A stretch of DNA of 64,000 nt from Luteimonas sp. MC1825 (lineage in GTDB: Bacteria; Pseudomonadota; Gammaproteobacteria; Xanthomonadales; Xanthomonadaceae). The position numbers and the translations under genes are program-made. The stretch lies in contig NZ_CP061714.1 of NCBI RefSeq assembly GCF_014764385.1, positions 2,356,001-2,420,000 of the forward strand, written 5' to 3'. The stretch's first letter is position 1. Every line of letters starts with the position of its first letter. This document shows, one piece after another, positions 1-64,000 of this stretch. Under the pieces are notes generated by a model. It saw only the letters and a program-made list of their open reading frames with translations, was not told the DNA's origin and searched no databases.

Positions 1-970
1 CGGTGGACAGCGCCACGCCGTTCTTCACTTCCTCCGCGGCCGCCTCGACGTCGGTGGCCAGCGCGCGGTTGCCCAGCACGGCGCGGCCGATGCCCAGCGC
101 CATGATCAGCGGCACGCCGTTCTTCAGCAGGGTGCCGAGGGTGCGCGCCAGGCGCGCGGTCTCCAGGCGCGCCACCAGCGAGCCGACCAGCTTCTGCCGC
201 AGCAGCCAGTCATCGAACCAGGCGCGGAATGCCGGCACGCGCAGCTTGCGCTCCAGCCACCACGCCGCCAGCGCCGGGGCCGCGATGAGCACGATCCACC
301 ACTGGCGCACGAAATTGCTGACCGCGAGCACCAGCACGGTGAACCAGGACAGCTCCGCGTCGAGGCTTTCGTACATGTCGGCGAACTGCGGCACCACGTA
401 GCCCAGCAGGAACAGCAGCGCGAAGCCCACCACCACCAGCAGGATGGCCGGATAGATCAGCGCGTTGATCACCTTGCCACGCAGCGCGCGGCTGCGCTCC
501 ATGTAGTCGGCCAGGCGCTGCAGCGTCTCCTGCATGGTGCCGCCCGCCTCGCCCGCACGCACCATGTTGATGTACAGCCGCGAGAACGTGCCGTGCTGGC
601 GCTCGAGCGCGGTCGACAGCGCGGTGCCGCCGCGCACCTGGTCGCGGATATCGGTCACCACGCGCTTGGCCGCCGGGTCCTCCGGCAGCTCCAGCAGGAT
701 CGTCAGCGCACGGTCCAGGGGCTGTCCGGCGCCGAGCAGCGTGGCCAGCTGCTGGGTGAACTGCACCAGGCGTTCGCCGGAAAACGGCTTGGGCTTGAAC
801 AGGGTCTTCCACGCGCCATCGCCACCGCCCTCGGCGGCCAGCCGCGCTTCGATCGGCAGGTGCCCCTGCTCCTGCAGGCGCAGCGCCACGTCGGCATCGC
901 TGGCGGCTTCCATCTGGCCGTCCAGGGTTTCGCCGCGGCTGTTGAGCGCCTTGTAGCGGTACAGGGGCAT
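1..970 (-). CDS. gspF: Type II secretion inner-membrane platform protein GspF (3' end outside window)
   Basis: GspF is the polytopic inner-membrane platform of the type II secretion system and couples the GspE ATPase to pseudopilus assembly. The ATG at 970 opens a frame beginning MPLYRYKALNSRGETLDG, the usual GspF N-terminus, followed by two T2SSF-type domains and a hydrophobic stretch reading LIYPAILLVVVGFALLFLLG. About 323 residues are visible; the family is usually near 405, so the C-terminus lies left of the window. The gene starts 2 bases after the gspE stop, so the two are probably co-transcribed. It resembles XpsF of Xanthomonas more than PilC, because the partner ATPase is GspE-like. 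Confidence 0.9.
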   Translation of the reverse strand, partial: MPLYRYKALNSRGETLDGQMEAASDADVALRLQEQGHLPIEARLAAEGGGDGAWKTLFKPKPFSGERLVQFTQQLATLLGAGQPLDRALTILLELPEDPAAKRVVTDIRDQVRGGTALSTALERQHGTFSRLYINMVRAGEAGGTMQETLQRLADYMERSRALRGKVINALIYPAILLVVVGFALLFLLGYVVPQFADMYESLDAELSWFTVLVLAVSNFVRQWWIVLIAAPALAAWWLERKLRVPAFRAWFDDWLLRQKLVGSLVARLETARLARTLGTLLKNGVPLIMALGIGRAVLGNRALATDVEAAAEEVKNGVALST

Positions 971-972
971 GC

Positions 973-2679
973 TCAGGCGTCCTCGGTGACCCGCAGCACT
1001 TCCTCGATGGTGGTCATGCCGGCCATCGCCTTGATGATGCCGTCCTCGTACATGGTGCGCATGCCGGCGTCGCGCGCGAGCTGCTCGATCTCGCCCATGC
1101 CGGCATGGCGCATGACCGCGCGCCGCAGGGCGTCGTTCATCACCAGGAATTCCATGATCGTGGTGCGGCCGAGGTAACCGGTGGGGGCGATGGCCGAGGC
1201 ACGCGGGCGGTACAGGAAGATCTCGCCGTCGGGCTGGTACTTGCGCAGCGCGAACTTCTCGATCTCCTCCGGGGACGCCGGGTAGCGCTCCGCGTGCGTC
1301 GGCTCCAGGCGGCGCACCAGGCGCTGCGCAAGGATGCCGTTGATGGTGGAGGTGAGCAGGTAGTCCTCGACGCCCATGTCCAGCATGCGGGTGATGCCGC
1401 CGGCGGCGTTGTTGGTGTGCAGCGTCGACAGCACCAGATGGCCGGTGAGCGCCGACTGGATCGCGATGCGCGCGGTCTCGAGGTCGCGCATCTCGCCGAT
1501 CATGATGATGTCCGGGTCCTGGCGCACGATGGAACGCAGCGCGTGCGAGAAGTCCAGGCCGATCTGCGGCTTGGCCTGGATCTGGTTGATGCCCTCGATC
1601 TGGTATTCGACCGGGTCCTCGACGGTGATGATCTTGACGTCGGCGGTGTTGAGCTTGGAAAGCGCCGTGTACAGCGTCGTGGTCTTGCCGGAACCGGTGG
1701 GCCCGGTGACCAGCAGGATGCCGTGCGGCTGCTGCAGCACGGCCTCGAACTGCGGCAGGAAGTTGTCGGTGAAGCCGAGCTTGTGGAAGTCGAACACCAC
1801 AGTCTCGCGGTCCAGCAGGCGCATCACCACGCTCTCGCCGTGCGCGGTCGGCACCGTCGACACGCGCAGGTCCAGTTCCTTGCCCTGCACGCGCAGCATG
1901 ATGCGCCCGTCCTGCGGCAGGCGGCGCTCGGCGATGTTGAGCTTGGCCATGATCTTGATGCGGCTGATCACCGCCGCGGTGAGGTTGGTGGGCGGGCTTT
2001 CGCCCTCCTCCAGCACGCCGTCGACGCGGTAGCGCACCTTCAGCCGGTTCTCGAACGGCTCCACGTGGATGTCGGACGCGCGCAGCTCCACCGCGCGCTG
2101 GATCACCAGGTTCACCAGGCGGATCACCGGCGCCTCGCTGGCGAGGTCGCGCAGGTGCTCGACGTCGTCCATGTCGCCGTCGCCACCCTCCGCGGTCTCG
2201 ATGATCGCGCCCATCGCGCTGCGCCCCTGGCCGTACCAGCGCTCCACCAGGTCGGCGATCTCCGAGCGCAGCGCGACGCGCGCATGCACGTCCTTGCCGG
2301 TCGCCAGGCGCACCGCGTCCAACGCGTACGGGTCCTGCGGATCGGCCGCGAGCACCTCGACATGCGCATCGCCCTCCGCCACCGGAACCACGTGGAACTG
2401 CTTCATGAAGCGCGCGGTGAGCAGCACGCCCTCGGGCGGCAGTTCGGGCATGTCCTTGGCGCTCGCCAGCGGCAGCCCGAGCACCGCCGAACACGCTTCG
2501 GCGTGGTCGCGCTCCGACACCAGGCCGAGCCGGGTGAGCAGCGACAGCAGGCTGCCGCCGGTTTCTTCCTGCAGGCGCCGCGCGCGCGCCAGATCGGCAT
2601 CCTTCAGGCGGCCCTTCTCGAGCAGGGCGGCGACGATGCGCTCATCGGCGGATGCGGGGATCGTGACGGTGCTGTTCAC
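973..2679 (-). CDS. gspE: Type II secretion ATPase GspE (XpsE-like)
   Basis: This is the cytoplasmic hexameric ATPase that powers type II secretion. The 568-residue protein has an N-terminal T2SSE_N domain (about 10-130), then the secretion ATPase core with Walker A GPTGSGKTT near residue 325, an Asp-box around ITVEDPVEYQIEG, Walker B IIMIGEMRD and the His-box TLHTNNAAG. The start is GTG at 2679, with no better start nearby. The C-terminal region that carries a four-cysteine zinc site in many GspE/PilB proteins has no cysteine here; the segment reads LVRRLEPTHAERYPASP. gspF follows 2 bases downstream. Assignment to T2SS rather than T4P rests on the GspF partner and the XpsE-like N-terminus. 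Confidence 0.93.
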   Translation of the reverse strand: MNSTVTIPASADERIVAALLEKGRLKDADLARARRLQEETGGSLLSLLTRLGLVSERDHAEACSAVLGLPLASAKDMPELPPEGVLLTARFMKQFHVVPVAEGDAHVEVLAADPQDPYALDAVRLATGKDVHARVALRSEIADLVERWYGQGRSAMGAIIETAEGGDGDMDDVEHLRDLASEAPVIRLVNLVIQRAVELRASDIHVEPFENRLKVRYRVDGVLEEGESPPTNLTAAVISRIKIMAKLNIAERRLPQDGRIMLRVQGKELDLRVSTVPTAHGESVVMRLLDRETVVFDFHKLGFTDNFLPQFEAVLQQPHGILLVTGPTGSGKTTTLYTALSKLNTADVKIITVEDPVEYQIEGINQIQAKPQIGLDFSHALRSIVRQDPDIIMIGEMRDLETARIAIQSALTGHLVLSTLHTNNAAGGITRMLDMGVEDYLLTSTINGILAQRLVRRLEPTHAERYPASPEEIEKFALRKYQPDGEIFLYRPRASAIAPTGYLGRTTIMEFLVMNDALRRAVMRHAGMGEIEQLARDAGMRTMYEDGIIKAMAGMTTIEEVLRVTEDA

Positions 2680-2835
2680 GTGTTCCGGAGGGATTGCATG
2701 CGGTCGTCGACTTTAGCAGACGCCTCCCAATGGTTCCGATTGCCGGTCCGCAGTGGCCGGACCACGCCCCATAGCCCGTTTGCACGCAGTGCATGGCTCT
2801 CGCCACGCCCACCTTTCCGCAACGGGATACGACAC

Positions 2836-3339
2836 ATGACGAAGACGATGCTCCTCCTGGCGACCATGCTCGCCCTGCCCACCGCGGCCCACGCCGGAAC
2901 CCTGCCGGCTCCGGATTCGCGCATCACCATGGCCGCGGGCGCCTGCCAGACCGCCCTGCCGGTGTTCGACGGCGTGGTCCGCAAGCGCCCGCTCGCGGTC
3001 CAGAACGAGGGCAGCATCACCACGTTCGTCACCTGCGGCATGGAGGGCAAGTTCTACGGCCAAGCGTCAAGCGCGATCGTGTTCGTCGCCCTGGTCAACA
3101 ATTCCAGCAGTCCGGCCACGGTGAACTGCACCCTCGTCGACGGCCGGAATGGTATGACGGATCCGCTCTACCGTCCCAAGTCGGTGGAGCTGGCCGCCAA
3201 CCAGCCGATCGCGGAACTGGTCTGGTCGAGCGCCGAGAACGAAGGCGAGAACTTCACGTACCCGGCGATCAGCTGCGCCCTGCCTCCCGGCACCGGCATC
3301 AGGGCCGTCGGCCAGGAGTTCCTGGCGCCCGCGCCCTGA
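2836..3339 (+). CDS. Secreted four-cysteine protein, family member 1
   Basis: I do not recognise a named family. The 167-residue product starts with a classical signal peptide (MTKTMLLLATMLALPTAAHA), giving a mature protein of about 147 residues. Four cysteines lie at 37, 67, 98 and 147, with the motifs FVTC, NCTLVDG and SCALPPG, and a region reading PLYRPKSVELA. Two genes at the far end of the window (60982-61533 and 61520-62056) share the same motifs and the same 30-residue spacing between the first two cysteines, so these are paralogs. Alternating hydrophobic segments suggest a small disulfide-bonded beta domain in the periplasm or outside the cell. The gene stands alone between gspE (divergent) and purL (convergent); the T2SS neighbour is suggestive only. 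Confidence 0.75.
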   Translation: MTKTMLLLATMLALPTAAHAGTLPAPDSRITMAAGACQTALPVFDGVVRKRPLAVQNEGSITTFVTCGMEGKFYGQASSAIVFVALVNNSSSPATVNCTLVDGRNGMTDPLYRPKSVELAANQPIAELVWSSAENEGENFTYPAISCALPPGTGIRAVGQEFLAPAP

Positions 3340-3363
3340 CGCCGTGCGATCCGCGGGCGACGG

Positions 3364-6300
3364 TCAGCCGATCGCCGCCCGCGCGTTGCGGAACATCCTG
3401 AGCCACGGCGATGCGCCAGGCCACGCGGCCGGCGCCCAGCTGAAGTTGGCCGTGGCAAGCGTGCGTTCGGGGTGCGGCATCATCAGCGTCACCCGGCCGT
3501 CGTCGCTGGTGAGTCCGGCGACGGCGGCATCCGAGCCGTTCGGGTTGGCGGGATACGCGATGGCCGGACGGCCATCGCCGTCGACGTAGCGCAGCGCGAC
3601 GCGCGCGGCCGACTGGGCGTCGGAGCCCGCGAATTCCGCGCGTCCTTCACCGTGCGACACCACCACCGGGATCCGCGAGCCGGCCATGCCGCGCAGGAAC
3701 AGCGACGGTGACTCGACCACTTCCAGCATCGACAGGCGCGCCTCGAACTGCTCGCTGCGGTTGCGCAAAAAGCGCGGCCAGTGCGTGGCGCCCGGCACGA
3801 TGTCCTTGAGCTGCGACAGCATCTGGCAGCCATTGCACACGCCCAGCGCGAAGCTGTCGCCGCGCGCGAAGAAGCGCTCGAACATGTCGCGCAGCGTGTC
3901 GCGTTCCATGATCGACGTGGCCCAGCCGCGGCCGGCACCCAGCACGTCGCCGTAGCTGAAGCCGCCACAGGCCGCGAAGCCGGCGAAATCGGCAAGCGTG
4001 GCGCGGCCTTCGACCAGGTCGCTCATGTGCACGTCGATCGCGTCGAAGCCGGCCAGGGAGAACGCGGCCGCCATCTCCACCTGGCCGTTGACGCCCTGCT
4101 CGCGCAGGATCGCCACGCGCGGCGCGGCACCGGTGGTGATGTACGGCGCGGCGATGTCCTGCACGGGATCGAAGCCGAGCTTCGGCTGCAGGCCCGGCGC
4201 GTCGAAGCGCAGCGTGGCCTCGCGCTCGGCGTCGGCGGATTCGGGATTGTCGCGCTGGCGCTGCATGGCGTGGCTCACCGACCACCAGGCCTCGATGAGC
4301 TCTTCCCACTTCCACTCGGCCAGCACTTCGCCGTCGGCCAGCACGCGCACCGCGGACGCGGTGGTCGGGCGCGCGATGCGCTGCGCGCATTCGACCAGGC
4401 CGTGGCGCGCGACCAGGTCGGCGAACTCGACGCGGTCGTCCGCGGCGATCTGCACCACCGCGCCCAGCTCCTCGTTGAACAGCGTGCGGAACACGTCCTC
4501 GGTGCGGTCGTCGCCCCAGGCATCGAGATCGATGTCGAGGCCGACGCGCGAGCAGAACGCCATTTCGCAGAGGGTGGCGAAAACGCCGCCGTCGGAGCGG
4601 TCGTGGTAGGCGTGCAGCAGGCCGGCTTCGCGCGCGGCACGGATCAGTTCGAAGAACTCGCGCAGGCGCTGCGGGTCGTCGAGATCCGGGCAGGCACCGC
4701 CGAAGGCGTCGTGGCACTGCGCCAGGATCGAACCGCCCATGCGCTGCTTGCCCGCGCCCAACCCGATCAGCCACAGCTCGGTGCCCGGCTCGCGCGAGAG
4801 CAGCGGCGTGAGCTGCCGGCGCACGTCGGCCACCGGCGCGAACGCGGTGACCACCAGCGACACCGGCGACACCGTCCGACGGGTCTCGCCGTCGGCCTGC
4901 CACTGCGCCTGCATCGACAGCGAGTCCTTGCCGACCGGGATCGAAAGCTCGATGTCCGGGCACAGCTCCATGCCCACGGCGTGCACGGCGTCATACAGGC
5001 GCGCGTCCTCGCCTGGATGCCCGGCGGCGGCCATCCAGTTGGCCGAGAGCTTGGTGCGCGCCAGCGACTCGACCGGCGCGGCGCAGAGGTTGGTGATCGC
5101 CTCGCCGACGGCCATGCGCGCGCTGGCGGCGGCATCGATCAGCGCCAGCGGCGTGCGCTCGCCGATCGCCATGGCCTCGCCCGCGTGGCCGTGGAATCCG
5201 GCCAGCGTGATGGCGCAGTCGGCCAGCGGCAGCTGCCAGGGGCCGATCATCTGGTCGCGCGCGGTGAGCCCGCCGACGCTGCGGTCGCCGATGGTGACCA
5301 GGAACTGCTTGGCGGCAACGGTGGGATGCGCGAGCACGCGCAGGCCGGCCTGGCGCAGCGCCTCGCCGGGCGTCTGGCCCGCGGCCAACGCACGCGCGTT
5401 GAGCTGTGGCCAGCGCGCGCCGGCGGTGCGCGCGGTGTCGCGATGCATCTTGGGCGTCTTGCCGAAGATCAGGTCCATCGGCAGGTCGATGGCGTGCGTG
5501 GCGTTTCCGGCGGGCGCGGATGGGGATGCGCCATACCCCACCACCAGGCGCTCCTCTTGCGTGGCGTGACCAACCACGGCGAACGGACAGCGCTCGCGCT
5601 CGCAGATGGCGGCAAACGCCTCGATGGCGTCCGGCGCGATGCCGAGCACGTAGCGTTCCTGCGATTCGTTGCACCACAGCTGCATCGGCGACAGCGAGGG
5701 GTCGTCGCTCGGCACGCGGTCGAGGTCGATCACCCCGCCCACGCCGGAATCGTGCAGCAGCTCGGGGATGGCGTTCGACAGGCCACCGGCGCCGACGTCG
5801 TGGCACCACTTGATCGGGTTGCCGTCCTCGCCGAGCGCGACGCAGCGGTCGATGACGTCCTGGCAGCGGCGTTCCATCTCCGGGTTGTCGCGCTGCACGC
5901 TGGCGAAATCGAGGTCTTCCGCGCTTTCGCCGGAGGCCACCGAACTCGCGGCGCCGCCGCCGAGGCCGATCAGCATCGATGGCCCGCCCAGCACCACCAC
6001 GGCATCGCCCGGCGCGAGCCGGCGCTTGGCCACCTGGACGCGGTCGATCGCGCCCAGCCCGCCGGCGAGCATGATCGGCTTGTCGTAGGCGCGCACCAGG
6101 CCATCGCCCTCCGCCAGCTCGAAACTGCGGAAATAGCCGGTGAGGTTGGGCCGGCCGAACTCGTTGTTGAACGCCGCCGCGCCCAGCGGACCCTCGGTCA
6201 TGATCTCGAGCGCCGAGGCCATGCGCGGATTGAGTTCACGCGGCTGCTCCCAGGGCTGCGGCAGCGACGGGATGCGCAGGTGCGAGACGCTGAAGCCCGC

Positions 6301-7305
6301 CAGCCCGGCCTTGGGCTTGCCGCCGCGGCCGGTGGCACCCTCGTCGCGGATCTCGCCTCCGGCGCCGGTGGAGGCGCCCGCGAACGGCGAGATCGCGGTG
6401 GGATGGTTGTGGGTCTCGACCTTGATGCAGAACGCCGAATCGCGCAGCGGCTCGGCGCGGTAGCGCCCGGTCCCGGGATCCGGGCGGAAGCGCTGTGCCG
6501 GATAGCCTTCCACCACGGCGGCGTTGTCGCTGTACGCCGACAGCGTGTGCTGCGGGGTCTGCGCGTGGGTGTGGCGGATCATCTTGAACAGCGTCTGCGC
6601 GCCGCCGTTGGCCGCGCCGCCATCGATGCGCATGTCCTGGCCGTCGATGGTCCAGCTGGCGTTGAAGATCTTGTGCCGGCAGTGCTCGGAATTGGCCTGC
6701 GCGAACATCATCAGCTCGACGTCGTGCGGGTCGCGGCCGAGCGCGGTGTAGCGTTCGCGCAGGTAGGCGATCTCGTCCTCGGCCAGCGCCAGGCCGAGGC
6801 GCTGGTTGGCGTCCTCGAGCGTGGCCAGCGGGATGACTTCGACGCTGCCGCGGGCCGGCGCGGTGAACAGCGCCGCGGCCTGGTCGTGGCTGTCGAGCAG
6901 CGACTGCGTCATCGGGTCGTGCAGGACGCGGGCCAGCGCGCGCGCGGCCACGGGATCGGAGGGCCAGCCGGCGATGTCGATGCGCGTGCCGCGCTCCACC
7001 CGGCGCACCGGCTGGCCGACGTCGCGCAGCAGTTCGCCGGCCTTGCTGGCCCAGGGCGAAATGGTGCCCAGGCGCGGTGCCACGTAGCGGCTGGTGGCAT
7101 CCGCAGTGGCGTCGGCAGTGCCGTCTCCGGCTTCGAGGATGCGATGCAGGATGGCGCGGTCGGGCGTGGCGCCCGCGACGGGCTCGACCCAATAGACGTG
7201 CCAGGCGCCGGTGACGCGGACGGCGGGGGCAATGGCCTGCAGGCGGGCCTGGAGGCGTTCACGCCGGAACGGCGACAGGGCCGGCAGGCCCTCGAGGACG
7301 ATCAT
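3364..7305 (-). CDS. purL: Phosphoribosylformylglycinamidine synthase
   Basis: PurL converts FGAR, glutamine and ATP to FGAM in de novo purine synthesis. At 1313 residues it is the large single-chain form typical of gammaproteobacteria. The N-terminal linker and PurS-like region is followed by two AIRS-type synthase halves (for example [20 protein letters not shown] and the ATP site [10 protein letters not shown]), then a class I glutaminase domain. In that domain GVCNGCQ carries the nucleophile Cys1157, and the C-terminal segment MMPHPERTL carries the catalytic His. The ATG at 7305 starts [15 protein letters not shown], the expected N-terminus. The gene looks monocistronic, with its stop 24 bases from the convergent secreted-protein gene. 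Confidence 0.97.
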
Positions 7306-7389
7306 GTCCGGGATTGACCGTGGAACGGGCCGGTCATTGTAGCGAAGCCGGGCGCCCGCGGGCGCCCCGCCGCTGACCGGCCTCGGGGC

Positions 7390-8199
7390 TCAGGGGCCCG
7401 CAGCCTCGGCGGCCAGCTTGTCCAGCGCCGCGCGCAGCGCGTCCGGCGGCATGTAGCCGGGCATCTGCATGCCCTCGGCGGTGACGATCATCGGCGTGCC
7501 GGTCAGGCCGACGCGCTGGCCGATGTCGTAGTGCATCGCGACCGGATTGGTGCAGTCGCGCGTGGGCACGCGCTTGTCCGCCTTGGCATCGGTCAGCGCC
7601 TGGCGGCGGTCCGGGGCGCACCAGACCGAAACCATCTTCTTGAAGTCCTCGCTGGCCGGGCCCATGCGCGGGAACGCCAGGTACTCGATGGAGATGCCGC
7701 GCTTGTTGTACTCGGCGATGTCCTGGTGGAGCCTGCGGCAGTAGCCGCATTCGACGTCGGTGAACACCGCCACCGTGTAGTCCGGCTTGTCGGCGGCGAA
7801 GATGATGCGGTCCTTGGCCGGGATGGTCTTCAGCAGGTCACGGCGCACGGTGGCCAGGCCGCCCTGGCTCAGGTCCTTCTGCTCCTTGACGTCGAACAGC
7901 GCGCCCTGCAGCAGGTAGCGGCCGTCATCGCTGACGTAGATCACCTGGCCGCCGACGATGAGTTCGCGAAAGCCCGGCAGCGGCGCCGCGCCGACGTGGT
8001 CGATGCGCACCCGCGGGTTGATGGTCTGGATGGCGGCCACCGCGCGCTCGTCGGCGGTGCCGGCTTCCACCTTCGGAACCTGGCCGGCCGCGGGCGCTTC
8101 GGTGGCGGCCGCGCCCGCATCGCCGGAGCCGGGCGCCGGCGACTCGGCACAGGCGGTGAGGCTGACGGCACAGAGCATCAGGGGCAGCAGGAACTTCAT
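7390..8199 (-). CDS. dsbC: Thiol:disulfide interchange protein DsbC, lipoprotein form
   Basis: DsbC isomerises wrong disulfides in periplasmic proteins. The 269-residue product has a short N-terminal dimerisation region and a thioredoxin fold with the active site ECGYC (Cys151-Gly-Tyr-Cys154) and the cis-proline loop GTPMIV. The ATG at 8199 gives MKFLLPLMLCAVSLTACAE, where LTAC is a good lipobox (Cys17). The protein is therefore predicted to be membrane-anchored by lipid rather than soluble like E. coli DsbC. An Ala/Pro/Gly-rich linker follows the lipid cysteine. xerD lies just upstream on the same strand, repeating the xerD-dsbC order of enterobacteria. A farther upstream in-frame start would bury the signal peptide and is rejected. 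Confidence 0.92.
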   Translation of the reverse strand: MKFLLPLMLCAVSLTACAESPAPGSGDAGAAATEAPAAGQVPKVEAGTADERAVAAIQTINPRVRIDHVGAAPLPGFRELIVGGQVIYVSDDGRYLLQGALFDVKEQKDLSQGGLATVRRDLLKTIPAKDRIIFAADKPDYTVAVFTDVECGYCRRLHQDIAEYNKRGISIEYLAFPRMGPASEDFKKMVSVWCAPDRRQALTDAKADKRVPTRDCTNPVAMHYDIGQRVGLTGTPMIVTAEGMQMPGYMPPDALRAALDKLAAEAAGP

Positions 8200-8313
8200 T
8201 CGCGGTCTCGGCAGGAGGGCGCCATCGGGGCTCGGGGCGGGCGCGTGAGGCGGCATTCTCGCATGCGTGCCGGCGCGCGAGGCCAGCGCCCGGCGCCGTG
8301 GCTCAGACGCGAC

Positions 8314-9261
8314 TCAGGCGCGGGGGTGGTGGCGGGCGTGCAGGCGCTTGAGCTGCTCGCGCGCGACCAGGGTGTAGATCTGGGTGGTCGACAGCGAGCT
8401 GTGGCCGAGCAGCATCTGCAGCGCGCGCAGGTCGGCGCCGCGGTTCAACAGATGGGTGGCGAAGCTGTGGCGCAGGCCATGCGGACTGACGCGCGCCGGA
8501 TCGATGCCGGCGGCGCCGGCATGCCGCTTCACCAGCGCCCAGAACGCCTGCCGGGACGGTGCTTCACCGCCCGCGGTGATGAACAGCGCCGCGGGCGCAA
8601 GGCGACCGGCGAGCTGCGGGCGGGCGGTGGCCAGATAGCGCTGCAGCCAGTGCTGGGCCTCCTCGCCCAGTGGCACCAGGCGCTCCTTGCCGCCCTTGCC
8701 CAGCACCCGCAGCACGCCCTGGCGCAGGTTGACGGCGGTGGCCGGCAGGTTGACCAGTTCGCTGACGCGCAGGCCGCAGGCGTACATCAGCTCCAGCATC
8801 GCGCGATCGCGCAGGCCGGTGGCGTCGTCGATGTCGGGTACCTCCAGCAGGCGGTCGACCTCGGACTCCGACAGCGCCTTGGGCAGCAGCCGCGGCAGCC
8901 GTGGCGGATCCAGCAGCGCAGTCGGATCGTCGTCGCGCAGGCCCTGCAGCAGCCGCCAACCGTAGAACCCGCGCAAGGCCGACAGCAGGCGCGCGTTGCT
9001 GCGCGGCGACCAGCCCTCGCGGGTGCGCCAGGCGAGGTAGTCGAACAGACCGGCGCGGTCTGCGCTGGCGAGGTCGCCGCGGTCGCGCCAGCGGGCGAAG
9101 CCTTCCAGGTCGCGGCGGTAGGCGTCCAGCGTCTGTCGCGCGGCGCCGGAGCCGGCCCACCAGGCGTCGAGGAATGCCGCGATCGCGCGCGCATCGGCGT
9201 CGTGCAGGGGCGGCAGGCGCATGCTGCGCATGCGGCGTTCGGCGGGTGTCGACGCGGTCAT
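8314..9261 (-). CDS. xerD: Site-specific tyrosine recombinase XerD
   Basis: XerD acts with XerC at dif to resolve chromosome dimers. The 315-residue protein has an N-terminal SAM-like core-binding domain (about 25-110). The catalytic domain shows the expected residues: Arg in ACGLRVSEL, a beta-hairpin Lys in [37 protein letters not shown] and the nucleophile Tyr in that last motif. The ATG at 9261 ([18 protein letters not shown]) was chosen; MRLPPLHD a few codons inside is a possible alternative. dsbC follows on the same strand. The RDD gene diverges only 47 bases away, so both promoters must lie in that short gap. Confidence 0.93.
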
Positions 9262-9296
9262 CGCCACCAGCTTAGCCGCCGCCGCGATGCGCCGGC

Positions 9297-9302
9297 TATC
9301 CT
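9297..9302 (+). promoter_or_regulatory. -10 box TATCCT of a probable leaderless promoter for the RDD gene
   Basis: TATCCT is followed by exactly 6 bases and then the ATG at 9309. That places the transcript start on or next to the start codon. No convincing -35 is visible in the 47-base gap. The same -10, 6 bases, ATG layout occurs before the genes at 12360 and 58391. Confidence 0.5.
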
Positions 9303-9308
9303 GTGGCG

Positions 9309-9809
9309 ATGCCTTCCGATGCTTCCCGCACCGCCGCCGCACACGCTGCGGCCACCACGCCCTCGCGCCCGCATGCCCTGGTCGGCTGGCGCCTGTTGGC
9401 GCTGTTCTACGACCTGTGGCCGGCGCTGGCGCTGTGGTTCGCGCTGTCGGCGCTGTTCGCGTACGGCTACATGCTGGCGGGCCACGACGCGCGCGAGAAC
9501 ATCCCGCCCTTCAGCCTGCTGCAGTGGCTGTTGTGGCTGGCCTGCTGGCTGGCCGCCGGCGCCTACGCCACGGTCAGCTGGAAGCGCGGCGGGCAGACGC
9601 TCGGCATGCGTCCCTGGCGGCTGCGCGTGGTCGCGGAAAGCGGCGGCACCCCAGCATGGCAGGCGCTGTGGCTCCGCTATGCGGTGGGCACGCTGTCGCT
9701 GCTGGCGGCGGGATGCGGCTTCTGGTGGGCGTGGATCGACCGCGACCGCCTCACCTGGCACGACCGTGCCAGCCAAACGCGCCTGCGGCGCGATCCCAAG
9801 ACGAGGTGA
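9309..9809 (+). CDS. RDD family integral membrane protein
   Basis: The 166-residue protein has the RDD layout. The motif [19 protein letters not shown] forms the first membrane helix with its charged pair, followed by two further helices ([22 protein letters not shown] and [19 protein letters not shown]). The conserved [15 protein letters not shown] lies between them, and [18 protein letters not shown] forms the C-terminus. RDD proteins are poorly defined; some have been linked to transport of osmolytes or ions. The ATG at 9309 is preferred to a GTG two codons earlier because it sits 6 bases after a -10 box. The stop TGA overlaps the ATG of the next gene by one base, so translation is probably coupled. 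Confidence 0.85.
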
Positions 9810-10444
9810 TGGCAATGCGCATCGACATCTGGTCCGACGTGGTCTGTCCCTGGTGCTGGATCGGCAAGCACCGGTTCCAGCGTGCGCTGGCGCTGCTTGG
9901 CGATGACGCCCCGGGCGTCGAGGTTCGCTGGCATCCCTACCTGCTCGATCCCGATGCCGATGCCACTCCGGTGCCGCTGCGCGAGGCCTACGCCGCCAAG
10001 TTCGGCGGCGCCGAGCGCGCCGCGGCGCTGCTCGCGCAGACGCAGACCGCCGCGCGCGCCGAAGGCCTGCCGATGGACTTCAGCCGTGGCCAGGTGCGCG
10101 TGACCACCCTGCCGGCGCATCGCCTCATCTGGCTCGCCGGCCGCGAGGGCAACCAGGATGCGGTCGTCGAAGCCCTGTTCCGCGCCCATTTCGCCGAGGG
10201 CCGCAACCTCGCCGATCCGGACGTACTGGTTGCCGCCGGCGGCGACGGCGGCGGCCTCGACGCAGCCCGGGTCCATGCGCTGCTCGCGTCCGACGAGGGC
10301 CTTGCCGAGGTGCGCGCCGGCATCGGCCAGGCGCAGGCGCTGGGCATCCGTGCGGTGCCGACCTTCGTCATCGACGGCCGCCACGGCATGCAGGGTGCGC
10401 AGACGCCGGACGCCTTCGCCGAGGCGCTGCGCAAGCTCGCCTGA
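9809..10444 (+). CDS. DsbA-family oxidoreductase, FrnE-like
   Basis: The 211-residue thioredoxin-fold protein has a DsbA-type helical insertion. The N-terminus [21 protein letters not shown] carries the active site CPWC (Cys13, Cys16), and the cis-proline loop is RAVPTFVIDGRHGMQGAQ. This pattern is that of the FrnE/2-hydroxychromene-2-carboxylate isomerase-like group (COG2761). There is no signal peptide, so it should act in the cytoplasm; in other bacteria FrnE proteins are linked to oxidative-stress or polyketide chemistry. The ATG shares one base with the stop of the RDD gene (TGATG). A strong hairpin follows 20 bases after the stop. Confidence 0.88.
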   Translation: MAMRIDIWSDVVCPWCWIGKHRFQRALALLGDDAPGVEVRWHPYLLDPDADATPVPLREAYAAKFGGAERAAALLAQTQTAARAEGLPMDFSRGQVRVTTLPAHRLIWLAGREGNQDAVVEALFRAHFAEGRNLADPDVLVAAGGDGGGLDAARVHALLASDEGLAEVRAGIGQAQALGIRAVPTFVIDGRHGMQGAQTPDAFAEALRKLA

Positions 10445-10464
10445 GCGGCCGGCGCCGGAAACAG

Positions 10465-10489
10465 GAAGCCCCGCGATGTGCGGGGCTTC
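10465..10489. terminator. Bidirectional intrinsic terminator between convergent genes
   Basis: A perfect 10-bp stem (GAAGCCCCGC / GCGGGGCTTC) with loop GATGT lies between the convergent FrnE-like gene and gapA. There is no strong T-run on either side, so termination efficiency is uncertain, but position and symmetry fit a shared terminator. Confidence 0.7.
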
Positions 10490-10514
10490 AGGTGGGACGC
10501 GTGATCGGTGCGGC

Positions 10515-11591
<1,077 letters not shown>

Positions 11592-11616
11592 GCAGCCCGC
11601 GGCCACGAAGACCGCC

Positions 11617-11630
11617 TTGACCGAGGTCAA
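11617..11630. promoter_or_regulatory. FNR/ANR-type palindrome TTGACCGAGGTCAA
   Basis: The two half-sites TTGAC and GTCAA are exact inverted copies around a 4-base spacer, the geometry of FNR-family boxes (TTGAT-N4-ATCAA). The site lies between gapA and ompW, 61 bases before the ompW ATG. FNR regulation of ompW is known in E. coli; use of this site is inferred. Confidence 0.55.
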
Positions 11631-11691
11631 TGTGACATTCGCTGCCGCAACGCACCATGGACGCATCCACCCCCATGACGAGGTTCAAACG

Positions 11692-12318
11692 ATGCGTTTC
11701 AAGACAATTCCGCTGGTCGCGCTGGCCCTTTGTGGCGCAATCGCCGCCCCCGCGGCCCTGGCGCAATCCACCGGCGACTGGACCGTCGCGCTCGGCGCGC
11801 ACCAGGTCAACCCGGATTCCGACAACGGCAAGCTGGCTGCCGGCACCCTGCCGCTGGACATCGGCTCGAGTACGCGCCCGACCATCGCGGTGGAGTACTT
11901 CGTGCGCGACAATCTGGGCCTCGAAGTGCTCGCCGCACTGCCGTTCCAGCACGACATCGCCATCAGCGGCCTGGGCCGCGTGGGCAGCACCAAGCACCTG
12001 CCGCCGACGGTCAGCCTGCAGTACCACTTCAACGGCCAGGGCAAGGTCTCGCCGCTGCTGGGCGTGGGCGTGAACTACACCACTTTCTTCAGCGAGGACG
12101 CCCGCGGGGCGCTCGCCGGCAGCAAGCTCGAACTCGACGATTCGTGGGGCCTCGCGCTGCACGCAGGCCTGGACTTCAAGGTCGGCGAAAAGGGTTCGAT
12201 CCGCGTCGACGTGCGCTGGATGGACATCGACAGCGACGTGACGCTGGATGGTGCCAAGCTCGGCACCGCCAACATCGACCCGCTGGTGTACGGCGCCGCC
12301 TACGTCATGCGCTTCTGA
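11692..12318 (+). CDS. ompW: OmpW family outer-membrane beta-barrel protein
   Basis: OmpW forms an eight-stranded outer-membrane barrel with a narrow hydrophobic channel. The 208-residue product has a signal peptide ending ALA-Q (MRFKTIPLVALALCGAIAAPAALAQ). Typical OmpW segments follow, such as TIAVEYFVRDNLGLEVLAALPF, HLPPTVSLQYHF and SPLLGVGVNYTTFF, and it ends on an aromatic residue (YGAAYVMRF) as barrel proteins do. The ATG at 11692 is preferred over an in-frame upstream ATG at 11617, which would add 25 residues before the signal peptide and fall inside the FNR-type box. Expression may respond to oxygen through that box. Confidence 0.93.
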   Translation: MRFKTIPLVALALCGAIAAPAALAQSTGDWTVALGAHQVNPDSDNGKLAAGTLPLDIGSSTRPTIAVEYFVRDNLGLEVLAALPFQHDIAISGLGRVGSTKHLPPTVSLQYHFNGQGKVSPLLGVGVNYTTFFSEDARGALAGSKLELDDSWGLALHAGLDFKVGEKGSIRVDVRWMDIDSDVTLDGAKLGTANIDPLVYGAAYVMRF

Positions 12319-12347
12319 CCGGCGGGCGGGTGGCGGCGGGCGCGCGC

Positions 12348-12353
12348 TAGAAT
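12348..12353 (+). promoter_or_regulatory. -10 box TAGAAT of a probable leaderless promoter for the S1/P1 nuclease gene
   Basis: TAGAAT is followed by 6 bases (CGCGGC) and the ATG at 12360, so transcription should begin at the start codon. The -35 region is GC-rich with no clear hexamer. It matches the spacing seen at 9297 and 58379. Confidence 0.5.
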
Positions 12354-12359
12354 CGCGGC

Positions 12360-13262
12360 ATGCGCCCGCACATCCCGTCCCGCCTGCCTTTCTTCGCTGC
12401 ACTGCTCACCTTCGCCGCCGCGTTCGCCCCCGGCGACGCGCTGGCCTGGAGCGCCGAGGGCCACCGCATCGTGGCCCGCATCGCCGAGGCCGGGCTCAGC
12501 CCGGCCGCGCGCGTCGAGGTCGACCGCCTGCTCGAGGGCGAGGCCGATCCGACACTGGCCGGCATCGCCGCCTGGGCCGACGAACTCCGCGACACCGACC
12601 CGGAAGCCGCCAAGGCGAGTGCGCGCTGGCATTTCGTGAACTTCCAGGGCCGCTGTGCGTTCGACGCGGCGACCGACTGCGCGGGCAACGACTGCGTGAT
12701 CGGCGCCATCAACCGCAATTACCTGCTTCTCGCGCAGCACGGCCGCGCGGACGGCGAGCGCCGCGATGCGCTGAAGTTCCTCGTGCATTTCGTCGGCGAT
12801 GCGCACCAGCCGCTGCACGCCGGCCTGCGCGACGACGCCGGCGGCAACCGCCACCAGGTCAACTACAAGGGCGACGGCAGCAACCTGCACCGCATCTGGG
12901 ACGGGACGATCCTCGAGCGCCGCGGCCTGAAGTCCCGCGCCTACGCGGCGGAGCTGCTGGCACGCGCGCCGCTGGCGCAGGACCCGACACTGCAGTCGCA
13001 GACGCCCGCGCTCGACTGGGCGCTGGAATCCTGCCGCATCATCGAAGCCGGCGATGTCTACCCGCCGGAGGGCCGGCGCGTGCTCGGCGACACCTTCCTC
13101 GACGCGCGCCTGCCGATCGTCGAAGAGCGCCTGCGCAAGGCCGGCGCGCGGCTCGCGGCTATGCTGAACCATGCGCTGGCGCCGCCGGTCGCGGTGCCCG
13201 GGGCGCTGCCCGGGGCGAGCCCCGCCGTGGTGCCTGCGGTGGATCCGACGCCCGTACCGTGA
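12360..13262 (+). CDS. Secreted S1/P1-type zinc nuclease
   Basis: S1/P1 nucleases use three zinc ions to cut single-stranded nucleic acid and remove 3'-phosphates. The 300-residue precursor has a signal peptide ending DALA, so mature Trp30 (WSAEGHRIVARIA) provides the N-terminal zinc ligand required by the family. Further ligands are visible in IAAWADELRDTD, WHFVNF, LKFLVHFVGDAHQPLHAG, NRHQVNYKGDGSNLHRIWD and LDWALES. The last 30 or so residues form a Pro/Val/Ala-rich tail (PPVAVPGALPGASPAVVP) beyond the enzyme fold. The protein is probably periplasmic or a type II secretion substrate. The start is supported by a -10 box 6 bases upstream. Confidence 0.9.
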   Translation: MRPHIPSRLPFFAALLTFAAAFAPGDALAWSAEGHRIVARIAEAGLSPAARVEVDRLLEGEADPTLAGIAAWADELRDTDPEAAKASARWHFVNFQGRCAFDAATDCAGNDCVIGAINRNYLLLAQHGRADGERRDALKFLVHFVGDAHQPLHAGLRDDAGGNRHQVNYKGDGSNLHRIWDGTILERRGLKSRAYAAELLARAPLAQDPTLQSQTPALDWALESCRIIEAGDVYPPEGRRVLGDTFLDARLPIVEERLRKAGARLAAMLNHALAPPVAVPGALPGASPAVVPAVDPTPVP

Positions 13263-13355
13263 ACAGAATCGCCGCACCGCGCGTCCACCCGTTCCACCAT
13301 GCCGGCAGCGGCACCTGGAGCTGCGTGGTCGCGGCCACGGACGCGCTGTAGCGGC

Positions 13356-14147
13356 ATGACGCCCCGCGTCGCTGCCCGCGTGCTTGCCCTGCTGGCGCTC
13401 GCCGCGTGCTGGCCAGCGGCCAGCGCGCGCGCCGGCGACGCGGTGGCCATGCCGCTCACCGTGTTTGCGGCGTCCAGCCTGCAGGAGTCGATCGACGACG
13501 CCGCCAACGCCTACCGGCGCGCGACCGGGCAACCGGTCCGCGTGTCCTACGCCGCCAGCCCGGCGCTGGCGCGGCAGATCGCACGGGGCGCGCCGGCGGA
13601 CGTGTTCGTCTCCGCCGACCTCGACTGGATGGACGTGCTGCAGGCACAGGGCCTGGTCGACACCACCTCGCGCAGTGCGTTGCTGGGCAACGCGCTGGTG
13701 CTCATCGCGCCGGCGCGCGGCGCCGCACGCCCCGTCACGCTGGGGCGGGGCACCGACCTGCTGCCGTTGCTCGGTGAACGCGGCCGCATCGCGCTGGGCC
13801 TGCCGGACAGCGTGCCCGCCGGCAAGTACGCGCGCGCCGCCTTCCAGTCGCTCGGCATGTGGGACGCGCTGCAGCCGCGCGTGGCCGGCACCGTGAACGT
13901 GCGCGCGGCGCTGATGCTGGTGGCGCGTGGCGAAGCACCACTGGGCGTGGTGTACGCCAGCGATGCGCGCGTCGAACCACGCGTGCGCGTGCTCGCCACC
14001 TTTCCGGCCGCCTTGCATCCGCCGATCGTGTATCCGGTGGCGCGCGTCGCGGCCAGCCGTCACCCGCATGCCGCGGCGTTCGTGCGCTGGCTGCACACGC
14101 CGCCGGCGCGGGCGATCTTCGCGCGCCACGGCTTCAGCCTGCGCTGA
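13356..14147 (+). CDS. modA: Molybdate ABC transporter substrate-binding protein
   Basis: ModA captures molybdate or tungstate in the periplasm for the ModBC transporter. The 263-residue precursor has a signal peptide ([20 protein letters not shown], ending in SARA). The ModA anion-binding motifs follow: [39 protein letters not shown] and [15 protein letters not shown]. The ATG at 13356 was chosen because the signal peptide begins there. modB follows after 20 bases and modC after that, so modABC form one operon. No modE regulator or molybdate riboswitch is visible nearby. Confidence 0.93.
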
Positions 14148-14167
14148 TCCGCGGCGACACTGCGCGC

Positions 14168-14872
14168 ATGCCTCTCTTCACCGCCGCCGAACTCACCGTC
14201 ATCGCGCTGAGCCTGAAAGTGGCCTGCACCGCGGCGCTGGCGAGCCTGCCGGCCGGAGTCGCGGTCGCCTGGCTGCTGGCGCGCGGCCGCTTCCCGGGCA
14301 AGGCGCTGCTGGATGCGCTGGTGCACCTGCCGCTGGTGCTGCCGCCGGTGGTGGTGGGCTATGCGCTGCTGGTGCTGTTCGGCAGCCAGGGCGCGATCGG
14401 GGGATTCCTGGCCGAGCAGTTCGGCATCGGCGTCGCGTTCCGCTGGACCGGCGCCGCGCTGGCCAGCGCGATCATGGGCTTTCCACTGATGGTGCGCGCG
14501 ATCCGCCTGTCCATCGAAAACGTCGACCGCCGCCTCGAGCAGGCCGCGGCGACGCTTGGCGCCAACCCCTGGCGCGTGTTCGCCACGGTCACGCTGCCAC
14601 TGGCGTGGCCCGGGCTCGTGGCCGGCGCGGTGCTCGGCTTCGCCAAGGCGCTGGGCGAGTTCGGCGCCACCATCACCTTCGTGTCCAGCATCCCGGGGGA
14701 GACGCAGACGCTGTCGACGGCGATCTACGGATTGATGCAGGTGCCAGGTGGCGAAACGGGTATCTGGCGCCTGGCAGCGGTGGCGGTGGCGATCTCGCTG
14801 CTGGCACTGCTGGCGTCGGAATGGCTGGTGCGCCGCCAGCACGGGCGCCGCGATGCCTGGGACGAAGCATGA
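14168..14872 (+). CDS. modB: Molybdate ABC transporter permease
   Basis: ModB is the membrane channel of the molybdate importer. The 234-residue protein has about five membrane helices. It carries the permease EAA-type loop EQAAATLGANPWRVFATVTL, where the conserved glycine contacts the ATPase, and the family motif ALGEFGATITFVSSIPGETQTLS. The ATG at 14168 starts MPLFTAAELTVIALSLKVA. It lies 20 bases after modA and 25 bases before modC. Confidence 0.93.
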   Translation: MPLFTAAELTVIALSLKVACTAALASLPAGVAVAWLLARGRFPGKALLDALVHLPLVLPPVVVGYALLVLFGSQGAIGGFLAEQFGIGVAFRWTGAALASAIMGFPLMVRAIRLSIENVDRRLEQAAATLGANPWRVFATVTLPLAWPGLVAGAVLGFAKALGEFGATITFVSSIPGETQTLSTAIYGLMQVPGGETGIWRLAAVAVAISLLALLASEWLVRRQHGRRDAWDEA

Positions 14873-14897
14873 ACCCGCCGGGTCCGGAGGCGTGCCA

Positions 14898-15518
14898 ATG
14901 CTGAGCCTGGACGTCGAGCTGCGGCGCGGCCGCTTCGCGCGCCACGTTCGCATCGAGGACGACGCGCGCGTGGTGGCCCTGACCGGGCCATCCGGTGCCG
15001 GCAAGACCACGGTGCTCAATGCGATCGCAGGCCTGGTGCGCCCGGTGTCGGGACGCATCGCCGTCGATGGCCGCGTGCTGTTCGACGCCGCGCGCGGCCT
15101 CGACCTGCCGCCACACCGGCGGCATGTCGGCTACGTGTTCCAGGATGCGCGGCTGTTCCCGCACCTCGACGTCCGCGGCAACCTGCTGTATGGCCGCCAT
15201 GCGCGGCGCGGCGACACGGCGCGCTTCGGGCTCGAGGACGTCGTCGCCCTGCTCGGCATCGAGGCACTGCTGGCGCGCCGCACCGGCAACCTGTCCGGCG
15301 GCGAGGCGCAGCGCGTGGCCATCGGCCGCGCCCTGCTCTCGCAGCCGGCGATCCTGCTGCTCGACGAGCCGTTGTCGGCGCTCGACCTGGCGCGCCGCGA
15401 AGAGCTGATCCCGTGGCTGCAGCGCGTCCGCGACGAGGTGCGGCTGCCGATGGTCCATGTCAGCCACGCTGCCGACGAGGTGCGGCGGATGACCAGCGCG
15501 GTGCATGTCCTCGACTGA
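14898..15518 (+). CDS. modC: Molybdate ABC transporter ATPase, short form
   Basis: ModC drives molybdate import. The 206-residue protein has Walker A TGPSGAGKTT (about 32-41), the Q-loop YVFQDARLFPHL, the signature NLSGGEAQRVAIGRAL, Walker B ILLLDEPLSALD and the switch His in MVHVSHAADEV. It ends right after the ATPase core. The C-terminal TOBE/Mop domain that binds oxyanion and brings typical ModC to about 350 residues is missing, and no frame downstream restores it. The ATG at 14898 (MLSLDVELRR) fits the family N-terminus. It may simply be a short natural form; no frameshift is evident. Confidence 0.9.
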   Translation: MLSLDVELRRGRFARHVRIEDDARVVALTGPSGAGKTTVLNAIAGLVRPVSGRIAVDGRVLFDAARGLDLPPHRRHVGYVFQDARLFPHLDVRGNLLYGRHARRGDTARFGLEDVVALLGIEALLARRTGNLSGGEAQRVAIGRALLSQPAILLLDEPLSALDLARREELIPWLQRVRDEVRLPMVHVSHAADEVRRMTSAVHVLD

Positions 15519-15544
15519 ATTCCGCGGGGCCCCTCCCGCGCGGG

Positions 15545-16861
15545 TCAGTCCGGCGCGAAGTCGACCGGAACACGGATCCAGCGTTCGACCGGCTTGCCGT
15601 CGGACTGCGCGGGATCGAAGCGCCAGTTGCGCGCGGCCTGGAGCGTTGCCGCGTCGAACACGCCTTGCGGCGTCGACTGCTCCACCACCGCGTCAATGAC
15701 GCTGCCGTCGGTGCCGACCCGCAACTTCAACACGACCCGCCCGCCCTGTCCCGCGGCGAGGGCCTCGGCTGGATAAGCCGGCGCGGGCGTGACCGGCGCC
15801 GCGGGTGGTGCGGGCGGCGCCGGCACTGCCGGGGGCGACGGTGCCGTTGACGGGCTTGGCGGCAGCGGAGCACTTGAAGGTGCGGGTGGTGCGGGCGGTG
15901 CCGGAGGCGCAGGCGCTGCGAGCACCGGTGGCAGGGGAGCTTCTGGCGGTGCAGCGGCCGGGCGGACCGCCCAGGCGGCGTAACTGCAGGCGGCGAGCAC
16001 GACGCCCAGGGCCACGGCGCCGGTGCGGCGGCGGACAGCGCCGGGTTGCGGTTGTTTCAACATGAGGATGCGCTCCTTGAGGAATTGGCTGGACTGCCAA
16101 TGGCAACCGACCGGCAGTCCAGGGACGGCCAGTTGCACGTTCAACATCGCGTCCGCGTAGCGGCGACGCGCATGGGGATGGCGCGCGAGCACGGTGGCAT
16201 CGCAGGCGAGCTCCTGGTCGAGGCGGAATCCGCGCGCGGCCAGGTGCAGGAGCGGGTTGAACCAGTGCAGGCAGCGCAAGGCCACCGCCAGCAGGTTGGC
16301 GCGGGTGTCGCCGCGCGCGAGATGGGCACGCTCGTGCGCGACCACCAGCGCTGCCTCGTCGGCGGCGTGCCGGGCTTCGAAATCGACGGGCAGCACGATG
16401 CGTGGCCGCAGCGCGCCCACCACCGCCGGCGCCTCGACGCCGATGCCGCGCCAGCTGCCGTCCGCGCCCTGCGCGAGGTGGCCGAGCGCCGCGACGTAGC
16501 GTCGCTGTTGTGCACCGAAACGCAACGCGACAAGCATGCCACCGAGCAGCCAGGCCGCCACCAGCAGCAGCGGACCGTCGCCGGCCACCGACGCGGTGCG
16601 CGCCGCGTCGGTGGCCGCCACCACCAGCACGCCGGGATGCAGCGCCAGGAGGGTCGGCGCGAGGATCTGGCCGGGACCGGGCCGCGGCAATGCGGCGGCG
16701 AACAGCGCCAACGGCACCAGCGCCCACGCTGCGTAGGCCACGCGCGCGCCGAACGCGCGACGCAGCGGAAGCCGCAGCGCAAGCACCAGCAGCAGCGCCA
16801 CGCTCGCCGCGAGGCTGCCGTCCACCAGCCAGCGCAGCAGCGTCTCAGCGGCGATCATCAT
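15545..16861 (-). CDS. M56 (BlaR1/MecR1-type) membrane peptidase fused to a TonB C-terminal domain
   Basis: The 438-residue protein combines two modules. Residues 1-300 are a polytopic M56 metallopeptidase with zinc motif HERAH (176-180), the downstream Glu in FRLDQELACD, and a last membrane helix (GAVALGVVLAACSYAAWAV). A Pro/Ala-rich linker covers 301-362. Residues 363-438 form a TonB C-terminal fold (YPAEALAAGQGGRVVLKLRV, AARNWRFDPAQSDGKPVERW). BlaR1 homologs sense a signal outside and destroy the BlaI repressor inside; here a TonB-like domain replaces the penicillin-binding sensor. The start is ATG 16861 (or 16858), inside the 3' end of blaI. The ligand is unknown. Confidence 0.88.
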   Translation of the reverse strand: MMIAAETLLRWLVDGSLAASVALLLVLALRLPLRRAFGARVAYAAWALVPLALFAAALPRPGPGQILAPTLLALHPGVLVVAATDAARTASVAGDGPLLLVAAWLLGGMLVALRFGAQQRRYVAALGHLAQGADGSWRGIGVEAPAVVGALRPRIVLPVDFEARHAADEAALVVAHERAHLARGDTRANLLAVALRCLHWFNPLLHLAARGFRLDQELACDATVLARHPHARRRYADAMLNVQLAVPGLPVGCHWQSSQFLKERILMLKQPQPGAVRRRTGAVALGVVLAACSYAAWAVRPAAAPPEAPLPPVLAAPAPPAPPAPPAPSSAPLPPSPSTAPSPPAVPAPPAPPAAPVTPAPAYPAEALAAGQGGRVVLKLRVGTDGSVIDAVVEQSTPQGVFDAATLQAARNWRFDPAQSDGKPVERWIRVPVDFAPD

Positions 16862-17216
16862 CAAGGCCTTCGATCAGGCGGCGGAGCTCGGCGATGTCGG
16901 CCGGGCTGAGCTTGCCGCGTTCGCTGAAATGCGCCACCAGCGGCGCGACGCGCCCGCCGAAGAGGCGATCCAGCACGCCTTCGCTCTGCTGCGCCACCCA
17001 GGCCTCGCGGGTCAGCACCGGGGAATACAGGTAACGCCGGCCGTCGCGCTCGGCACGCACCGCGCCCTTCTTCAGCAGGCGGTTGAGCAGGGTCTTGATG
17101 GTGGGTTCCGCCCACTCCGAGCTGGCGGCCAGCCGCGCCACCACGTCCTCGGCCGCCAGCGGCTGCTGCCGCCAGAGCACGTCCATCACCACCGCTTCGG
17201 CATCACTGATCGACAT
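16845..17216 (-). CDS. blaI: BlaI/MecI/CopY family transcriptional repressor
   Basis: This winged-helix repressor is normally cleaved or released by its partner M56 protease. The 123-residue protein has the typical start MSISDAEAVVMDVLWRQQP and the DNA-recognition helix in WAEPTIKTLLNRLLKKGAVRAERDGRRYLYSP. Its C-terminal dimerisation part contains VAQQSEGVLDRLFGG and LVAHFSERGKLSPADIAELRRLI. The 3' end overlaps the M56-TonB gene by about 17 bases, so the pair is one regulatory cassette. Two TTAC-GTAA operators overlap its own promoter just upstream (17222-17258), indicating autorepression. Only this operon carries these sites in the window, so other targets, if any, are elsewhere. Confidence 0.93.
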   Translation of the reverse strand: MSISDAEAVVMDVLWRQQPLAAEDVVARLAASSEWAEPTIKTLLNRLLKKGAVRAERDGRRYLYSPVLTREAWVAQQSEGVLDRLFGGRVAPLVAHFSERGKLSPADIAELRRLIEGLDDDRR

Positions 17217-17221
17217 GTCGA

Positions 17222-17233
17222 TTACACCTGTAA
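17222..17233. promoter_or_regulatory. BlaI operator 1 (TTACACCTGTAA)
   Basis: This is a perfect TTACA-N2-TGTAA palindrome matching the TACA-TGTA core of BlaI/MecI operators. It lies just downstream of the predicted blaI transcript start, about +6 to +17, where bound repressor would block transcription. Confidence 0.75.
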
Positions 17234-17245
17234 ACCCAAGGCTCG

Positions 17246-17274
17246 ATTACATGCGTAAACGATCCCGCTGTCAA
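17246..17274 (-). promoter_or_regulatory. blaI promoter TTGACA-N17-TGTAAT
   Basis: On the minus strand a consensus -35 TTGACA (17274-17269), a 17-base spacer and a -10 TGTAAT (17251-17246) form the best sigma-70 promoter in the window. The -10 box lies within operator 2. The predicted start near 17239 leaves a leader of about 23 bases. Confidence 0.8.
17247..17258. promoter_or_regulatory. BlaI operator 2 (TTACATGCGTAA)
   Basis: The TTAC-N4-GTAA palindrome is centred exactly 25 bp from operator 1 and covers the blaI -10 box. Two such sites fit cooperative binding of two repressor dimers. Confidence 0.7.
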
Positions 17275-17328
17275 GCGCTGTGCATGCCCCTCACGCGACC
17301 AGTCAGGGCCGCGACCAAGGCAAAGCGA

Positions 17329-17404
17329 TCTCTCGCGAAGGCGCGAAGGCGCGAAGCAAACCCACCCCGGAAAGAACTTCGCGCCTTCGCGCCTTCGCGA
17401 GAGA
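17329..17404. repeat. Perfect 28-bp inverted repeat with internal GCGAAG tandem units
   Basis: The arms at 17329-17356 and 17377-17404 are exact reverse complements over 28 bases and are separated by 20 bases. Each arm is itself built from repeated CGCGAAGG units. The transcript would fold into a very stable hairpin. It lies between blaI and the PLP enzyme gene, 62 bases after the latter's stop, so it could end that transcript or protect its 3' end. It looks like a dispersed intergenic (REP-like) element rather than a transposon end: no transposase is present. Confidence 0.85.
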
Positions 17405-17466
17405 AAATCTTCTGCTGACACAACGGTCGCGCCCGCAGCCCCGCCTGCAGGATCGGGCGGGCGAGG

Positions 17467-18570
17467 TCAGGCGTCGCCGAAAGGATCCAGGCCGTCGATG
17501 TGGCCGCCGGCCACCGCCGAAGTGATGACCGCGTCCGCGGCTTCGGTGTCGATCCTGTTGGCCGCGTACCACTCAGGCGCGTAGTAACTGTGCGCGTAGC
17601 GATCCCCGCTGTCGCAGAGGATGGTGACGATCGAGCCGCCCTGCCCGGCCTCGCGCATGCGCCGCGCCGCGTGCAGCACGCCGACGAAGTTGGTGCCGGT
17701 GGAGCCGCCGACGCGACGGCCGAGCGTGGCGCTGACATGGCGCATCGCCGCCAGCGCCAGCGCGTCGGGCACCTTGACCATGGCGTCGATGCAGCCGGGA
17801 ATGAAGCTCGCTTCCACGCGCGGCCGGCCGATGCCTTCCACGCGCGAGCCGCAGGGATGGGTGAAGTCGCGCCAGGGCTGCCCCGCCAGTGCCGCGCGGT
17901 AGGCGTCGTGGAACACGGACTCCTGCGGATCCGCGCACAGCACGCGCGTGGCATGGCGGCGGTAGCGCACGTAGCGCCCCAGGGTGGCGGCGGTGCCGCC
18001 GGTGCCCGGGCTGCACACGATCCACTCCGGCACCGGGTGCCGCTCCTCGGCCATCTGCCGGAAGATCGATTCGGCGATGTTGTTGTTGGCGCGCCAGTCG
18101 GTGGCGCGCTCGGCGTAGGTGAACTGGTCCATGAAGTGGCCGCCGGTCTCGGCCGCCACGCGTTGCGATTCGGAATCCAATGCGCAGGCGGTCTGCACCA
18201 GGTGGCAGCGGCCGCCATGGAATTCGATCGCGGCGATCTTTTCCGGCGAGGTCGACGCCGGGATCACCGCAATGAACGGCAGGCCCAGCAGCCGCGCGAA
18301 GTACGCTTCCGACACCGCGGTCGATCCGCTCGACGCCTCCACCACCGGCCGCCCTTCGCGCAGCCAGCCGTTGGCCAGCGCGTACAGGAACAGCGAGCGC
18401 GCCAGCCGGTGCTTGAGGCTGCCGGTGGGATGGCTCGACTCGTCCTTCAGGTACACGTCGATGCCCGGATAGCCGGGCACGTCCAGCGGGATCAGGTGGG
18501 TGTCGGCCGAACGGTTGAAGTCGGCTTCGATGATGTGGATGGCACGCGCCACCCAGTCACGCTGGGGCAT
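17467..18570 (-). CDS. PLP-dependent cysteine synthase-family enzyme (Cds1-like)
   Basis: The 367-residue protein is a fold-type II PLP enzyme of the cysteine synthase/cystathionine beta-synthase family. The PLP lysine sits in [17 protein letters not shown], the substrate loop in [13 protein letters not shown] and the phosphate-binding glycine loop in [16 protein letters not shown]. The sequence [17 protein letters not shown] continues the fold. The N-terminus ([16 protein letters not shown]) and length differ from biosynthetic CysK/CysM and resemble the Cds1 group, for which L-cysteine desulfhydrase (H2S-forming) activity is reported. That activity is inferred, not visible. It lies downstream of tkt on the same strand with a 27-base gap and ends before the 28-bp inverted repeat. 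Confidence 0.8.
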
Positions 18571-18597
18571 GGCAACTCCAGGCCGTGGCCGGCGGCG

Positions 18598-20586
<1,989 letters not shown>

Positions 20587-20681
20587 GTCTCGGGGGCGGC
20601 GGCGGGCGAAGCCGCCATTGTCCCACCCCCGCCGACCGGTGTCCCGGACGCGCTGCCCGGACTGTGGCGCAGGCCCGCCGT

Positions 20682-22010
20682 TCAGGCCGCGGCGTCGTCC
20701 AGCACGGGCGCGCCAGGCACGTCCTCGATGTCGCGCGCCACCATCGCCGCGATGCCGAGGTCGCCGGTGACATTCACCGTGGTGCGGCACATGTCGAGGA
20801 AATGGTTGACGCCCAGCACTAGGCCGATGCCTTCCGGTGGCACGCCGACCATGGCGCAGATCAGCGCCACCACCGGCAGCGAGCCGGATGGCACGCCCGC
20901 GGTGCCGATGCCGCCGAGGATGCACACCAGCATCACCACCACCTGCTGGCCGATGCCGAGCTCGACGCCGAAGAACTGCGCCAGGAAGATCACGGTCACG
21001 CCTTCGAACAGCGCGGTGCCGTTCTGGTTGGCGGTGGCGCCGATGGTCAGCACGAAGCGCGACACCGCCCTGGGCAGCTTGAGCTGGGTATCGGCCACGT
21101 GCAGCGCGGTCGGCAGCGTCGCGTTGCTGGACGCGGTGCTGAAGGCCATCAGCATCGCTTCCTGCACGCCCTTGAAGAAGCGCAGCGGCGAATAGCCACC
21201 GACGAACTTCAGCGCCAGCGAATAGACCACCAGCATGTGGATGGCCAGCGCGCCCACGACCACCAGCACGTAGGCGCCCAGGCGCAACAGCAGGTCCCAG
21301 CCGAACAGCGCGGCGAGGTTGAACATGAAGCAGAACACCGCATAGGGCGCGAGCCGGATGACCAGGCCGATCAGCGTCATCGAGACTTCGAAGATGCCCT
21401 CGATGCCGCGTCGCAGCGTGCGGATCGCGGGGCTGTCGGGGCTCATGACGATACCGATGCCGAACATCAGCGCGAAGAACATCAGCGCCAGGATGCTGGC
21501 ATTGCTGGAGGCCGCGTCAACGATGTTCTGCGGCACGATGTCGAGCAGCATCTGCACGCCGGTGGGCTGCTCGCTGCTGTCGCGCACGATCGCAGCGGCC
21601 CGCTCGGCGCCCTCGCTGAGCAGGCGCTGCGCGAGTTCCGGGTCGACGCCGTCGCCGGGGCGGAACAGGTTGACCATCACCAGGCCGAGCACTACGGCGA
21701 TGCCGGACAGCAGCACGGTGCAGGCCAGCGTGCGCCAGCCGATGCGACCCAGCGAACGGATGTCGCCCATCTCCGACACGCCCACCACCAGCGCCGAGAA
21801 CAGCAACGGCACGATCATCATGAAGATCAGGCTGAGGAACAGCGTGGAGAACGGCTGCGTGACGTAGCGCGTGAACGCCTGCACCCAGCCGGCGTCGGCG
21901 CCGAAACCGTAGTGGGCGACGAGGCCGGCGCCCAGGCCGGCGACAAAGCCGATGGCGATCTTCCAGTGCAGCGGCATGCGTTGCCTGGCAGGCGCGTTCG
22001 ACTCGGTCAT
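20682..22010 (-). CDS. Dicarboxylate/amino acid:cation symporter (DAACS/SDF family)
   Basis: This 442-residue membrane protein belongs to the GltP/DctA family, which couples uptake of C4-dicarboxylates, glutamate or aspartate to H+ or Na+. About eight helices and two re-entrant loops are expected. Diagnostic motifs are the serine-rich hairpin [18 protein letters not shown], the helix-7 motif [16 protein letters not shown] and the second hairpin [19 protein letters not shown]. The substrate cannot be fixed from sequence; the TM8 region reads [18 protein letters not shown], with Asp and Arg in the substrate-binding area. The ATG at 22010 gives [21 protein letters not shown]. It is on the strand of, and between, the Bat operon and tkt. 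Confidence 0.9.
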
Positions 22011-22071
22011 GCGGTGGTTCCGGAGTGGCTGGACCGTCCGAGCTTAACAAAGCGCGCCCGGCACGCCCGGA

Positions 22072-23736
22072 TCACGAGGGATACAGCGGCGGCAAGTCGG
22101 CATCGGCCGGCGTCGATGCCGTCTGCCAGCGCGCGCCGGCGGCGAATGCGGCTCGCACCGCCGTGCGTGCACTTGCGGCATCGCCGCCGCCCCAGCGCGC
22201 CTGCTGAAGCAGCGCGATGGCGGCGCGTTGCGGACCGGGTTCGATGCGGTCGGCAAGTGCGTCGAGGTCCGCGGCCGGCGGCGTGGCGAACGCGCACAGG
22301 GCATGTGCCACGTCACCGAGATCGCCGGTGTCGAGTGCCCGGCGCAGGGCGCGCGGCGTGGCGGACGGCGTGTGCCCGGCGGTTGCCGCAACGCGCGTCG
22401 ACGCGTCCGTCGCAACGCCGGCCGCCCGCTGCCGCTGCTGCAGCGCCCAGCCCAGCGTGACCAGCCACAGCAGCGCGAACGCGACCGTGGCCAGGGCCCA
22501 GGCGCGCACTTCGCCCTGGACGCCCGGCACGCGCACCCAGGGGTCGCCGTCGCCCGGCGCCGGAGCGGCGGCGACGGCTGCGCCGTCCGCATCGGCGCGC
22601 GCGCCCGGCGCGGGCGCCACGTCGAGCGTGAGGTCGGGCAGCACTGCTTCGCGTGCCTGGCCGGATGCGACGTCCCACCAGGCGATGGTCGGGGCGACCA
22701 CGCGCATGCGCCCGTCGCGCGCGGGCAGCACCGAGAAGCGTCGCAGCAGGCGCACGTGCGGGCGGCCGTCGCGCACGGTTTCATCCACCTGCGCGGGCTC
22801 GGCGAACACCTGCGCGCCCTGGTCGGCATCCACGGTAGGCGCCGCCAGCTGTGCGGCCATCGCACCGTCGGCGACGATCTCGAGTTCGACCGTGGTGGCA
22901 TCGCCCACGCGCGCGGTGCGTGGCGGATCCACCCAGCGCATCGACAGCGCACGCAGCGGCAGCCACGGCCGCGGCGCCGTGGCCGGCATGGCGCGGACAT
23001 CGAGGGTGATGTCCGGGCCGCGCGCCGACAGCGCGCGCTGGCCGTCGCTGAAGATGTCGTCGAACAGGTTGCCGACACCGCGCCCTTCGAAGCGCGCGCC
23101 GGGCAGCACCAGTGCGCCGCTGCGCTCGGGCAGCAGCAGGTAGCGGCGCTCGACCACGGTGTAGCGGCGGCCACCGATATCGCGGTTGTACTGCACGTCG
23201 CTGCCCACGCGCTGCAGCGAAGCGCCCTCCGGCGGTGGCAGGTCGAGCTGGCCGGAAATCAGCTGCGTGGCGTAGTACAGGCGCAAGGTGTAGCCGACCG
23301 CCTGCTGCACGTACGGCGCGGGCGCATCGACCTCGGCTTCGATGAACACGTTGCCGCGCGCGCGCGCCGGGGCCGCAGCGGCCACCACCGACAACGCCAG
23401 CGGCACGGTGCGTTCGCTGCCGACGCGCAGTGCCGGCACGGTCAGGCTGCCCGCGCGCTGCGGTTCCAGCGCCACGGCGAACAGCATGCGCGACACCTGT
23501 TGGCCGGCGCGGCGTTCGAACAGCTGCCTGCTGGCGTGCTGGCTCAGCGCGAAGTCGGCGGCCAGCGGCGCGTAGTCCGGCTGGCCGCCGCCGTCGGTCT
23601 CGATGTTGAGGGTGACGGTCTCGCCAAGCGCGACGCGGTCGCGGTCGAGCCACGCGCGCACCTCGGCGTGTGCGAGCACCGGCAGCAGGCCAAGCAGGAA
23701 GGCGAGCATCCAGCGCGCGCGGATCATCGTGTGCAT
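22072..23736 (-). CDS. batD: BatD-like protein, last gene of the Bat operon
   Basis: The 554-residue protein is the BatD (oxygen tolerance) component. It has a signal peptide (MHTMIRARWMLAFLLGLLPV, ending AHA), then tandem immunoglobulin-like beta domains (EVRAWLDRDRVALGETVTL and YTVVERRYLLLPERSGALVLPG). A membrane helix (WALATVAFALLWLVTLGWALQ, about 430-450) follows, and then a cytoplasmic helical tail. Most of the mass is thus periplasmic. The ATG at 23736 lies 4 bases beyond the stop of the VWA-TPR gene. Bat proteins are linked to aerotolerance and envelope stress in other bacteria, but their biochemical role is unsettled. Confidence 0.85.
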   Translation of the reverse strand: MHTMIRARWMLAFLLGLLPVLAHAEVRAWLDRDRVALGETVTLNIETDGGGQPDYAPLAADFALSQHASRQLFERRAGQQVSRMLFAVALEPQRAGSLTVPALRVGSERTVPLALSVVAAAAPARARGNVFIEAEVDAPAPYVQQAVGYTLRLYYATQLISGQLDLPPPEGASLQRVGSDVQYNRDIGGRRYTVVERRYLLLPERSGALVLPGARFEGRGVGNLFDDIFSDGQRALSARGPDITLDVRAMPATAPRPWLPLRALSMRWVDPPRTARVGDATTVELEIVADGAMAAQLAAPTVDADQGAQVFAEPAQVDETVRDGRPHVRLLRRFSVLPARDGRMRVVAPTIAWWDVASGQAREAVLPDLTLDVAPAPGARADADGAAVAAAPAPGDGDPWVRVPGVQGEVRAWALATVAFALLWLVTLGWALQQRQRAAGVATDASTRVAATAGHTPSATPRALRRALDTGDLGDVAHALCAFATPPAADLDALADRIEPGPQRAAIALLQQARWGGGDAASARTAVRAAFAAGARWQTASTPADADLPPLYPS

Positions 23737-23740
23737 GCGG

Positions 23741-25591
23741 TCATTTTCCTTCCGCCCGGCGGCGTTCGTGTTCGATGCGCAGGCGCGCGCGCAACAACCC
23801 ACCCGGGTCGTCGGGCACACGCTGCAGCCACGCCGCGTTGGCCTGCGCCTGCTCGCTTTCGCCGGCATCGCGCGCCTGTTCGGGTTCACCCTTGGCGTCG
23901 GCGCCGGAGGTCGCGGGGCGCCCGTCCTCGAGCGCGCGCTGCATGGCCTCGCGCTGCGCGGCATCGGCTTCGCGCTGGGCGGCCTCGGCCTTGCGCTGCT
24001 GTTCGCCTGTGCCGGTCGAAGGTGGCGGCGGTGCCTCGCCGTCGCGACGCGCAGGTGCGCTGTCGGCCGGCTCTTGCGACGCTGCGCCCTGCCCCGATGG
24101 ATCATCGGCGTCGCCCTGGCCGGCGCCCGCCTGGCCCGGCTGCGGCTTGCCGCGTTCCGGTGTGTCCTTGCCATCGCCGCGGCTGTCGCCCTTGGCGCCC
24201 GGTGGCGGCTTGCGGCGCATTGCAGCCTCCACCGCCGCCCGGTTTGCAGCCGCATCCGCCATGCCGGGCGCTGCCTTGAGCGCGGCATCGTAGGCCGCGA
24301 GCGCATCCTCGTAACGGCCAAGGCGCGCCAGCGCGTTGCCGCGGTTGTAGGCGGCGTCCGCACCGGGGAGGCGCGCGAATCCCCGCGCGGCGGCTTCGTA
24401 GTCGCCACGACGGTATGCCGCTTCGGCCTCCGCGCTGCGCGCGTGCGCGACCTGGTCCGCGCGTCGCCAGACAGTGGCTTCGACGCCGGCGCTGTCCTCG
24501 GCCGCCAGCAGTGGTGGCGGCGGCAGCGCCAGGCACAGCAGCAGCGCGACGAACACGCCGCCGCGCCGGAACGCGAGCAGCAGCAACAGCATGGCGGGCG
24601 GCAGCAGCCAGAAGCCGCCGTCCTCGCGCACGAAGGCATGTGCGGCGTCGCGCGGCCCATGCGCCATGCCGTCGCCGGTGCCGGTGCCGGTGCCGCCAAT
24701 CGTCGGTGTTGCAGCCTGATCGGCATCGCCGCTGTGCTCACCGCCGCCGATCGCGGCCAGCACGCCGGGCACGCTCTCGGACCAGGCGTGGTAACGGCCC
24801 CCGCCGGCGTCGGCGATCGCACGCAACGAAGCCACGTCCAGGCGCGCGGAGTGGATGCCGCCGTCGCGGCGGCGGTAGGCCGCACCGGCTGCGGTGCCCA
24901 TGCCGAGCACGGATACGCGATAGCCGGCGGCACGCGCGTCCGCCGCGGCGGATGTCGCCGAGCGGCTGCCGCTGCCGGCCAGCAGCAGGATGTCGCCGCG
25001 GGCGTGTCCGGACTGCGCCAGCAGGCGCTGCGCCAGCGCGATGGCGCGCGCCGGCTTGCTGCCGTCGACCGGCATCACATCCGGTGCCAGCGCGTCGAGG
25101 AACACCGCGACGTTGCCCGCATCGCGGGTCATCGGCGCGATCGTGTAGGCGTCGTCCGCATAAGCCACCAGCGCGACCTCGCCGGCATGCGCGCGCAGCA
25201 GTGCGTCGATGCGCGCACGCGCCTGCAGCAGCCGCGACGGCGGCAGGTCGTTGGCCAGCGTGGCGCTCGAGAGGTCGAGGGCGATCACCAGAGGCGCGCC
25301 GCCAGCCTGCAGCGGCTGCGCCGAGCTGCGCCAGCTCGGACCGGCCAGCGCCAGCACCAGCAGCGCGCAGCCGGCCAGCACCAGCCAGCCCCCGCCCCAC
25401 GCGCCGCGGCCGCGCGCACCCGCGTCAAGCAGGTGCGGCAGCAGGTGCGGATCGACGGCCGTGCGCCAGCTGCTGCGCCGACGCTGGCGCGCACGCCACG
25501 CCCATGCCAGCAGTGGCAACAGCAGCAGTGCCAGCAGCCACACAGGGCGCAGGAACTGCACGGCCTGCAGCGGTGACAGCAGGGCCGTCAC
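23741..25591 (-). CDS. VWA-TPR fusion membrane protein (BatB+BatC)
   Basis: One 616-residue chain joins BatB and BatC. It has two N-terminal helices (about 15-35 and 68-85), a von Willebrand A domain (about 98-280), two more helices (about 333-372), TPR repeats (AAYRRGDYEAAARGFARLPG, AAYNRGNALARLGRYEDALA; about 395-450) and a long charged, disordered tail. The VWA metal site is degraded: DLSSA (106-110) replaces DxSxS, and the TDG segment reads LLLAGSGS, without Asp. The GTG at 25591 shares GTGA with the batA stop, deciding the start. The domain likely binds partners without metal, unlike BatA. Confidence 0.85.
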   Translation of the reverse strand: MTALLSPLQAVQFLRPVWLLALLLLPLLAWAWRARQRRRSSWRTAVDPHLLPHLLDAGARGRGAWGGGWLVLAGCALLVLALAGPSWRSSAQPLQAGGAPLVIALDLSSATLANDLPPSRLLQARARIDALLRAHAGEVALVAYADDAYTIAPMTRDAGNVAVFLDALAPDVMPVDGSKPARAIALAQRLLAQSGHARGDILLLAGSGSRSATSAAADARAAGYRVSVLGMGTAAGAAYRRRDGGIHSARLDVASLRAIADAGGGRYHAWSESVPGVLAAIGGGEHSGDADQAATPTIGGTGTGTGDGMAHGPRDAAHAFVREDGGFWLLPPAMLLLLLAFRRGGVFVALLLCLALPPPPLLAAEDSAGVEATVWRRADQVAHARSAEAEAAYRRGDYEAAARGFARLPGADAAYNRGNALARLGRYEDALAAYDAALKAAPGMADAAANRAAVEAAMRRKPPPGAKGDSRGDGKDTPERGKPQPGQAGAGQGDADDPSGQGAASQEPADSAPARRDGEAPPPPSTGTGEQQRKAEAAQREADAAQREAMQRALEDGRPATSGADAKGEPEQARDAGESEQAQANAAWLQRVPDDPGGLLRARLRIEHERRRAEGK

Positions 25592-26607
25592 GCGGGTCGC
25601 CTCCGCCGCCACGCCAGCGGCAGGGCCAGCAGGCCGCAGCACAACGCGGCCGCCAGCGGCCACACGTAGCGCTCCAGGCGCGGGCGCAGCGCCTCGCCCG
25701 GATGTTCGATGGGTTCCAGCTGGTCGATCTCGGCGTAGATCTGCGCCAACGACTCGGTGTCCGCGGCGCGAAAGCTGCGGCCCCCGGTCATGTCGGCGAT
25801 CCGCACCAGCGTGGCCTCGTCGATCTCGTTGCCCCCGGACGGCAGGCGAAAGCCGAACACCGACAACGCTTCACCGTCGCCCCCGAAGGCGATGGTGTGG
25901 ATGCGCACATCCTCGTCGGCGGCGATGCCGGCGGCCTTCAGGGGGTCGAGCATGCCGGCGGTGTTGACCCCATCGGTAAGCAGGACCAGCACGCGCTGTC
26001 CTTCGCGCTGCGCCTGCAGGCGCTTCACTCCCAGACCGATGGCGTCGCCGATGGCGGTCTCGCGCCCGGCGAGCGCCACCACGGTATCGGCGAGCTGTTC
26101 GCGCACGCTGGCGAGGTCGGTGGTCGGCGGCGCCAGCGCATAGGCGCTGCGCCCGAACACCAGCAGGCCGACGCGGTCGTCATGGCGTCGCTCGAGGAAG
26201 TCGGCGATCACTGCCTTGGCGGCGGTGAGGCGATCGACAACGTCGCCACCCAGCAGCATGTCGCGCTCGCCCATGCTCGCCGACAGGTCGACCGCGAGCA
26301 CCAGCTCGCGGCCCACATCCGGCGGCTGCACCGCCTCGCCCCAGGCCATTGGACGCGCGGCGGCCACGCACAGCAGCGCCCAGCCCAGCCAGGCCAGTGC
26401 GGGCACGCGGGTGCCGGTTCCGCCCGCATGCGTCGCAGCACCGGCCAGCTCGCGCACGCGCGCGGACCACGGCACGCGCAGCGCCGGACCGGCATCGGGC
26501 AGCGGCGGCACCAGGCGGCGGACGAGCCAGGGCAGCGGCAGCACGAGCAGCATCCACGGCCAGTCGAAACCGGCGAACGCGGGCCAGAGGCTTGCCAGCG
26601 CGTTCAC
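25588..26607 (-). CDS. batA: VWA domain membrane protein BatA
   Basis: The 339-residue protein has N-terminal helices (FDWPWMLLVLPLPWLVRRLV and ALAWLGWALLCVAAARPMAW), a von Willebrand A domain and a C-terminal helix (YVWPLAAALCCGLLALPLAW). The metal site is intact: LAVDLSASMGERD gives DxSxS, GRETAIGDAIGLG gives the Thr, and VLLTDGVNTAG gives the Asp. It should present a metal-dependent adhesion surface to the periplasm or cytoplasm and partner the next VWA protein. The start GTG at 26607 overlaps the previous stop as GTGA; the next gene begins the same way at its own 3' end. Confidence 0.88.
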   Translation of the reverse strand: MNALASLWPAFAGFDWPWMLLVLPLPWLVRRLVPPLPDAGPALRVPWSARVRELAGAATHAGGTGTRVPALAWLGWALLCVAAARPMAWGEAVQPPDVGRELVLAVDLSASMGERDMLLGGDVVDRLTAAKAVIADFLERRHDDRVGLLVFGRSAYALAPPTTDLASVREQLADTVVALAGRETAIGDAIGLGVKRLQAQREGQRVLVLLTDGVNTAGMLDPLKAAGIAADEDVRIHTIAFGGDGEALSVFGFRLPSGGNEIDEATLVRIADMTGGRSFRAADTESLAQIYAEIDQLEPIEHPGEALRPRLERYVWPLAAALCCGLLALPLAWRRRRPA

Positions 26608-27059
26608 TTGCGACCCTCCATCCATGCGAGAAAGCGCGCCCGTGCAGTGCGTCGCAGTGTGTCCACGGCAACCGGATCCGCATCGCGCCGGAACGGGCCG
26701 TCGACCAGCAGCGCGGCGTCATCGCCGGAGAAGCGCGGCGCGGCGTCATCGGCATCGAGGAATGCGAGCCAGGCGTCGCCCTGCAGGCGATCGGCGGCCG
26801 GGTCACGCAGGCGTGCGGCGCGGCGCAACAGTTCTGACATCGCTGCGATCTCCTGGGCCGGGCCGACCGCGGCGGCCACGGCCAGGTCGAACGCCTGTTC
26901 GTGACGCCGGCGGCGACGGATCCGCCGCCAGCGCCAGGCCAGGAGCGCGAGCAGTGCCAGTGCGACGACCGCCATGACCATCCACCAACCGGGTGCGGGC
27001 GGCCACCACGCGGGGGCGGACGAGGGGTGGATATCGCGCAGCGGCAGTGCGTCCTGCAT
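26604..27059 (-). CDS. DUF4381 domain protein of the Bat operon
   Basis: The 151-residue protein has one membrane helix near its N-terminus (WWMVMAVVALALLALLAWRW, about 25-45), a basic stop-transfer segment ([11 protein letters not shown]) and a cytoplasmic helical domain. The latter contains AMSELLRRAARLRDPAADRLQGDAW cut by short loops. This matches DUF4381, regularly found between DUF58 and BatA genes. The function is unknown; a scaffolding role is inferred from its fixed place. The ATG at 27059 shares one base with the DUF58 stop; a GTG at 27062 would instead give the GTGA overlap used elsewhere in this operon. Confidence 0.8.
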   Translation of the reverse strand: MQDALPLRDIHPSSAPAWWPPAPGWWMVMAVVALALLALLAWRWRRIRRRRRHEQAFDLAVAAAVGPAQEIAAMSELLRRAARLRDPAADRLQGDAWLAFLDADDAAPRFSGDDAALLVDGPFRRDADPVAVDTLRRTARARFLAWMEGRK

Positions 27060-28027
27060 CACGCGCTCCTCGCCACCCGGGCGGGCAACGCCAGCCAGGC
27101 GTCGCTTTCGTCGGCGGTGGACAGGCGCAAGGCGCGCACGCCGCGCCCGGTCAGGGTGGCGATGGTCTGCTCGACCCCGCCGTCGAAGGCCAGGCGCCAG
27201 CGGTCGCGTTCGCCGTTGTTGCCGAGGTCGAGCTCGATGCGGGCGCGGCGCGCGCTGTCGGACGCAGCGGCGCCGACTTGCGCTGCGATCGTCGACGCCA
27301 CCGAGAACGCGAGCATTCCGCGCGGCGGCTCCATCTCGAGCGGATCGGTGAGCAGCAGCACCAGCACCTCGTGGTGCGCCGCGAGCGCAGGCCAGCGCTG
27401 TTCCGGGACGGCGGCCACGCTGGCGGGATCGGCCAGCACCAGCAGTCGCGAGCCCGGACGCAGCAGGCGCCGGGCGTGGTCGAGCGCGACGTCCAGCCCC
27501 GCGTCATCCGGTGGTGGCGTCGAATACCAGCGCACCAGCGCGTCGAGGACGCGCAGCGCGCCGCGCGGGCCGGACGCGGGCGGCACCGGAGGTTCCGACA
27601 TGCTGCCGCGCAGCGCGGCCACACGATCGCCGTCGCGCACCGCGCGCCACGCCGCCAACGCCCCCGCGCGCGCCGCCTGCACCGACTTGAAGCGCACCCG
27701 CGTGCCGAAATACAGCGCCGGCGACGTGTCGGCGACCAGCAGCGTCAGCCGCTCGCGTTCGGCCTGGAACAGCTTGGTATGCGGCTTGCCGCTGCGCGCG
27801 GTCAGGCGCCAGTCGATGTGGCGGGCGTCGTCGCCTGCAGCGTAGGCGCGCGACTCGGCGTATTCCATGCCGCGCCCGCGCAGCGTCGAAGGCGCGGGAC
27901 CGGCCACGCCGGCCGCGCCGCGCCGAGCGGTGACGCGCGCCTGCGCGATGCCGCGCAGGCCGATCAGCTCGGCCAACGACGGCGTGATGCCATCGCCTCC
28001 GGTTGCGGTGGCGGCCTGGTTGCTCAC
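27059..28027 (-). CDS. DUF58 domain protein of the Bat operon
   Basis: The 322-residue protein carries the DUF58 signature GMEYAESRAYAAGDDARHIDWRLTAR within a fold related to von Willebrand A domains. The later segments LLVADTSPALYFGTRVRFKS, LLVLADPASVAA and VLLLTDPLEMEPP agree. No membrane helix is obvious in the first 60 residues, so it is probably cytoplasmic, working with the MoxR ATPase encoded just upstream. The start is GTG at 28027, overlapping the moxR stop as GTGA. DUF58-MoxR pairs are thought to act as chaperone-like modules that mature a partner; the target here is unknown. Confidence 0.87.
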   Translation of the reverse strand: MSNQAATATGGDGITPSLAELIGLRGIAQARVTARRGAAGVAGPAPSTLRGRGMEYAESRAYAAGDDARHIDWRLTARSGKPHTKLFQAERERLTLLVADTSPALYFGTRVRFKSVQAARAGALAAWRAVRDGDRVAALRGSMSEPPVPPASGPRGALRVLDALVRWYSTPPPDDAGLDVALDHARRLLRPGSRLLVLADPASVAAVPEQRWPALAAHHEVLVLLLTDPLEMEPPRGMLAFSVASTIAAQVGAAASDSARRARIELDLGNNGERDRWRLAFDGGVEQTIATLTGRGVRALRLSTADESDAWLALPARVARSA

Positions 28028-29016
28028 GGCAGCGGCACGTGCTGCAGCAGTTCCTGCACCAGGCGCTCACCGTCCCAGCCCTCGGCCGTCGCCTCGTAGC
28101 TGGGCAGCACGCGGTGGCGCAGCACGTCGGGCGCGACCGCGCGCACGTCGTCGGGGGTCACGAAATCACGCCCCGCCAGCCAGGCATGCGCACGCGCACA
28201 GCGTTCCAGCGCGATCGAACCGCGCGGGCTCGCGCCCCAGGCGATGCGCCGCGCCAGCGCCGCGTCGTAGCGCTCCGCGCTGCGCGAGGCGAGCACCAGC
28301 TCGATCAGATAGCGCTCCAGCGCAGGCGCCATGTGCAGGTCGAGCACGGCATTGCGGGCGGCGAAGATGTCATCGGCGGGTATGCGGCCCGTCGTGGGGG
28401 CCACGTGCTGCAGCGTCGCGCGGGCGCGTTCGCGCGCCAGGCGCAGGATGCCCGCCTCCGCCTGCACTTCCGGATAGCCGACGCGCACGTGCATCAGGAA
28501 CCGGTCGAGCTGCGCTTCCGGCAGCGGGAACGTGCCCTCCTGTTCGATCGGATTCTGCGTGGCCATCACCAGGAACAGCGGCGGCAGCGCATAGGTCTGC
28601 CGGCCCACGGTGACCTGGCGCTCGCCCATCGCCTCGAGCAGTGCCGACTGCACCTTGGCCGGCGCCCGGTTGACCTCGTCGGCGAGCAGCAGCGAATGGA
28701 AGATCGGCCCGGGCTGGAACTCGAAGCGGCCGTCCTGCGGTCGCCACACCTCGGTACCGGTGAGGTCCGCCGGGAGCAGGTCGGGCGTGAACTGCACGCG
28801 CGCGAAGTCGGCCTCGATGCGCGCGGCCAGCGCTCGGATGGCGCTGGTCTTGGCCAGTCCCGGCGCGCCTTCGACCAGCAGGTGGCCATCGGCGAGGAGC
28901 GCGATCAGCAGGCGTTCAACCAGCGCCGCCTGGCCGATGATCTCGTGCGTGAGCGCATCGCGCAGGGCGGTGAAGACGCCATGCAGGCGGGGGATCTCGT
29001 CGTTGGGCGTGTCCAT
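28024..29016 (-). CDS. moxR: MoxR family AAA+ ATPase
   Basis: MoxR ATPases are AAA+ machines that remodel VWA-containing partners. The 330-residue protein has Walker A LLVEGAPGLAKTSAIRAL, Walker B LLLADEVNRAPAKVQSALLE, sensor 1 FLVMATQNPIEQEGTFPLPEAQLDRF and a C-terminal lid containing ASPRGSIALERCARAHAWLAGRDFVTPDDV. The ATG at 29016 (MDTPNDEIPRLHGVFTALR) fits the family start. It is the first gene of the six-gene Bat operon. A possible promoter, TTGAAC (29084-29079) and CAAACT (29059-29054), has a 19-base spacer and is weak. Confidence 0.94.
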   Translation of the reverse strand: MDTPNDEIPRLHGVFTALRDALTHEIIGQAALVERLLIALLADGHLLVEGAPGLAKTSAIRALAARIEADFARVQFTPDLLPADLTGTEVWRPQDGRFEFQPGPIFHSLLLADEVNRAPAKVQSALLEAMGERQVTVGRQTYALPPLFLVMATQNPIEQEGTFPLPEAQLDRFLMHVRVGYPEVQAEAGILRLARERARATLQHVAPTTGRIPADDIFAARNAVLDLHMAPALERYLIELVLASRSAERYDAALARRIAWGASPRGSIALERCARAHAWLAGRDFVTPDDVRAVAPDVLRHRVLPSYEATAEGWDGERLVQELLQHVPLP

Positions 29017-29112
29017 GGGCGACCGGGGGACGGCGCGGGCTGCGCCAGGGTGCAGTTTGACCACTCCGGCCCGACTTGGTTCAAGCGTGGACACGCCCCC
29101 CCACTGAAACGC

Positions 29113-29136
29113 CGACGGGGCCCGAAGGCCCCGTCG
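29113..29136 (-). terminator. Intrinsic terminator of the pil operon
   Basis: A perfect 10-bp stem (CGACGGGGCC / GGCCCCGTCG) has a CGAA loop, read as stable TTCG on the minus strand. It lies 23 bases after the pilQ stop and just before the Bat operon. A short T-stretch follows, so termination is likely but may be partial. Confidence 0.75.
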
Positions 29137-29158
29137 TTGACGCGTCTGGAATCGCCGC

Positions 29159-31117
29159 TCAGTACGGGCGTGGCGCCACGCGCAGCACGCGCGGGGTCAC
29201 GAAGATCAGCAGCTCGGCCTTGGACTTGCTGCGGCTCTTGGTCTTGAACAGGTTGCCCAGGATCGGCAGGTCGCCCAGGAACGGCACCTTCGAGATCGAA
29301 TTGCGATCGCTGAACTCGTACACGCCACCGATGACGACGGTCTGGCCGTCTTCGATCAGCACCGCCGTCGTCACTTCGCGCTTGGCGAGGTTGGGCACCG
29401 AGCCGAAGCCCGCGATGGTCGTGAAGTCCTGAATCTCGTCCTTCTTGACCGCGAGGTTCAGGAACACCCGCCCGTCGGCGGTGATGGTCGGCGTGACCTT
29501 CAGCTCCAGCAGCGCTTCCTTGAACTGGACGGTGGGCACGTTGTTGCTCTGCCCGCCGGTGACGGTCAAGTAACCGACCTCGCGACCCTGGCGGATGATT
29601 GCCTCGCGCTGGTTGCTGGTGACCACGCGCGGATTGGACACCACTTCGCCACGCTGCTCTTCCTGCAGCGCCTGGAGTTCGAAGTCCCAGTCGATGGTGT
29701 TGCCGAGGATGGTGAACGCGATCGAAGCAGGGTTCAGGCTGTTGATGTTGAAATCGCTGTTGAGTGCCTGCCCCAAGGGGCCCCAAGTTGGCAGATCGCC
29801 ATCCGGGTCACGGATCGACTCGAGCGTGGAGTTGATCAGCTCGGTGTTGCTGTCAAGCGAGCCAGAAGTGATCAGGCGGTCCTTGGTGCCGCGGACGCCA
29901 AACCGCGCACCGAGGTCGCGCGCGAACGACTCGTTGGCGATCACGATGCGTGACTCGATCACCACCTGGTCGACCGGCTTGTCGAGCGTGGCCACGAGGC
30001 GCTTGATCTCTTCGACGCGCTGCGGAATGTCGATCACCAGCAGCGTGTTGGTGCGCCTGTCAAAGCTCAGGCTTCCGCGCGACGACAGGAAGCCGCGGCT
30101 GGAAGACGCCCCCTGGCCACCGCCACCACCCTGGCTGTTCTTGCTCTCATCGGTGAGCAGCTTGGCAATGTCCTCGGCGCTGCCGTAGGAGATCGGGATG
30201 TACTCCGTGCTCATCTCCGCGCGCTCTTCGAGCGCCAGGCGCGCATTGGCGATGTCCTGCTCGAACTTGGCGATCTCGGACTGCGGGGCGACCCACACCA
30301 CGTTGCCGCTGCGGCGCTTGTCGAGCGACTTGGCCTGCAGGACGATGTCCAGCGCCTGGTCCCACGGCACGTTGATCAGTCGCAGGGTGACGTTGCCGGT
30401 GACGCTGTCACTGGCGACGATGTTGAGGTCCGACAGCTCGGCGATCAGCTGCAGCACCGTGCGCACCGGCACGTCCTGGAAGTTGAACGTGACCGGGCGG
30501 CCACCGTAGCTGCGTGTCTCCGTTCCCGGTCGGGCCGACGCCTGGGCCGTGGTGGCGACAGCCGCCGCGGTGCTGGCGCCCACCGCGCGGCTGGCGTTGG
30601 CCGCGCGCGGCACGATCTCGACGATGTAGTCGCGGCCGGTCTGGTAGGCGAGCGGCTCGAAGGCGCCTTCCGTGCTCAGCACGATCTGCGTGCCCTTGGG
30701 CCCCTGGTTGGCGTTGATGCGCTGCACCGGAGTGGCGAAGTCGGCGACGTTGAGCGGTCGCTGCAGTGCGACCGGCAGCTCGGCGTTGCCGACGTCCAGG
30801 ATCACCGTGCCGCCCTGGGTACGCAGGTCGGGCGCGGCGCCGTCCCCGCTGAACTTCAGGATCAGCTTGCCGGAGCCGCCCTCACCGCGCTTGAAGTCGA
30901 TGCCGGTGATCGCCACCGCCGCCGGGACCTGCTTGGCGGGGTCGATCGCGACCGCAGGCGTGACCTGCGCAAAGCTCGCGACCGGGACACCCGGTGACGG
31001 AGCGGCGTGGACGGCACTGAATGCCGCGAGGAGGCCGGCGAGGAGACCGCAGGCACCAGCCTTGAGGGGCATGGCGCGCGAGATCGGCGAACGGCGTGGC
31101 GCGTTGGTGAAGGTCAT
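29159..31117 (-). CDS. pilQ: Type IV pilus secretin PilQ
   Basis: PilQ forms the outer-membrane gated ring through which the pilus passes. The 652-residue precursor has a signal peptide ending VHA, an AMIN peptidoglycan-binding domain (about 60-180), an STN/N0 domain (YGGRPVTFNFQDVPVRTVLQLIAELSD cut by short variation) and an N1 KH-like domain. The C-terminal secretin domain contains EVVSNPRVVTSNQREAIIRQ and GVYEFSDRNSISKVPFLGDLP. The ATG at 31117 was chosen; a TTG 6 codons upstream overlaps the pilP stop. Gene order pilM-N-O-P-Q is standard and ends here at a hairpin. Confidence 0.96.
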   Translation of the reverse strand: MTFTNAPRRSPISRAMPLKAGACGLLAGLLAAFSAVHAAPSPGVPVASFAQVTPAVAIDPAKQVPAAVAITGIDFKRGEGGSGKLILKFSGDGAAPDLRTQGGTVILDVGNAELPVALQRPLNVADFATPVQRINANQGPKGTQIVLSTEGAFEPLAYQTGRDYIVEIVPRAANASRAVGASTAAAVATTAQASARPGTETRSYGGRPVTFNFQDVPVRTVLQLIAELSDLNIVASDSVTGNVTLRLINVPWDQALDIVLQAKSLDKRRSGNVVWVAPQSEIAKFEQDIANARLALEERAEMSTEYIPISYGSAEDIAKLLTDESKNSQGGGGGQGASSSRGFLSSRGSLSFDRRTNTLLVIDIPQRVEEIKRLVATLDKPVDQVVIESRIVIANESFARDLGARFGVRGTKDRLITSGSLDSNTELINSTLESIRDPDGDLPTWGPLGQALNSDFNINSLNPASIAFTILGNTIDWDFELQALQEEQRGEVVSNPRVVTSNQREAIIRQGREVGYLTVTGGQSNNVPTVQFKEALLELKVTPTITADGRVFLNLAVKKDEIQDFTTIAGFGSVPNLAKREVTTAVLIEDGQTVVIGGVYEFSDRNSISKVPFLGDLPILGNLFKTKSRSKSKAELLIFVTPRVLRVAPRPY

Positions 31118-31131
31118 CTGGCTTCCCCTAA

Positions 31132-31671
31132 TCAATTGTCTTCGAGCGCGATCGATGCCGGCCGTTCAAGCCAGCCACCCGCACCGTCAGGCACGAGTTC
31201 GACGAGTTCGATGCGATCTTCCTGGACGCTGGTCACGCGGCCATCGTTCTGGCCCAGGTACACGCCAGGACCGACCCGGTACGTGACCTTGTCCGGTGCC
31301 ATCACCAGCGCGGTCAGGCTGCTGCCCGCGCCGAGCGATCCCACCATGTCGAGGCTGTCGAGCGGAAACTGCTCGAGCGTCTGCTTGCGGCGGTTGGAGT
31401 CCGGGCGCGGCCCGCTGCCGTTGCCCTCGTTCGCGAACGCGTCGCTGAACGGGTCGCGCAGGCCCTGCGCGGCGTACTCGAAACTCTCGAACTGCTGCAT
31501 CACCGGCAACGGATCCAGCGGCGGTGCCGGCCGGGCGCGGACATTGGCGACCCACTCCTCGAGGTTCGGCGCCGTGCCCGGCTCGCTGGTGATCCCCCGC
31601 CCGCACCCGGCGAGCGCGACGAGGACGGCCAGGTACGCGAACCCGCGGCTGGCGTTGGCAATCGTGCCCAT
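31132..31671 (-). CDS. pilP: Type IV pilus lipoprotein PilP
   Basis: PilP is an inner-membrane-anchored lipoprotein that links the PilNO complex to the secretin PilQ. The 179-residue precursor starts MGTIANASRGFAYLAVLVALAGCG, with lipobox LAGC (Cys23). A flexible region includes QQFESFEYAAQGLRDPFSD, the PilN/O-binding type of segment, before the beta-sandwich domain (SLDMVGSLGAGSSLTALVMA, VGPGVYLGQNDGRVTSVQ). The ATG at 31671 follows the pilO stop by one base. Farther upstream starts would hide the lipoprotein signal. Confidence 0.94.
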   Translation of the reverse strand: MGTIANASRGFAYLAVLVALAGCGRGITSEPGTAPNLEEWVANVRARPAPPLDPLPVMQQFESFEYAAQGLRDPFSDAFANEGNGSGPRPDSNRRKQTLEQFPLDSLDMVGSLGAGSSLTALVMAPDKVTYRVGPGVYLGQNDGRVTSVQEDRIELVELVPDGAGGWLERPASIALEDN

Positions 31672-31672
31672 G

Positions 31673-32347
31673 TCAGGGGCTCCCCTTTGCGGCATCGGCG
31701 GCGACCTTTTCCTGCTCGGCCGCCTCCTCGTCATCCAGATAGCGGTAGGTCTTCACCGTGCCGGCAAGCTCCAGCGCGGAGTTCGGCCGGATGCCGACGA
31801 CCTTGCCGTCGCCGCCGCCCTTGGGCCGCAGCTGGATGTCGTGCATCGTCATGATGACCACGCGCGGCAGCGAGGCCACGCCGCTGACGAAGGCGCCGAA
31901 CTGGTGGTAGCTGCCGAGCATGCGCAGCGCGATCGGCTTCTCCGCGTAGAACTCCTTCGGCGACTCCGGACCCGGCTGGAACAGCTCGCTGGTGATGCCC
32001 GTGGCCAGCGCCGTCTGCGAGATGTCGACGATCAGGTCGGGCATCTCGGTGCGGCTGGGCAGCTGGCGCAGCATCTGCTGCAGCTGCTGCTCCATTTCCG
32101 CCAACTGCAGCTTGAGCGGCTCGAGGTTGGCGGCGCGGCCCTGCTTGGTCTCGAAATCGGCGCGCAGGCCGGACTCGGTGGCCTCCAGCGCCTTCAGCTG
32201 GTCGCCCTTGTCGCGGGTCAGCACCCACCACAGCAGGCCAAAGATCAGCAGCCCAAGCAGCACGCAGAACGCGATCTTGTATTCGCGCGGCCAGGAGCCG
32301 GTGTTGTTGAAGTCGAGTTCCTTGAGCGACATCTTGCGCTTGCTCAC
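31673..32347 (-). CDS. pilO: Type IV pilus alignment protein PilO
   Basis: PilO pairs with PilN to form the periplasmic alignment complex. The 224-residue protein has a short cytoplasmic leader (MSKRKMSLKELDFNNTGSWP), one membrane helix (IAFCVLLGLLIFGLLWWVL, about 25-44), a coiled coil (about 50-95, with LKLQLAEMEQQLQQMLRQLP) and a ferredoxin-like domain. The last 20 residues are acidic and Ala-rich. The GTG at 32347 overlaps the pilN stop as GTGA and decides the start. It sits between pilN and pilP as in all pilMNOPQ clusters. Confidence 0.94.
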   Translation of the reverse strand: MSKRKMSLKELDFNNTGSWPREYKIAFCVLLGLLIFGLLWWVLTRDKGDQLKALEATESGLRADFETKQGRAANLEPLKLQLAEMEQQLQQMLRQLPSRTEMPDLIVDISQTALATGITSELFQPGPESPKEFYAEKPIALRMLGSYHQFGAFVSGVASLPRVVIMTMHDIQLRPKGGGDGKVVGIRPNSALELAGTVKTYRYLDDEEAAEQEKVAADAAKGSP

Positions 32348-33068
32348 GACGCGGCTCCTTGTTCAGCGGCCGGGGCGGCGGCGGGCGCCGTTTCGGCGGC
32401 ATCGGCCGGTGGCGGCGTGGCTGTGTCGGCGGGTGCGGCGGCAGCAGGCGCGACATCGGCGGCCGGCGCGGCGTCCACCGGCGGCACGGCATCGGGAATG
32501 CCGTCGCCGTCCTCGTCCTTCGGCGCGTTGGGATTGGCCAGCTGCACCGCCAGGTTGAAGGCATATGGCAGGCCGGCGACGCCGTCACGTGCCTCGATGA
32601 TCGACAGGTCGGGCTTGGTCATCCAGCCGGAACCCTCGAGGTTGCGCATGTAGGTGCTGACGCGCGCGTTGGACTGCGAACGGCCCTCGAGCGACAGCTT
32701 CTCGCCCTCCTGCTTGATGCCGGTGAGCACCACGCCGTCGGGGATCGTGCGCACCAGCGAGTCGAACAGGTGGACCATCTGCGAGCGGTTGGCCTGCAAC
32801 TGTTCGATGACGTCCTTGCGGGCCAGCAATCGCGCCTTCTGGCGGTCGAGTTCGTCGATTTCGGTGATGCTGGTCTCGACCTGCGTGATCTGCTCCTGCA
32901 GGAACGCGTTGCGCGCGTTCTGACCGTCGATCTGCGCGTTGTAATAGCTGTTGACCATGAACCACAGCACCACGCCGGCGAGCGCCGCGAAGGCCAGCAT
33001 CACGCCGAACTCTTTCTGGCGCTGCTTGCGGCGCTCGGCGCGCCACGGAAGGAGGTTGATGCGCGCCA

Positions 33069-33069
<1 letters not shown>
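32344..33069 (-). CDS. pilN: Type IV pilus protein PilN with an acidic, calcium-type C-terminal tail
   Basis: PilN binds PilM through the cytoplasmic start MARINLLPWRAERRKQRQ. It then crosses the membrane once (about 22-40) and forms a periplasmic coiled coil (about 50-95) and ferredoxin-like domain (about 105-178). At 241 residues it is longer than most PilN proteins because of a tail from about 180. The tail begins with DEDGDGIPD (185-193), which fits the DxDxDGxxD pattern of calcium-binding thrombospondin type 3 repeats, and continues as an Ala/Pro-rich disordered stretch. The ATG at 33069 shares one base with the pilM stop. Confidence 0.94.
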
Positions 33070-34142
<1,073 letters not shown>

Positions 34143-34177
34143 TCACGGGCGCTTACGTGCGCTTCGTGCCCCGACGC

Positions 34178-34208
34178 ATTAGATAACGGAGTTTTCACCG
34201 AATGGCAA
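34178..34208 (-). promoter_or_regulatory. Candidate promoter for pilMNOPQ
   Basis: On the minus strand TTGCCA (34208-34203) and TCTAAT (34183-34178) each match the sigma-70 hexamers at five of six positions, but the spacer is 19 bases. The implied leader before the pilM GTG is about 45 bases. Confidence 0.3.
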
Positions 34209-34308
34209 CAAGCAGCATGCGGCGACCTCCCGCATTGCGCGCTGTGTCACGTACTGACCCTGTGCGGCACTTGTGCCCGGGCAGGATCAGCCCGCAGTCC
34301 CCTCTCTA

Positions 34309-34314
34309 TATACT
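34309..34314 (+). promoter_or_regulatory. Candidate -10 box TATACT for mrcA
   Basis: TATACT lies 45 bases before the mrcA ATG in a run of pyrimidines and TATA. No clear -35 box is seen. It would give a leader of about 40 bases. Confidence 0.4.
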
Positions 34315-34359
34315 GCGCGCTTCACAACGGTCCGGCTCCCGGGCCCCAGGACCCCATCG

Positions 34360-36843
34360 ATGCCCCGCTTCCGTCGCCTGCTGCGCTGGCTGTTGATCTT
34401 GTTCGCCGGCTTCTTCGTCATCGGCCTGCTCGCAGCGGGCACACTGTACTACGTCGTGTCCTCGCGATTGCCCGACGTGGAGAGCCTGCGCAACGTCGAG
34501 CTGCAGGAGCCGCTGTATGTCTACGCGCGCGACGGCCGCCTGATGGCGCTGTTCGGCGAGACGCGGCGCTACCCGGTGGACATCGCCGAAGTGCCGGAAC
34601 GCTTGAAGCAGGCGTTCATCGCGATCGAGGACAACCGCTTCTACGAGCACCACGGCGTGGATTACCGCGGTGTCAGCCGCGCGATCTGGCTGCTGGCGAC
34701 GACCGACGACAAGCGCGTGCCGGGTGGGTCCACCATCACCCAGCAGGTGGCCCGCCAGTTCTTCCTGAGCTCGGAGTACAGCTACACGCGCAAGCTGTCG
34801 GAGATGCTGCTGGCGATGAAGATGGAGCGCGAGCTGTCGAAGGACGAGATCTTCGAGCTCTACCTCAACAAGAGCTTCTTCGGCAATCGCGCCTATGGCA
34901 TCGCCGCCGCGGCCGAGTTCTATTACGGCAAGAAGCTCGACCAGCTCGACCTGGACGAACTGGCCACGCTGGCCGCGATCCCCAAGTTCCCGTCCAGCGG
35001 CAACCCCGTCACCAACCCAGAGCGCGCGCGCATCCGCCGCGACTACGTGCTGCAGCGCATGCATGAGCTGGGCTTCATCAGCCTGGCGGAAGCGACCGCG
35101 GCGCAGGCGGTGGCCATGCACGCCACCCCGCACGAACGCCCGGTCGAGGTGTACGCGCCGTATGTCGCCGAAATGGTGCGCCAGGAGATGATCGCCCGCT
35201 ATGGCGGCGACGTGCTGACCCGCGGCTACCACGTCACCACCACGATCGATCCGACGATGCAGCTGGCCGCCGATGTCGCGGTGCGCAGCGGCCTGTCCGC
35301 ATACGACCATCGCCACGGCTGGTCGAAGATCGAGCAGGCCTTCGACCTCGCGGCCGACGAGGACGCGGCAACCGCGGGCGCCCGCCTTCGCGGCATCCCT
35401 GCGCAGTCCGGACTGCTGCCGGCGATCGTCCTGCGCGCCGGCGACGGTACCGCCGACGTGGCGCTGACCGACGGCACCACGGTGACCCTCGACGCCGCCA
35501 GCAGCCGCTGGACCGGCCGCAATCCGGGGGCCCTGCTCAAGCGCGGCGACGTGACCCGCGTGCGCCGCATCGAGCCCAAGGGCAAGGACGGAGCCGCCCC
35601 GGACCCGGCGGCGAAGCCGACGTGGCAGCTCGACCAGGTGCCACGCGCGCAATCCACGCTGGTGTCGCTGGAGCCCGACAATGGCGCCTTGCGCGCGCTG
35701 GTCGGTGGCTTCAGCTTCGCCGGCCAGAAGTTCAACCGCGCCACCCAGGCGCGCCGCCAGCCGGGCTCGAGCTTCAAGCCCTTCATCTATGCCGCGGCCT
35801 TCGAGCGCGGCTTCAACCCGGCCTCGGTGGTGGTCGACGCGCCGGTGGTGTTCCGCATGCGCCGCGGCCAGGACTGGCGCCCGCAGAACGACGACGGCAA
35901 GTTCGCCGGCCCGATGCGGCTGCGCGAAGCGCTGGTGCGTTCGCGCAACCTGGTGTCGGTGCGCCTGCTTGACGCCATCGGCGTCGACTACGCGCGCCGC
36001 TACATCAGCCACATGGGGTTCGACGAGTCCGAGCTGCCGCCCAACCTGTCGATCGCGCTGGGCACGCCGTCATTGACGCCGCTCGACATCACGCGCGGTT
36101 ACGCGGTGTTCGCCAACGGCGGCTTCCGCGTCACGCCCTGGTTCATCGACGAGGTCAAGGACCGCGACGGCAAGGTGGTCTTCAAGGAGAACCCGGCAGT
36201 CGCGTGCCGCAGCTGCGGCGCCGACGGGACGACGGTCGCGACCGCGAACGTGGTCGATGGCTTCAACCTCGGCCCGAGCCAGCCGGCAACCGCCGCCGCA
36301 CCTGCCGCCACCACGCCCGAACCCGCGGCCCCGGTCGCCGGCCCCGACAGGCTCGTGGCGCCGCGCGCCATCGACGCGCGCGTCGCGTACCAGCTGGTGT
36401 CGATGATGCGCGACGTCGTGCAACGCGGCACCGGCACCGCGGCCAAGGTGCTTGGCCGCGAGGACGTCGGCGGCAAGACCGGCTCCACCAACGACCACCG
36501 CGACGCATGGTTCTCCGGCTTCGGCGGCAACCTGGCCACGGTGGTCTGGGTCGGTCGCGACGACAACCGCTCGCTCGGCTACCGCGAATACGGGGGCAAG
36601 TCGGCGCTGCCGATCTGGATCGACTTCATGCGCGTTGCGCTGGACGGCATGCCCATCGCGGCCAACGAGCCACCGGACGGCATGGTCAAGGTTGCGGTCA
36701 GCGCGAGCGGGCGGCTGCTGCCGACCACCTCCGATGGCGGCCTGGTCGAGTGGGTGAAAGCCGAGGACCTCGAGCGCATGGAGTCGACGTACGAGGACGT
36801 GGCCGACGAGGTCCCGACCGAGGAAGCGTTCGACATCTTCTGA
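34360..36843 (+). CDS. mrcA: Penicillin-binding protein 1A (bifunctional transglycosylase/transpeptidase)
   Basis: PBP1A polymerises and cross-links peptidoglycan in the periplasm. The 827-residue protein has an N-terminal anchor ([21 protein letters not shown]). The GT51 domain has catalytic Glu90 in [17 protein letters not shown] and the motif [16 protein letters not shown], and an OB-like insert follows. The transpeptidase has SSFK with Ser470 ([14 protein letters not shown]), a SRN motif ([13 protein letters not shown]) and KTGS at 706-709 ([20 protein letters not shown]). An Ala/Pro linker lies near 650-670. The ATG at 34360 ([10 protein letters not shown]) fits. Divergence from pilM is a common gammaproteobacterial arrangement. 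Confidence 0.95.
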
Positions 36844-36891
36844 GGCGTCATCCGGTAGTCTGTGGTGGCCTTCTCCGGATGGAGCGCCCGC

Positions 36892-37545
36892 ATGCACAGA
36901 GCCAGACAGCACGCAGGAACCCGAAGCCGTGAGCTCCGCCACCGCCTCGCCCACGAGGCGGCGCGGTTGATCGCCGAAGGCGGGATCCGCGACTTCCACC
37001 ACGCCAAGCGCAAGGCCGCCGAGCGGCTCGGCATCCACGACGACGCGTCGCTGCCCCGCAACCACGAGATCGAGGACGCGCTGCGCGAGTACCAGCGGCT
37101 GTTCCTCGGTGACACGCACGCCGGCCAGTTGCAGGTGCGCCGCGAGGCCGCCCTGCAGGCGCTCGAATTCTTCGCTGCCTTCGATGCGCGCCTGGTGGGT
37201 CCGGTGCTCGAAGGCACGGCGGGCCCGCACGCACCCGTGACGCTCCACCTCTACTGCGACGACGCCGATGCCGTGCCGCGCTTCCTCGGCGATGCCGGCA
37301 TCCCCGCGGAATCGCACAGCCGCCGGGTGCGCCTGGACCGCGCGCGCGTCGGCGAGTTCCCGGCGTGGCTGTTCAGCGCCGGCGACACCGTCATCGAGCT
37401 CACGGTCCTGCCCGCCGCGGCCCTGCGCCAGGCGCCGTTGTCGGCGGTGGACGAAAAACCGATGCCGCGCGCATCGGCCAACCAACTACGCAGGCTGCTG
37501 GCTGAAGGTGACGAGGCGCATGGGCCAGTTTCCGACGCGCGCTGA
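36892..37545 (+). CDS. Conserved protein of unknown function
   Basis: I do not recognise a named gene. The 217-residue protein begins MHRARQHAGTRSRELRHRLA. It continues with a helical N-terminal half marked by HEAARLIAEGGIRDFHHAKRK and AAERLGIHDDASLPRNHEIE, then a beta-rich half (PVTLHLYCDDADAVPRFLGD, VGEFPAWLFSAGDTVIELTV). Similar proteins are widespread in Proteobacteria, sometimes loosely labelled nucleotidyltransferase or MurC-like; neither activity is supported by a motif here. There is no signal peptide or membrane helix. The ATG at 36892 follows GGATGGAGC, a fair ribosome site. It stands alone between mrcA and gltA and converges on the gltA terminator. Confidence 0.7.
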   Translation: MHRARQHAGTRSRELRHRLAHEAARLIAEGGIRDFHHAKRKAAERLGIHDDASLPRNHEIEDALREYQRLFLGDTHAGQLQVRREAALQALEFFAAFDARLVGPVLEGTAGPHAPVTLHLYCDDADAVPRFLGDAGIPAESHSRRVRLDRARVGEFPAWLFSAGDTVIELTVLPAAALRQAPLSAVDEKPMPRASANQLRRLLAEGDEAHGPVSDAR

Positions 37546-37595
37546 CCCGGTACCTGCTGGGCGACGAACATCGCGGCAGGCCTCACCAGAAGAAA

Positions 37596-37618
37596 AACGC
37601 CCCGCATTGCGGGGCGTT
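37596..37618 (-). terminator. Intrinsic terminator of gltA
   Basis: A perfect 10-bp stem (AACGCCCCGC / GCGGGGCGTT) with a 3-base loop is followed on the minus strand by a run of five T residues. It lies 26 bases after the gltA stop and may also serve the convergent gene. Confidence 0.88.
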
Positions 37619-37643
37619 GTGCATCGCGCGGCCTGATGTGGCG

Positions 37644-38957
37644 TCAGCGCTTGTCGGCGGCCGGGTAATCGCGCACACCGGAACCGGTATAGATCTGCCG
37701 CGGGCGGCCGATCTTGAACTCCGGATCGGTCTGCTGCTCGAGCCAGTGTGCCATCCAGCCGGCGGTGCGCGCGATGGCGAACATCACCGTGAACATCTCG
37801 GTCGGGATCTTCAGCGCCTTGTAGATGATGCCGCTGTAGAAATCGACGTTCGGGTAGAGCTTGCGCTGCACGAAGTAGTCGTCCTTGAGCGCCGCCTCCT
37901 CGAGCCGCATCGCGACCTCGAGCAGCGGGTCGTCGATGCCGAGTTCCTCCAGCACCTTGTGGCACATCTCCCGGATGATCTTGGCGCGCGGGTCGAAGTT
38001 CTTGTACACGCGGTGGCCAAAGCCCATGAGGCGGAAGCCGGATTCCTTGTCCTTGGCACGGTCGATCGCCGACTGCACGTTCTTCGCCGTGCCGATCTCG
38101 GCCAGCATCTTCAGCACCGCCTCGTTGGCGCCGCCATGCGCCGGGCCCCACAGCGCGGCGACGCCCGAGGCGATGCACGCGTAGGGGTTGGCACCGGTGG
38201 AACCCACCAGGCGCACCGTCGAGGTCGACGCGTTCTGCTCATGGTCGGCGTGCAGGATGAACAACAGGTCCAGCGCCTTCGCGGCGACCGGGTTGAGCAC
38301 CAGCGGCTCGCTCGGCACCTCGAACATCATGTGCAGGAAGCGATCGACGTAGGGCAGGTTGTTGCGCGGGAACCGAAGCGGCCAGCCCATTGAATGCCGG
38401 TAGCAGGCGGCGGCGATGGTCGGCACCTTGGCGATCATGCGGATCGCCGCCATGCGGCGCTCTTCCGGGTCGTCGTAGTCGAGATCGTTGTGGTAGAAAC
38501 TCGCCATCGAACCGATCATGCCGACCAGCATCGCCATCGGGTGGGCGTCGTGGCGGAAGCCACCGAGGAAGTTCTTGAACGCCTCGTGCAGCATGGTGTG
38601 GTGGGCGACGTCATGGTCGAACGCACCCATCTGCGCGGCGTCGGGCAGCTCGCCGTTCAGCAGCAGGTAGGCGACCTCGAGGAACGAGGAATGCTTTGCC
38701 AGCTGGTCGATCGGGTAGCCGCGATACAGCAGCACGCCCTCGTCGCCGTCGATGTAGGTGATCGCCGACTTGCAGCTGGCGGTGGCGGTGAAACCGGGAT
38801 CGTAGGTGAAGAGGCCGGTTTCCTTCGGCAGCCTGCCGATGTCGACGCAGTCGTTGCCGAGCGTAGGCTTGAGGATCGGCAGTTCGACCGACTTGCCGGC
38901 GGCCTGCACTGCAACGGTGCCGGCGTTCGAGCCGACGTTGGACGGGGTGGCGGACAC
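37644..38957 (-). CDS. gltA: Citrate synthase, type II (hexameric form)
   Basis: Citrate synthase condenses oxaloacetate and acetyl-CoA as the first TCA step. The 437-residue protein shows the catalytic His in [20 protein letters not shown], the second His and Arg in [18 protein letters not shown], and the Asp region [17 protein letters not shown]. The N-terminal domain includes [20 protein letters not shown]. The GTG at 38957 was chosen because AAAGGAG (38971-38965) sits 7 bases upstream; a further in-frame ATG at 38993 lacks such a site and would add 12 residues. A GATAAT at 39047-39042 may be the -10 box of a promoter with a leader of about 80 bases. Confidence 0.95.
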
Positions 38958-38964
38958 AGACGCA

Positions 38965-38971
38965 CTCCTTT
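38965..38971 (-). promoter_or_regulatory. Ribosome-binding site deciding the gltA GTG start
   Basis: AAAGGAG is followed by 7 bases and the GTG at 38957. It is among the strongest Shine-Dalgarno sequences in the window and argues against the upstream ATG at 38993. Confidence 0.8.
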
Positions 38972-39114
38972 CGTATCGCGTGGACCCGCGCATCGGGGGC
39001 GGGTCGGATGAGGCGGGGTCGCGCGCGTGCGCGATCGGGCAATTATCGCATAGGCCCCGGCCGCGACGGATACGCCAGCGGCCGCAACGATGGAACGCGG
39101 CGGCTCAAACGAAA

Positions 39115-39137
39115 ACGGCCGCCCAGTGGGCGGCCGT
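39115..39137 (-). terminator. Intrinsic terminator of rpmE2
   Basis: A 10- to 11-bp stem (ACGGCCGCCC / GGGCGGCCGT) with a 3-base loop is followed on the minus strand by TTTTCGTTT. It lies 26 bases past the rpmE2 stop, isolating it from gltA. Confidence 0.85.
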
Positions 39138-39163
39138 CGGCTCGGGCGCGTGGTGCCGGGCGC

Positions 39164-39406
39164 TTACTTGGAGTAGCGCTTGCGGAACTTGTCGACGCGG
39201 CCGCTGGTGTCCATGAGCTTGTTCTGGCCCGTGTAGAACGGATGCGAAGCCGACGAGACTTCGATCTTGATCAGCGGATACTCGTTGCCGTCTTCCCACT
39301 TCACCGTCTCCTTGCTGGAAAGGGTGGAACGCGTGAGGATCTTGAAATCCGAGGTCACGTCCTGGAAAACGACGTCGCGGTAAGCAGGATGGATGTCGGC
39401 CTTCAT
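39164..39406 (-). CDS. rpmE2: 50S ribosomal protein L31 type B
   Basis: This 80-residue protein is L31 of the zinc-free type B. It begins [20 protein letters not shown] and contains [20 protein letters not shown]. It has no cysteine at all, unlike the CxxC zinc form. In species with both forms the B paralog replaces L31A under zinc limitation; whether a second copy exists lies outside the window. It has its own promoter (39442-39470) and terminator, so it is a single-gene unit. Confidence 0.95.
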
Positions 39407-39441
39407 GACGGGTACCGGTATCTGGGCGAGGAAAGAGCGGC

Positions 39442-39470
39442 ATTATAGCCGGCCCCAATACGCGCCGCAA
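39442..39470 (-). promoter_or_regulatory. rpmE2 promoter TTGCGG-N17-TATAAT
   Basis: On the minus strand the -35 TTGCGG (39470-39465), a 17-base spacer and a consensus -10 TATAAT (39447-39442) point to a start near 39435, about 29 bases before the ATG. No Zur-like palindrome was recognised around it. Confidence 0.75.
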
Positions 39471-39476
39471 GCCGCC

Positions 39477-40415
39477 TCAGGCGCCGAGCGCCCCGCGCAC
39501 CAGGGCCTCGAACATCGACTGGTCGTAGCGAAGCAGGATGCGCGCCTGGTCCGGGCGCCCGAGCTGCCGCTGCCAGTCGACCACCGTGGTGCCGCGCGCC
39601 ACCGGATCCGCCAGCACCACGTCGATCGGCCGCGACTCGGCCTGCAGCACGCCCTGCGGGGCCAGCGCCATGGCCATCGCCAGCGCATCCGCGGCATGCC
39701 AGAGCTCGCCACGACCGTCTTCCGACCACAGCCGCGTATGCCGCGAGATGGCCTCGTAGAACCCGGCCACGGGACCGGTGGCGGCCAGCCACCGGTCGAC
39801 ATCGCGGTGGTGCATGCCGTGGGCGACGGTAGCCTCCCAGTCGGCGAGGTCGAAAGCGGGGAATGACTGGAACACGATCCGCGCCGCCTCGGGATCGAAA
39901 TAGACGTTGAACTCCGCCGACGGCGTGATGTTGCCGCGCGCGGTGACCGCGCCGCCCATCACCACAAGCCGGCCAATGCGCTGCGGAAGGGTGGGATCCA
40001 GGCGCAGCGCCAGCGCGAGGTTGGTGAGCGGACCGAGCATGACCAGCAGCAGCCGGCCGGCGTGCTCGTGGGAGAGGCGCAGGATCGCCTGCACGGCGTG
40101 TTCGGATTGGGCGCCGCGGGTGGCCGGCGCGTGGCCGACATCGCCGAAGCCGTCCGCGCCGTGCACGTGCGCCGCGTCGGGCGCCGCGTGAAGCAGCGGG
40201 CGGTCGCAGCCGGGGAACACGGGCACATCGTCGCGCGCCGCGATCTCGCAAAGCTTGAGCGCGTTGGCCACGGTATGGCGCAGGCCGACGTTGCCGGCGG
40301 CAACGGTCAACCCGACCACGTCATGGCGCGCGTCGCGCAGCGCCATCAGCAGGGCGAGCGCGTCGTCGACGCCCGGGTCGGTATCGATCAGCAGCGGGAT
40401 GCGTTCATTGGTCAT
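39477..40415 (-). CDS. Nucleoside hydrolase (IUNH family)
   Basis: Nucleoside hydrolases split ribonucleosides into base and ribose for salvage. The 312-residue protein has the calcium-binding aspartate cluster LLIDTDPGVDDALALLMAL (Asp residues at about 11-18), a conserved LLVMLGPLTNLALALRLDP, VVMGGAVTARGNITPSAEFNVYFDPEAA cut by normal variation, and WHAADALAMAMAL. The ATG at 40415 was taken; an ATG five codons upstream (40430) is possible. It follows recG on the same strand with a 31-base gap. Substrate preference (inosine/uridine or pyrimidine) cannot be read safely from sequence. Confidence 0.9.
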   Translation of the reverse strand: MTNERIPLLIDTDPGVDDALALLMALRDARHDVVGLTVAAGNVGLRHTVANALKLCEIAARDDVPVFPGCDRPLLHAAPDAAHVHGADGFGDVGHAPATRGAQSEHAVQAILRLSHEHAGRLLLVMLGPLTNLALALRLDPTLPQRIGRLVVMGGAVTARGNITPSAEFNVYFDPEAARIVFQSFPAFDLADWEATVAHGMHHRDVDRWLAATGPVAGFYEAISRHTRLWSEDGRGELWHAADALAMAMALAPQGVLQAESRPIDVVLADPVARGTTVVDWQRQLGRPDQARILLRYDQSMFEALVRGALGA

Positions 40416-40446
40416 CGATCGATTATCCATGTTCGTGCCGCGGACA

Positions 40447-42567
40447 TCAGGCCGCCGCGTAACGCACGGCGCCACCGATCCAGCGCGCCACCAGGCGTTC
40501 GGCAATGTCGGGCTGGTCGCGCAGCAGCTGCTCGCCCAACGCGTGCACCAGCGGCAGCAGGTCGGCATCGCGCGCCAGGTCGGCGACGCGGAACGCCGCA
40601 AGGCCGGTCTGGCGGGTGCCGAGCAGTTCGCCCGGTCCACGCAGCTCCAGGTCCTTCTCGGCGATGACGAACCCGTCGCCGGTCTCGCGCATCGTCTCCA
40701 GGCGTTCGCGCGCCATCCGCGACAACGGCGGCTGGTACAGCAACACGCAGCTCGAAGCGGCACTGCCCCGCCCCACCCGCCCGCGCAATTGATGCAGCTG
40801 CGCCAGGCCCAGGCGCTCGGCGTTCTCGATCACCATCAGCGAGGCATTGGGCACGTCCACGCCGACCTCGATCACCGTGGTGGCGACCAGCAGGTCGGCC
40901 GCGCCCTCCTTGAACGCGCGCATCGCCGCCTGCTTTTCGTTGGCCTTCATGCGGCCATGCACCAGCGCGACGCGAAGCCCGGGCAGGGCTTCGGAAAGCG
41001 CCTCGAACGTCGCCTGCGCGGCCTGCGCCACGATCTCGTCGGAGTCGTCGATGATCGTGCATACCCAGTACGCCTGCCGACCCTGGGCACAAGCCGCACG
41101 GATGCGTTCGATGAGTTCCGGGCGACGGCCCGCGGCGAGTACGACGGTCTGCACCGGCGTGCGTCCGGGCGGCAGCTCGTCGATCGCCGACACATCGAGG
41201 TCGGCGTAGGCCGCCATGGCCAGGGTGCGCGGGATCGGCGTGGCGGTCATCACCAGCTGGTGCGGCACCCGCCCGCCCTCGCCGCCCTTGTCGCGCAGCG
41301 CCAGGCGCTGGTGCACGCCGAAGCGATGCTGCTCGTCGATGATCGCCAGCGCGAGGTCGTGGAACACCACGCCCTGCTGCATCAGCGCATGCGTGCCGAC
41401 CACCACCTGCGCCTGGCCGCTGGCGACCGCCGCCATCGCCTGCGCGCGCGCGCGGCCTGTGACCTTGCCGGCCAGCCACTCGACGCGAAGGCCGAGCGGT
41501 TCCAGCCACGACCGCAGGTTGACGAGATGCTGCTCGGCCAGCAGCTCGGTGGGTGCCATCAGCGCCGCCTGGCGGCCCTCGGCGACCGCCATCAGCGCGG
41601 CCATCGCCGCCACCACGGTCTTGCCGGAACCGACATCGCCCTGCACCAGCCGCAGCATCGGCACCGGTCGCGCCATGTCACCGCGGATCTCGTCGAAGAC
41701 GCGCGCCTGCGCCGCGGTGAGTGCGAACGGCAGGTCCTCGCGCAGCCGTTGCGCGAGTGCCGAGTCGGCAAGCGGCCGCGCGGCGTGCGACTGCTGGGCG
41801 ATGCGCTGGCGGCGCATGCTCAGGTGGTGCGCGAGCAGCTCTTCGAGCGCCAGCCGACGCTGCGCGGGATGCGTGCCGGCGAGCAACGCGGCGACATCGG
41901 CGTCGCGAGGCGGGCGGTGCATCGTGAGCAGCGACTCGCGCAGCCCGGGCAGCGCATGTACGCGCAGCAGCGCGGCCGGCAGGAGTTCGAGCACGTCGCC
42001 ATCGGGAAGGCGGTCGAGCGCCTGCGCGATCAGCCGCTTCATCACCGCCGGGCCGACGCCCTCGATCGCCGGGTAGACAGGGTCGAGGCGATCGCCAAGC
42101 CCGGCGACGCAGTCGTCGCCGACCAGGCTGTAACTCGGGTGGACGATCTCCAGCCCGCGCTGCCCGGGCCGCGGCGTGCCGAAGCAGCGCACGCGCGCGC
42201 CCGGCGTGAACTGCGCGGCCTGCGCGGCGCGGAAATGGAAGAAGCGCAGCACCAGCGTGCCGTGCGAGTCGTCGACGATCGCGACCCGCAACATCGGCTT
42301 GTAGCGGAAGCCGCGCTCGACCGCCTCGACCCGACCTTCGACCTGCGCGGGAACACCCGGCTGCAGCATGCGGATCGGCGTGATGGCGGTGCGGTCCTCG
42401 TAGCCGCGCGGCAGCTGCAGCCACAGGTCCTGCACGCCGGTCAGGCCACGCGCGGCGAGCTTCTCCGCAACCCGCGGGCCGACGCCGGCCAGCGCCGACA
42501 GCACATCGGTGCCGGCGGGTGCCAGCGAGGGCGCGGCTGCGCCCGCCTTGCGCCGGGGTGCCGCCAC
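40447..42567 (-). CDS. recG: ATP-dependent DNA helicase RecG
   Basis: RecG reverses stalled forks and branch-migrates Holliday junctions. The 706-residue protein has an N-terminal wedge/OB domain (VLSALAGVGPRVAEKLAARG, VPAQVEGRVEAVERGFRYKP), a superfamily 2 helicase core with Walker A LVQGDVGSGKTVVAAMAAL and DEQHR in ALAIIDEQHRFGVHQRLAL. MTATPIPRTLAMAAYADLDV and the motif VI region QLHQLRGRVGRGSAASSCVL follow. The start is GTG at 42567, 4 bases after the ridA stop, so ridA-recG are co-transcribed. Confidence 0.95.
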   Translation of the reverse strand: MAAPRRKAGAAAPSLAPAGTDVLSALAGVGPRVAEKLAARGLTGVQDLWLQLPRGYEDRTAITPIRMLQPGVPAQVEGRVEAVERGFRYKPMLRVAIVDDSHGTLVLRFFHFRAAQAAQFTPGARVRCFGTPRPGQRGLEIVHPSYSLVGDDCVAGLGDRLDPVYPAIEGVGPAVMKRLIAQALDRLPDGDVLELLPAALLRVHALPGLRESLLTMHRPPRDADVAALLAGTHPAQRRLALEELLAHHLSMRRQRIAQQSHAARPLADSALAQRLREDLPFALTAAQARVFDEIRGDMARPVPMLRLVQGDVGSGKTVVAAMAALMAVAEGRQAALMAPTELLAEQHLVNLRSWLEPLGLRVEWLAGKVTGRARAQAMAAVASGQAQVVVGTHALMQQGVVFHDLALAIIDEQHRFGVHQRLALRDKGGEGGRVPHQLVMTATPIPRTLAMAAYADLDVSAIDELPPGRTPVQTVVLAAGRRPELIERIRAACAQGRQAYWVCTIIDDSDEIVAQAAQATFEALSEALPGLRVALVHGRMKANEKQAAMRAFKEGAADLLVATTVIEVGVDVPNASLMVIENAERLGLAQLHQLRGRVGRGSAASSCVLLYQPPLSRMARERLETMRETGDGFVIAEKDLELRGPGELLGTRQTGLAAFRVADLARDADLLPLVHALGEQLLRDQPDIAERLVARWIGGAVRYAAA

Positions 42568-42571
42568 TGCC

Positions 42572-42955
42572 TCAGTCGGTGACCATCACGGCGTCGACCT
42601 CGAACTGCGCGCCCTTGGGCAGCGCGGACACTTCGATGGTCGCACGCGCGGGATACGGCGCATTGAAATACTCCGCCATCACCGCGTTCACGGCCGCGAA
42701 CTGGCCGAGGTCGGTGAGGTACAGGCCGACGCGCGTGACGTCATCGAGCGACCCGCCGGCCGCCTCGCAGACCGCGCGCAGGTTGTCGAATGCGCGCCGC
42801 GCCTGCGCGGCAAGATCACCGGGGACCAGTTCGCCCGTGGCCGGGTCCAGCGGGATCTGCCCGGACACGAACACGGTGTTGCCGGCGCGGGTGGCCTGCG
42901 AGTACGGACCGATGGCCGCCGGTGCGTGGGCGGTGGTGATGGGTGTCCTGGGCAT
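42572..42955 (-). CDS. ridA: RidA family enamine/imine deaminase
   Basis: RidA hydrolyses reactive 2-aminoacrylate and related imines produced by PLP enzymes. The 127-residue protein begins MPRTPITTAHAPAAIGPYSQ and carries the trimer signature with the catalytic Arg in NAPYPARATIEVSALPKGAQ. VFVSGQIPLDPATGELVPGD is also typical. The ATG at 42955 was preferred over an in-frame upstream ATG at 42997, because the family starts close to the AIGPYSQ motif. It lies between spoT and recG on the same strand, so spoT-ridA-recG may be read together. Confidence 0.95.
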   Translation of the reverse strand: MPRTPITTAHAPAAIGPYSQATRAGNTVFVSGQIPLDPATGELVPGDLAAQARRAFDNLRAVCEAAGGSLDDVTRVGLYLTDLGQFAAVNAVMAEYFNAPYPARATIEVSALPKGAQFEVDAVMVTD

Positions 42956-43023
42956 TTTCGAGTCCTCGAAGGCGATGCGGTCGATTATGACCGCCACCCC
43001 GCCGATTCTCTATCGGCGCGGTT

Positions 43024-45192
43024 TCAGATCCGCTGCACGCCGTGGACCACGCCGAGCCGACGGGTGCGGCGGATGACATGCGCCAGGTGCGTGCGGTTGC
43101 GCACTTCGATCGAGAATCGGATCGCGGCGACATTGGTGTCGCGCTCCAGGTATTCGACGCCGTCGATGTTGGAGTCCGCCTGCGCGATCGCCGCCGCCAC
43201 CTGTGCCAGCACGCCCGGCCGGTTCTCGACCTCGATGCGCAGCGCCACTGCGTAATCGCCGGCGACCTCGCGATCCCAGCCGATGTCGACCCAGCGATCC
43301 GGCGACTTGCGGTATTCGGCGACATTCGGGCATTCCATCCTGTGCACCACGATGCCACGGCCGGCGGTGTGGTAACCCATGATCTCGTCGCCCGGGATCG
43401 GCATGCAGCAGTTGGCGAAGGTCACCACGCCGCGTTCGCTGCCGGTGATCAGGATGCGGTCGTCGCCGCGGTGCACGCGCGGCGCGCCGTCGGCACCCGG
43501 GGTCTTGCGCGCCAGCGACTGCGCGACCTGCGACGGCATGCGGTTGCCCAGCGCGACCTCGGCCAGCAGCGCTTCCAGCCGCGGGAAGCGATGCTCGGCC
43601 AGGTAGGCTTCGAGATGCTCCGCCGGCAACTGTTCCAGCGAGCTGTCGAGATCCTCGAGCGCACTGTCGAGCATGCGGTGGCCAAGCTGCACGGCGTCTT
43701 CGTGCTCGAGCTGCTTGAGCTGCTGGCGGATCGCGGTGCGCGCCTTGCCGGTGACCACGAACTCCAGCCACTGCGGCCGCGGCTGCGACGACTTCGCGGT
43801 GACGATTTCCACCGACTGGCCGGTGGCCAGCTTGGTGCGCAACGGCACCAGCTTGCGGTCGACGCGCGCGGCCACCGCCCTGTTGCCGACGTCGGTGTGC
43901 ACCGAGAAGGCGAAATCAAGCGCCGTGGCGTTGCGCGGCAGCGACATGATGTCGCCCTTGGGCGTGAACAGGTAGACCTCGTCCGGGAACAGGTCGACCT
44001 TGACGTTCTCGAGGAACTCCAGCGACGACCCGGTGCCGCTCTGCGATTCCAGCAGCGCGGAGATCCACGAATGCGCGCGCGCCTGCGCGCTGTTCGGCGC
44101 GCCACCGCCGTGCTTGTACGCCCAGTGCGCGGCGATGCCACGCTCGGCGATCAGGTCCATCTCCTCGGTGCGGATCTGCACCTCGATGGGCGAGCCGTAG
44201 GGGCCGAACAGCACCGTGTGCAGCGACTGGTAGCCGTTGGCCTTGGGGATCGCGATGAAATCGCGGAAGCGGCCGTCGAGCGGCTTGTACACCGAATGCG
44301 CCACGCCCAGCGCGTGGTAGCAGTCGCGCACCGAGCCGACGATCACCCGGAAGCCGAACACGTCGATCACCTGGCTGAAGGTTTTTCCTTCCGCGCGCAT
44401 CTTGTTGTAGATGCTCCACGGCGACTTCACCCGGCTCACCAGGCGGTAGTCCACGCCCTCGTTGGTCAGCCGCTGCGCGAGCTGCGCCTCGATCTTGGCC
44501 AGTGCCTCGCGCCGCACCAGCGGCTGCGAGCGGATGCGCTTCTCGAGGATGCGGTGGCGCAGCGGGTGCAGGGCGGCAAACCCGAGGTCCTGCAGCTCGG
44601 CCTTGATCAGGTTCATGCCCAGGCGCTGCGCGATCGGCGCGTAGATCTCCAGCGTCTCGCTGGCGATGCGCTGGCGCGCCTCGGGGGACTGCGCGCCGAG
44701 CGTGCGCATGTTGTGCAGGCGGTCGGCCAGCTTGATCAGGATGACGCGCAGGTCGCGCGCCATCGCCAGCATCATCTTGCGGAAGCTCTCCGCGTCCGCC
44801 TCGCGGCGGTTGGCGAACTGCAGCTTGTCGAGCTTGGTGACGCCGTCGACCAGCTCCGCGACCGCCTCGCCGAACTCGCCGGCCAGTGCGTCGCGCCCCA
44901 GCGGCGTGTCCTCGATGGTGTCGTGCAGGATGGCCGCGACCAGTGTCTCGAGGTCGACCTTCTGCTCCGCCAGCACCTGCGCCACAGCGACCGGGTGGGT
45001 GATGTAGGGCTCGCCGGACTTGCGCACCTGCCCCGCGTGCGCGGCCGCGCCCACCGCCCAGGCACGGCGCACCTGGCGGCGCTGGTCTTCGGGCAGGTAC
45101 GCGCTCGCGCGCTCCAGCGCGCGCATGTAGCCGGGGATGTCTTCGTCCCCGGGGACCGGTACCTGCACCAGCGCGAGCTCTGCGGATGTCAT
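43024..45192 (-). CDS. spoT: Bifunctional (p)ppGpp synthase/hydrolase SpoT
   Basis: SpoT makes and degrades the stringent-response alarmone (p)ppGpp. The 722-residue protein has an N-terminal HD hydrolase domain with the intact motif AAILHDTIEDTPLGRDALAG (His90-Asp91). A synthetase domain contains VKSPWSIYNKMRAEGKTFSQ and FIAIPKANGYQSLHTVLFGP. A TGS domain (FTPKGDIMSLPRNATALDFA), a helical region and a C-terminal ACT domain (VENRPGVLAQVAAAIAQADS) follow. The ATG at 45192 starts MTSAELALVQVPVPGDEDIP. rpoZ lies upstream on the same strand, but a strong hairpin separates them. Confidence 0.96.
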   Translation of the reverse strand: MTSAELALVQVPVPGDEDIPGYMRALERASAYLPEDQRRQVRRAWAVGAAAHAGQVRKSGEPYITHPVAVAQVLAEQKVDLETLVAAILHDTIEDTPLGRDALAGEFGEAVAELVDGVTKLDKLQFANRREADAESFRKMMLAMARDLRVILIKLADRLHNMRTLGAQSPEARQRIASETLEIYAPIAQRLGMNLIKAELQDLGFAALHPLRHRILEKRIRSQPLVRREALAKIEAQLAQRLTNEGVDYRLVSRVKSPWSIYNKMRAEGKTFSQVIDVFGFRVIVGSVRDCYHALGVAHSVYKPLDGRFRDFIAIPKANGYQSLHTVLFGPYGSPIEVQIRTEEMDLIAERGIAAHWAYKHGGGAPNSAQARAHSWISALLESQSGTGSSLEFLENVKVDLFPDEVYLFTPKGDIMSLPRNATALDFAFSVHTDVGNRAVAARVDRKLVPLRTKLATGQSVEIVTAKSSQPRPQWLEFVVTGKARTAIRQQLKQLEHEDAVQLGHRMLDSALEDLDSSLEQLPAEHLEAYLAEHRFPRLEALLAEVALGNRMPSQVAQSLARKTPGADGAPRVHRGDDRILITGSERGVVTFANCCMPIPGDEIMGYHTAGRGIVVHRMECPNVAEYRKSPDRWVDIGWDREVAGDYAVALRIEVENRPGVLAQVAAAIAQADSNIDGVEYLERDTNVAAIRFSIEVRNRTHLAHVIRRTRRLGVVHGVQRI

Positions 45193-45262
45193 GGGTCGAG
45201 CCTACGCGTGCGCCCGCAGCCCGGCAACGCGCGGCGGTCGATGCACGCGGGCCGTGAACGCA

Positions 45263-45288
45263 GACGGCCCCGGATGTCCGGGGCCGTC
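45263..45288 (-). terminator. Hairpin terminator between rpoZ and spoT
   Basis: A perfect 11-bp stem (GACGGCCCCGG / CCGGGGCCGTC) with loop ATGT lies 38 bases after the rpoZ stop and 71 bases before the spoT start. There is no clear T-run on the minus strand, so it may attenuate rather than fully stop read-through into spoT. Confidence 0.65.
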
Positions 45289-45326
45289 ATGGTCAAGCTG
45301 GCAAGCGCCATGCAGGCGCCCGCGGA

Positions 45327-45629
45327 TCAGGCGTCGTCGCCCTTGCCCAGGTCGTCGTCGGCCACGACTTCGGCGGCCGCCCATTCCAGCGCCTCGCGCT
45401 CCTTGCGCTCGCGCTCCGACTTCTCGACGGCGTCGATGTACTCGGGATTGATGCGGCGCGCGGCGATCTCGCGCAGCGCCAGCACCGTCGGCTTGTCGTC
45501 GTTCTCGCTGTTGTCGATCTGCGGCTCGACGCCATTGGCAAGCTGGCGGGCGCGCTTGGCGGCCAGCATGACCAGTTCGAAACGGTTGTCGACGACTTTC
45601 AGGCAATCTTCAACGGTGATGCGGGCCAT
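45327..45629 (-). CDS. rpoZ: RNA polymerase omega subunit
   Basis: Omega stabilises the beta' subunit and is part of the ppGpp site 1 on RNA polymerase. The 100-residue protein starts [20 protein letters not shown] and contains [20 protein letters not shown] and [20 protein letters not shown], with an acidic tail. The ATG at 45629 is preceded by AGGAG. It has its own promoter upstream (45679-45707) after the gmk stop. In many relatives gmk-rpoZ-spoT form one operon; here a promoter and a hairpin flank rpoZ. Confidence 0.95.
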
Positions 45630-45678
45630 AAATCTCCTGGCGGCCGACCGGCCGTCGATGCAGTGCGAGGGACCGGAA

Positions 45679-45707
45679 AGGATAGCGATACCGCGCCCGG
45701 CACGCAA
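45679..45707 (-). promoter_or_regulatory. rpoZ promoter TTGCGT-N17-TATCCT
   Basis: On the minus strand the -35 TTGCGT (45707-45702), a 17-base spacer and the -10 TATCCT (45684-45679) give a start near 45672 and a leader of about 43 bases. It lies in the 129-base gap after gmk. Confidence 0.6.
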
Positions 45708-45758
45708 GCCGAGCTGTTGCGAATCAGGCACTTGGGGCGTAATGCCAGCCTTGGCGGA

Positions 45759-46397
45759 TCAGTCTTCCTGCAGCAGCGCGCCGATCAGGGCGCGGTGCCG
45801 CCAGGCCTGGGCGTCCAGGCGCAGCCGGCTGGCGACGAAGATCGCGCACATCTCGTCCACCGCGGTGGCGAAATCCTCGTTCACGATCACGTAGTCGAAT
45901 TCCGCATAGTGCGACATCTCCTCGCGCGCGGCGGCCAGGCGCCGGGCCATGACCTCCTCGCTGTCCTGGCCGCGCTTGCGCATGCGCTCGTCGAGCGCCG
46001 CGCGCGAGGGCGGCAGGATGAACACGCCGACGGCGTCGGGCACCAGCTTGCGCACCTGGCGCGCCCCCTGCCAGTCGATTTCCAGCAGCACGTCGCGGCC
46101 GGCCGCCAGCTGCGGTTCCACCGACTGCCGCGCGGTGCCCTTCCAGTCGCCGTGCACGCGGGCATGTTCGAAGAGCTCGCCGGCGGCGATCATCTCCTGG
46201 AACCGCGCATCGTCGACGAAGTGGTAATGCTCGGCGTGCCGCTCGCCCGGGCGCGGCGGTCGCGAGGTGAACGAGACCGACAGGCAGATGTTGGCGTCGC
46301 GCGCCAGGCAGGCGTTGACGATGCTCGACTTCCCGGCGCCCGACGGCGCGGCGACGATGAACAGCCTGCCCCGCGTTGGAACGTCGGGCTTATTCAA
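45759..46397 (-). CDS. gmk: Guanylate kinase
   Basis: Gmk phosphorylates GMP to GDP. The 212-residue protein has the P-loop LFIVAAPSGAGKSSIVNACL, the GMP-binding segment SVSFTSRPPRPGERHAEHYH, and EIDWQGARQVRKLVPDAVGV. The lid is near RMRKRGQDSEEVMARRLAAA. The only start that keeps the N-terminal residues before the P-loop is TTG at 46397, 8 bases inside the end of yicC, so translation probably depends on coupling. It belongs to a yicC-gmk-rpoZ block on the minus strand. The next methionine is far inside and would destroy the P-loop. Confidence 0.95.
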   Translation of the reverse strand: MNKPDVPTRGRLFIVAAPSGAGKSSIVNACLARDANICLSVSFTSRPPRPGERHAEHYHFVDDARFQEMIAAGELFEHARVHGDWKGTARQSVEPQLAAGRDVLLEIDWQGARQVRKLVPDAVGVFILPPSRAALDERMRKRGQDSEEVMARRLAAAREEMSHYAEFDYVIVNEDFATAVDEMCAIFVASRLRLDAQAWRHRALIGALLQED

Positions 46398-47250
46398 TGT
46401 TCTGCACCTGTTCGCGCACCTGGTCGATCAGCACCTTGAGCTCGACGGCGATGTTGGACGTGCGCGGATCGACCGACTTCGAACCCAGCGTATTCGCCTC
46501 GCGATTGAACTCCTGGAGCAGGAAATCGAGCCGGCGGCCGGCGGGCTCGCGCTGGCCGAGCACGCGGCGGATCTCGGCCACGTGGCTGTCGAGGCGGTCA
46601 AGCTCCTCGTCGACGTCGAGCTTCTGCAGCGACAGCACCAGCTCCTGCTCGAGCCGGCCGGGATCGGCGGGCTGCGCCAGGTCGGCCAGGCGCGCCTCGA
46701 GCTTGGCGCGCTGCCCGGCGCGGATCGCCGGCACCACGCCACGCACCTCGGCGGCGCGCGCGGCGATGCCGTCGACGCGCTCCAGCATCACCGCCACCAG
46801 CTTGCCGCCCTCGCGCTCGCGCGCGGCGATGAACTCGCCCAGCACCTGGTCCAGCAGCGCGAGCGCCTCGCCCTGCAGGGCGTCGGCGTCGGTGGCCCGG
46901 GTGCGCAGCACGCCGGGGTACTGCAGGAGCTCGGTGAACCCGACCTGCATCGCCGGGAACCGCGGCTGCAGGCGCAGCGCCAGTTCGCCCAGCCGCTCCA
47001 CCAGCGCATCGTCGACCACGAACGCGCCCGCGTCCTCCGGCGCGCGCAGGCGCAGGGTGAGCTCGACCTTGCCGCGCGCGACGCGGGCCCCGATGCGCTC
47101 GCGCAGCACCGCTTCCAGCGCACGCAGCTCGTCCGGCGCACGCACCCCGAGCTCAAGGTAGCGGTGGTTGACCGCACGGAGCTCGCAGCCAAGGGTGCCG
47201 AAGGCGGTGGCACGTTCGCCGGAAGCGAAGGCGGTCATGCTGCGGATCAT
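46390..47250 (-). CDS. yicC: YicC family endoribonuclease-like protein
   Basis: YicC-family proteins are stress-linked; E. coli YicC has been reported to act as an endoribonuclease on small RNAs. The 286-residue protein starts with the diagnostic [20 protein letters not shown] and ENRE-like [20 protein letters not shown]. The DUF1732 C-terminus reads [20 protein letters not shown] and [14 protein letters not shown] sequence (here [20 protein letters not shown]). The ATG at 47250 was chosen over a farther upstream start. It overlaps gmk by 8 bases and diverges from rph over a 67-base gap. Confidence 0.93.
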
Positions 47251-47317
47251 GCGGTGCATCCGGTGGTTCGGGGTGCCGATGGTAAACTCGCGCGCCATTC
47301 CTGCGGTAATTCCCTCC

Positions 47318-48052
47318 ATGAGCGATTCTCCCCGTCCAAGCGGGCGCGCGCCTGCCCAGATGCGCGACGTGCGTATCCAGCGCGGCTACACCCGCCATGC
47401 CGAGGGATCGGTCCTGGTGACCTTTGGCGATACGCGGGTGCTGTGCACGGCCACGGTCGAGAACCGCGTGCCGGGCTTCCTGCGCGGCAAGGGCACCGGC
47501 TGGGTGACCGCCGAATACGGCATGCTGCCGCGCGCCACCCACAGCCGCTCCGACCGCGAGGCCGCGCGCGGCAAGCAGGGCGGGCGCACGCTGGAGATCC
47601 AGCGCATGATCGGCCGCTCGCTGCGCGCCTGCGTGGACCGCGACGCACTCGGCGAGCGCACCATCACCCTCGACTGCGACGTGCTGCAGGCCGACGGCGG
47701 CACCCGTTGCGCCGCCATCACCGGTGCCTACGTGGCGCTGGTGGACGCGGTGCGCTGGCTGCAGGGTCGCCGCGAGCTCGGCAAGCGCGACCCCATCCAC
47801 GGCGCGATCGCCGCGGTGTCGGTCGGCATCCACGGCGGCCGCCCGGTGCTCGACCTCGACTATGCCGAAGACAGCGCCTGCGACACCGACATGAACGTGG
47901 TGATGAACGACGGCGGCGGCTTCATCGAGCTGCAAGGCACCGCCGAGGGCCACGCGTTCCGCCGCGAGGAGCTGGACGCCATGCTCGCCCTGGCCGCGCG
48001 GGGCTGCGGGGAACTGTTCGCGGCACAGCAGGCGGCGCTGGCCGAAGGCTGA
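47318..48052 (+). CDS. rph: Ribonuclease PH
   Basis: RNase PH is a phosphate-dependent 3'-5' exonuclease that trims tRNA and rRNA 3' ends. The 244-residue protein begins [20 protein letters not shown] and contains [40 protein letters not shown] and [20 protein letters not shown]. The conserved [20 protein letters not shown] motif near the active site is intact. The ATG at 47318 fits the family. rdgB follows after 3 bases and hemW after 2 more, so these form one operon, divergent from yicC-gmk. Confidence 0.96.
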
Positions 48053-48055
48053 GCC

Positions 48056-48649
48056 ATGGACCTGGTGCTGGCCAGTGGCAACGCGGGCAAGCTGGCGGAA
48101 TTGCGCGCACTGCTGGACGGCTCGCGCTTCAACCTGCGCGCGCAGTCCGAGTTCGGCGTCGCCGACGTTGACGAAACCGGCCTGACGTTCATCGAGAACG
48201 CGCTGCTCAAGGCGCGCCACGCGGCGCTGGCGACCGGCCTGCCGGCGCTGGCCGACGACTCGGGGCTGTGCGTGGACGCGCTCGACGGCGCCCCGGGGCT
48301 GTATTCCGCGCGCTACGGCGGAACCCACGGCGATGCCGGGCGCAATATCGCGCGCCTGCTGCGCGAGCTTGACGGCGTGGCCGACGAGGCCCGGGGTGCC
48401 AGCTTCCACTGCGCGATCGTGGTGCTGCGCCGCGCGGACGACCCGCAGCCGATCATCGCCGAGGGCCAGTGGCGCGGACGCATCCTGCACGCGCCGCGCG
48501 GCGCGGGAGGCTTCGGCTACGACCCGGTGTTCCTGGATCCGGGCAGCGGCCTGACCGCCGCCGAGCTGCCCGCCGCACTCAAGAACACCATCAGCCATCG
48601 CGGCCGCGCGCTCGCGGTGCTGCGCGAACGCCTCGCCGAACTGGCCTGA
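48056..48649 (+). CDS. rdgB: Non-canonical purine NTP pyrophosphatase (RdgB/HAM1)
   Basis: RdgB hydrolyses dITP, XTP and similar damaged nucleotides to keep them out of DNA and RNA. The 197-residue protein starts MDLVLASGNAGKLAELRALL, with the SGNxGK motif. It contains ENALLKARHAALATGLPALA, DDSGLCVDALDGAPGLYSAR, GGFGYDPVFLDPGSGLTAAE and KNTISHRGRALAVLRERLAE, all typical of the family. It begins 3 bases after the rph stop and ends 2 bases before hemW. Confidence 0.96.
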   Translation: MDLVLASGNAGKLAELRALLDGSRFNLRAQSEFGVADVDETGLTFIENALLKARHAALATGLPALADDSGLCVDALDGAPGLYSARYGGTHGDAGRNIARLLRELDGVADEARGASFHCAIVVLRRADDPQPIIAEGQWRGRILHAPRGAGGFGYDPVFLDPGSGLTAAELPAALKNTISHRGRALAVLRERLAELA

Positions 48650-48651
48650 CC

Positions 48652-49803
48652 ATGCTGCTGCCGCCGCCGCTGTCGCTGTACGTGCACCTGCCGTGGTGCG
48701 TGCGCAAATGCCCCTACTGCGACTTCAACTCGCACGAGCAGCGCGGCGCGCTGCCGTTCGCCGAGTACGTCAGCGCACTGGTCGCCGACCTCGAGCACGA
48801 CCTGCCGCTGGCATGGGGCCGCACCGTGCATTCGGTGTTCTTCGGCGGCGGCACGCCGTCGCTGTTTCCAGCGGCGGCGATCGACGACTTCCTGCAGCAG
48901 GCCAGCGCGAGGCTGCGGTTCGCTCCGGGTTGCGAGATCACCCTGGAGACCAACCCCGGCACCGCCGAGCACGGACGCTTCGAGGGCTACCTCGCGGCCG
49001 GCGTGAACCGCCTGAGCTTCGGCATCCAGAGCTTCGACGACGCCTGCCTGCAGCGACTCGGGCGCATCCACGACAGCCGCGAGGCGGACGCGGCCGTGAA
49101 GCTCGCCCAGGACGCCGGCTTCGACAACATCAACCTCGACCTGATGTACGCCCTGCCCGGCCAGGACCTCGATGGCGCCGCGCGCGACCTGGAACGCGCG
49201 TTCGCGCTGCAGCCGGCGCACATCTCGCACTACCAGCTCACCCTCGAACCGAACACGCTGTTCGCCGCCAGGCCGCCCGCGGGTTTGCCCGACGAGGACA
49301 CTGCCTGGGACATGCAGGAACACGGCCAGGCGCTGCTCGAGGCGGCGGGCTACGGGCATTACGAGGTCAGCGCCTACGCGCGGCCCGGGCGCCAGTGCGC
49401 CCACAATCTCAACTACTGGCGCTTCGGCGACTACCTCGGCATTGGCGCAGGCGCGCACGGCAAGATCACGTTGGGCGCCGGGCAGGCGATCCGCCGGCGC
49501 TGGAAGCTCAAGCACCCGGCGGCGTGGCTGGCCACGGCGGGCAGCGACGCGGCATTCGGCGGCGACGAGGACATCGAGCCCGCGCGGCGGCCGTTCGAAT
49601 ACATGCTCAACGCGCTGCGCCTGCACGAAGGCTTCGCGCTGGCCGACTTCGAGGCCCGGACCGGCCTGGCGCGTGCCACGATCGACGCGCAACTCGCGGA
49701 GGCCGCGGCGCGCGGCTGGCTTGTCGAGGATGCGGGCCATGTCAGGCCCACCCCGCTGGGCCGGCGCCTGGGCAACGACGTGGTCGCGCTTTTCCTGACA
49801 TGA
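48652..49803 (+). CDS. hemW: Radical SAM heme chaperone HemW
   Basis: HemW is a radical SAM protein now seen as a heme-transfer chaperone; older records call it a coproporphyrinogen oxidase. The 383-residue protein has the cluster motif CVRKCPYC (CxxxCxxC) near residues 17-24 and the SAM glycine motif VFFGGGTPSLFPAAAI. GVNRLSFGIQSFDDACLQRL and the HemW C-terminal domain near RPFEYMLNALRLHEGFALAD also fit. The ATG at 48652 follows the rdgB stop by 2 bases. The 106-base gap after it holds no recognisable gene or strong terminator. Confidence 0.94.
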   Translation: MLLPPPLSLYVHLPWCVRKCPYCDFNSHEQRGALPFAEYVSALVADLEHDLPLAWGRTVHSVFFGGGTPSLFPAAAIDDFLQQASARLRFAPGCEITLETNPGTAEHGRFEGYLAAGVNRLSFGIQSFDDACLQRLGRIHDSREADAAVKLAQDAGFDNINLDLMYALPGQDLDGAARDLERAFALQPAHISHYQLTLEPNTLFAARPPAGLPDEDTAWDMQEHGQALLEAAGYGHYEVSAYARPGRQCAHNLNYWRFGDYLGIGAGAHGKITLGAGQAIRRRWKLKHPAAWLATAGSDAAFGGDEDIEPARRPFEYMLNALRLHEGFALADFEARTGLARATIDAQLAEAAARGWLVEDAGHVRPTPLGRRLGNDVVALFLT

Positions 49804-49909
49804 GCGCCCATCGGCCGCCGTGTCCTGACGCCGGCGGAAACCCCGTGCTGGCCGCGGGGCATGCCTGCATGCTAAGTATCCCCACAGGGGAAGCGAGCCA
49901 GACGCAAAC

Positions 49910-52336
49910 ATGTCAGTGACGACGCCAAACAATGACGCCACCGCTCCGCGGACACTGGCGGCCGCCGGTCTGCCGCGACGCGTGCGCAAGGCGCTGGAAA
50001 GCGCGTTGGCGCTGGTCTCCGCGGAGCTGGACAATTACCTCGGCGCGATGCTCGACGAATTCGAGCAGGAGCTGTTCCGCCTCGCCGACCGCGCACGCAA
50101 TCCGGGCAGCGAGTCCAACTTCGTGCAGGCGCTGCGCACGTTCCGCCTGAACCGCTCCGACCTGGTCCCGCAGCTGATGCTGGAGCTCGAAGCGTCGCTG
50201 GCCACCCTGCGCGCTCCGCCCGCGGCGCAGGGGAAGGCGTCCGTCCGCGAGGCCGGCAGCCATCTTCTGCTGACCCTGGTCGAAGACGCGGCGATGGACG
50301 AAGACGGCATCCTGCGCGAAATCGCCAGCCGCCAGGAGGGCCGCGCCACCCTGGCGATGCACCTGCTCGGGCAGCGCTTCGGTGTGCTGGCGGGTTCGCC
50401 CGCGATCGACGCCGCGCGCTTGCCGCTGGGCCCGCAGTCGGTGTGCCGCGCGTTGCGCACCGCCAGCCGGGCACTCGATATCGGCGTCGAATCGCGCGAA
50501 CTGCTGTTCCGGCTGTTCGACCGCATGGTGATGGGCCACTACGCGCCCGTGCTGGAGAAGCTCGACGCCGCACTGGACCGCGAGGGCGTGCTGCCCGGCC
50601 TGACCTACGTGCCGATGCGCGTGCGTGCAACCGCACGCGAGCAGGCGCACGAGGCCGCGGCGAACGCCGCCCCGGGACAGGCGGCATCGCGCCCGCGGGC
50701 GCGCGGCACGGGAGAGGCCGCCCAGGGTGCTCCGGGCCCCGCTGCCGGCGCAGGCCGCCCCGCCGGCAACGGCGAGCGCGGCAGCCCGGCTGTCGACGGC
50801 CGCAGCACCGGCCATGCGGATGCGGGCGCGGCACACGGCCACGGCACAGGCGCGACGCACGCCGACCTGCAGCGCCCGCATACCGGCTGGATGGCCGAGA
50901 CCAGCAGCGCCTTCGAGAACTCCGACGAGCAGGCCGACTACCAGGCCCTGCAGCAGCTGATGGCCGGGCGCCGCGCGTTGATCGGCAAGCTGCGGCCCGG
51001 GCAGGCCGCCAGCGCCGCGCCGCCACTCAGCACCGACGACGTGTTCCGTGCGCTGGGCACGCTGCAGGCCGCGCCCGAGGCGTCGCCACGCAACCTGATG
51101 GACATCCGCCAGTCCCTGCTCGCGCAGGCCCGGCAGAAGCGCGGCAAGGGCGCCAGCCTTTCGCAGCGCGACAACGACACCTTTGAACTGCTGCACATGC
51201 TGTACGGGCAGCTGGAAGGCGAGATCAGCCGCGACGCACCCGCCAGCGCCCTGCTCCGCCGGCTCCAGCTCCCGTTGCTGCGCGTCGCGCTCCAGGACCC
51301 GGCGTTCTTCGTGCGCGCCGCGCATCCGGCCCGGCAACTGCTCAATACCGTCGCCGAGACGGCGGCGAAATGGCTCGACAAGGACGATTTCGATCCACAG
51401 CTGTTGCCGCCGCTGCAACAGGCGGTCAGCCACGTCATCGACAAGTACGATGGCGACGACGCGGTGTTCGAGGATTCCAACCGCGCGCTGCAGGCGCATC
51501 TCCAGGCGCAGGTGCGCCGCGCCGAGATGCTGGAGCGTCGCCACGTCGAGGCGGCGCGCGGCAAGGAAAAGCTGGAAGTCGCGAAGCTGCGCGCCGGCAA
51601 GGCGCTCGCCGACATGCTCGGCGACCAGCGCATCCCGAAGTTCTCGCGCGCGCTGCTCAACCAGGCCTGGGCTGACGTGCTGACCCTCACCCTGCTCCGC
51701 CAGGGCGAGGATTCGCAGGAGTGGCAGGGCCAGCTGGACGCCACGCGGCGGATCATCCAGGCCTGCGGCCATGGCGCGGACGCGGCCGACCCCGCGTTGG
51801 CGACACATGTCGAGGGCGCGCTTTCGCAGGTCGGCTACCACGCCGAGGAAGCGGCGATCATCGCCAACCGCCTGACCAGCAGCCGCAGCGACGAGGACGA
51901 TCCGGCGTCGCGCACCGAGCTGGCCATGAAGCTGAAGGCCAGGACGCGACTGGGCGAGGACAGCGCCCGCGCGCGCAGGCCGGATCTGCCGCCACGCACG
52001 CCGGAAGAACAGGCGCGCTACGAGCAGCTGCGGGTGATGCCGTTCGGCACGTTCATCGAGTTCGTGACCAACCAGCAGGGCGACGTGGTCCGCCGCCGCC
52101 TGTCGTGGTTCAGCCCGGTCACCGACAACGCCCTGTTCGTCAACCAGCGCGGCCAGCGGGTCGGCGAGCATTCGCTGGATGCGCTGGCGCGCATGATCGT
52201 GGCCGACCAGGCACGCATCGTCACCGCCGAGCGCGGCCGCCTGGTGGACCGCGCCTGGCAGGCGGCGATGCGTACCCTGCGCAGCTTTGCCGGCCGTGGC
52301 GACGCCCCGGCGATCACCGGGGACGGATTGCCATGA
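49910..52336 (+). CDS. DUF1631 family protein
   Basis: The 808-residue protein matches the DUF1631 family, which has no settled function and is sometimes mislabelled thymidine phosphorylase. An N-terminal helical part (about 20-240) includes LDNYLGAMLDEFEQELFRLA. A low-complexity Ala/Gly/Pro linker (about 245-325) follows, then a helical middle with many charged residues. The C-terminal beta segment (LSWFSPVTDNALFVNQRGQR) is characteristic of the family and recalls PilZ-like strands. No signal peptide or membrane helix is seen. The stop overlaps the ATG of a PilZ gene (ATGA), so the two products are made together and may act together in c-di-GMP signalling. Confidence 0.85.
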   Translation: MSVTTPNNDATAPRTLAAAGLPRRVRKALESALALVSAELDNYLGAMLDEFEQELFRLADRARNPGSESNFVQALRTFRLNRSDLVPQLMLELEASLATLRAPPAAQGKASVREAGSHLLLTLVEDAAMDEDGILREIASRQEGRATLAMHLLGQRFGVLAGSPAIDAARLPLGPQSVCRALRTASRALDIGVESRELLFRLFDRMVMGHYAPVLEKLDAALDREGVLPGLTYVPMRVRATAREQAHEAAANAAPGQAASRPRARGTGEAAQGAPGPAAGAGRPAGNGERGSPAVDGRSTGHADAGAAHGHGTGATHADLQRPHTGWMAETSSAFENSDEQADYQALQQLMAGRRALIGKLRPGQAASAAPPLSTDDVFRALGTLQAAPEASPRNLMDIRQSLLAQARQKRGKGASLSQRDNDTFELLHMLYGQLEGEISRDAPASALLRRLQLPLLRVALQDPAFFVRAAHPARQLLNTVAETAAKWLDKDDFDPQLLPPLQQAVSHVIDKYDGDDAVFEDSNRALQAHLQAQVRRAEMLERRHVEAARGKEKLEVAKLRAGKALADMLGDQRIPKFSRALLNQAWADVLTLTLLRQGEDSQEWQGQLDATRRIIQACGHGADAADPALATHVEGALSQVGYHAEEAAIIANRLTSSRSDEDDPASRTELAMKLKARTRLGEDSARARRPDLPPRTPEEQARYEQLRVMPFGTFIEFVTNQQGDVVRRRLSWFSPVTDNALFVNQRGQRVGEHSLDALARMIVADQARIVTAERGRLVDRAWQAAMRTLRSFAGRGDAPAITGDGLP

Positions 52337-52683
52337 TCAACGAGTTCCGCCGCGCCAAGCGCCGCAAGGCGCCCGACACCATCCTGGTCATGGATGCCAT
52401 GACCGAGCGCGTGGTCGGCCGCATCGGCAACCTGTCCGAAACCGGCATGCTGCTGCTGGCCAACGAGGCACTGGTGGACGACGCGCTCTACCAGTTCCGC
52501 TTCGCGCTGCCGACGCCGGAGGGCGCCGACGCCAGCGTCGAGGTGGGCGCGCACCTGCTGTGGCGCGACCAGGCCAGCGCACCCGGCCAGGCGTGGACCG
52601 GCTTCCGCTTCATCGGCATGTCGGAGCCGCAGGTCGGTCGCCTGCGCGCCTGGATCGAGGCGCCGGGCAGCCACTACGAGTAG
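52333..52683 (+). CDS. PilZ domain c-di-GMP receptor protein
   Basis: The 116-residue protein is a single PilZ domain. The N-terminal arginine switch appears as FRRAKRRKA (RxxxR at 6-10 and 7-11), and the second motif is NLSETGMLLL, the accepted (D/N)xSxxG form. Beta strands follow, including VEVGAHLLWRDQASAPGQAW and WTGFRFIGMSEPQVGRLRAW. Both motifs are intact, so c-di-GMP binding is likely. Its ATG overlaps the DUF1631 stop by four bases (ATGA), which suggests stoichiometric expression with that protein. The output is unknown. Confidence 0.88.
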   Translation: MINEFRRAKRRKAPDTILVMDAMTERVVGRIGNLSETGMLLLANEALVDDALYQFRFALPTPEGADASVEVGAHLLWRDQASAPGQAWTGFRFIGMSEPQVGRLRAWIEAPGSHYE

Positions 52684-52761
52684 CCGTCGACCGGGCGGTC
52701 GCAGGGCGGCATCGCGGTCGATGCGGCAGAATACGGGTTCTTCCCGGAGCCGTCCCCCGCC

Positions 52762-54090
52762 ATGTCCGTCGCCCTCGCCCCGCTGTACGCCGCCCACCTC
52801 GACACCCTGTTCGCACGCACCGCCGAAGCGCTCGGCCGTGGCGGCTTCGACCACCTGGTCGTGCCCAGTGGTACCCGGCATTACCAGGTGTTCGACGATC
52901 GCGACTATCCGTACGCGGTGAACCCGCAGTTCAAGGCCTGGGTACCGCTGCTGCGCAATCCCGGCAGCTGGCTCGTGGTCACGCCCGGCGCGCGGCCGAA
53001 GCTGGTGTACCTGCAGCCGCGCGACTACTGGCACGTGGTCCCCGAGGCGCCGTCCGGATACTGGGCGGAACACTTCGACATCGTGGTCATCCGCACGCCG
53101 GACGAGGCGCTCGAACACCTGCCGAGGAACGCCAGCCGCTGCGCGATCCTCGGCGAGCCCCAGAGCGCGCTCGGACGCTACGGTGCGTTCGCACCCAACA
53201 ATCCGCAGCCGGTGCTGGATTACCTGGACTACCACCGCGCCTTCAAGACGCCGTACGAACTGGCGATGCTGCGCGAGGCTTCGCGCCTGGCCGTGCGCGG
53301 CCACCACGCCGCCGAGCGCGCGTTCCGTGCCGGTGCCAGCGAATTCGGCATCCACCTCGCCTATTGCCAGGCGGTGGGCCAGGACGCGGCGGAACTGCCC
53401 TACGGCAACATCGTGGCGCTCAACCGGAACGGCGCGGTGCTGCACTACACCGAACTCGACCGCCTGCCGCCCAAGCCGGTGCGCAGTTTCCTGCTCGATG
53501 CCGGCGCCGGCCATGGCGGCTACGCGGCCGACGTCACGCGCACCCACGCCGCGGATGGCGAAAGCGAGTTCCACGCCATGGTCATGGCCGTGGACACGGC
53601 GCAGCAGGCGATGTGCGCCCAGGTGCGCGCCGGATTCGATTACCGGCAGCTGCACCTCGATGCGCACCTGGCGCTGGCCGGGGTGCTTGGCGAGTTCGGC
53701 ATCCTGAAGGTGTCCCCGGAGGAGGCTGTCGCCACCGGCGTCAGCGGCACGTTCTTCCCGCACGGCATCGGCCATGGGCTCGGCCTGCAGGTGCACGACG
53801 TCGCCGGGTTCGCGGCATCCGATGCCGGCGGCACCATCGACAAGCCGGAAGGCCACCCCTACCTGCGGCTGACGCGCGTGCTGGAGCCCGGCATGGTGGT
53901 GACCATCGAGCCGGGCCTGTACTTCGTCGACATGCTGCTCGAGGACCTGCGTGCTGGCGCGCACGCCGGGAGCGTCGACTGGGACCGCGTCGATGCGTTC
54001 CGCCCGTATGGCGGCATCCGCATCGAGGACAATGTGGTCTGCACCGACGGCGATCCGCGCAACCTGACCCGCGAGGCGTTCGCCGCCTGA
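52762..54090 (+). CDS. pepQ: Xaa-Pro dipeptidase PepQ
   Basis: PepQ cleaves dipeptides with C-terminal proline. The 442-residue protein has the PepQ-specific N-terminal domain (DRDYPYAVNPQFKAWVPLLR) and an M24 pita-bread domain. Metal ligands lie in LLDAGAGHGGYAADVTRTHA (two Asp), FFPHGIGHGLGLQVHDVAGF (His), TIEPGLYFVDMLL (Glu) and GGIRIEDNVVCT (Glu). The ATG at 52762 fits. It is convergent with pepP, the two stop codons being only 10 bases apart, so both proline-specific peptidases share one junction. Confidence 0.95.
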   Translation: MSVALAPLYAAHLDTLFARTAEALGRGGFDHLVVPSGTRHYQVFDDRDYPYAVNPQFKAWVPLLRNPGSWLVVTPGARPKLVYLQPRDYWHVVPEAPSGYWAEHFDIVVIRTPDEALEHLPRNASRCAILGEPQSALGRYGAFAPNNPQPVLDYLDYHRAFKTPYELAMLREASRLAVRGHHAAERAFRAGASEFGIHLAYCQAVGQDAAELPYGNIVALNRNGAVLHYTELDRLPPKPVRSFLLDAGAGHGGYAADVTRTHAADGESEFHAMVMAVDTAQQAMCAQVRAGFDYRQLHLDAHLALAGVLGEFGILKVSPEEAVATGVSGTFFPHGIGHGLGLQVHDVAGFAASDAGGTIDKPEGHPYLRLTRVLEPGMVVTIEPGLYFVDMLLEDLRAGAHAGSVDWDRVDAFRPYGGIRIEDNVVCTDGDPRNLTREAFAA

Positions 54091-54100
54091 GCGGCGCGCC

Positions 54101-55423
<1,323 letters not shown>

Positions 55424-55479
55424 GTTCGGCAGCGTCCGGGGCGACCGGGGCTGCCGGGCGCGGGCTTGTTCGTGACCGG

Positions 55480-56025
55480 TCAGTTGAGGCGACTGCGGTG
55501 GCGCGCGGCAAGCGCGCAGTCACCGTGCAGCAGCAGCGCGGCCACGCGCACGAACTCCTCGATCTCGGCCAGCGCCTGCTCGTCCTCTTCGTCGCCGTCG
55601 TCCTGCGCGCTTGCGCGTGCCAGCCGGGCGATGTCGGACAGCGCTTCGGCACCTTCCTCCGACAGCCTGGGGTCCTGCCCGGCCGCCAGCCCGAACGCGC
55701 CGACGAAACCCCGGCACCAGTCGAACAGCGCCCCGCTGCGCTCGGCGAGCGTGGCCTCCTCGCCCGGGGACACCAGCGCCAGGCCGAAATCGCGGTCCTC
55801 GAACTGTGCCGCGGTGACCTCGCGCATGCGGTCCAGCACGCCGCCGGGTGGGGGTGACGGCAGCGCGTCGTCCACCATGACCTTGGCCAACCAGTGGCCG
55901 CCACTGTCACCACCACCGGCAAGCCAGCCACAGAGGCTGCCGTGCAATTCGGGTGCGCTGGTGCCCAGCGACGCGTCGCGGCAGGCCTGTTCGATTTCAG
56001 GCAGGGTGGGAAGCGTTGCGGACAT
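55480..56025 (-). CDS. ygfB: UPF0149 (YgfB/YecA) family protein
   Basis: The 181-residue acidic helical protein belongs to UPF0149. It begins MSATLPTLPEIEQACRDASL and has the family motifs ELHGSLCGWLAGGG and LFDWCRGFVGAFGLAAGQDP. An acidic loop (DDGDEEDEQALAEIEEFVRV) precedes the last helix. YgfB-type proteins lack the zinc-binding SEC-C tail of YecA; none is present here. Its role is unclear, although a Pseudomonas homolog affects AmpDH3 expression and beta-lactam resistance. The ATG at 56025 is preferred over one three codons upstream. A TATAGT box at 56057-56052 may be its -10. Confidence 0.9.
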   Translation of the reverse strand: MSATLPTLPEIEQACRDASLGTSAPELHGSLCGWLAGGGDSGGHWLAKVMVDDALPSPPPGGVLDRMREVTAAQFEDRDFGLALVSPGEEATLAERSGALFDWCRGFVGAFGLAAGQDPRLSEEGAEALSDIARLARASAQDDGDEEDEQALAEIEEFVRVAALLLHGDCALAARHRSRLN

Positions 56026-56051
56026 GGCAAGCACGGTCGGGGGGACGCCGC

Positions 56052-56057
56052 ACTATA
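56052..56057 (-). promoter_or_regulatory. Candidate -10 box TATAGT for ygfB-pepP
   Basis: TATAGT on the minus strand lies 26 bases before the ygfB ATG and matches the -10 consensus at five of six positions. A -35 at proper spacing is not obvious. Confidence 0.45.
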
Positions 56058-56072
56058 CCGCCGTCGCCAAGC

Positions 56073-56102
56073 TTGTTGCCTCCCCGCCTGCGTGCCTACA
56101 CT
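56073..56102 (+). promoter_or_regulatory. Candidate promoter TTGTTG-N18-TACACT for the GGDEF-EAL gene
   Basis: The -35 TTGTTG (56073-56078) and -10 TACACT (56097-56102) are separated by 18 bases. The predicted start leaves about 37 bases before the ATG at 56146. It is in the divergent gap with ygfB. Confidence 0.45.
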
Positions 56103-56145
56103 GCGAAGCTGCCGCGCGGGCCGCGAGGGGAAAACCGGCTTGACC

Positions 56146-58359
56146 ATGCTCACCGACACGGGCTTCTTGATCGCGGCGCTGGTGGCGTTGCCGCTTGCCG
56201 TGGCCTGCGTGGCCCTGCTGCTCCGCCAGCGGCGCAACCAGGCCCATGTCGCGCAGCTGCGCGACCGCGAAGAGCGCTTCAAGATGGCCCTGTGGGCGAC
56301 CGGCGAGCGCTACTGGGACATCCACCTGCCGACCAGGCAGCTGGTGCGCCTGCTGTTCGCACAGGAAGCCGGTGGCCAGTCGCGGGAGGTCTCGAGCACG
56401 ACGCGTGACATCGCCGATGTGATCCATGGCGACGACCTGCCGCGTGTCGAGGAACTGATGCGCGCATACGTCGACGGCGCAACCGCGGAATTCGTGTCCG
56501 AGCACCGCGTCCGCTCCGATGGGCCCGGCGATGACTGGGTATGGGTGCGCGCCCGCGGCCGCGCGGTGGAACACGACGCCGGCGGTGCCATCGTCCGCGT
56601 CGCCGGCACCGCGCTGAACATCAGCAAGAGCCGCGACGTGGAGCGCGAACGCCAGATCGCCAGCGAAGTGCTGCGCAGCATGAACGAAGCGGTCACCGTA
56701 CTCGACGGCGACTTCAACTTCATCTCGGTCAATCCGGCCTTCACCCGCATTACCGGCTATCAGGCCGCCGACGTCGCCGGCCGTGGCGCCGACCTGCTCG
56801 ACAGCATGCAGCACGATCCGGCGTTCTACCGTCACATCCGCAGCCTGGTGGCCCGCGACGGCCGCTATTCCGGCGAGATGTGGCAGCGCCGCCGCGATGG
56901 CGAGGAGTTCCTGTGCGCCATAGAGGCGGCGACGGTCCTTGGCAGCGAAGCGGACGGCGAACGGCTGTACGTGTTCGTGCTCAATGACATCACGCTGCAG
57001 AAGCGCGCCGAACAGGAACTGCGCTACCTCGCCAATTTCGACACCCTGACCAACCTGCCCAACCGCTCGCTGCTGTCGGAGCGCCTGTCGCGCGCGATCG
57101 TGCGCGCGCGCCGCGAATCGTCGCGGATCGCGGTGCTGTTCCTGGACCTCGACCGCTTCAAGGACATCAACGATTCGCTCGGGCACGCCGCCGGAGACCG
57201 CATCCTGCGCGCGGCCGCGGCGCGCCTGCAGCAGACCGTCGGCCAGCACCACACCGTGGCGCGCCTGGCCGGCGATGAATTCACCGCGGTGCTGGAGAAC
57301 CTGGAGGATGCCGACGAGGCGGACCGCGTCGCGCGCGAGATCATCATGTCGTTCGAGGCGCCGCTGATCCTCGACGACCGCCAGGAAGTCGCGGTGTCGC
57401 CTTCCATCGGCATCAGCCTGTACCCCGACCACGGCCAGGTCCCGACCGAGCTGCTCAAGCACGCGGACACCGCGATGTACCAGGCCAAGGCCGCGGGGCG
57501 CCGTACGTTCATGCGCTATGACGAGACGATGGAGGCGGCGATCCGGCAGCGCGCCACGCTCGCCGGCGCGTTGCGCAAGGTCCTCGACCGCAACGAACTG
57601 CGGGTGGCGTTCCAGCCGCGCCAGTCACTGGTCACCTCGCAGATCACCGGTGCCGAGGCGCTGCTGCGCTGGTACAGCCCCGAGCACGGCGAAGTGCAGC
57701 CGGCCGATTTCATCCCGCTGGCCGAGGAGAGCGGCATGATCCTCGAGATCGGCGAGTGGGTGCTGCGCGAGGCCTGCCTGGCGTTGCGCCGCTGGCACCA
57801 GCATGGCCTCACCGACCTCACGGTGGCGGTGAACGTGTCGGTGCTGCAGCTGTTGCGTGGCGATTTCCCCGATGTGGTCCGCCGCGTCCTCGACGACACC
57901 GGCGTGCCGCCTTCGGCGCTGGAGCTGGAGCTGACCGAAAGCGTGCTCATGGCCAACGCCGCACAGACCGTGGTCAAGCTGCAGGCGTTCCGCGAGCTGG
58001 GCGTGTCACTGGCGATCGACGATTTCGGCACCGGTTACTCGTCGCTGGCATACCTCAAGCGGCTGCCGATCACCACCATCAAGATCGACAAGACCTTCAT
58101 CGCCGACCTGACTACAGACCCGGAGGACGCCGCCATCACCACCACGGTGATCGCGATGGCCCATTCGCTGGGGCTCAACGTGGTCGCCGAGGGCGTGGAG
58201 ACGCGCGCCCAGGCGGACTTCCTCGCCCACCACAGCTGCGACGAGATCCAGGGATTCTGGTTGTCGCCGCCGCTCGAGGCGACCGCCTGCATGGCCTTCA
58301 TCCGCAACCGGCGGCCGCCGGGCGGCAACGTGGTGCGCCTTTCCAGCGCCGCGCCTTGA
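56146..58359 (+). CDS. PAS-PAS-GGDEF-EAL cyclic-di-GMP enzyme
   Basis: The 737-residue protein has an N-terminal membrane helix (GFLIAALVALPLAVACVALLL), two PAS domains (about 40-165 and 170-295), a GGDEF domain (about 300-460) and an EAL domain (about 480-725). The synthase motif reads AGDEF (375-379) instead of GGDEF, and the RxxD inhibitory site is absent (QHHT at that place). The EAL domain looks active: EALLRW at 504, the loop SLAIDDFGTGYSSLAYLKRL and KIDKTFIADL. A phosphodiesterase with a degenerate or weak synthase domain is the best guess. The ATG at 56146 precedes the membrane helix. Confidence 0.9.
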   Translation: MLTDTGFLIAALVALPLAVACVALLLRQRRNQAHVAQLRDREERFKMALWATGERYWDIHLPTRQLVRLLFAQEAGGQSREVSSTTRDIADVIHGDDLPRVEELMRAYVDGATAEFVSEHRVRSDGPGDDWVWVRARGRAVEHDAGGAIVRVAGTALNISKSRDVERERQIASEVLRSMNEAVTVLDGDFNFISVNPAFTRITGYQAADVAGRGADLLDSMQHDPAFYRHIRSLVARDGRYSGEMWQRRRDGEEFLCAIEAATVLGSEADGERLYVFVLNDITLQKRAEQELRYLANFDTLTNLPNRSLLSERLSRAIVRARRESSRIAVLFLDLDRFKDINDSLGHAAGDRILRAAAARLQQTVGQHHTVARLAGDEFTAVLENLEDADEADRVAREIIMSFEAPLILDDRQEVAVSPSIGISLYPDHGQVPTELLKHADTAMYQAKAAGRRTFMRYDETMEAAIRQRATLAGALRKVLDRNELRVAFQPRQSLVTSQITGAEALLRWYSPEHGEVQPADFIPLAEESGMILEIGEWVLREACLALRRWHQHGLTDLTVAVNVSVLQLLRGDFPDVVRRVLDDTGVPPSALELELTESVLMANAAQTVVKLQAFRELGVSLAIDDFGTGYSSLAYLKRLPITTIKIDKTFIADLTTDPEDAAITTTVIAMAHSLGLNVVAEGVETRAQADFLAHHSCDEIQGFWLSPPLEATACMAFIRNRRPPGGNVVRLSSAAP

Positions 58360-58384
58360 CCACCTACCCGCGCCTGCCTATCGT
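58356..58384 (+). promoter_or_regulatory. Leaderless promoter TTGACC-N17-TATCGT for TIGR02449-zapA
   Basis: The -35 TTGACC (58356-58361) overlaps the stop codon of the GGDEF-EAL gene. A 17-base spacer, the -10 TATCGT (58379-58384), 6 bases and then the ATG at 58391 follow. Transcription should start at the ATG. Confidence 0.65.
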
Positions 58385-58390
58385 GCGCTG

Positions 58391-58612
58391 ATGGAGACCC
58401 CCGACGTGATCGCGCAGTTGCAGCGGCTTGGCGAACGCTTCGACGAACTCGCCACGCGCGCGCGCCGGCTTGCCGAGGAGAACCGCAGCCTGCGCCAGCA
58501 GCATGAGCAGCTCGCCGGCGAGCGGTCCCAGCTGTTGACCCGGAACGAGCAGGCGCGCAGTCGCGTCGAGGCGATGATCGCGCGCCTGAAGTCGCTGGAG
58601 CAGCACACGTGA
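58391..58612 (+). CDS. TIGR02449 family small coiled-coil protein
   Basis: The 73-residue protein is almost entirely one coiled coil: METPDVIAQLQRLGERFDEL, then LATRARRLAEENRSLRQQHE and QARSRVEAMIARLKSLEQ. It matches TIGR02449, a family regularly placed before zapA in gammaproteobacteria; related small coiled coils (ZapB-like) take part in the division machinery, so a cell-division role is inferred. The stop overlaps the GTG of zapA (GTGA), which implies coupled translation. The likely mRNA is leaderless. Confidence 0.88.
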   Translation: METPDVIAQLQRLGERFDELATRARRLAEENRSLRQQHEQLAGERSQLLTRNEQARSRVEAMIARLKSLEQHT

Positions 58613-58902
58613 GCAGCAACGAGGCTGTTACCGTGCGCGTGCTCGACCGCGAGTACACCGTCGGCGTCGGCAGCGGCGAAGTCGAGGGCCTGATGTCCGC
58701 GGCGCGCCTGCTTGATACGCGCATGCGCGAGGCGCGCGGCGCCAACCGCATGGCCGCGGTCGACCGCGTCGCCGTACTCGCCGCGCTCAACCTCGCGCAT
58801 GAACTCGAACAGCTGCGCGCCGCCAGTGAACATCGCGAGCACGAACTGGCGCGCGTGCTGTCGGTGCTGCAACTCAAGCTCGATAGCCTGCTGGATGCCT
58901 GA
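58609..58902 (+). CDS. zapA: Cell division protein ZapA
   Basis: ZapA cross-links FtsZ filaments at the division ring. The 97-residue protein has the N-terminal globular part (VTVRVLDREYTVGVGSGEVE, LMSAARLLDTRMREARGANR) and a C-terminal coiled coil (ALNLAHELEQLRAASEHREH). The start is GTG at 58609, fixed by the GTGA overlap with the upstream coiled-coil gene. The 6S RNA gene follows about 90 bases downstream, as in E. coli and many gammaproteobacteria. Confidence 0.93.
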   Translation: MSSNEAVTVRVLDREYTVGVGSGEVEGLMSAARLLDTRMREARGANRMAAVDRVAVLAALNLAHELEQLRAASEHREHELARVLSVLQLKLDSLLDA

Positions 58903-58981
58903 ATTCGCGTGTCCGGTATCGTGCGGCGCCCGCGCATGAACGCGAACCGACAGGCGGATTCGCGGCGCGAAATCGGCACGC

Positions 58982-58987
58982 TATACT
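58982..58987 (+). promoter_or_regulatory. -10 box TATACT of the 6S RNA gene
   Basis: TATACT lies 7-8 bases before the predicted 6S RNA 5' end. The -35 region at 17 bases reads TTCGCG and is weak. Confidence 0.6.
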
Positions 58988-58993
58988 GCGCTC

Positions 58994-59182
58994 GCGTCCT
59001 CTGCCGTGTTCGACGGCGCGCTCAAACATACGCCTTGTCCCTTAATGACGACCACGGGGGCGCGACGGAAGCCTGGCGCGCATGTCCGCCCACGAGCGGA
59101 AAGCCCGAAGGCCGCCAAGCGTCCCCACTTGAACCCCGGGTTCAAGGTCGTTTGGCTCGCATCGGCATGGTGGAGGACGTAT
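58994..59182 (+). ncRNA. ssrS: 6S RNA
   Basis: 6S RNA binds sigma-70 RNA polymerase by mimicking an open promoter and changes transcription in stationary phase. The call rests on position between zapA and the 5-formyl-THF cyclo-ligase gene, a length near 188 nt, and a clear terminal stem. Bases 58995-59008 (CGTCCTCTGCCGTG) pair with 59166-59179 (CATGGTGGAGGACG) through 13 of 14 positions if G-U pairs are allowed. A good -10 box precedes it. The interior is expected to hold the open bubble; I did not fold it fully. No open reading frame explains this interval. Confidence 0.85.
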
Positions 59183-59225
59183 CTCTTTCTCCGGTCCCAC
59201 GCGGCGCACCGGCGCCGCGCTCGCC

Positions 59226-59816
59226 GTGACCAACACCCGCGCGATCCTGCGTCGCGACGCGCGCGGCGCGCGACGGGGCGTACCGCCGCCGGCGCGCATC
59301 GGCGCCGCATCGGGTCTCGCGGAACAGCTGCTCGCCATGACGCCGACTTCGGCGCGCGTGGTCGCCGGCTACTGGGCCAGCGACGGCGAGATCCCGCTGC
59401 ACTCCTGGCAGTTGCGCCTGCCTGCGCATTGCACCTACTGCCTGCCTCTGCTTCACGAAGACGGCCGGCTGCGTTTCGCGCCGTGGCGCGTGGGCGATCC
59501 GGTGGTGCCGAATCGCCACGGCATTCCCGAGCCGGACGTCGCCGCGGATGCGCTGCTGATGCCCGCGCAGCTTGATCTGGTCGTGGTGCCGCTGGTGGCG
59601 TTCGACGCGCGTTGCCATCGGCTGGGCATGGGCGGCGGCTGGTACGATCGCAGCTTCGCGTTCCGCCACCAGGCGCCCGCGCCTCCGTGGCTGGTGGGCG
59701 CCGCATTTGCGTTCCAGCAGTCGGCGGCCGACCTGCCGCGCGAAGACTGGGACGTGCAGCTCGACGCCGTCTGCACCGAACGCGCCACCCACCTCCGTCC
59801 CGCGGAAGCATCGTGA
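59226..59816 (+). CDS. 5-formyltetrahydrofolate cyclo-ligase
   Basis: This enzyme converts 5-formyl-THF to 5,10-methenyl-THF with ATP. The 196-residue protein has the N-terminal basic helix (TRAILRRDARGARRGVPP), YCLPLLHEDGRLRFAPWRVG, the substrate region FDARCHRLGMGGGWYDRSFA and the conserved C-terminal DVQLDAVCTE. The GTG at 59226 is the best start. It is the ygfA (fau) equivalent and follows the 6S RNA as in E. coli, where the two are co-transcribed. Its stop overlaps the GTG of the EVE gene as GTGA. Confidence 0.92.
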   Translation: MTNTRAILRRDARGARRGVPPPARIGAASGLAEQLLAMTPTSARVVAGYWASDGEIPLHSWQLRLPAHCTYCLPLLHEDGRLRFAPWRVGDPVVPNRHGIPEPDVAADALLMPAQLDLVVVPLVAFDARCHRLGMGGGWYDRSFAFRHQAPAPPWLVGAAFAFQQSAADLPREDWDVQLDAVCTERATHLRPAEAS

Positions 59817-60286
59817 CTGCACGCAAACGCTACTGGCTGATGAAGTCCGAGCCCGAAGACTTCTCGATCGACGACCTCGAGCGCGTCCGCACCGAGCCCT
59901 GGACGGGTGTCCGCAACTACCAGGCGCGCAATTTCATGCGTGATGGCATGAAACCCGGTGATGGCGTGCTGTTCTACCATTCGAACTGCGACGTGCCCGG
60001 GGTCTATGGCGTGGCCGAGGTCACCAGTGCGCCGTATCCGGATCCCACCCAGTTCGAGCGCAAGTCGAAGTACTTCGACCCCAAGGCCAGCCATGAAGAG
60101 CCGCGCTGGATGCTGGTCGACGTCGGTTTCGTGCGCAAGCTTGCCGGCCCTGTTTCGCTTGACGCCATCCGCGGCCAGGCGGAGGGGCTGGGCGAGGACT
60201 TCGCCCTGATCCGCAAGGGCACCCGCCTGTCGGTACTGCCCGTGACCGCGGCACAATGGAAAATCATCCTGTCCCTGGAACCATGA
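59813..60286 (+). CDS. EVE domain protein (thymocyte nuclear protein 1-like)
   Basis: The 157-residue protein is a single EVE domain, a PUA-like fold proposed to read modified bases in DNA or RNA. Signature segments are [60 protein letters not shown] and [20 protein letters not shown]. The aromatic pocket residues (Trp, Tyr, His) are present. The GTG at 59813 overlaps the preceding stop (GTGA), and its own stop overlaps the rpiA ATG (ATGA), so three genes are translationally linked. The specific ligand is unknown. Confidence 0.93.
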
Positions 60287-60933
60287 TGTCCGAAGGCAAG
60301 CGCCGGGCCGGCGAGAAGGCCATTGAATTCGTGGAAGACGGCATGGTCGTCGGAGTCGGCACCGGATCCACGGTGGCGTACTTCATCGATGCGCTGGCCG
60401 GCATCAGGCATCGCATCGCCGGTGCGGTCTCAAGCTCGGAGCAGAGCAGCGAGCGGCTGCGTGGCCACGGGATCGACGTGCTCGACCTCAATGCCTGCGG
60501 CCCGATCCCGCTGTATGTCGACGGCGCCGACGAATGCGACCGGGACAGGCACCTGATCAAGGGCGGCGGCGCGGCGCTCACGCGTGAAAAGATCATCGCC
60601 GAAGCTGCGAAGACATTCGTCTGCATCATCGATCCGTCGAAGGAAGTCGATGTGCTGGGGCGCTTTCCGCTCCCGATCGAAGTGATCCCCATGGCACGCA
60701 GTCTGGTAGCGCGGGAAATCGTCGCGAGCACTGGCGGCCATCCGGTCTGGCGCCAGGATGTGCGGACAGACAATGGCAACTGGGTGCTCGACATCCATGG
60801 CCTGGCGATCACCGACCCGGTGGCGCTCGAGCGCGAACTCAACCAGATTCCGGGCGTGGTCAGCGTGGGGCTGTTCGCCCGGCGCGCCGCCGACGTGGTG
60901 ATCGTGGGCGGCGACCCGGTCCTGGTTCGCTGA
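60283..60933 (+). CDS. rpiA: Ribose-5-phosphate isomerase A
   Basis: RpiA interconverts ribose 5-phosphate and ribulose 5-phosphate in the pentose-phosphate pathway, the same pathway as tkt earlier in the window. The 216-residue protein has the phosphate loop [20 protein letters not shown], the catalytic region [20 protein letters not shown] (Asp, Asp, Lys) and [40 protein letters not shown] lies near the end. Start is ATG 60283, overlapping the EVE stop; ATG 60286 is equally possible. The gene is convergent with the secreted-protein pair. Confidence 0.96.
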
Positions 60934-60981
60934 CAGGTATTCCCGCTAGCCGCAGCCCGGGGACTGCGGAAAAGCGTCCTC

Positions 60982-61533
60982 TCAGGCCCCGACATCCTCG
61001 TCGTAGGCCACAGTGATGTAATGCAGCGCGGCACCCGGGGTGAGCATGCACTGCACCGCGGGCTGGTAGATCAGCTCCGGACCACCTGCGATCTCGCTGG
61101 GCTCCCACGGCAGTGGTGTGCCGACCGTCCCGGCAAACATGCTGACCGACTTGGTTCGATAGACCGCATCCGACTGGTCACCCAGCTGACTCCCTTCCAC
61201 GAACGTGCAGCTCACGTTGGCGGTCGCCGAGCCGACATTGCCCACGTGGGCCACCAGCCTCGTTGCGCCTCGCCCACCGGCACGTGGATCACCGCGGAAC
61301 GTGCACGTCACGAATGACGGGCCCGCGCCTTCGTTCACGAGGCCGAGGGGCCGCGCGCGCAGCGACTCTGCGTGCTGTGACAGCGCGGGTTGGCAGATTC
61401 CTGCCGCGCCCTGGATGTCATAGCGGTAGATCTCAGCGGCTGACAGCGAGTTGGATGCAGGAACCGCGGCCAGGAGGGCGAGGGATGCGGCGATCAAGGC
61501 GGGTCGCAGCCCGCAAGACTCAGGCGCCGACAT
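60982..61533 (-). CDS. Secreted four-cysteine protein, family member 2
   Basis: The function is unknown. The 183-residue precursor has a hydrophobic signal segment (LIAASLALLAAVPASNSLSA). The mature domain has cysteines at 47, 77, 109 and 162. Shared motifs with the other two members are QGAAGIC, ARPLGLVNEG, SFVTC, VSCTFVEG, YRTKSVSM, WEPSEI and CMLTPG. The C-terminal YDEDVGA is almost identical to the YNEDVGA of its neighbour. The ATG at 61533 lies within the last codons of the upstream paralog, a 14-base overlap; a TTG at 61497 is a possible alternative start. An extra cysteine (Cys7) precedes the hydrophobic segment and is not part of a lipobox. Confidence 0.72.
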   Translation of the reverse strand: MSAPESCGLRPALIAASLALLAAVPASNSLSAAEIYRYDIQGAAGICQPALSQHAESLRARPLGLVNEGAGPSFVTCTFRGDPRAGGRGATRLVAHVGNVGSATANVSCTFVEGSQLGDQSDAVYRTKSVSMFAGTVGTPLPWEPSEIAGGPELIYQPAVQCMLTPGAALHYITVAYDEDVGA

Positions 61534-62056
61534 CTTCGTTGTACTCGCGACCGGTGTACTGGATGGTGGACGACGGAGGCAGGATGCAGCTGAGCGACGG
61601 GCGATCGATGCCCGACGGCTTGGCATTCGAGACTTCCGAAGGAACCCAGGTGAGCTCCGCGCCGGCACCCGGTGCGATGCTGACGGTCTTTGGCACATAG
61701 ACCGCGTAGATAGAAACACCCGTCTGGTGCCCGTTCACCAGCGTGCACGTGTAGTCCTTGGCGGTGGTTCCGTTGTTGGTGATCGCGACGTACAGCCGCT
61801 TCGAGCCGCGGACCGAGTCCTGGTGGTCGTCGCCCTGCCAGTTGCAGGTCACGAAGATCTGGCCTTCGGACTCGTTGGCCAGGCCCAGCGGGCGGTATCG
61901 GGTCCCGGCGGCGAACGCCGCGGTCGCGGCCTTGCACATGCCGGAGGCACCCTGCACATCCACGCGAGGCAATTCGGCCGCACCGGCCGCCGCCGCACTG
62001 GCAACAAGGGCGAGGAACACCGGGGTCAACAAGTTGCGGGCACGGCGCATGAGCAT
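61520..62056 (-). CDS. Secreted four-cysteine protein, family member 3
   Basis: The function is unknown. The 178-residue precursor has a signal peptide (MRRARNLLTPVFLALVASAA, ending near AGAAEL) and a mature domain with cysteines at 41, 71, 104 and 157. Conserved motifs are QGASGMC, YRPLGLANES, IFVTC, TCTLVNG, YVPKTVSI, WVPSEV and SCILPPS, ending YNEDVGA. ATG 62056 was chosen; ATG 62050 and a TTG at 62065 are alternatives. It is the first gene of a two-gene tandem, overlapping member 2 by 14 bases, behind a plausible promoter at 62083-62111. The pair sits directly downstream of an rRNA operon. Confidence 0.75.
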   Translation of the reverse strand: MLMRRARNLLTPVFLALVASAAAAGAAELPRVDVQGASGMCKAATAAFAAGTRYRPLGLANESEGQIFVTCNWQGDDHQDSVRGSKRLYVAITNNGTTAKDYTCTLVNGHQTGVSIYAVYVPKTVSIAPGAGAELTWVPSEVSNAKPSGIDRPSLSCILPPSSTIQYTGREYNEDVGA

Positions 62057-62082
62057 CAAGTCCAATCAACAGGGAGCCGCAC

Positions 62083-62111
62083 ACGTTAACCGAGCAACGC
62101 ACGCCAGGCAA
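62083..62111 (-). promoter_or_regulatory. Candidate promoter TTGCCT-N17-TAACGT for the secreted-protein pair
   Basis: On the minus strand the -35 TTGCCT (62111-62106), a 17-base spacer and TAACGT (62088-62083) lie just after the rRNA terminator. They predict a leader of about 20 bases. Confidence 0.4.
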
Positions 62112-62140
62112 GGAGCAAACACCATCCGGCGCACAAAGAA

Positions 62141-62169
62141 AAACCCCGCAGCCGAGGGCTGCGGGGTTT
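62141..62169 (-). terminator. rRNA operon terminator
   Basis: A perfect 13-bp stem (AAACCCCGCAGCC / GGCTGCGGGGTTT) with loop GAG is flanked by T-runs on both strands. It lies 11 bases after the 5S 3' end. It is the strongest terminator in the window. Confidence 0.92.
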
Positions 62170-62180
62170 TGGGGTAAAAA

Positions 62181-62295
62181 CCCTGGCGATGACCTACTCT
62201 CGCATGCTAGATGCACACTACCATCGGCGCATGTACGTTTCACTTCCGAGTTCGGAATGGGATCGGGTGGTTCCATACAGCTATTGTCACCAGGG
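62181..62295 (-). rRNA. rrf: 5S ribosomal RNA
   Basis: Read on the minus strand, the gene starts CCCTGGTGACAATAGC and ends TCATCGCCAGGG, so its ends pair. Internal 5S landmarks are present, including ACCCGATCCCATTCCGAACT and GAAACGTACATGCGCCGATG. The length is about 115 nt. No tRNA follows it. The 170 bases between 5S and 23S show no other feature. Confidence 0.95.
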
Positions 62296-62465
62296 AGAGG
62301 GTGGAGGGTCGCGGGCCGGTGTATTGGCTTCACGCGCACACGCTCTCGTTGGTTGCCTCCGAGCGTACCTGCAAGCAGGTGCGCCTTTGGCGAATAAATA
62401 AGGACGTAGCGAACTTTTGTGCCGAACATCGACGCGTCGTCGAGTCCAAGGCCACTTGAGGTTAT

Positions 62466-64000
<1,535 letters not shown>

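What the first reader, a model, noticed from the sequence alone, without database searches (positions are those of the whole stretch)
60982..62056. New family of small secreted proteins with four cysteines in invariant spacing (three copies in the window)
Genes at 2836-3339, 60982-61533 and 61520-62056 encode signal-peptide proteins of 167-183 residues. The distance from Cys1 to Cys2 is exactly 30 residues in all three; Cys2-Cys3 is 31-33, Cys3-Cys4 is 49-53, and Cys4 lies 20-21 residues from the end. Shared motifs are RPLxxxNE, FVTC, CT(L/F)V(D/E/N)G, YxxKSV-like and CxLPP-like. Two copies are an overlapping tandem beside an rRNA operon and one sits next to the T2SS genes. I know no name for this family. 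Inference: two disulfides in a small beta-sandwich, possibly exported by type II secretion.
Basis: partly seen in the sequence, partly recalled or inferred. Interest (0 to 1): 0.75.

Follow-up and report, generated by a model that had tools for sequence, protein, structure and literature searches.

The report
Secreted four-cysteine proteins with membrane helper
Three genes in this bacterial genome belong to an uncatalogued family of exported beta-sandwich proteins that, in many relatives, sit beside a gene for a membrane-anchored partner, which may help deliver them out of the cell.

Summary
In detail: three exported proteins with four cysteines at conserved spacing. The genome has six copies; one Luteimonas metagenome assembly has 17. 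No Pfam, NCBIfam or PHROG family matches them consistently. AlphaFold gives a confident all-beta model (pLDDT 89); the best PDB matches are mostly jelly-roll carbohydrate-binding modules, at fold-class level.

The larger finding lies outside the window. A second uncatalogued family, with an N-terminal membrane helix and a domain bearing C-x4-C, is encoded beside these genes across Lysobacteraceae. Of 36 partner hits (E <= 1e-5) in 203 genomes, 29 have a family member next to them on the same strand. The two families co-diverge. The partner model (pLDDT 91.5) has GspL as top PDB match, with PilO and GspM listed (weak E-values, no sequence similarity). The window's three copies are partner-less paralogs.

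Best reading: T2SS clients with a dedicated membrane-anchored adaptor or chaperone serving several clients in trans. The pairing is shown; export route and role are inferred.

The parts
2836..3339 (+). Copy A, 167 aa: signal peptide plus four-Cys domain; lies between gspE and purL
   Evidence: own-genome hit 1.6e-19
60982..61533 (-). Copy B, 183 aa: four-Cys family member; its start overlaps the end of copy C by 14 nt
   Evidence: own-genome hit 5e-33
61520..62056 (-). Copy C, 176-178 aa: four-Cys family member; modelled as an all-beta sandwich (pLDDT 89)
973..2679 (-). gspE, T2SS ATPase; end of the T2SS cluster that runs on outside the window to gspD
   Evidence: Pfam T2SSE 6.6e-144; cluster read
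3364..7305 (-). purL, neighbour of copy A; also next to clients in G042 and G061 and next to a client-partner unit in G188
   Evidence: name recalled from the sequence
62181..62294 (-). 5S rRNA upstream of copy C
   Evidence: Rfam RF00001
62466..64000 (-). 23S rRNA, runs off the window
   Evidence: Rfam RF02541

Best explanation
The proteins are Sec-exported, cysteine-bearing jelly-roll proteins that leave the cell as clients of the type II secretion system. Their ancestral gene unit has two genes: the client and a partner protein anchored in the inner membrane by one N-terminal helix. The partner carries a long periplasmic helix followed by a small ferredoxin-like domain with a C-x4-C pair. 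The partner captures the folded client in the periplasm and presents it to the T2SS platform, acting as a chaperone or substrate adaptor. Clients multiply by tandem duplication and spread to new loci without the partner, and the few partners left in a genome (2 for 6 clients here) serve them in trans. Outside the cell the clients probably bind a ligand, perhaps a polysaccharide. Shown here: the client family, the partner family, their physical linkage, their co-divergence, and predicted folds for one member of each. Inferred: T2SS export, the handing-over step, service in trans, that the two-gene unit is ancestral, and ligand binding.
For: Linkage seen from the client: 29 of 85 distinct client genes with at least 1200 nt of flank have a partner within 600 nt, and all 29 are on the same strand. 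Linkage seen from the partner: of 36 partner hits at E <= 1e-5 in 203 family genomes, 29 have a client gene beside them on the same strand; 11 of those genomes had no client in the earlier client search, so the partner led to it. Co-occurrence: strong, full-domain partner hits fall in 6 of 61 genomes, all six client-bearing. Co-divergence: r = 0.825 over 42 pairs; 0.57, 0.49 and 0.45 over 31, 26 and 22 pairs after removing similar clients, reached in 0 of 5000 shuffles each. Topology: membrane-helix-like stretch in 19 of 22 partners. Fold: partner model pLDDT 91.5; PDB rank 1 is the T2SS inner-membrane protein of the pullulanase system, PulL/GspL (5hl8, prob 0.97), with PilO at rank 5, XcpY (GspL) at 21 and 27, and PulM (GspM) at 33. 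I had written down a GspM/PilO-like topology before that search (note). Place: client genes sit in or beside the T2SS cluster in G000, G061, G042 (one between gspE and gspF) and G021 (with partner, next to gspD). A known class works this way: T2SS chaperones are encoded next to their effector, have an N-terminal membrane helix and a periplasmic domain, and LipB of P. [quoted passage not shown]
Against: No direct evidence of export. All partner fold matches have E of 0.026 or worse, de novo designed proteins rank 2, 3 and 6, and there is no profile similarity to the GspL or GspM of these genomes, so the fold may be a generic ferredoxin-like one. Most clients have no partner nearby (56 of 85 none within 600 nt). 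Some partners have no client nearby (7 of 36), including one in this genome (L142). G005 has a weak client hit and no partner. T2SS proximity was noticed after the fact in a few genomes. gspD is above the curated cut-off in 10 of 10 client-bearing genomes tested, but no client-free relative was tested, so presence does not discriminate. The jelly-roll match is at fold-class level only. Species relatedness was not removed from the co-divergence test.
Confidence: 0.42

Rival explanations
1. Periplasmic or cell-surface proteins with a membrane-anchored partner, not exported by T2SS: the partner holds or regulates the four-Cys protein in the periplasm (for instance as part of an envelope sensor or a cell-wall or pilus accessory).
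For: Both carry export or membrane features. Units lie near mrcA-like genes in L112, L119 and L121, with a pilM-like gene beyond in L112 and L119 (names by recall). PilO is among the fold matches.
Against: Expansion to up to 17 divergent copies is unusual for a periplasmic regulator; several copies lie in or beside the T2SS cluster.
Confidence: 0.25
2. Secreted antibacterial proteins with a membrane-anchored immunity partner.
For: Two-gene units, many divergent paralogs, tandem arrays, patchy distribution, and occasional partner genes without a client, as orphan immunity genes would be.
Against: Clients without a partner within 2.5 kb outnumber those with one (46 against 39 of 85; many loci had only about 1.5 kb of flank), which would be dangerous for a poison. 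Pfam, NCBIfam and PHROGs show no consistent toxin match for clients, and the client fold resembles binding modules. PADLOC was not searched.
Confidence: 0.12
3. Secreted inhibitors or accessory proteins of the cell's own extracellular proteases, with the partner as a chaperone.
For: In G103 two peptidase-like genes (M4 type, named from recall) lie between a client pair on one side and a partner with two clients on the other.
Against: One genome only; no such genes were noticed at the other loci read; the M4 assignment was not tested.
Confidence: 0.1
4. The pairing is mere neighbourhood: two unrelated exported families that share hospitable intergenic sites.
For: Many unpaired copies of the client and some of the partner.
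Against: 29 of 29 same strand, 29 of 36 partner loci with a client, and co-divergence reached in 0 of 5000 shuffles.
Confidence: 0.04

Closest known systems
T2SS effector/chaperone pairs (LipA-Lif/LipB, CpaA-CpaB)
   Same: Partner encoded beside the exported protein, one N-terminal membrane helix, periplasmic C-terminal domain; a helper can serve a second client elsewhere in the genome (PMC4713064, passages; PMC13381987, abstract and outline).
   Different: Clients are small jelly-roll proteins, not lipases or proteases; the partner has no convincing match to the lipase chaperone model (1 of 22 members, E 0.057) and no SRPBCC match is listed; requirement for secretion untested.
GspL / GspM / PilO periplasmic domains (T2SS and type IV pilus platform)
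   Same: Predicted topology of membrane helix, long helix and alpha-beta-beta repeat; best PDB match is GspL, and PilO and GspM are listed.
   Different: No profile similarity; weak Foldseek E-values; encoded with clients, not seen in the gsp operon; has a conserved C-x4-C.
Carbohydrate-binding modules with jelly-roll fold (CBM11, CBM16, CBM61, CBM4)
   Same: Six of the seven PDB matches with E <= 0.001 are such modules.
   Different: Stand-alone protein with four conserved cysteines; TM-scores by query only 0.36-0.42 and 7-10% identity for those six; no CBM family among the Pfam hits.

Membership tests
Any catalogued protein family (Pfam-A, NCBIfam, PHROGs) | Match above the curated cut-off, or shared by several members | tested here: not met
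   29 clients scanned in each library: hits in one or two members per family, best E 4.6e-4 in a single member; 7 divergent members in Pfam, one hit at E 0.17. 22 partners in Pfam and NCBIfam: at most 3 members per family, best E 2.9e-5 in a single member (DUF3375), nothing consistent; partners not scanned in PHROGs
T2SS chaperone class (as defined in PMC4713064) | Encoded adjacent to the exported protein | tested here: met
   29 of 36 partner hits have a client beside them on the same strand; 29 of 85 clients have a partner within 600 nt
T2SS chaperone class (as defined in PMC4713064) | N-terminal transmembrane domain with periplasm-exposed C-terminal region | tested here: inconclusive
   Membrane-helix-like stretch in 19 of 22 by hydropathy; orientation inferred, not tested
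[quoted passage not shown]
   Needs deletion mutants, secretome and expression data
GspL/GspM/PilO family | Sequence homology to GspL or GspM | tested here: not met
   hhalign probability 0.2 and 0.3 percent, on alignments of only 4 sequences each; PilO not compared
GspL/GspM/PilO family | Ferredoxin-like alpha-beta-beta periplasmic domain | tested here: inconclusive
   Top Foldseek hit is GspL, E 0.026, TM-score 0.57 by target length; no match at or below E 0.001
Carbohydrate-binding modules | Jelly-roll beta-sandwich | tested here: inconclusive
   CBMs lead the list, but TM-scores are low and unrelated jelly rolls such as Eph receptor domains score alike
Carbohydrate-binding modules | Binding of a saccharide | not testable with these tools
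   Needs a glycan array or pull-down

The most novel reading that the evidence does not exclude
Lysobacteraceae carry a spreading family of stand-alone jelly-roll secreted proteins, each lineage with a dedicated adaptor whose periplasmic domain mimics GspL/GspM. The adaptor docks on the T2SS platform and gives its clients access: a client-specific, evolvable recognition module for a secretion system whose substrate signal is unknown.
Probability: 0.25. Interest if true: 0.78.

Novelty: new variant of a known kind. Interest (0 to 1): 0.55.

Why it matters
How the type II secretion system recognises its cargo is, to my knowledge (recalled), still open. A membrane-anchored protein with a GspL/GspM/PilO-like predicted fold, encoded next to and co-diverging with a family of small exported proteins, would be a simple two-gene handle on that question in environmental bacteria. 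The clients themselves are an uncatalogued family with up to 17 copies per genome and a predicted fold shared with ligand-binding modules.

Tried and rejected
Known-family membership: rejected. The PDB sequence profile gave only E >= 0.013 hits, among them a DUF4352 protein at 0.026, not pursued. For the partner, the PDB sequence search gave only E 0.54. The NCBIfam hit BamI (3 of 22 partners, best E 0.047) was followed into one paper search (listing only) and dropped as too weak. Partner remnants near the window copies: none convincing (best E 0.02, short unrelated stretches). A shared upstream DNA motif: the enriched words come largely from one set of orthologs, so dropped. Plasmid-borne relatives: none for three queries. 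A looser signal-peptide rule was not specific (56 of 62 members but also 25 of 53 control genes), so a stricter one was used. Client homologs outside the order are few and weak; the G1105 hit covers only positions 5-49 of the model and is not counted as a member. Relatives of G884: only G884 itself of 51 genomes. Literature: two searches aimed at such proteins listed nothing on this family by title or abstract start; that is not proof of absence. Searches looked for analogues. Disulfide pairing could not be checked: no model coordinates are laid in the Python box. Not every partner locus without a client could be judged: G090:C7 ends near the contig edge. A dN/dS comparison for the own-genome copy L004 was planned but printed no result.

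Full report
OBSERVATION. The three genes are present as described. Copy A is at 2836-3339 (+), copy B at 60982-61533 (-), copy C at 61520-62056 (-). B begins 14 nt inside the end of C. Cys spacing is 30 / 31-33 / 49-53 / 20-21. Copy C finds B (5e-33), A (1.6e-19) and three more copies in the same 2.92-Mb genome, so the family has six members there. The genus is read as Luteimonas because named contigs (L. colneyensis, L. padinae, Luteimonas sp.) have the same lengths as contigs of same-genus genomes (lengths).

REALITY AND EXTENT. In 29 members from six genomes all four cysteines and one Asn are invariant, with the consensus R-x-R-P-L-A-x-x-N-E-G ... F-V-T-C ... C-T-x-V-x-G ... S-C-x-L-P-P-G. 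C1-C2 is exactly 30 in 25 of 29 and 28-31 in the rest. Orthologs of C and B in the nearest relative show dN/dS 0.11 and 0.22; copy A shows 0.48, but its dS is only 0.04 where four T2SS genes have 0.205-0.238. Client hits occur in 11 of 52 Luteimonas genomes, with 17, 16, 9, 7 and 6 matches in five of them; the two highest are assemblies of 88-89% completeness, and some matches in one of them are fragments. Further: 21 of 395 family genomes in 13 of 54 genera; in the order 4 of 299, all in the family; in the class 4 of 369, the three outside the order weak; in the phylum 1 of 299, the own genome. A wider profile of 62 rows (A5) gave 2 of 219 in the phylum, the second only over model positions 5-49. 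None of Pfam, NCBIfam or PHROGs has a consistent match.

A SECOND GENE. Reading the neighbours of copies elsewhere showed a recurring small gene: N-terminal membrane helix, Ala/Pro-rich linker, then a domain with D-P-A-W-A ... C-x4-C ... E-D-W ... P-D-G-x-x-x-V-x-I-Y. From the client side, 29 of 85 distinct clients with at least 1200 nt of flank have it within 600 nt, and 39 of 85 within 2.5 kb (a lower bound, since many loci hold about 1.5 kb of flank), always on the same strand; it is downstream in 20 and upstream in 9 of the 29. From the partner side, a search of 203 family genomes gave hits in 38 at E <= 1e-3. Of the 36 hits at E <= 1e-5, 29 have a client gene beside them on the same strand. 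One of these clients is in fragments (G188, L177) and one is weak (G180, E 7.6e-6). A part of the 29 had already been seen from the client side. The seven without a client are G090:C7 (near a contig edge), G000 at 2014657 (L142), G179, G200, G105, G181 and G246. In 11 genomes the partner led to a client that the first client search had not found: G075, G079, G080, G098, G127, G131, G155, G172, G180, G218, G234. In 61 relatives, strong full-domain partner hits fall in six genomes, all client-bearing; the other 11 genomes with hits show only E 6e-8 to 9e-4, mostly over the helix and linker.

CO-DIVERGENCE. Over 42 adjacent pairs the distance matrices of client and partner correlate at r 0.825. 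With clients thinned to below 50, 40 and 35 percent identity, n is 31, 26 and 22 and r is 0.574, 0.488 and 0.446, reached in 0 of 5000 shuffles each. The same nearest neighbour is found in 19 of 42. Species relatedness was not removed from this test.

HISTORY OF THE WINDOW COPIES. In a tree of 101 clients (the set is enriched in paired copies because some loci were fetched through the partner) the B and C genes of the window, G061, G042, G054 and G006 form one group of ten (99/100). The C-position genes of all five group together (100/95); the B-position genes of four group together (100/87), while that of G006 falls at the base of the C side (98/73). In G006 the partner gene lies exactly between the two (L009); in the window, G061 and G042 the two genes overlap or abut without it, and in G054 a short gap holds none. 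No remnant was found near the window copies. Of the six own copies only one (L104) has a partner beside it; a second partner stands alone at another locus. So the window holds partner-less paralogs; whether the partner was lost there or gained in G006 is not settled.

T2SS. Copy A lies between gspE and purL. The cluster gspD-gspE is next to it; gspE, gspD, a PilN-domain GspL and GspM were checked with Pfam, the other gsp names are read by eye. In G042 two clients lie between purL and gspE and one between gspE and gspF. In G021 a client-partner unit lies beside gspD. In G188 the corresponding slot holds client-client-partner with no gsp genes, its gspD being on another contig. This was noticed after the fact and not surveyed systematically. 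gspD exceeds the curated cut-off in 10 of 10 client-bearing genomes tested; in the control genomes of that of 14 match and 2 exceed it.

FOLDS. Copy C with 14 relatives: all-beta, pLDDT 89.0, pTM 0.83. The seven PDB matches with E <= 0.001 are six carbohydrate-binding-module chains and one Cry1Da core; Eph ligand-binding domains follow, with TM-scores up to 0.54. This is fold-class similarity only. Partner (L091 periplasmic part with 7 relatives): long helix, two shorter helices, then beta-beta-alpha-beta-beta, pLDDT 91.5, pTM 0.77. Before the search I noted that this topology recalls GspM/PilO. Foldseek rank 1 is PulL/GspL (5hl8, E 0.026, prob 0.97, TM-score 0.57 by target), PilO rank 5, XcpY (GspL) ranks 21 and 27, PulM rank 33; designed proteins and other unrelated chains lie between them, and no match reaches E 0.001. 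Profile comparison with GspL and GspM of these genomes finds nothing.

MECHANISM. The best-supported reading is a client and a membrane-anchored helper of the kind called T2SS chaperones: encoded next to the effector, N-terminal membrane helix, periplasmic domain, needed for secretion, and able to serve a distant second client (PMC4713064, passages seen; LipH as example, PMC13381987, abstract and outline seen). A GspL/GspM-like domain would suit a protein that docks on the platform. Client numbers above partner numbers (6 to 2 here) fit service in trans and argue against a poison-antidote pair. Shown: families, linkage, co-divergence, predicted folds of one member each. Inferred: export route, contact, adaptor action, ligand binding.

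Noticed in passing
window 2836-3339 against L149 17693-18196: Copy A differs from its ortholog at only 4 percent of synonymous sites while the adjacent gspE differs at 19 percent; recent exchange or an unknown constraint.
   Followed up: no
L142 6646-7284; also L143, L144, L085: A conserved partner gene lies near a lipoprotein/acyl-CoA dehydrogenase-like pair (names by recall); in L085 client genes are next to it, in L142 (own genome) and L143 they are not; in L144 the gene runs off the contig.
   Followed up: partly
L109 4774-9262 (G103): A tandem array of seven family members on one strand with no partner found in the 14 kb fetched.
   Followed up: no
L110 8943-13292 and L146 (G103): Two adjacent peptidase-like genes (M4 type by recall) between a client pair and a partner with two clients.
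   Followed up: no
L112, L119, L121: Client-partner units near an mrcA-like gene in three genera, with a pilM-like gene beyond it in L112 and L119 (names by recall).
   Followed up: no
window 58995-59180 (+): 6S RNA (Rfam RF00013).
   Followed up: no
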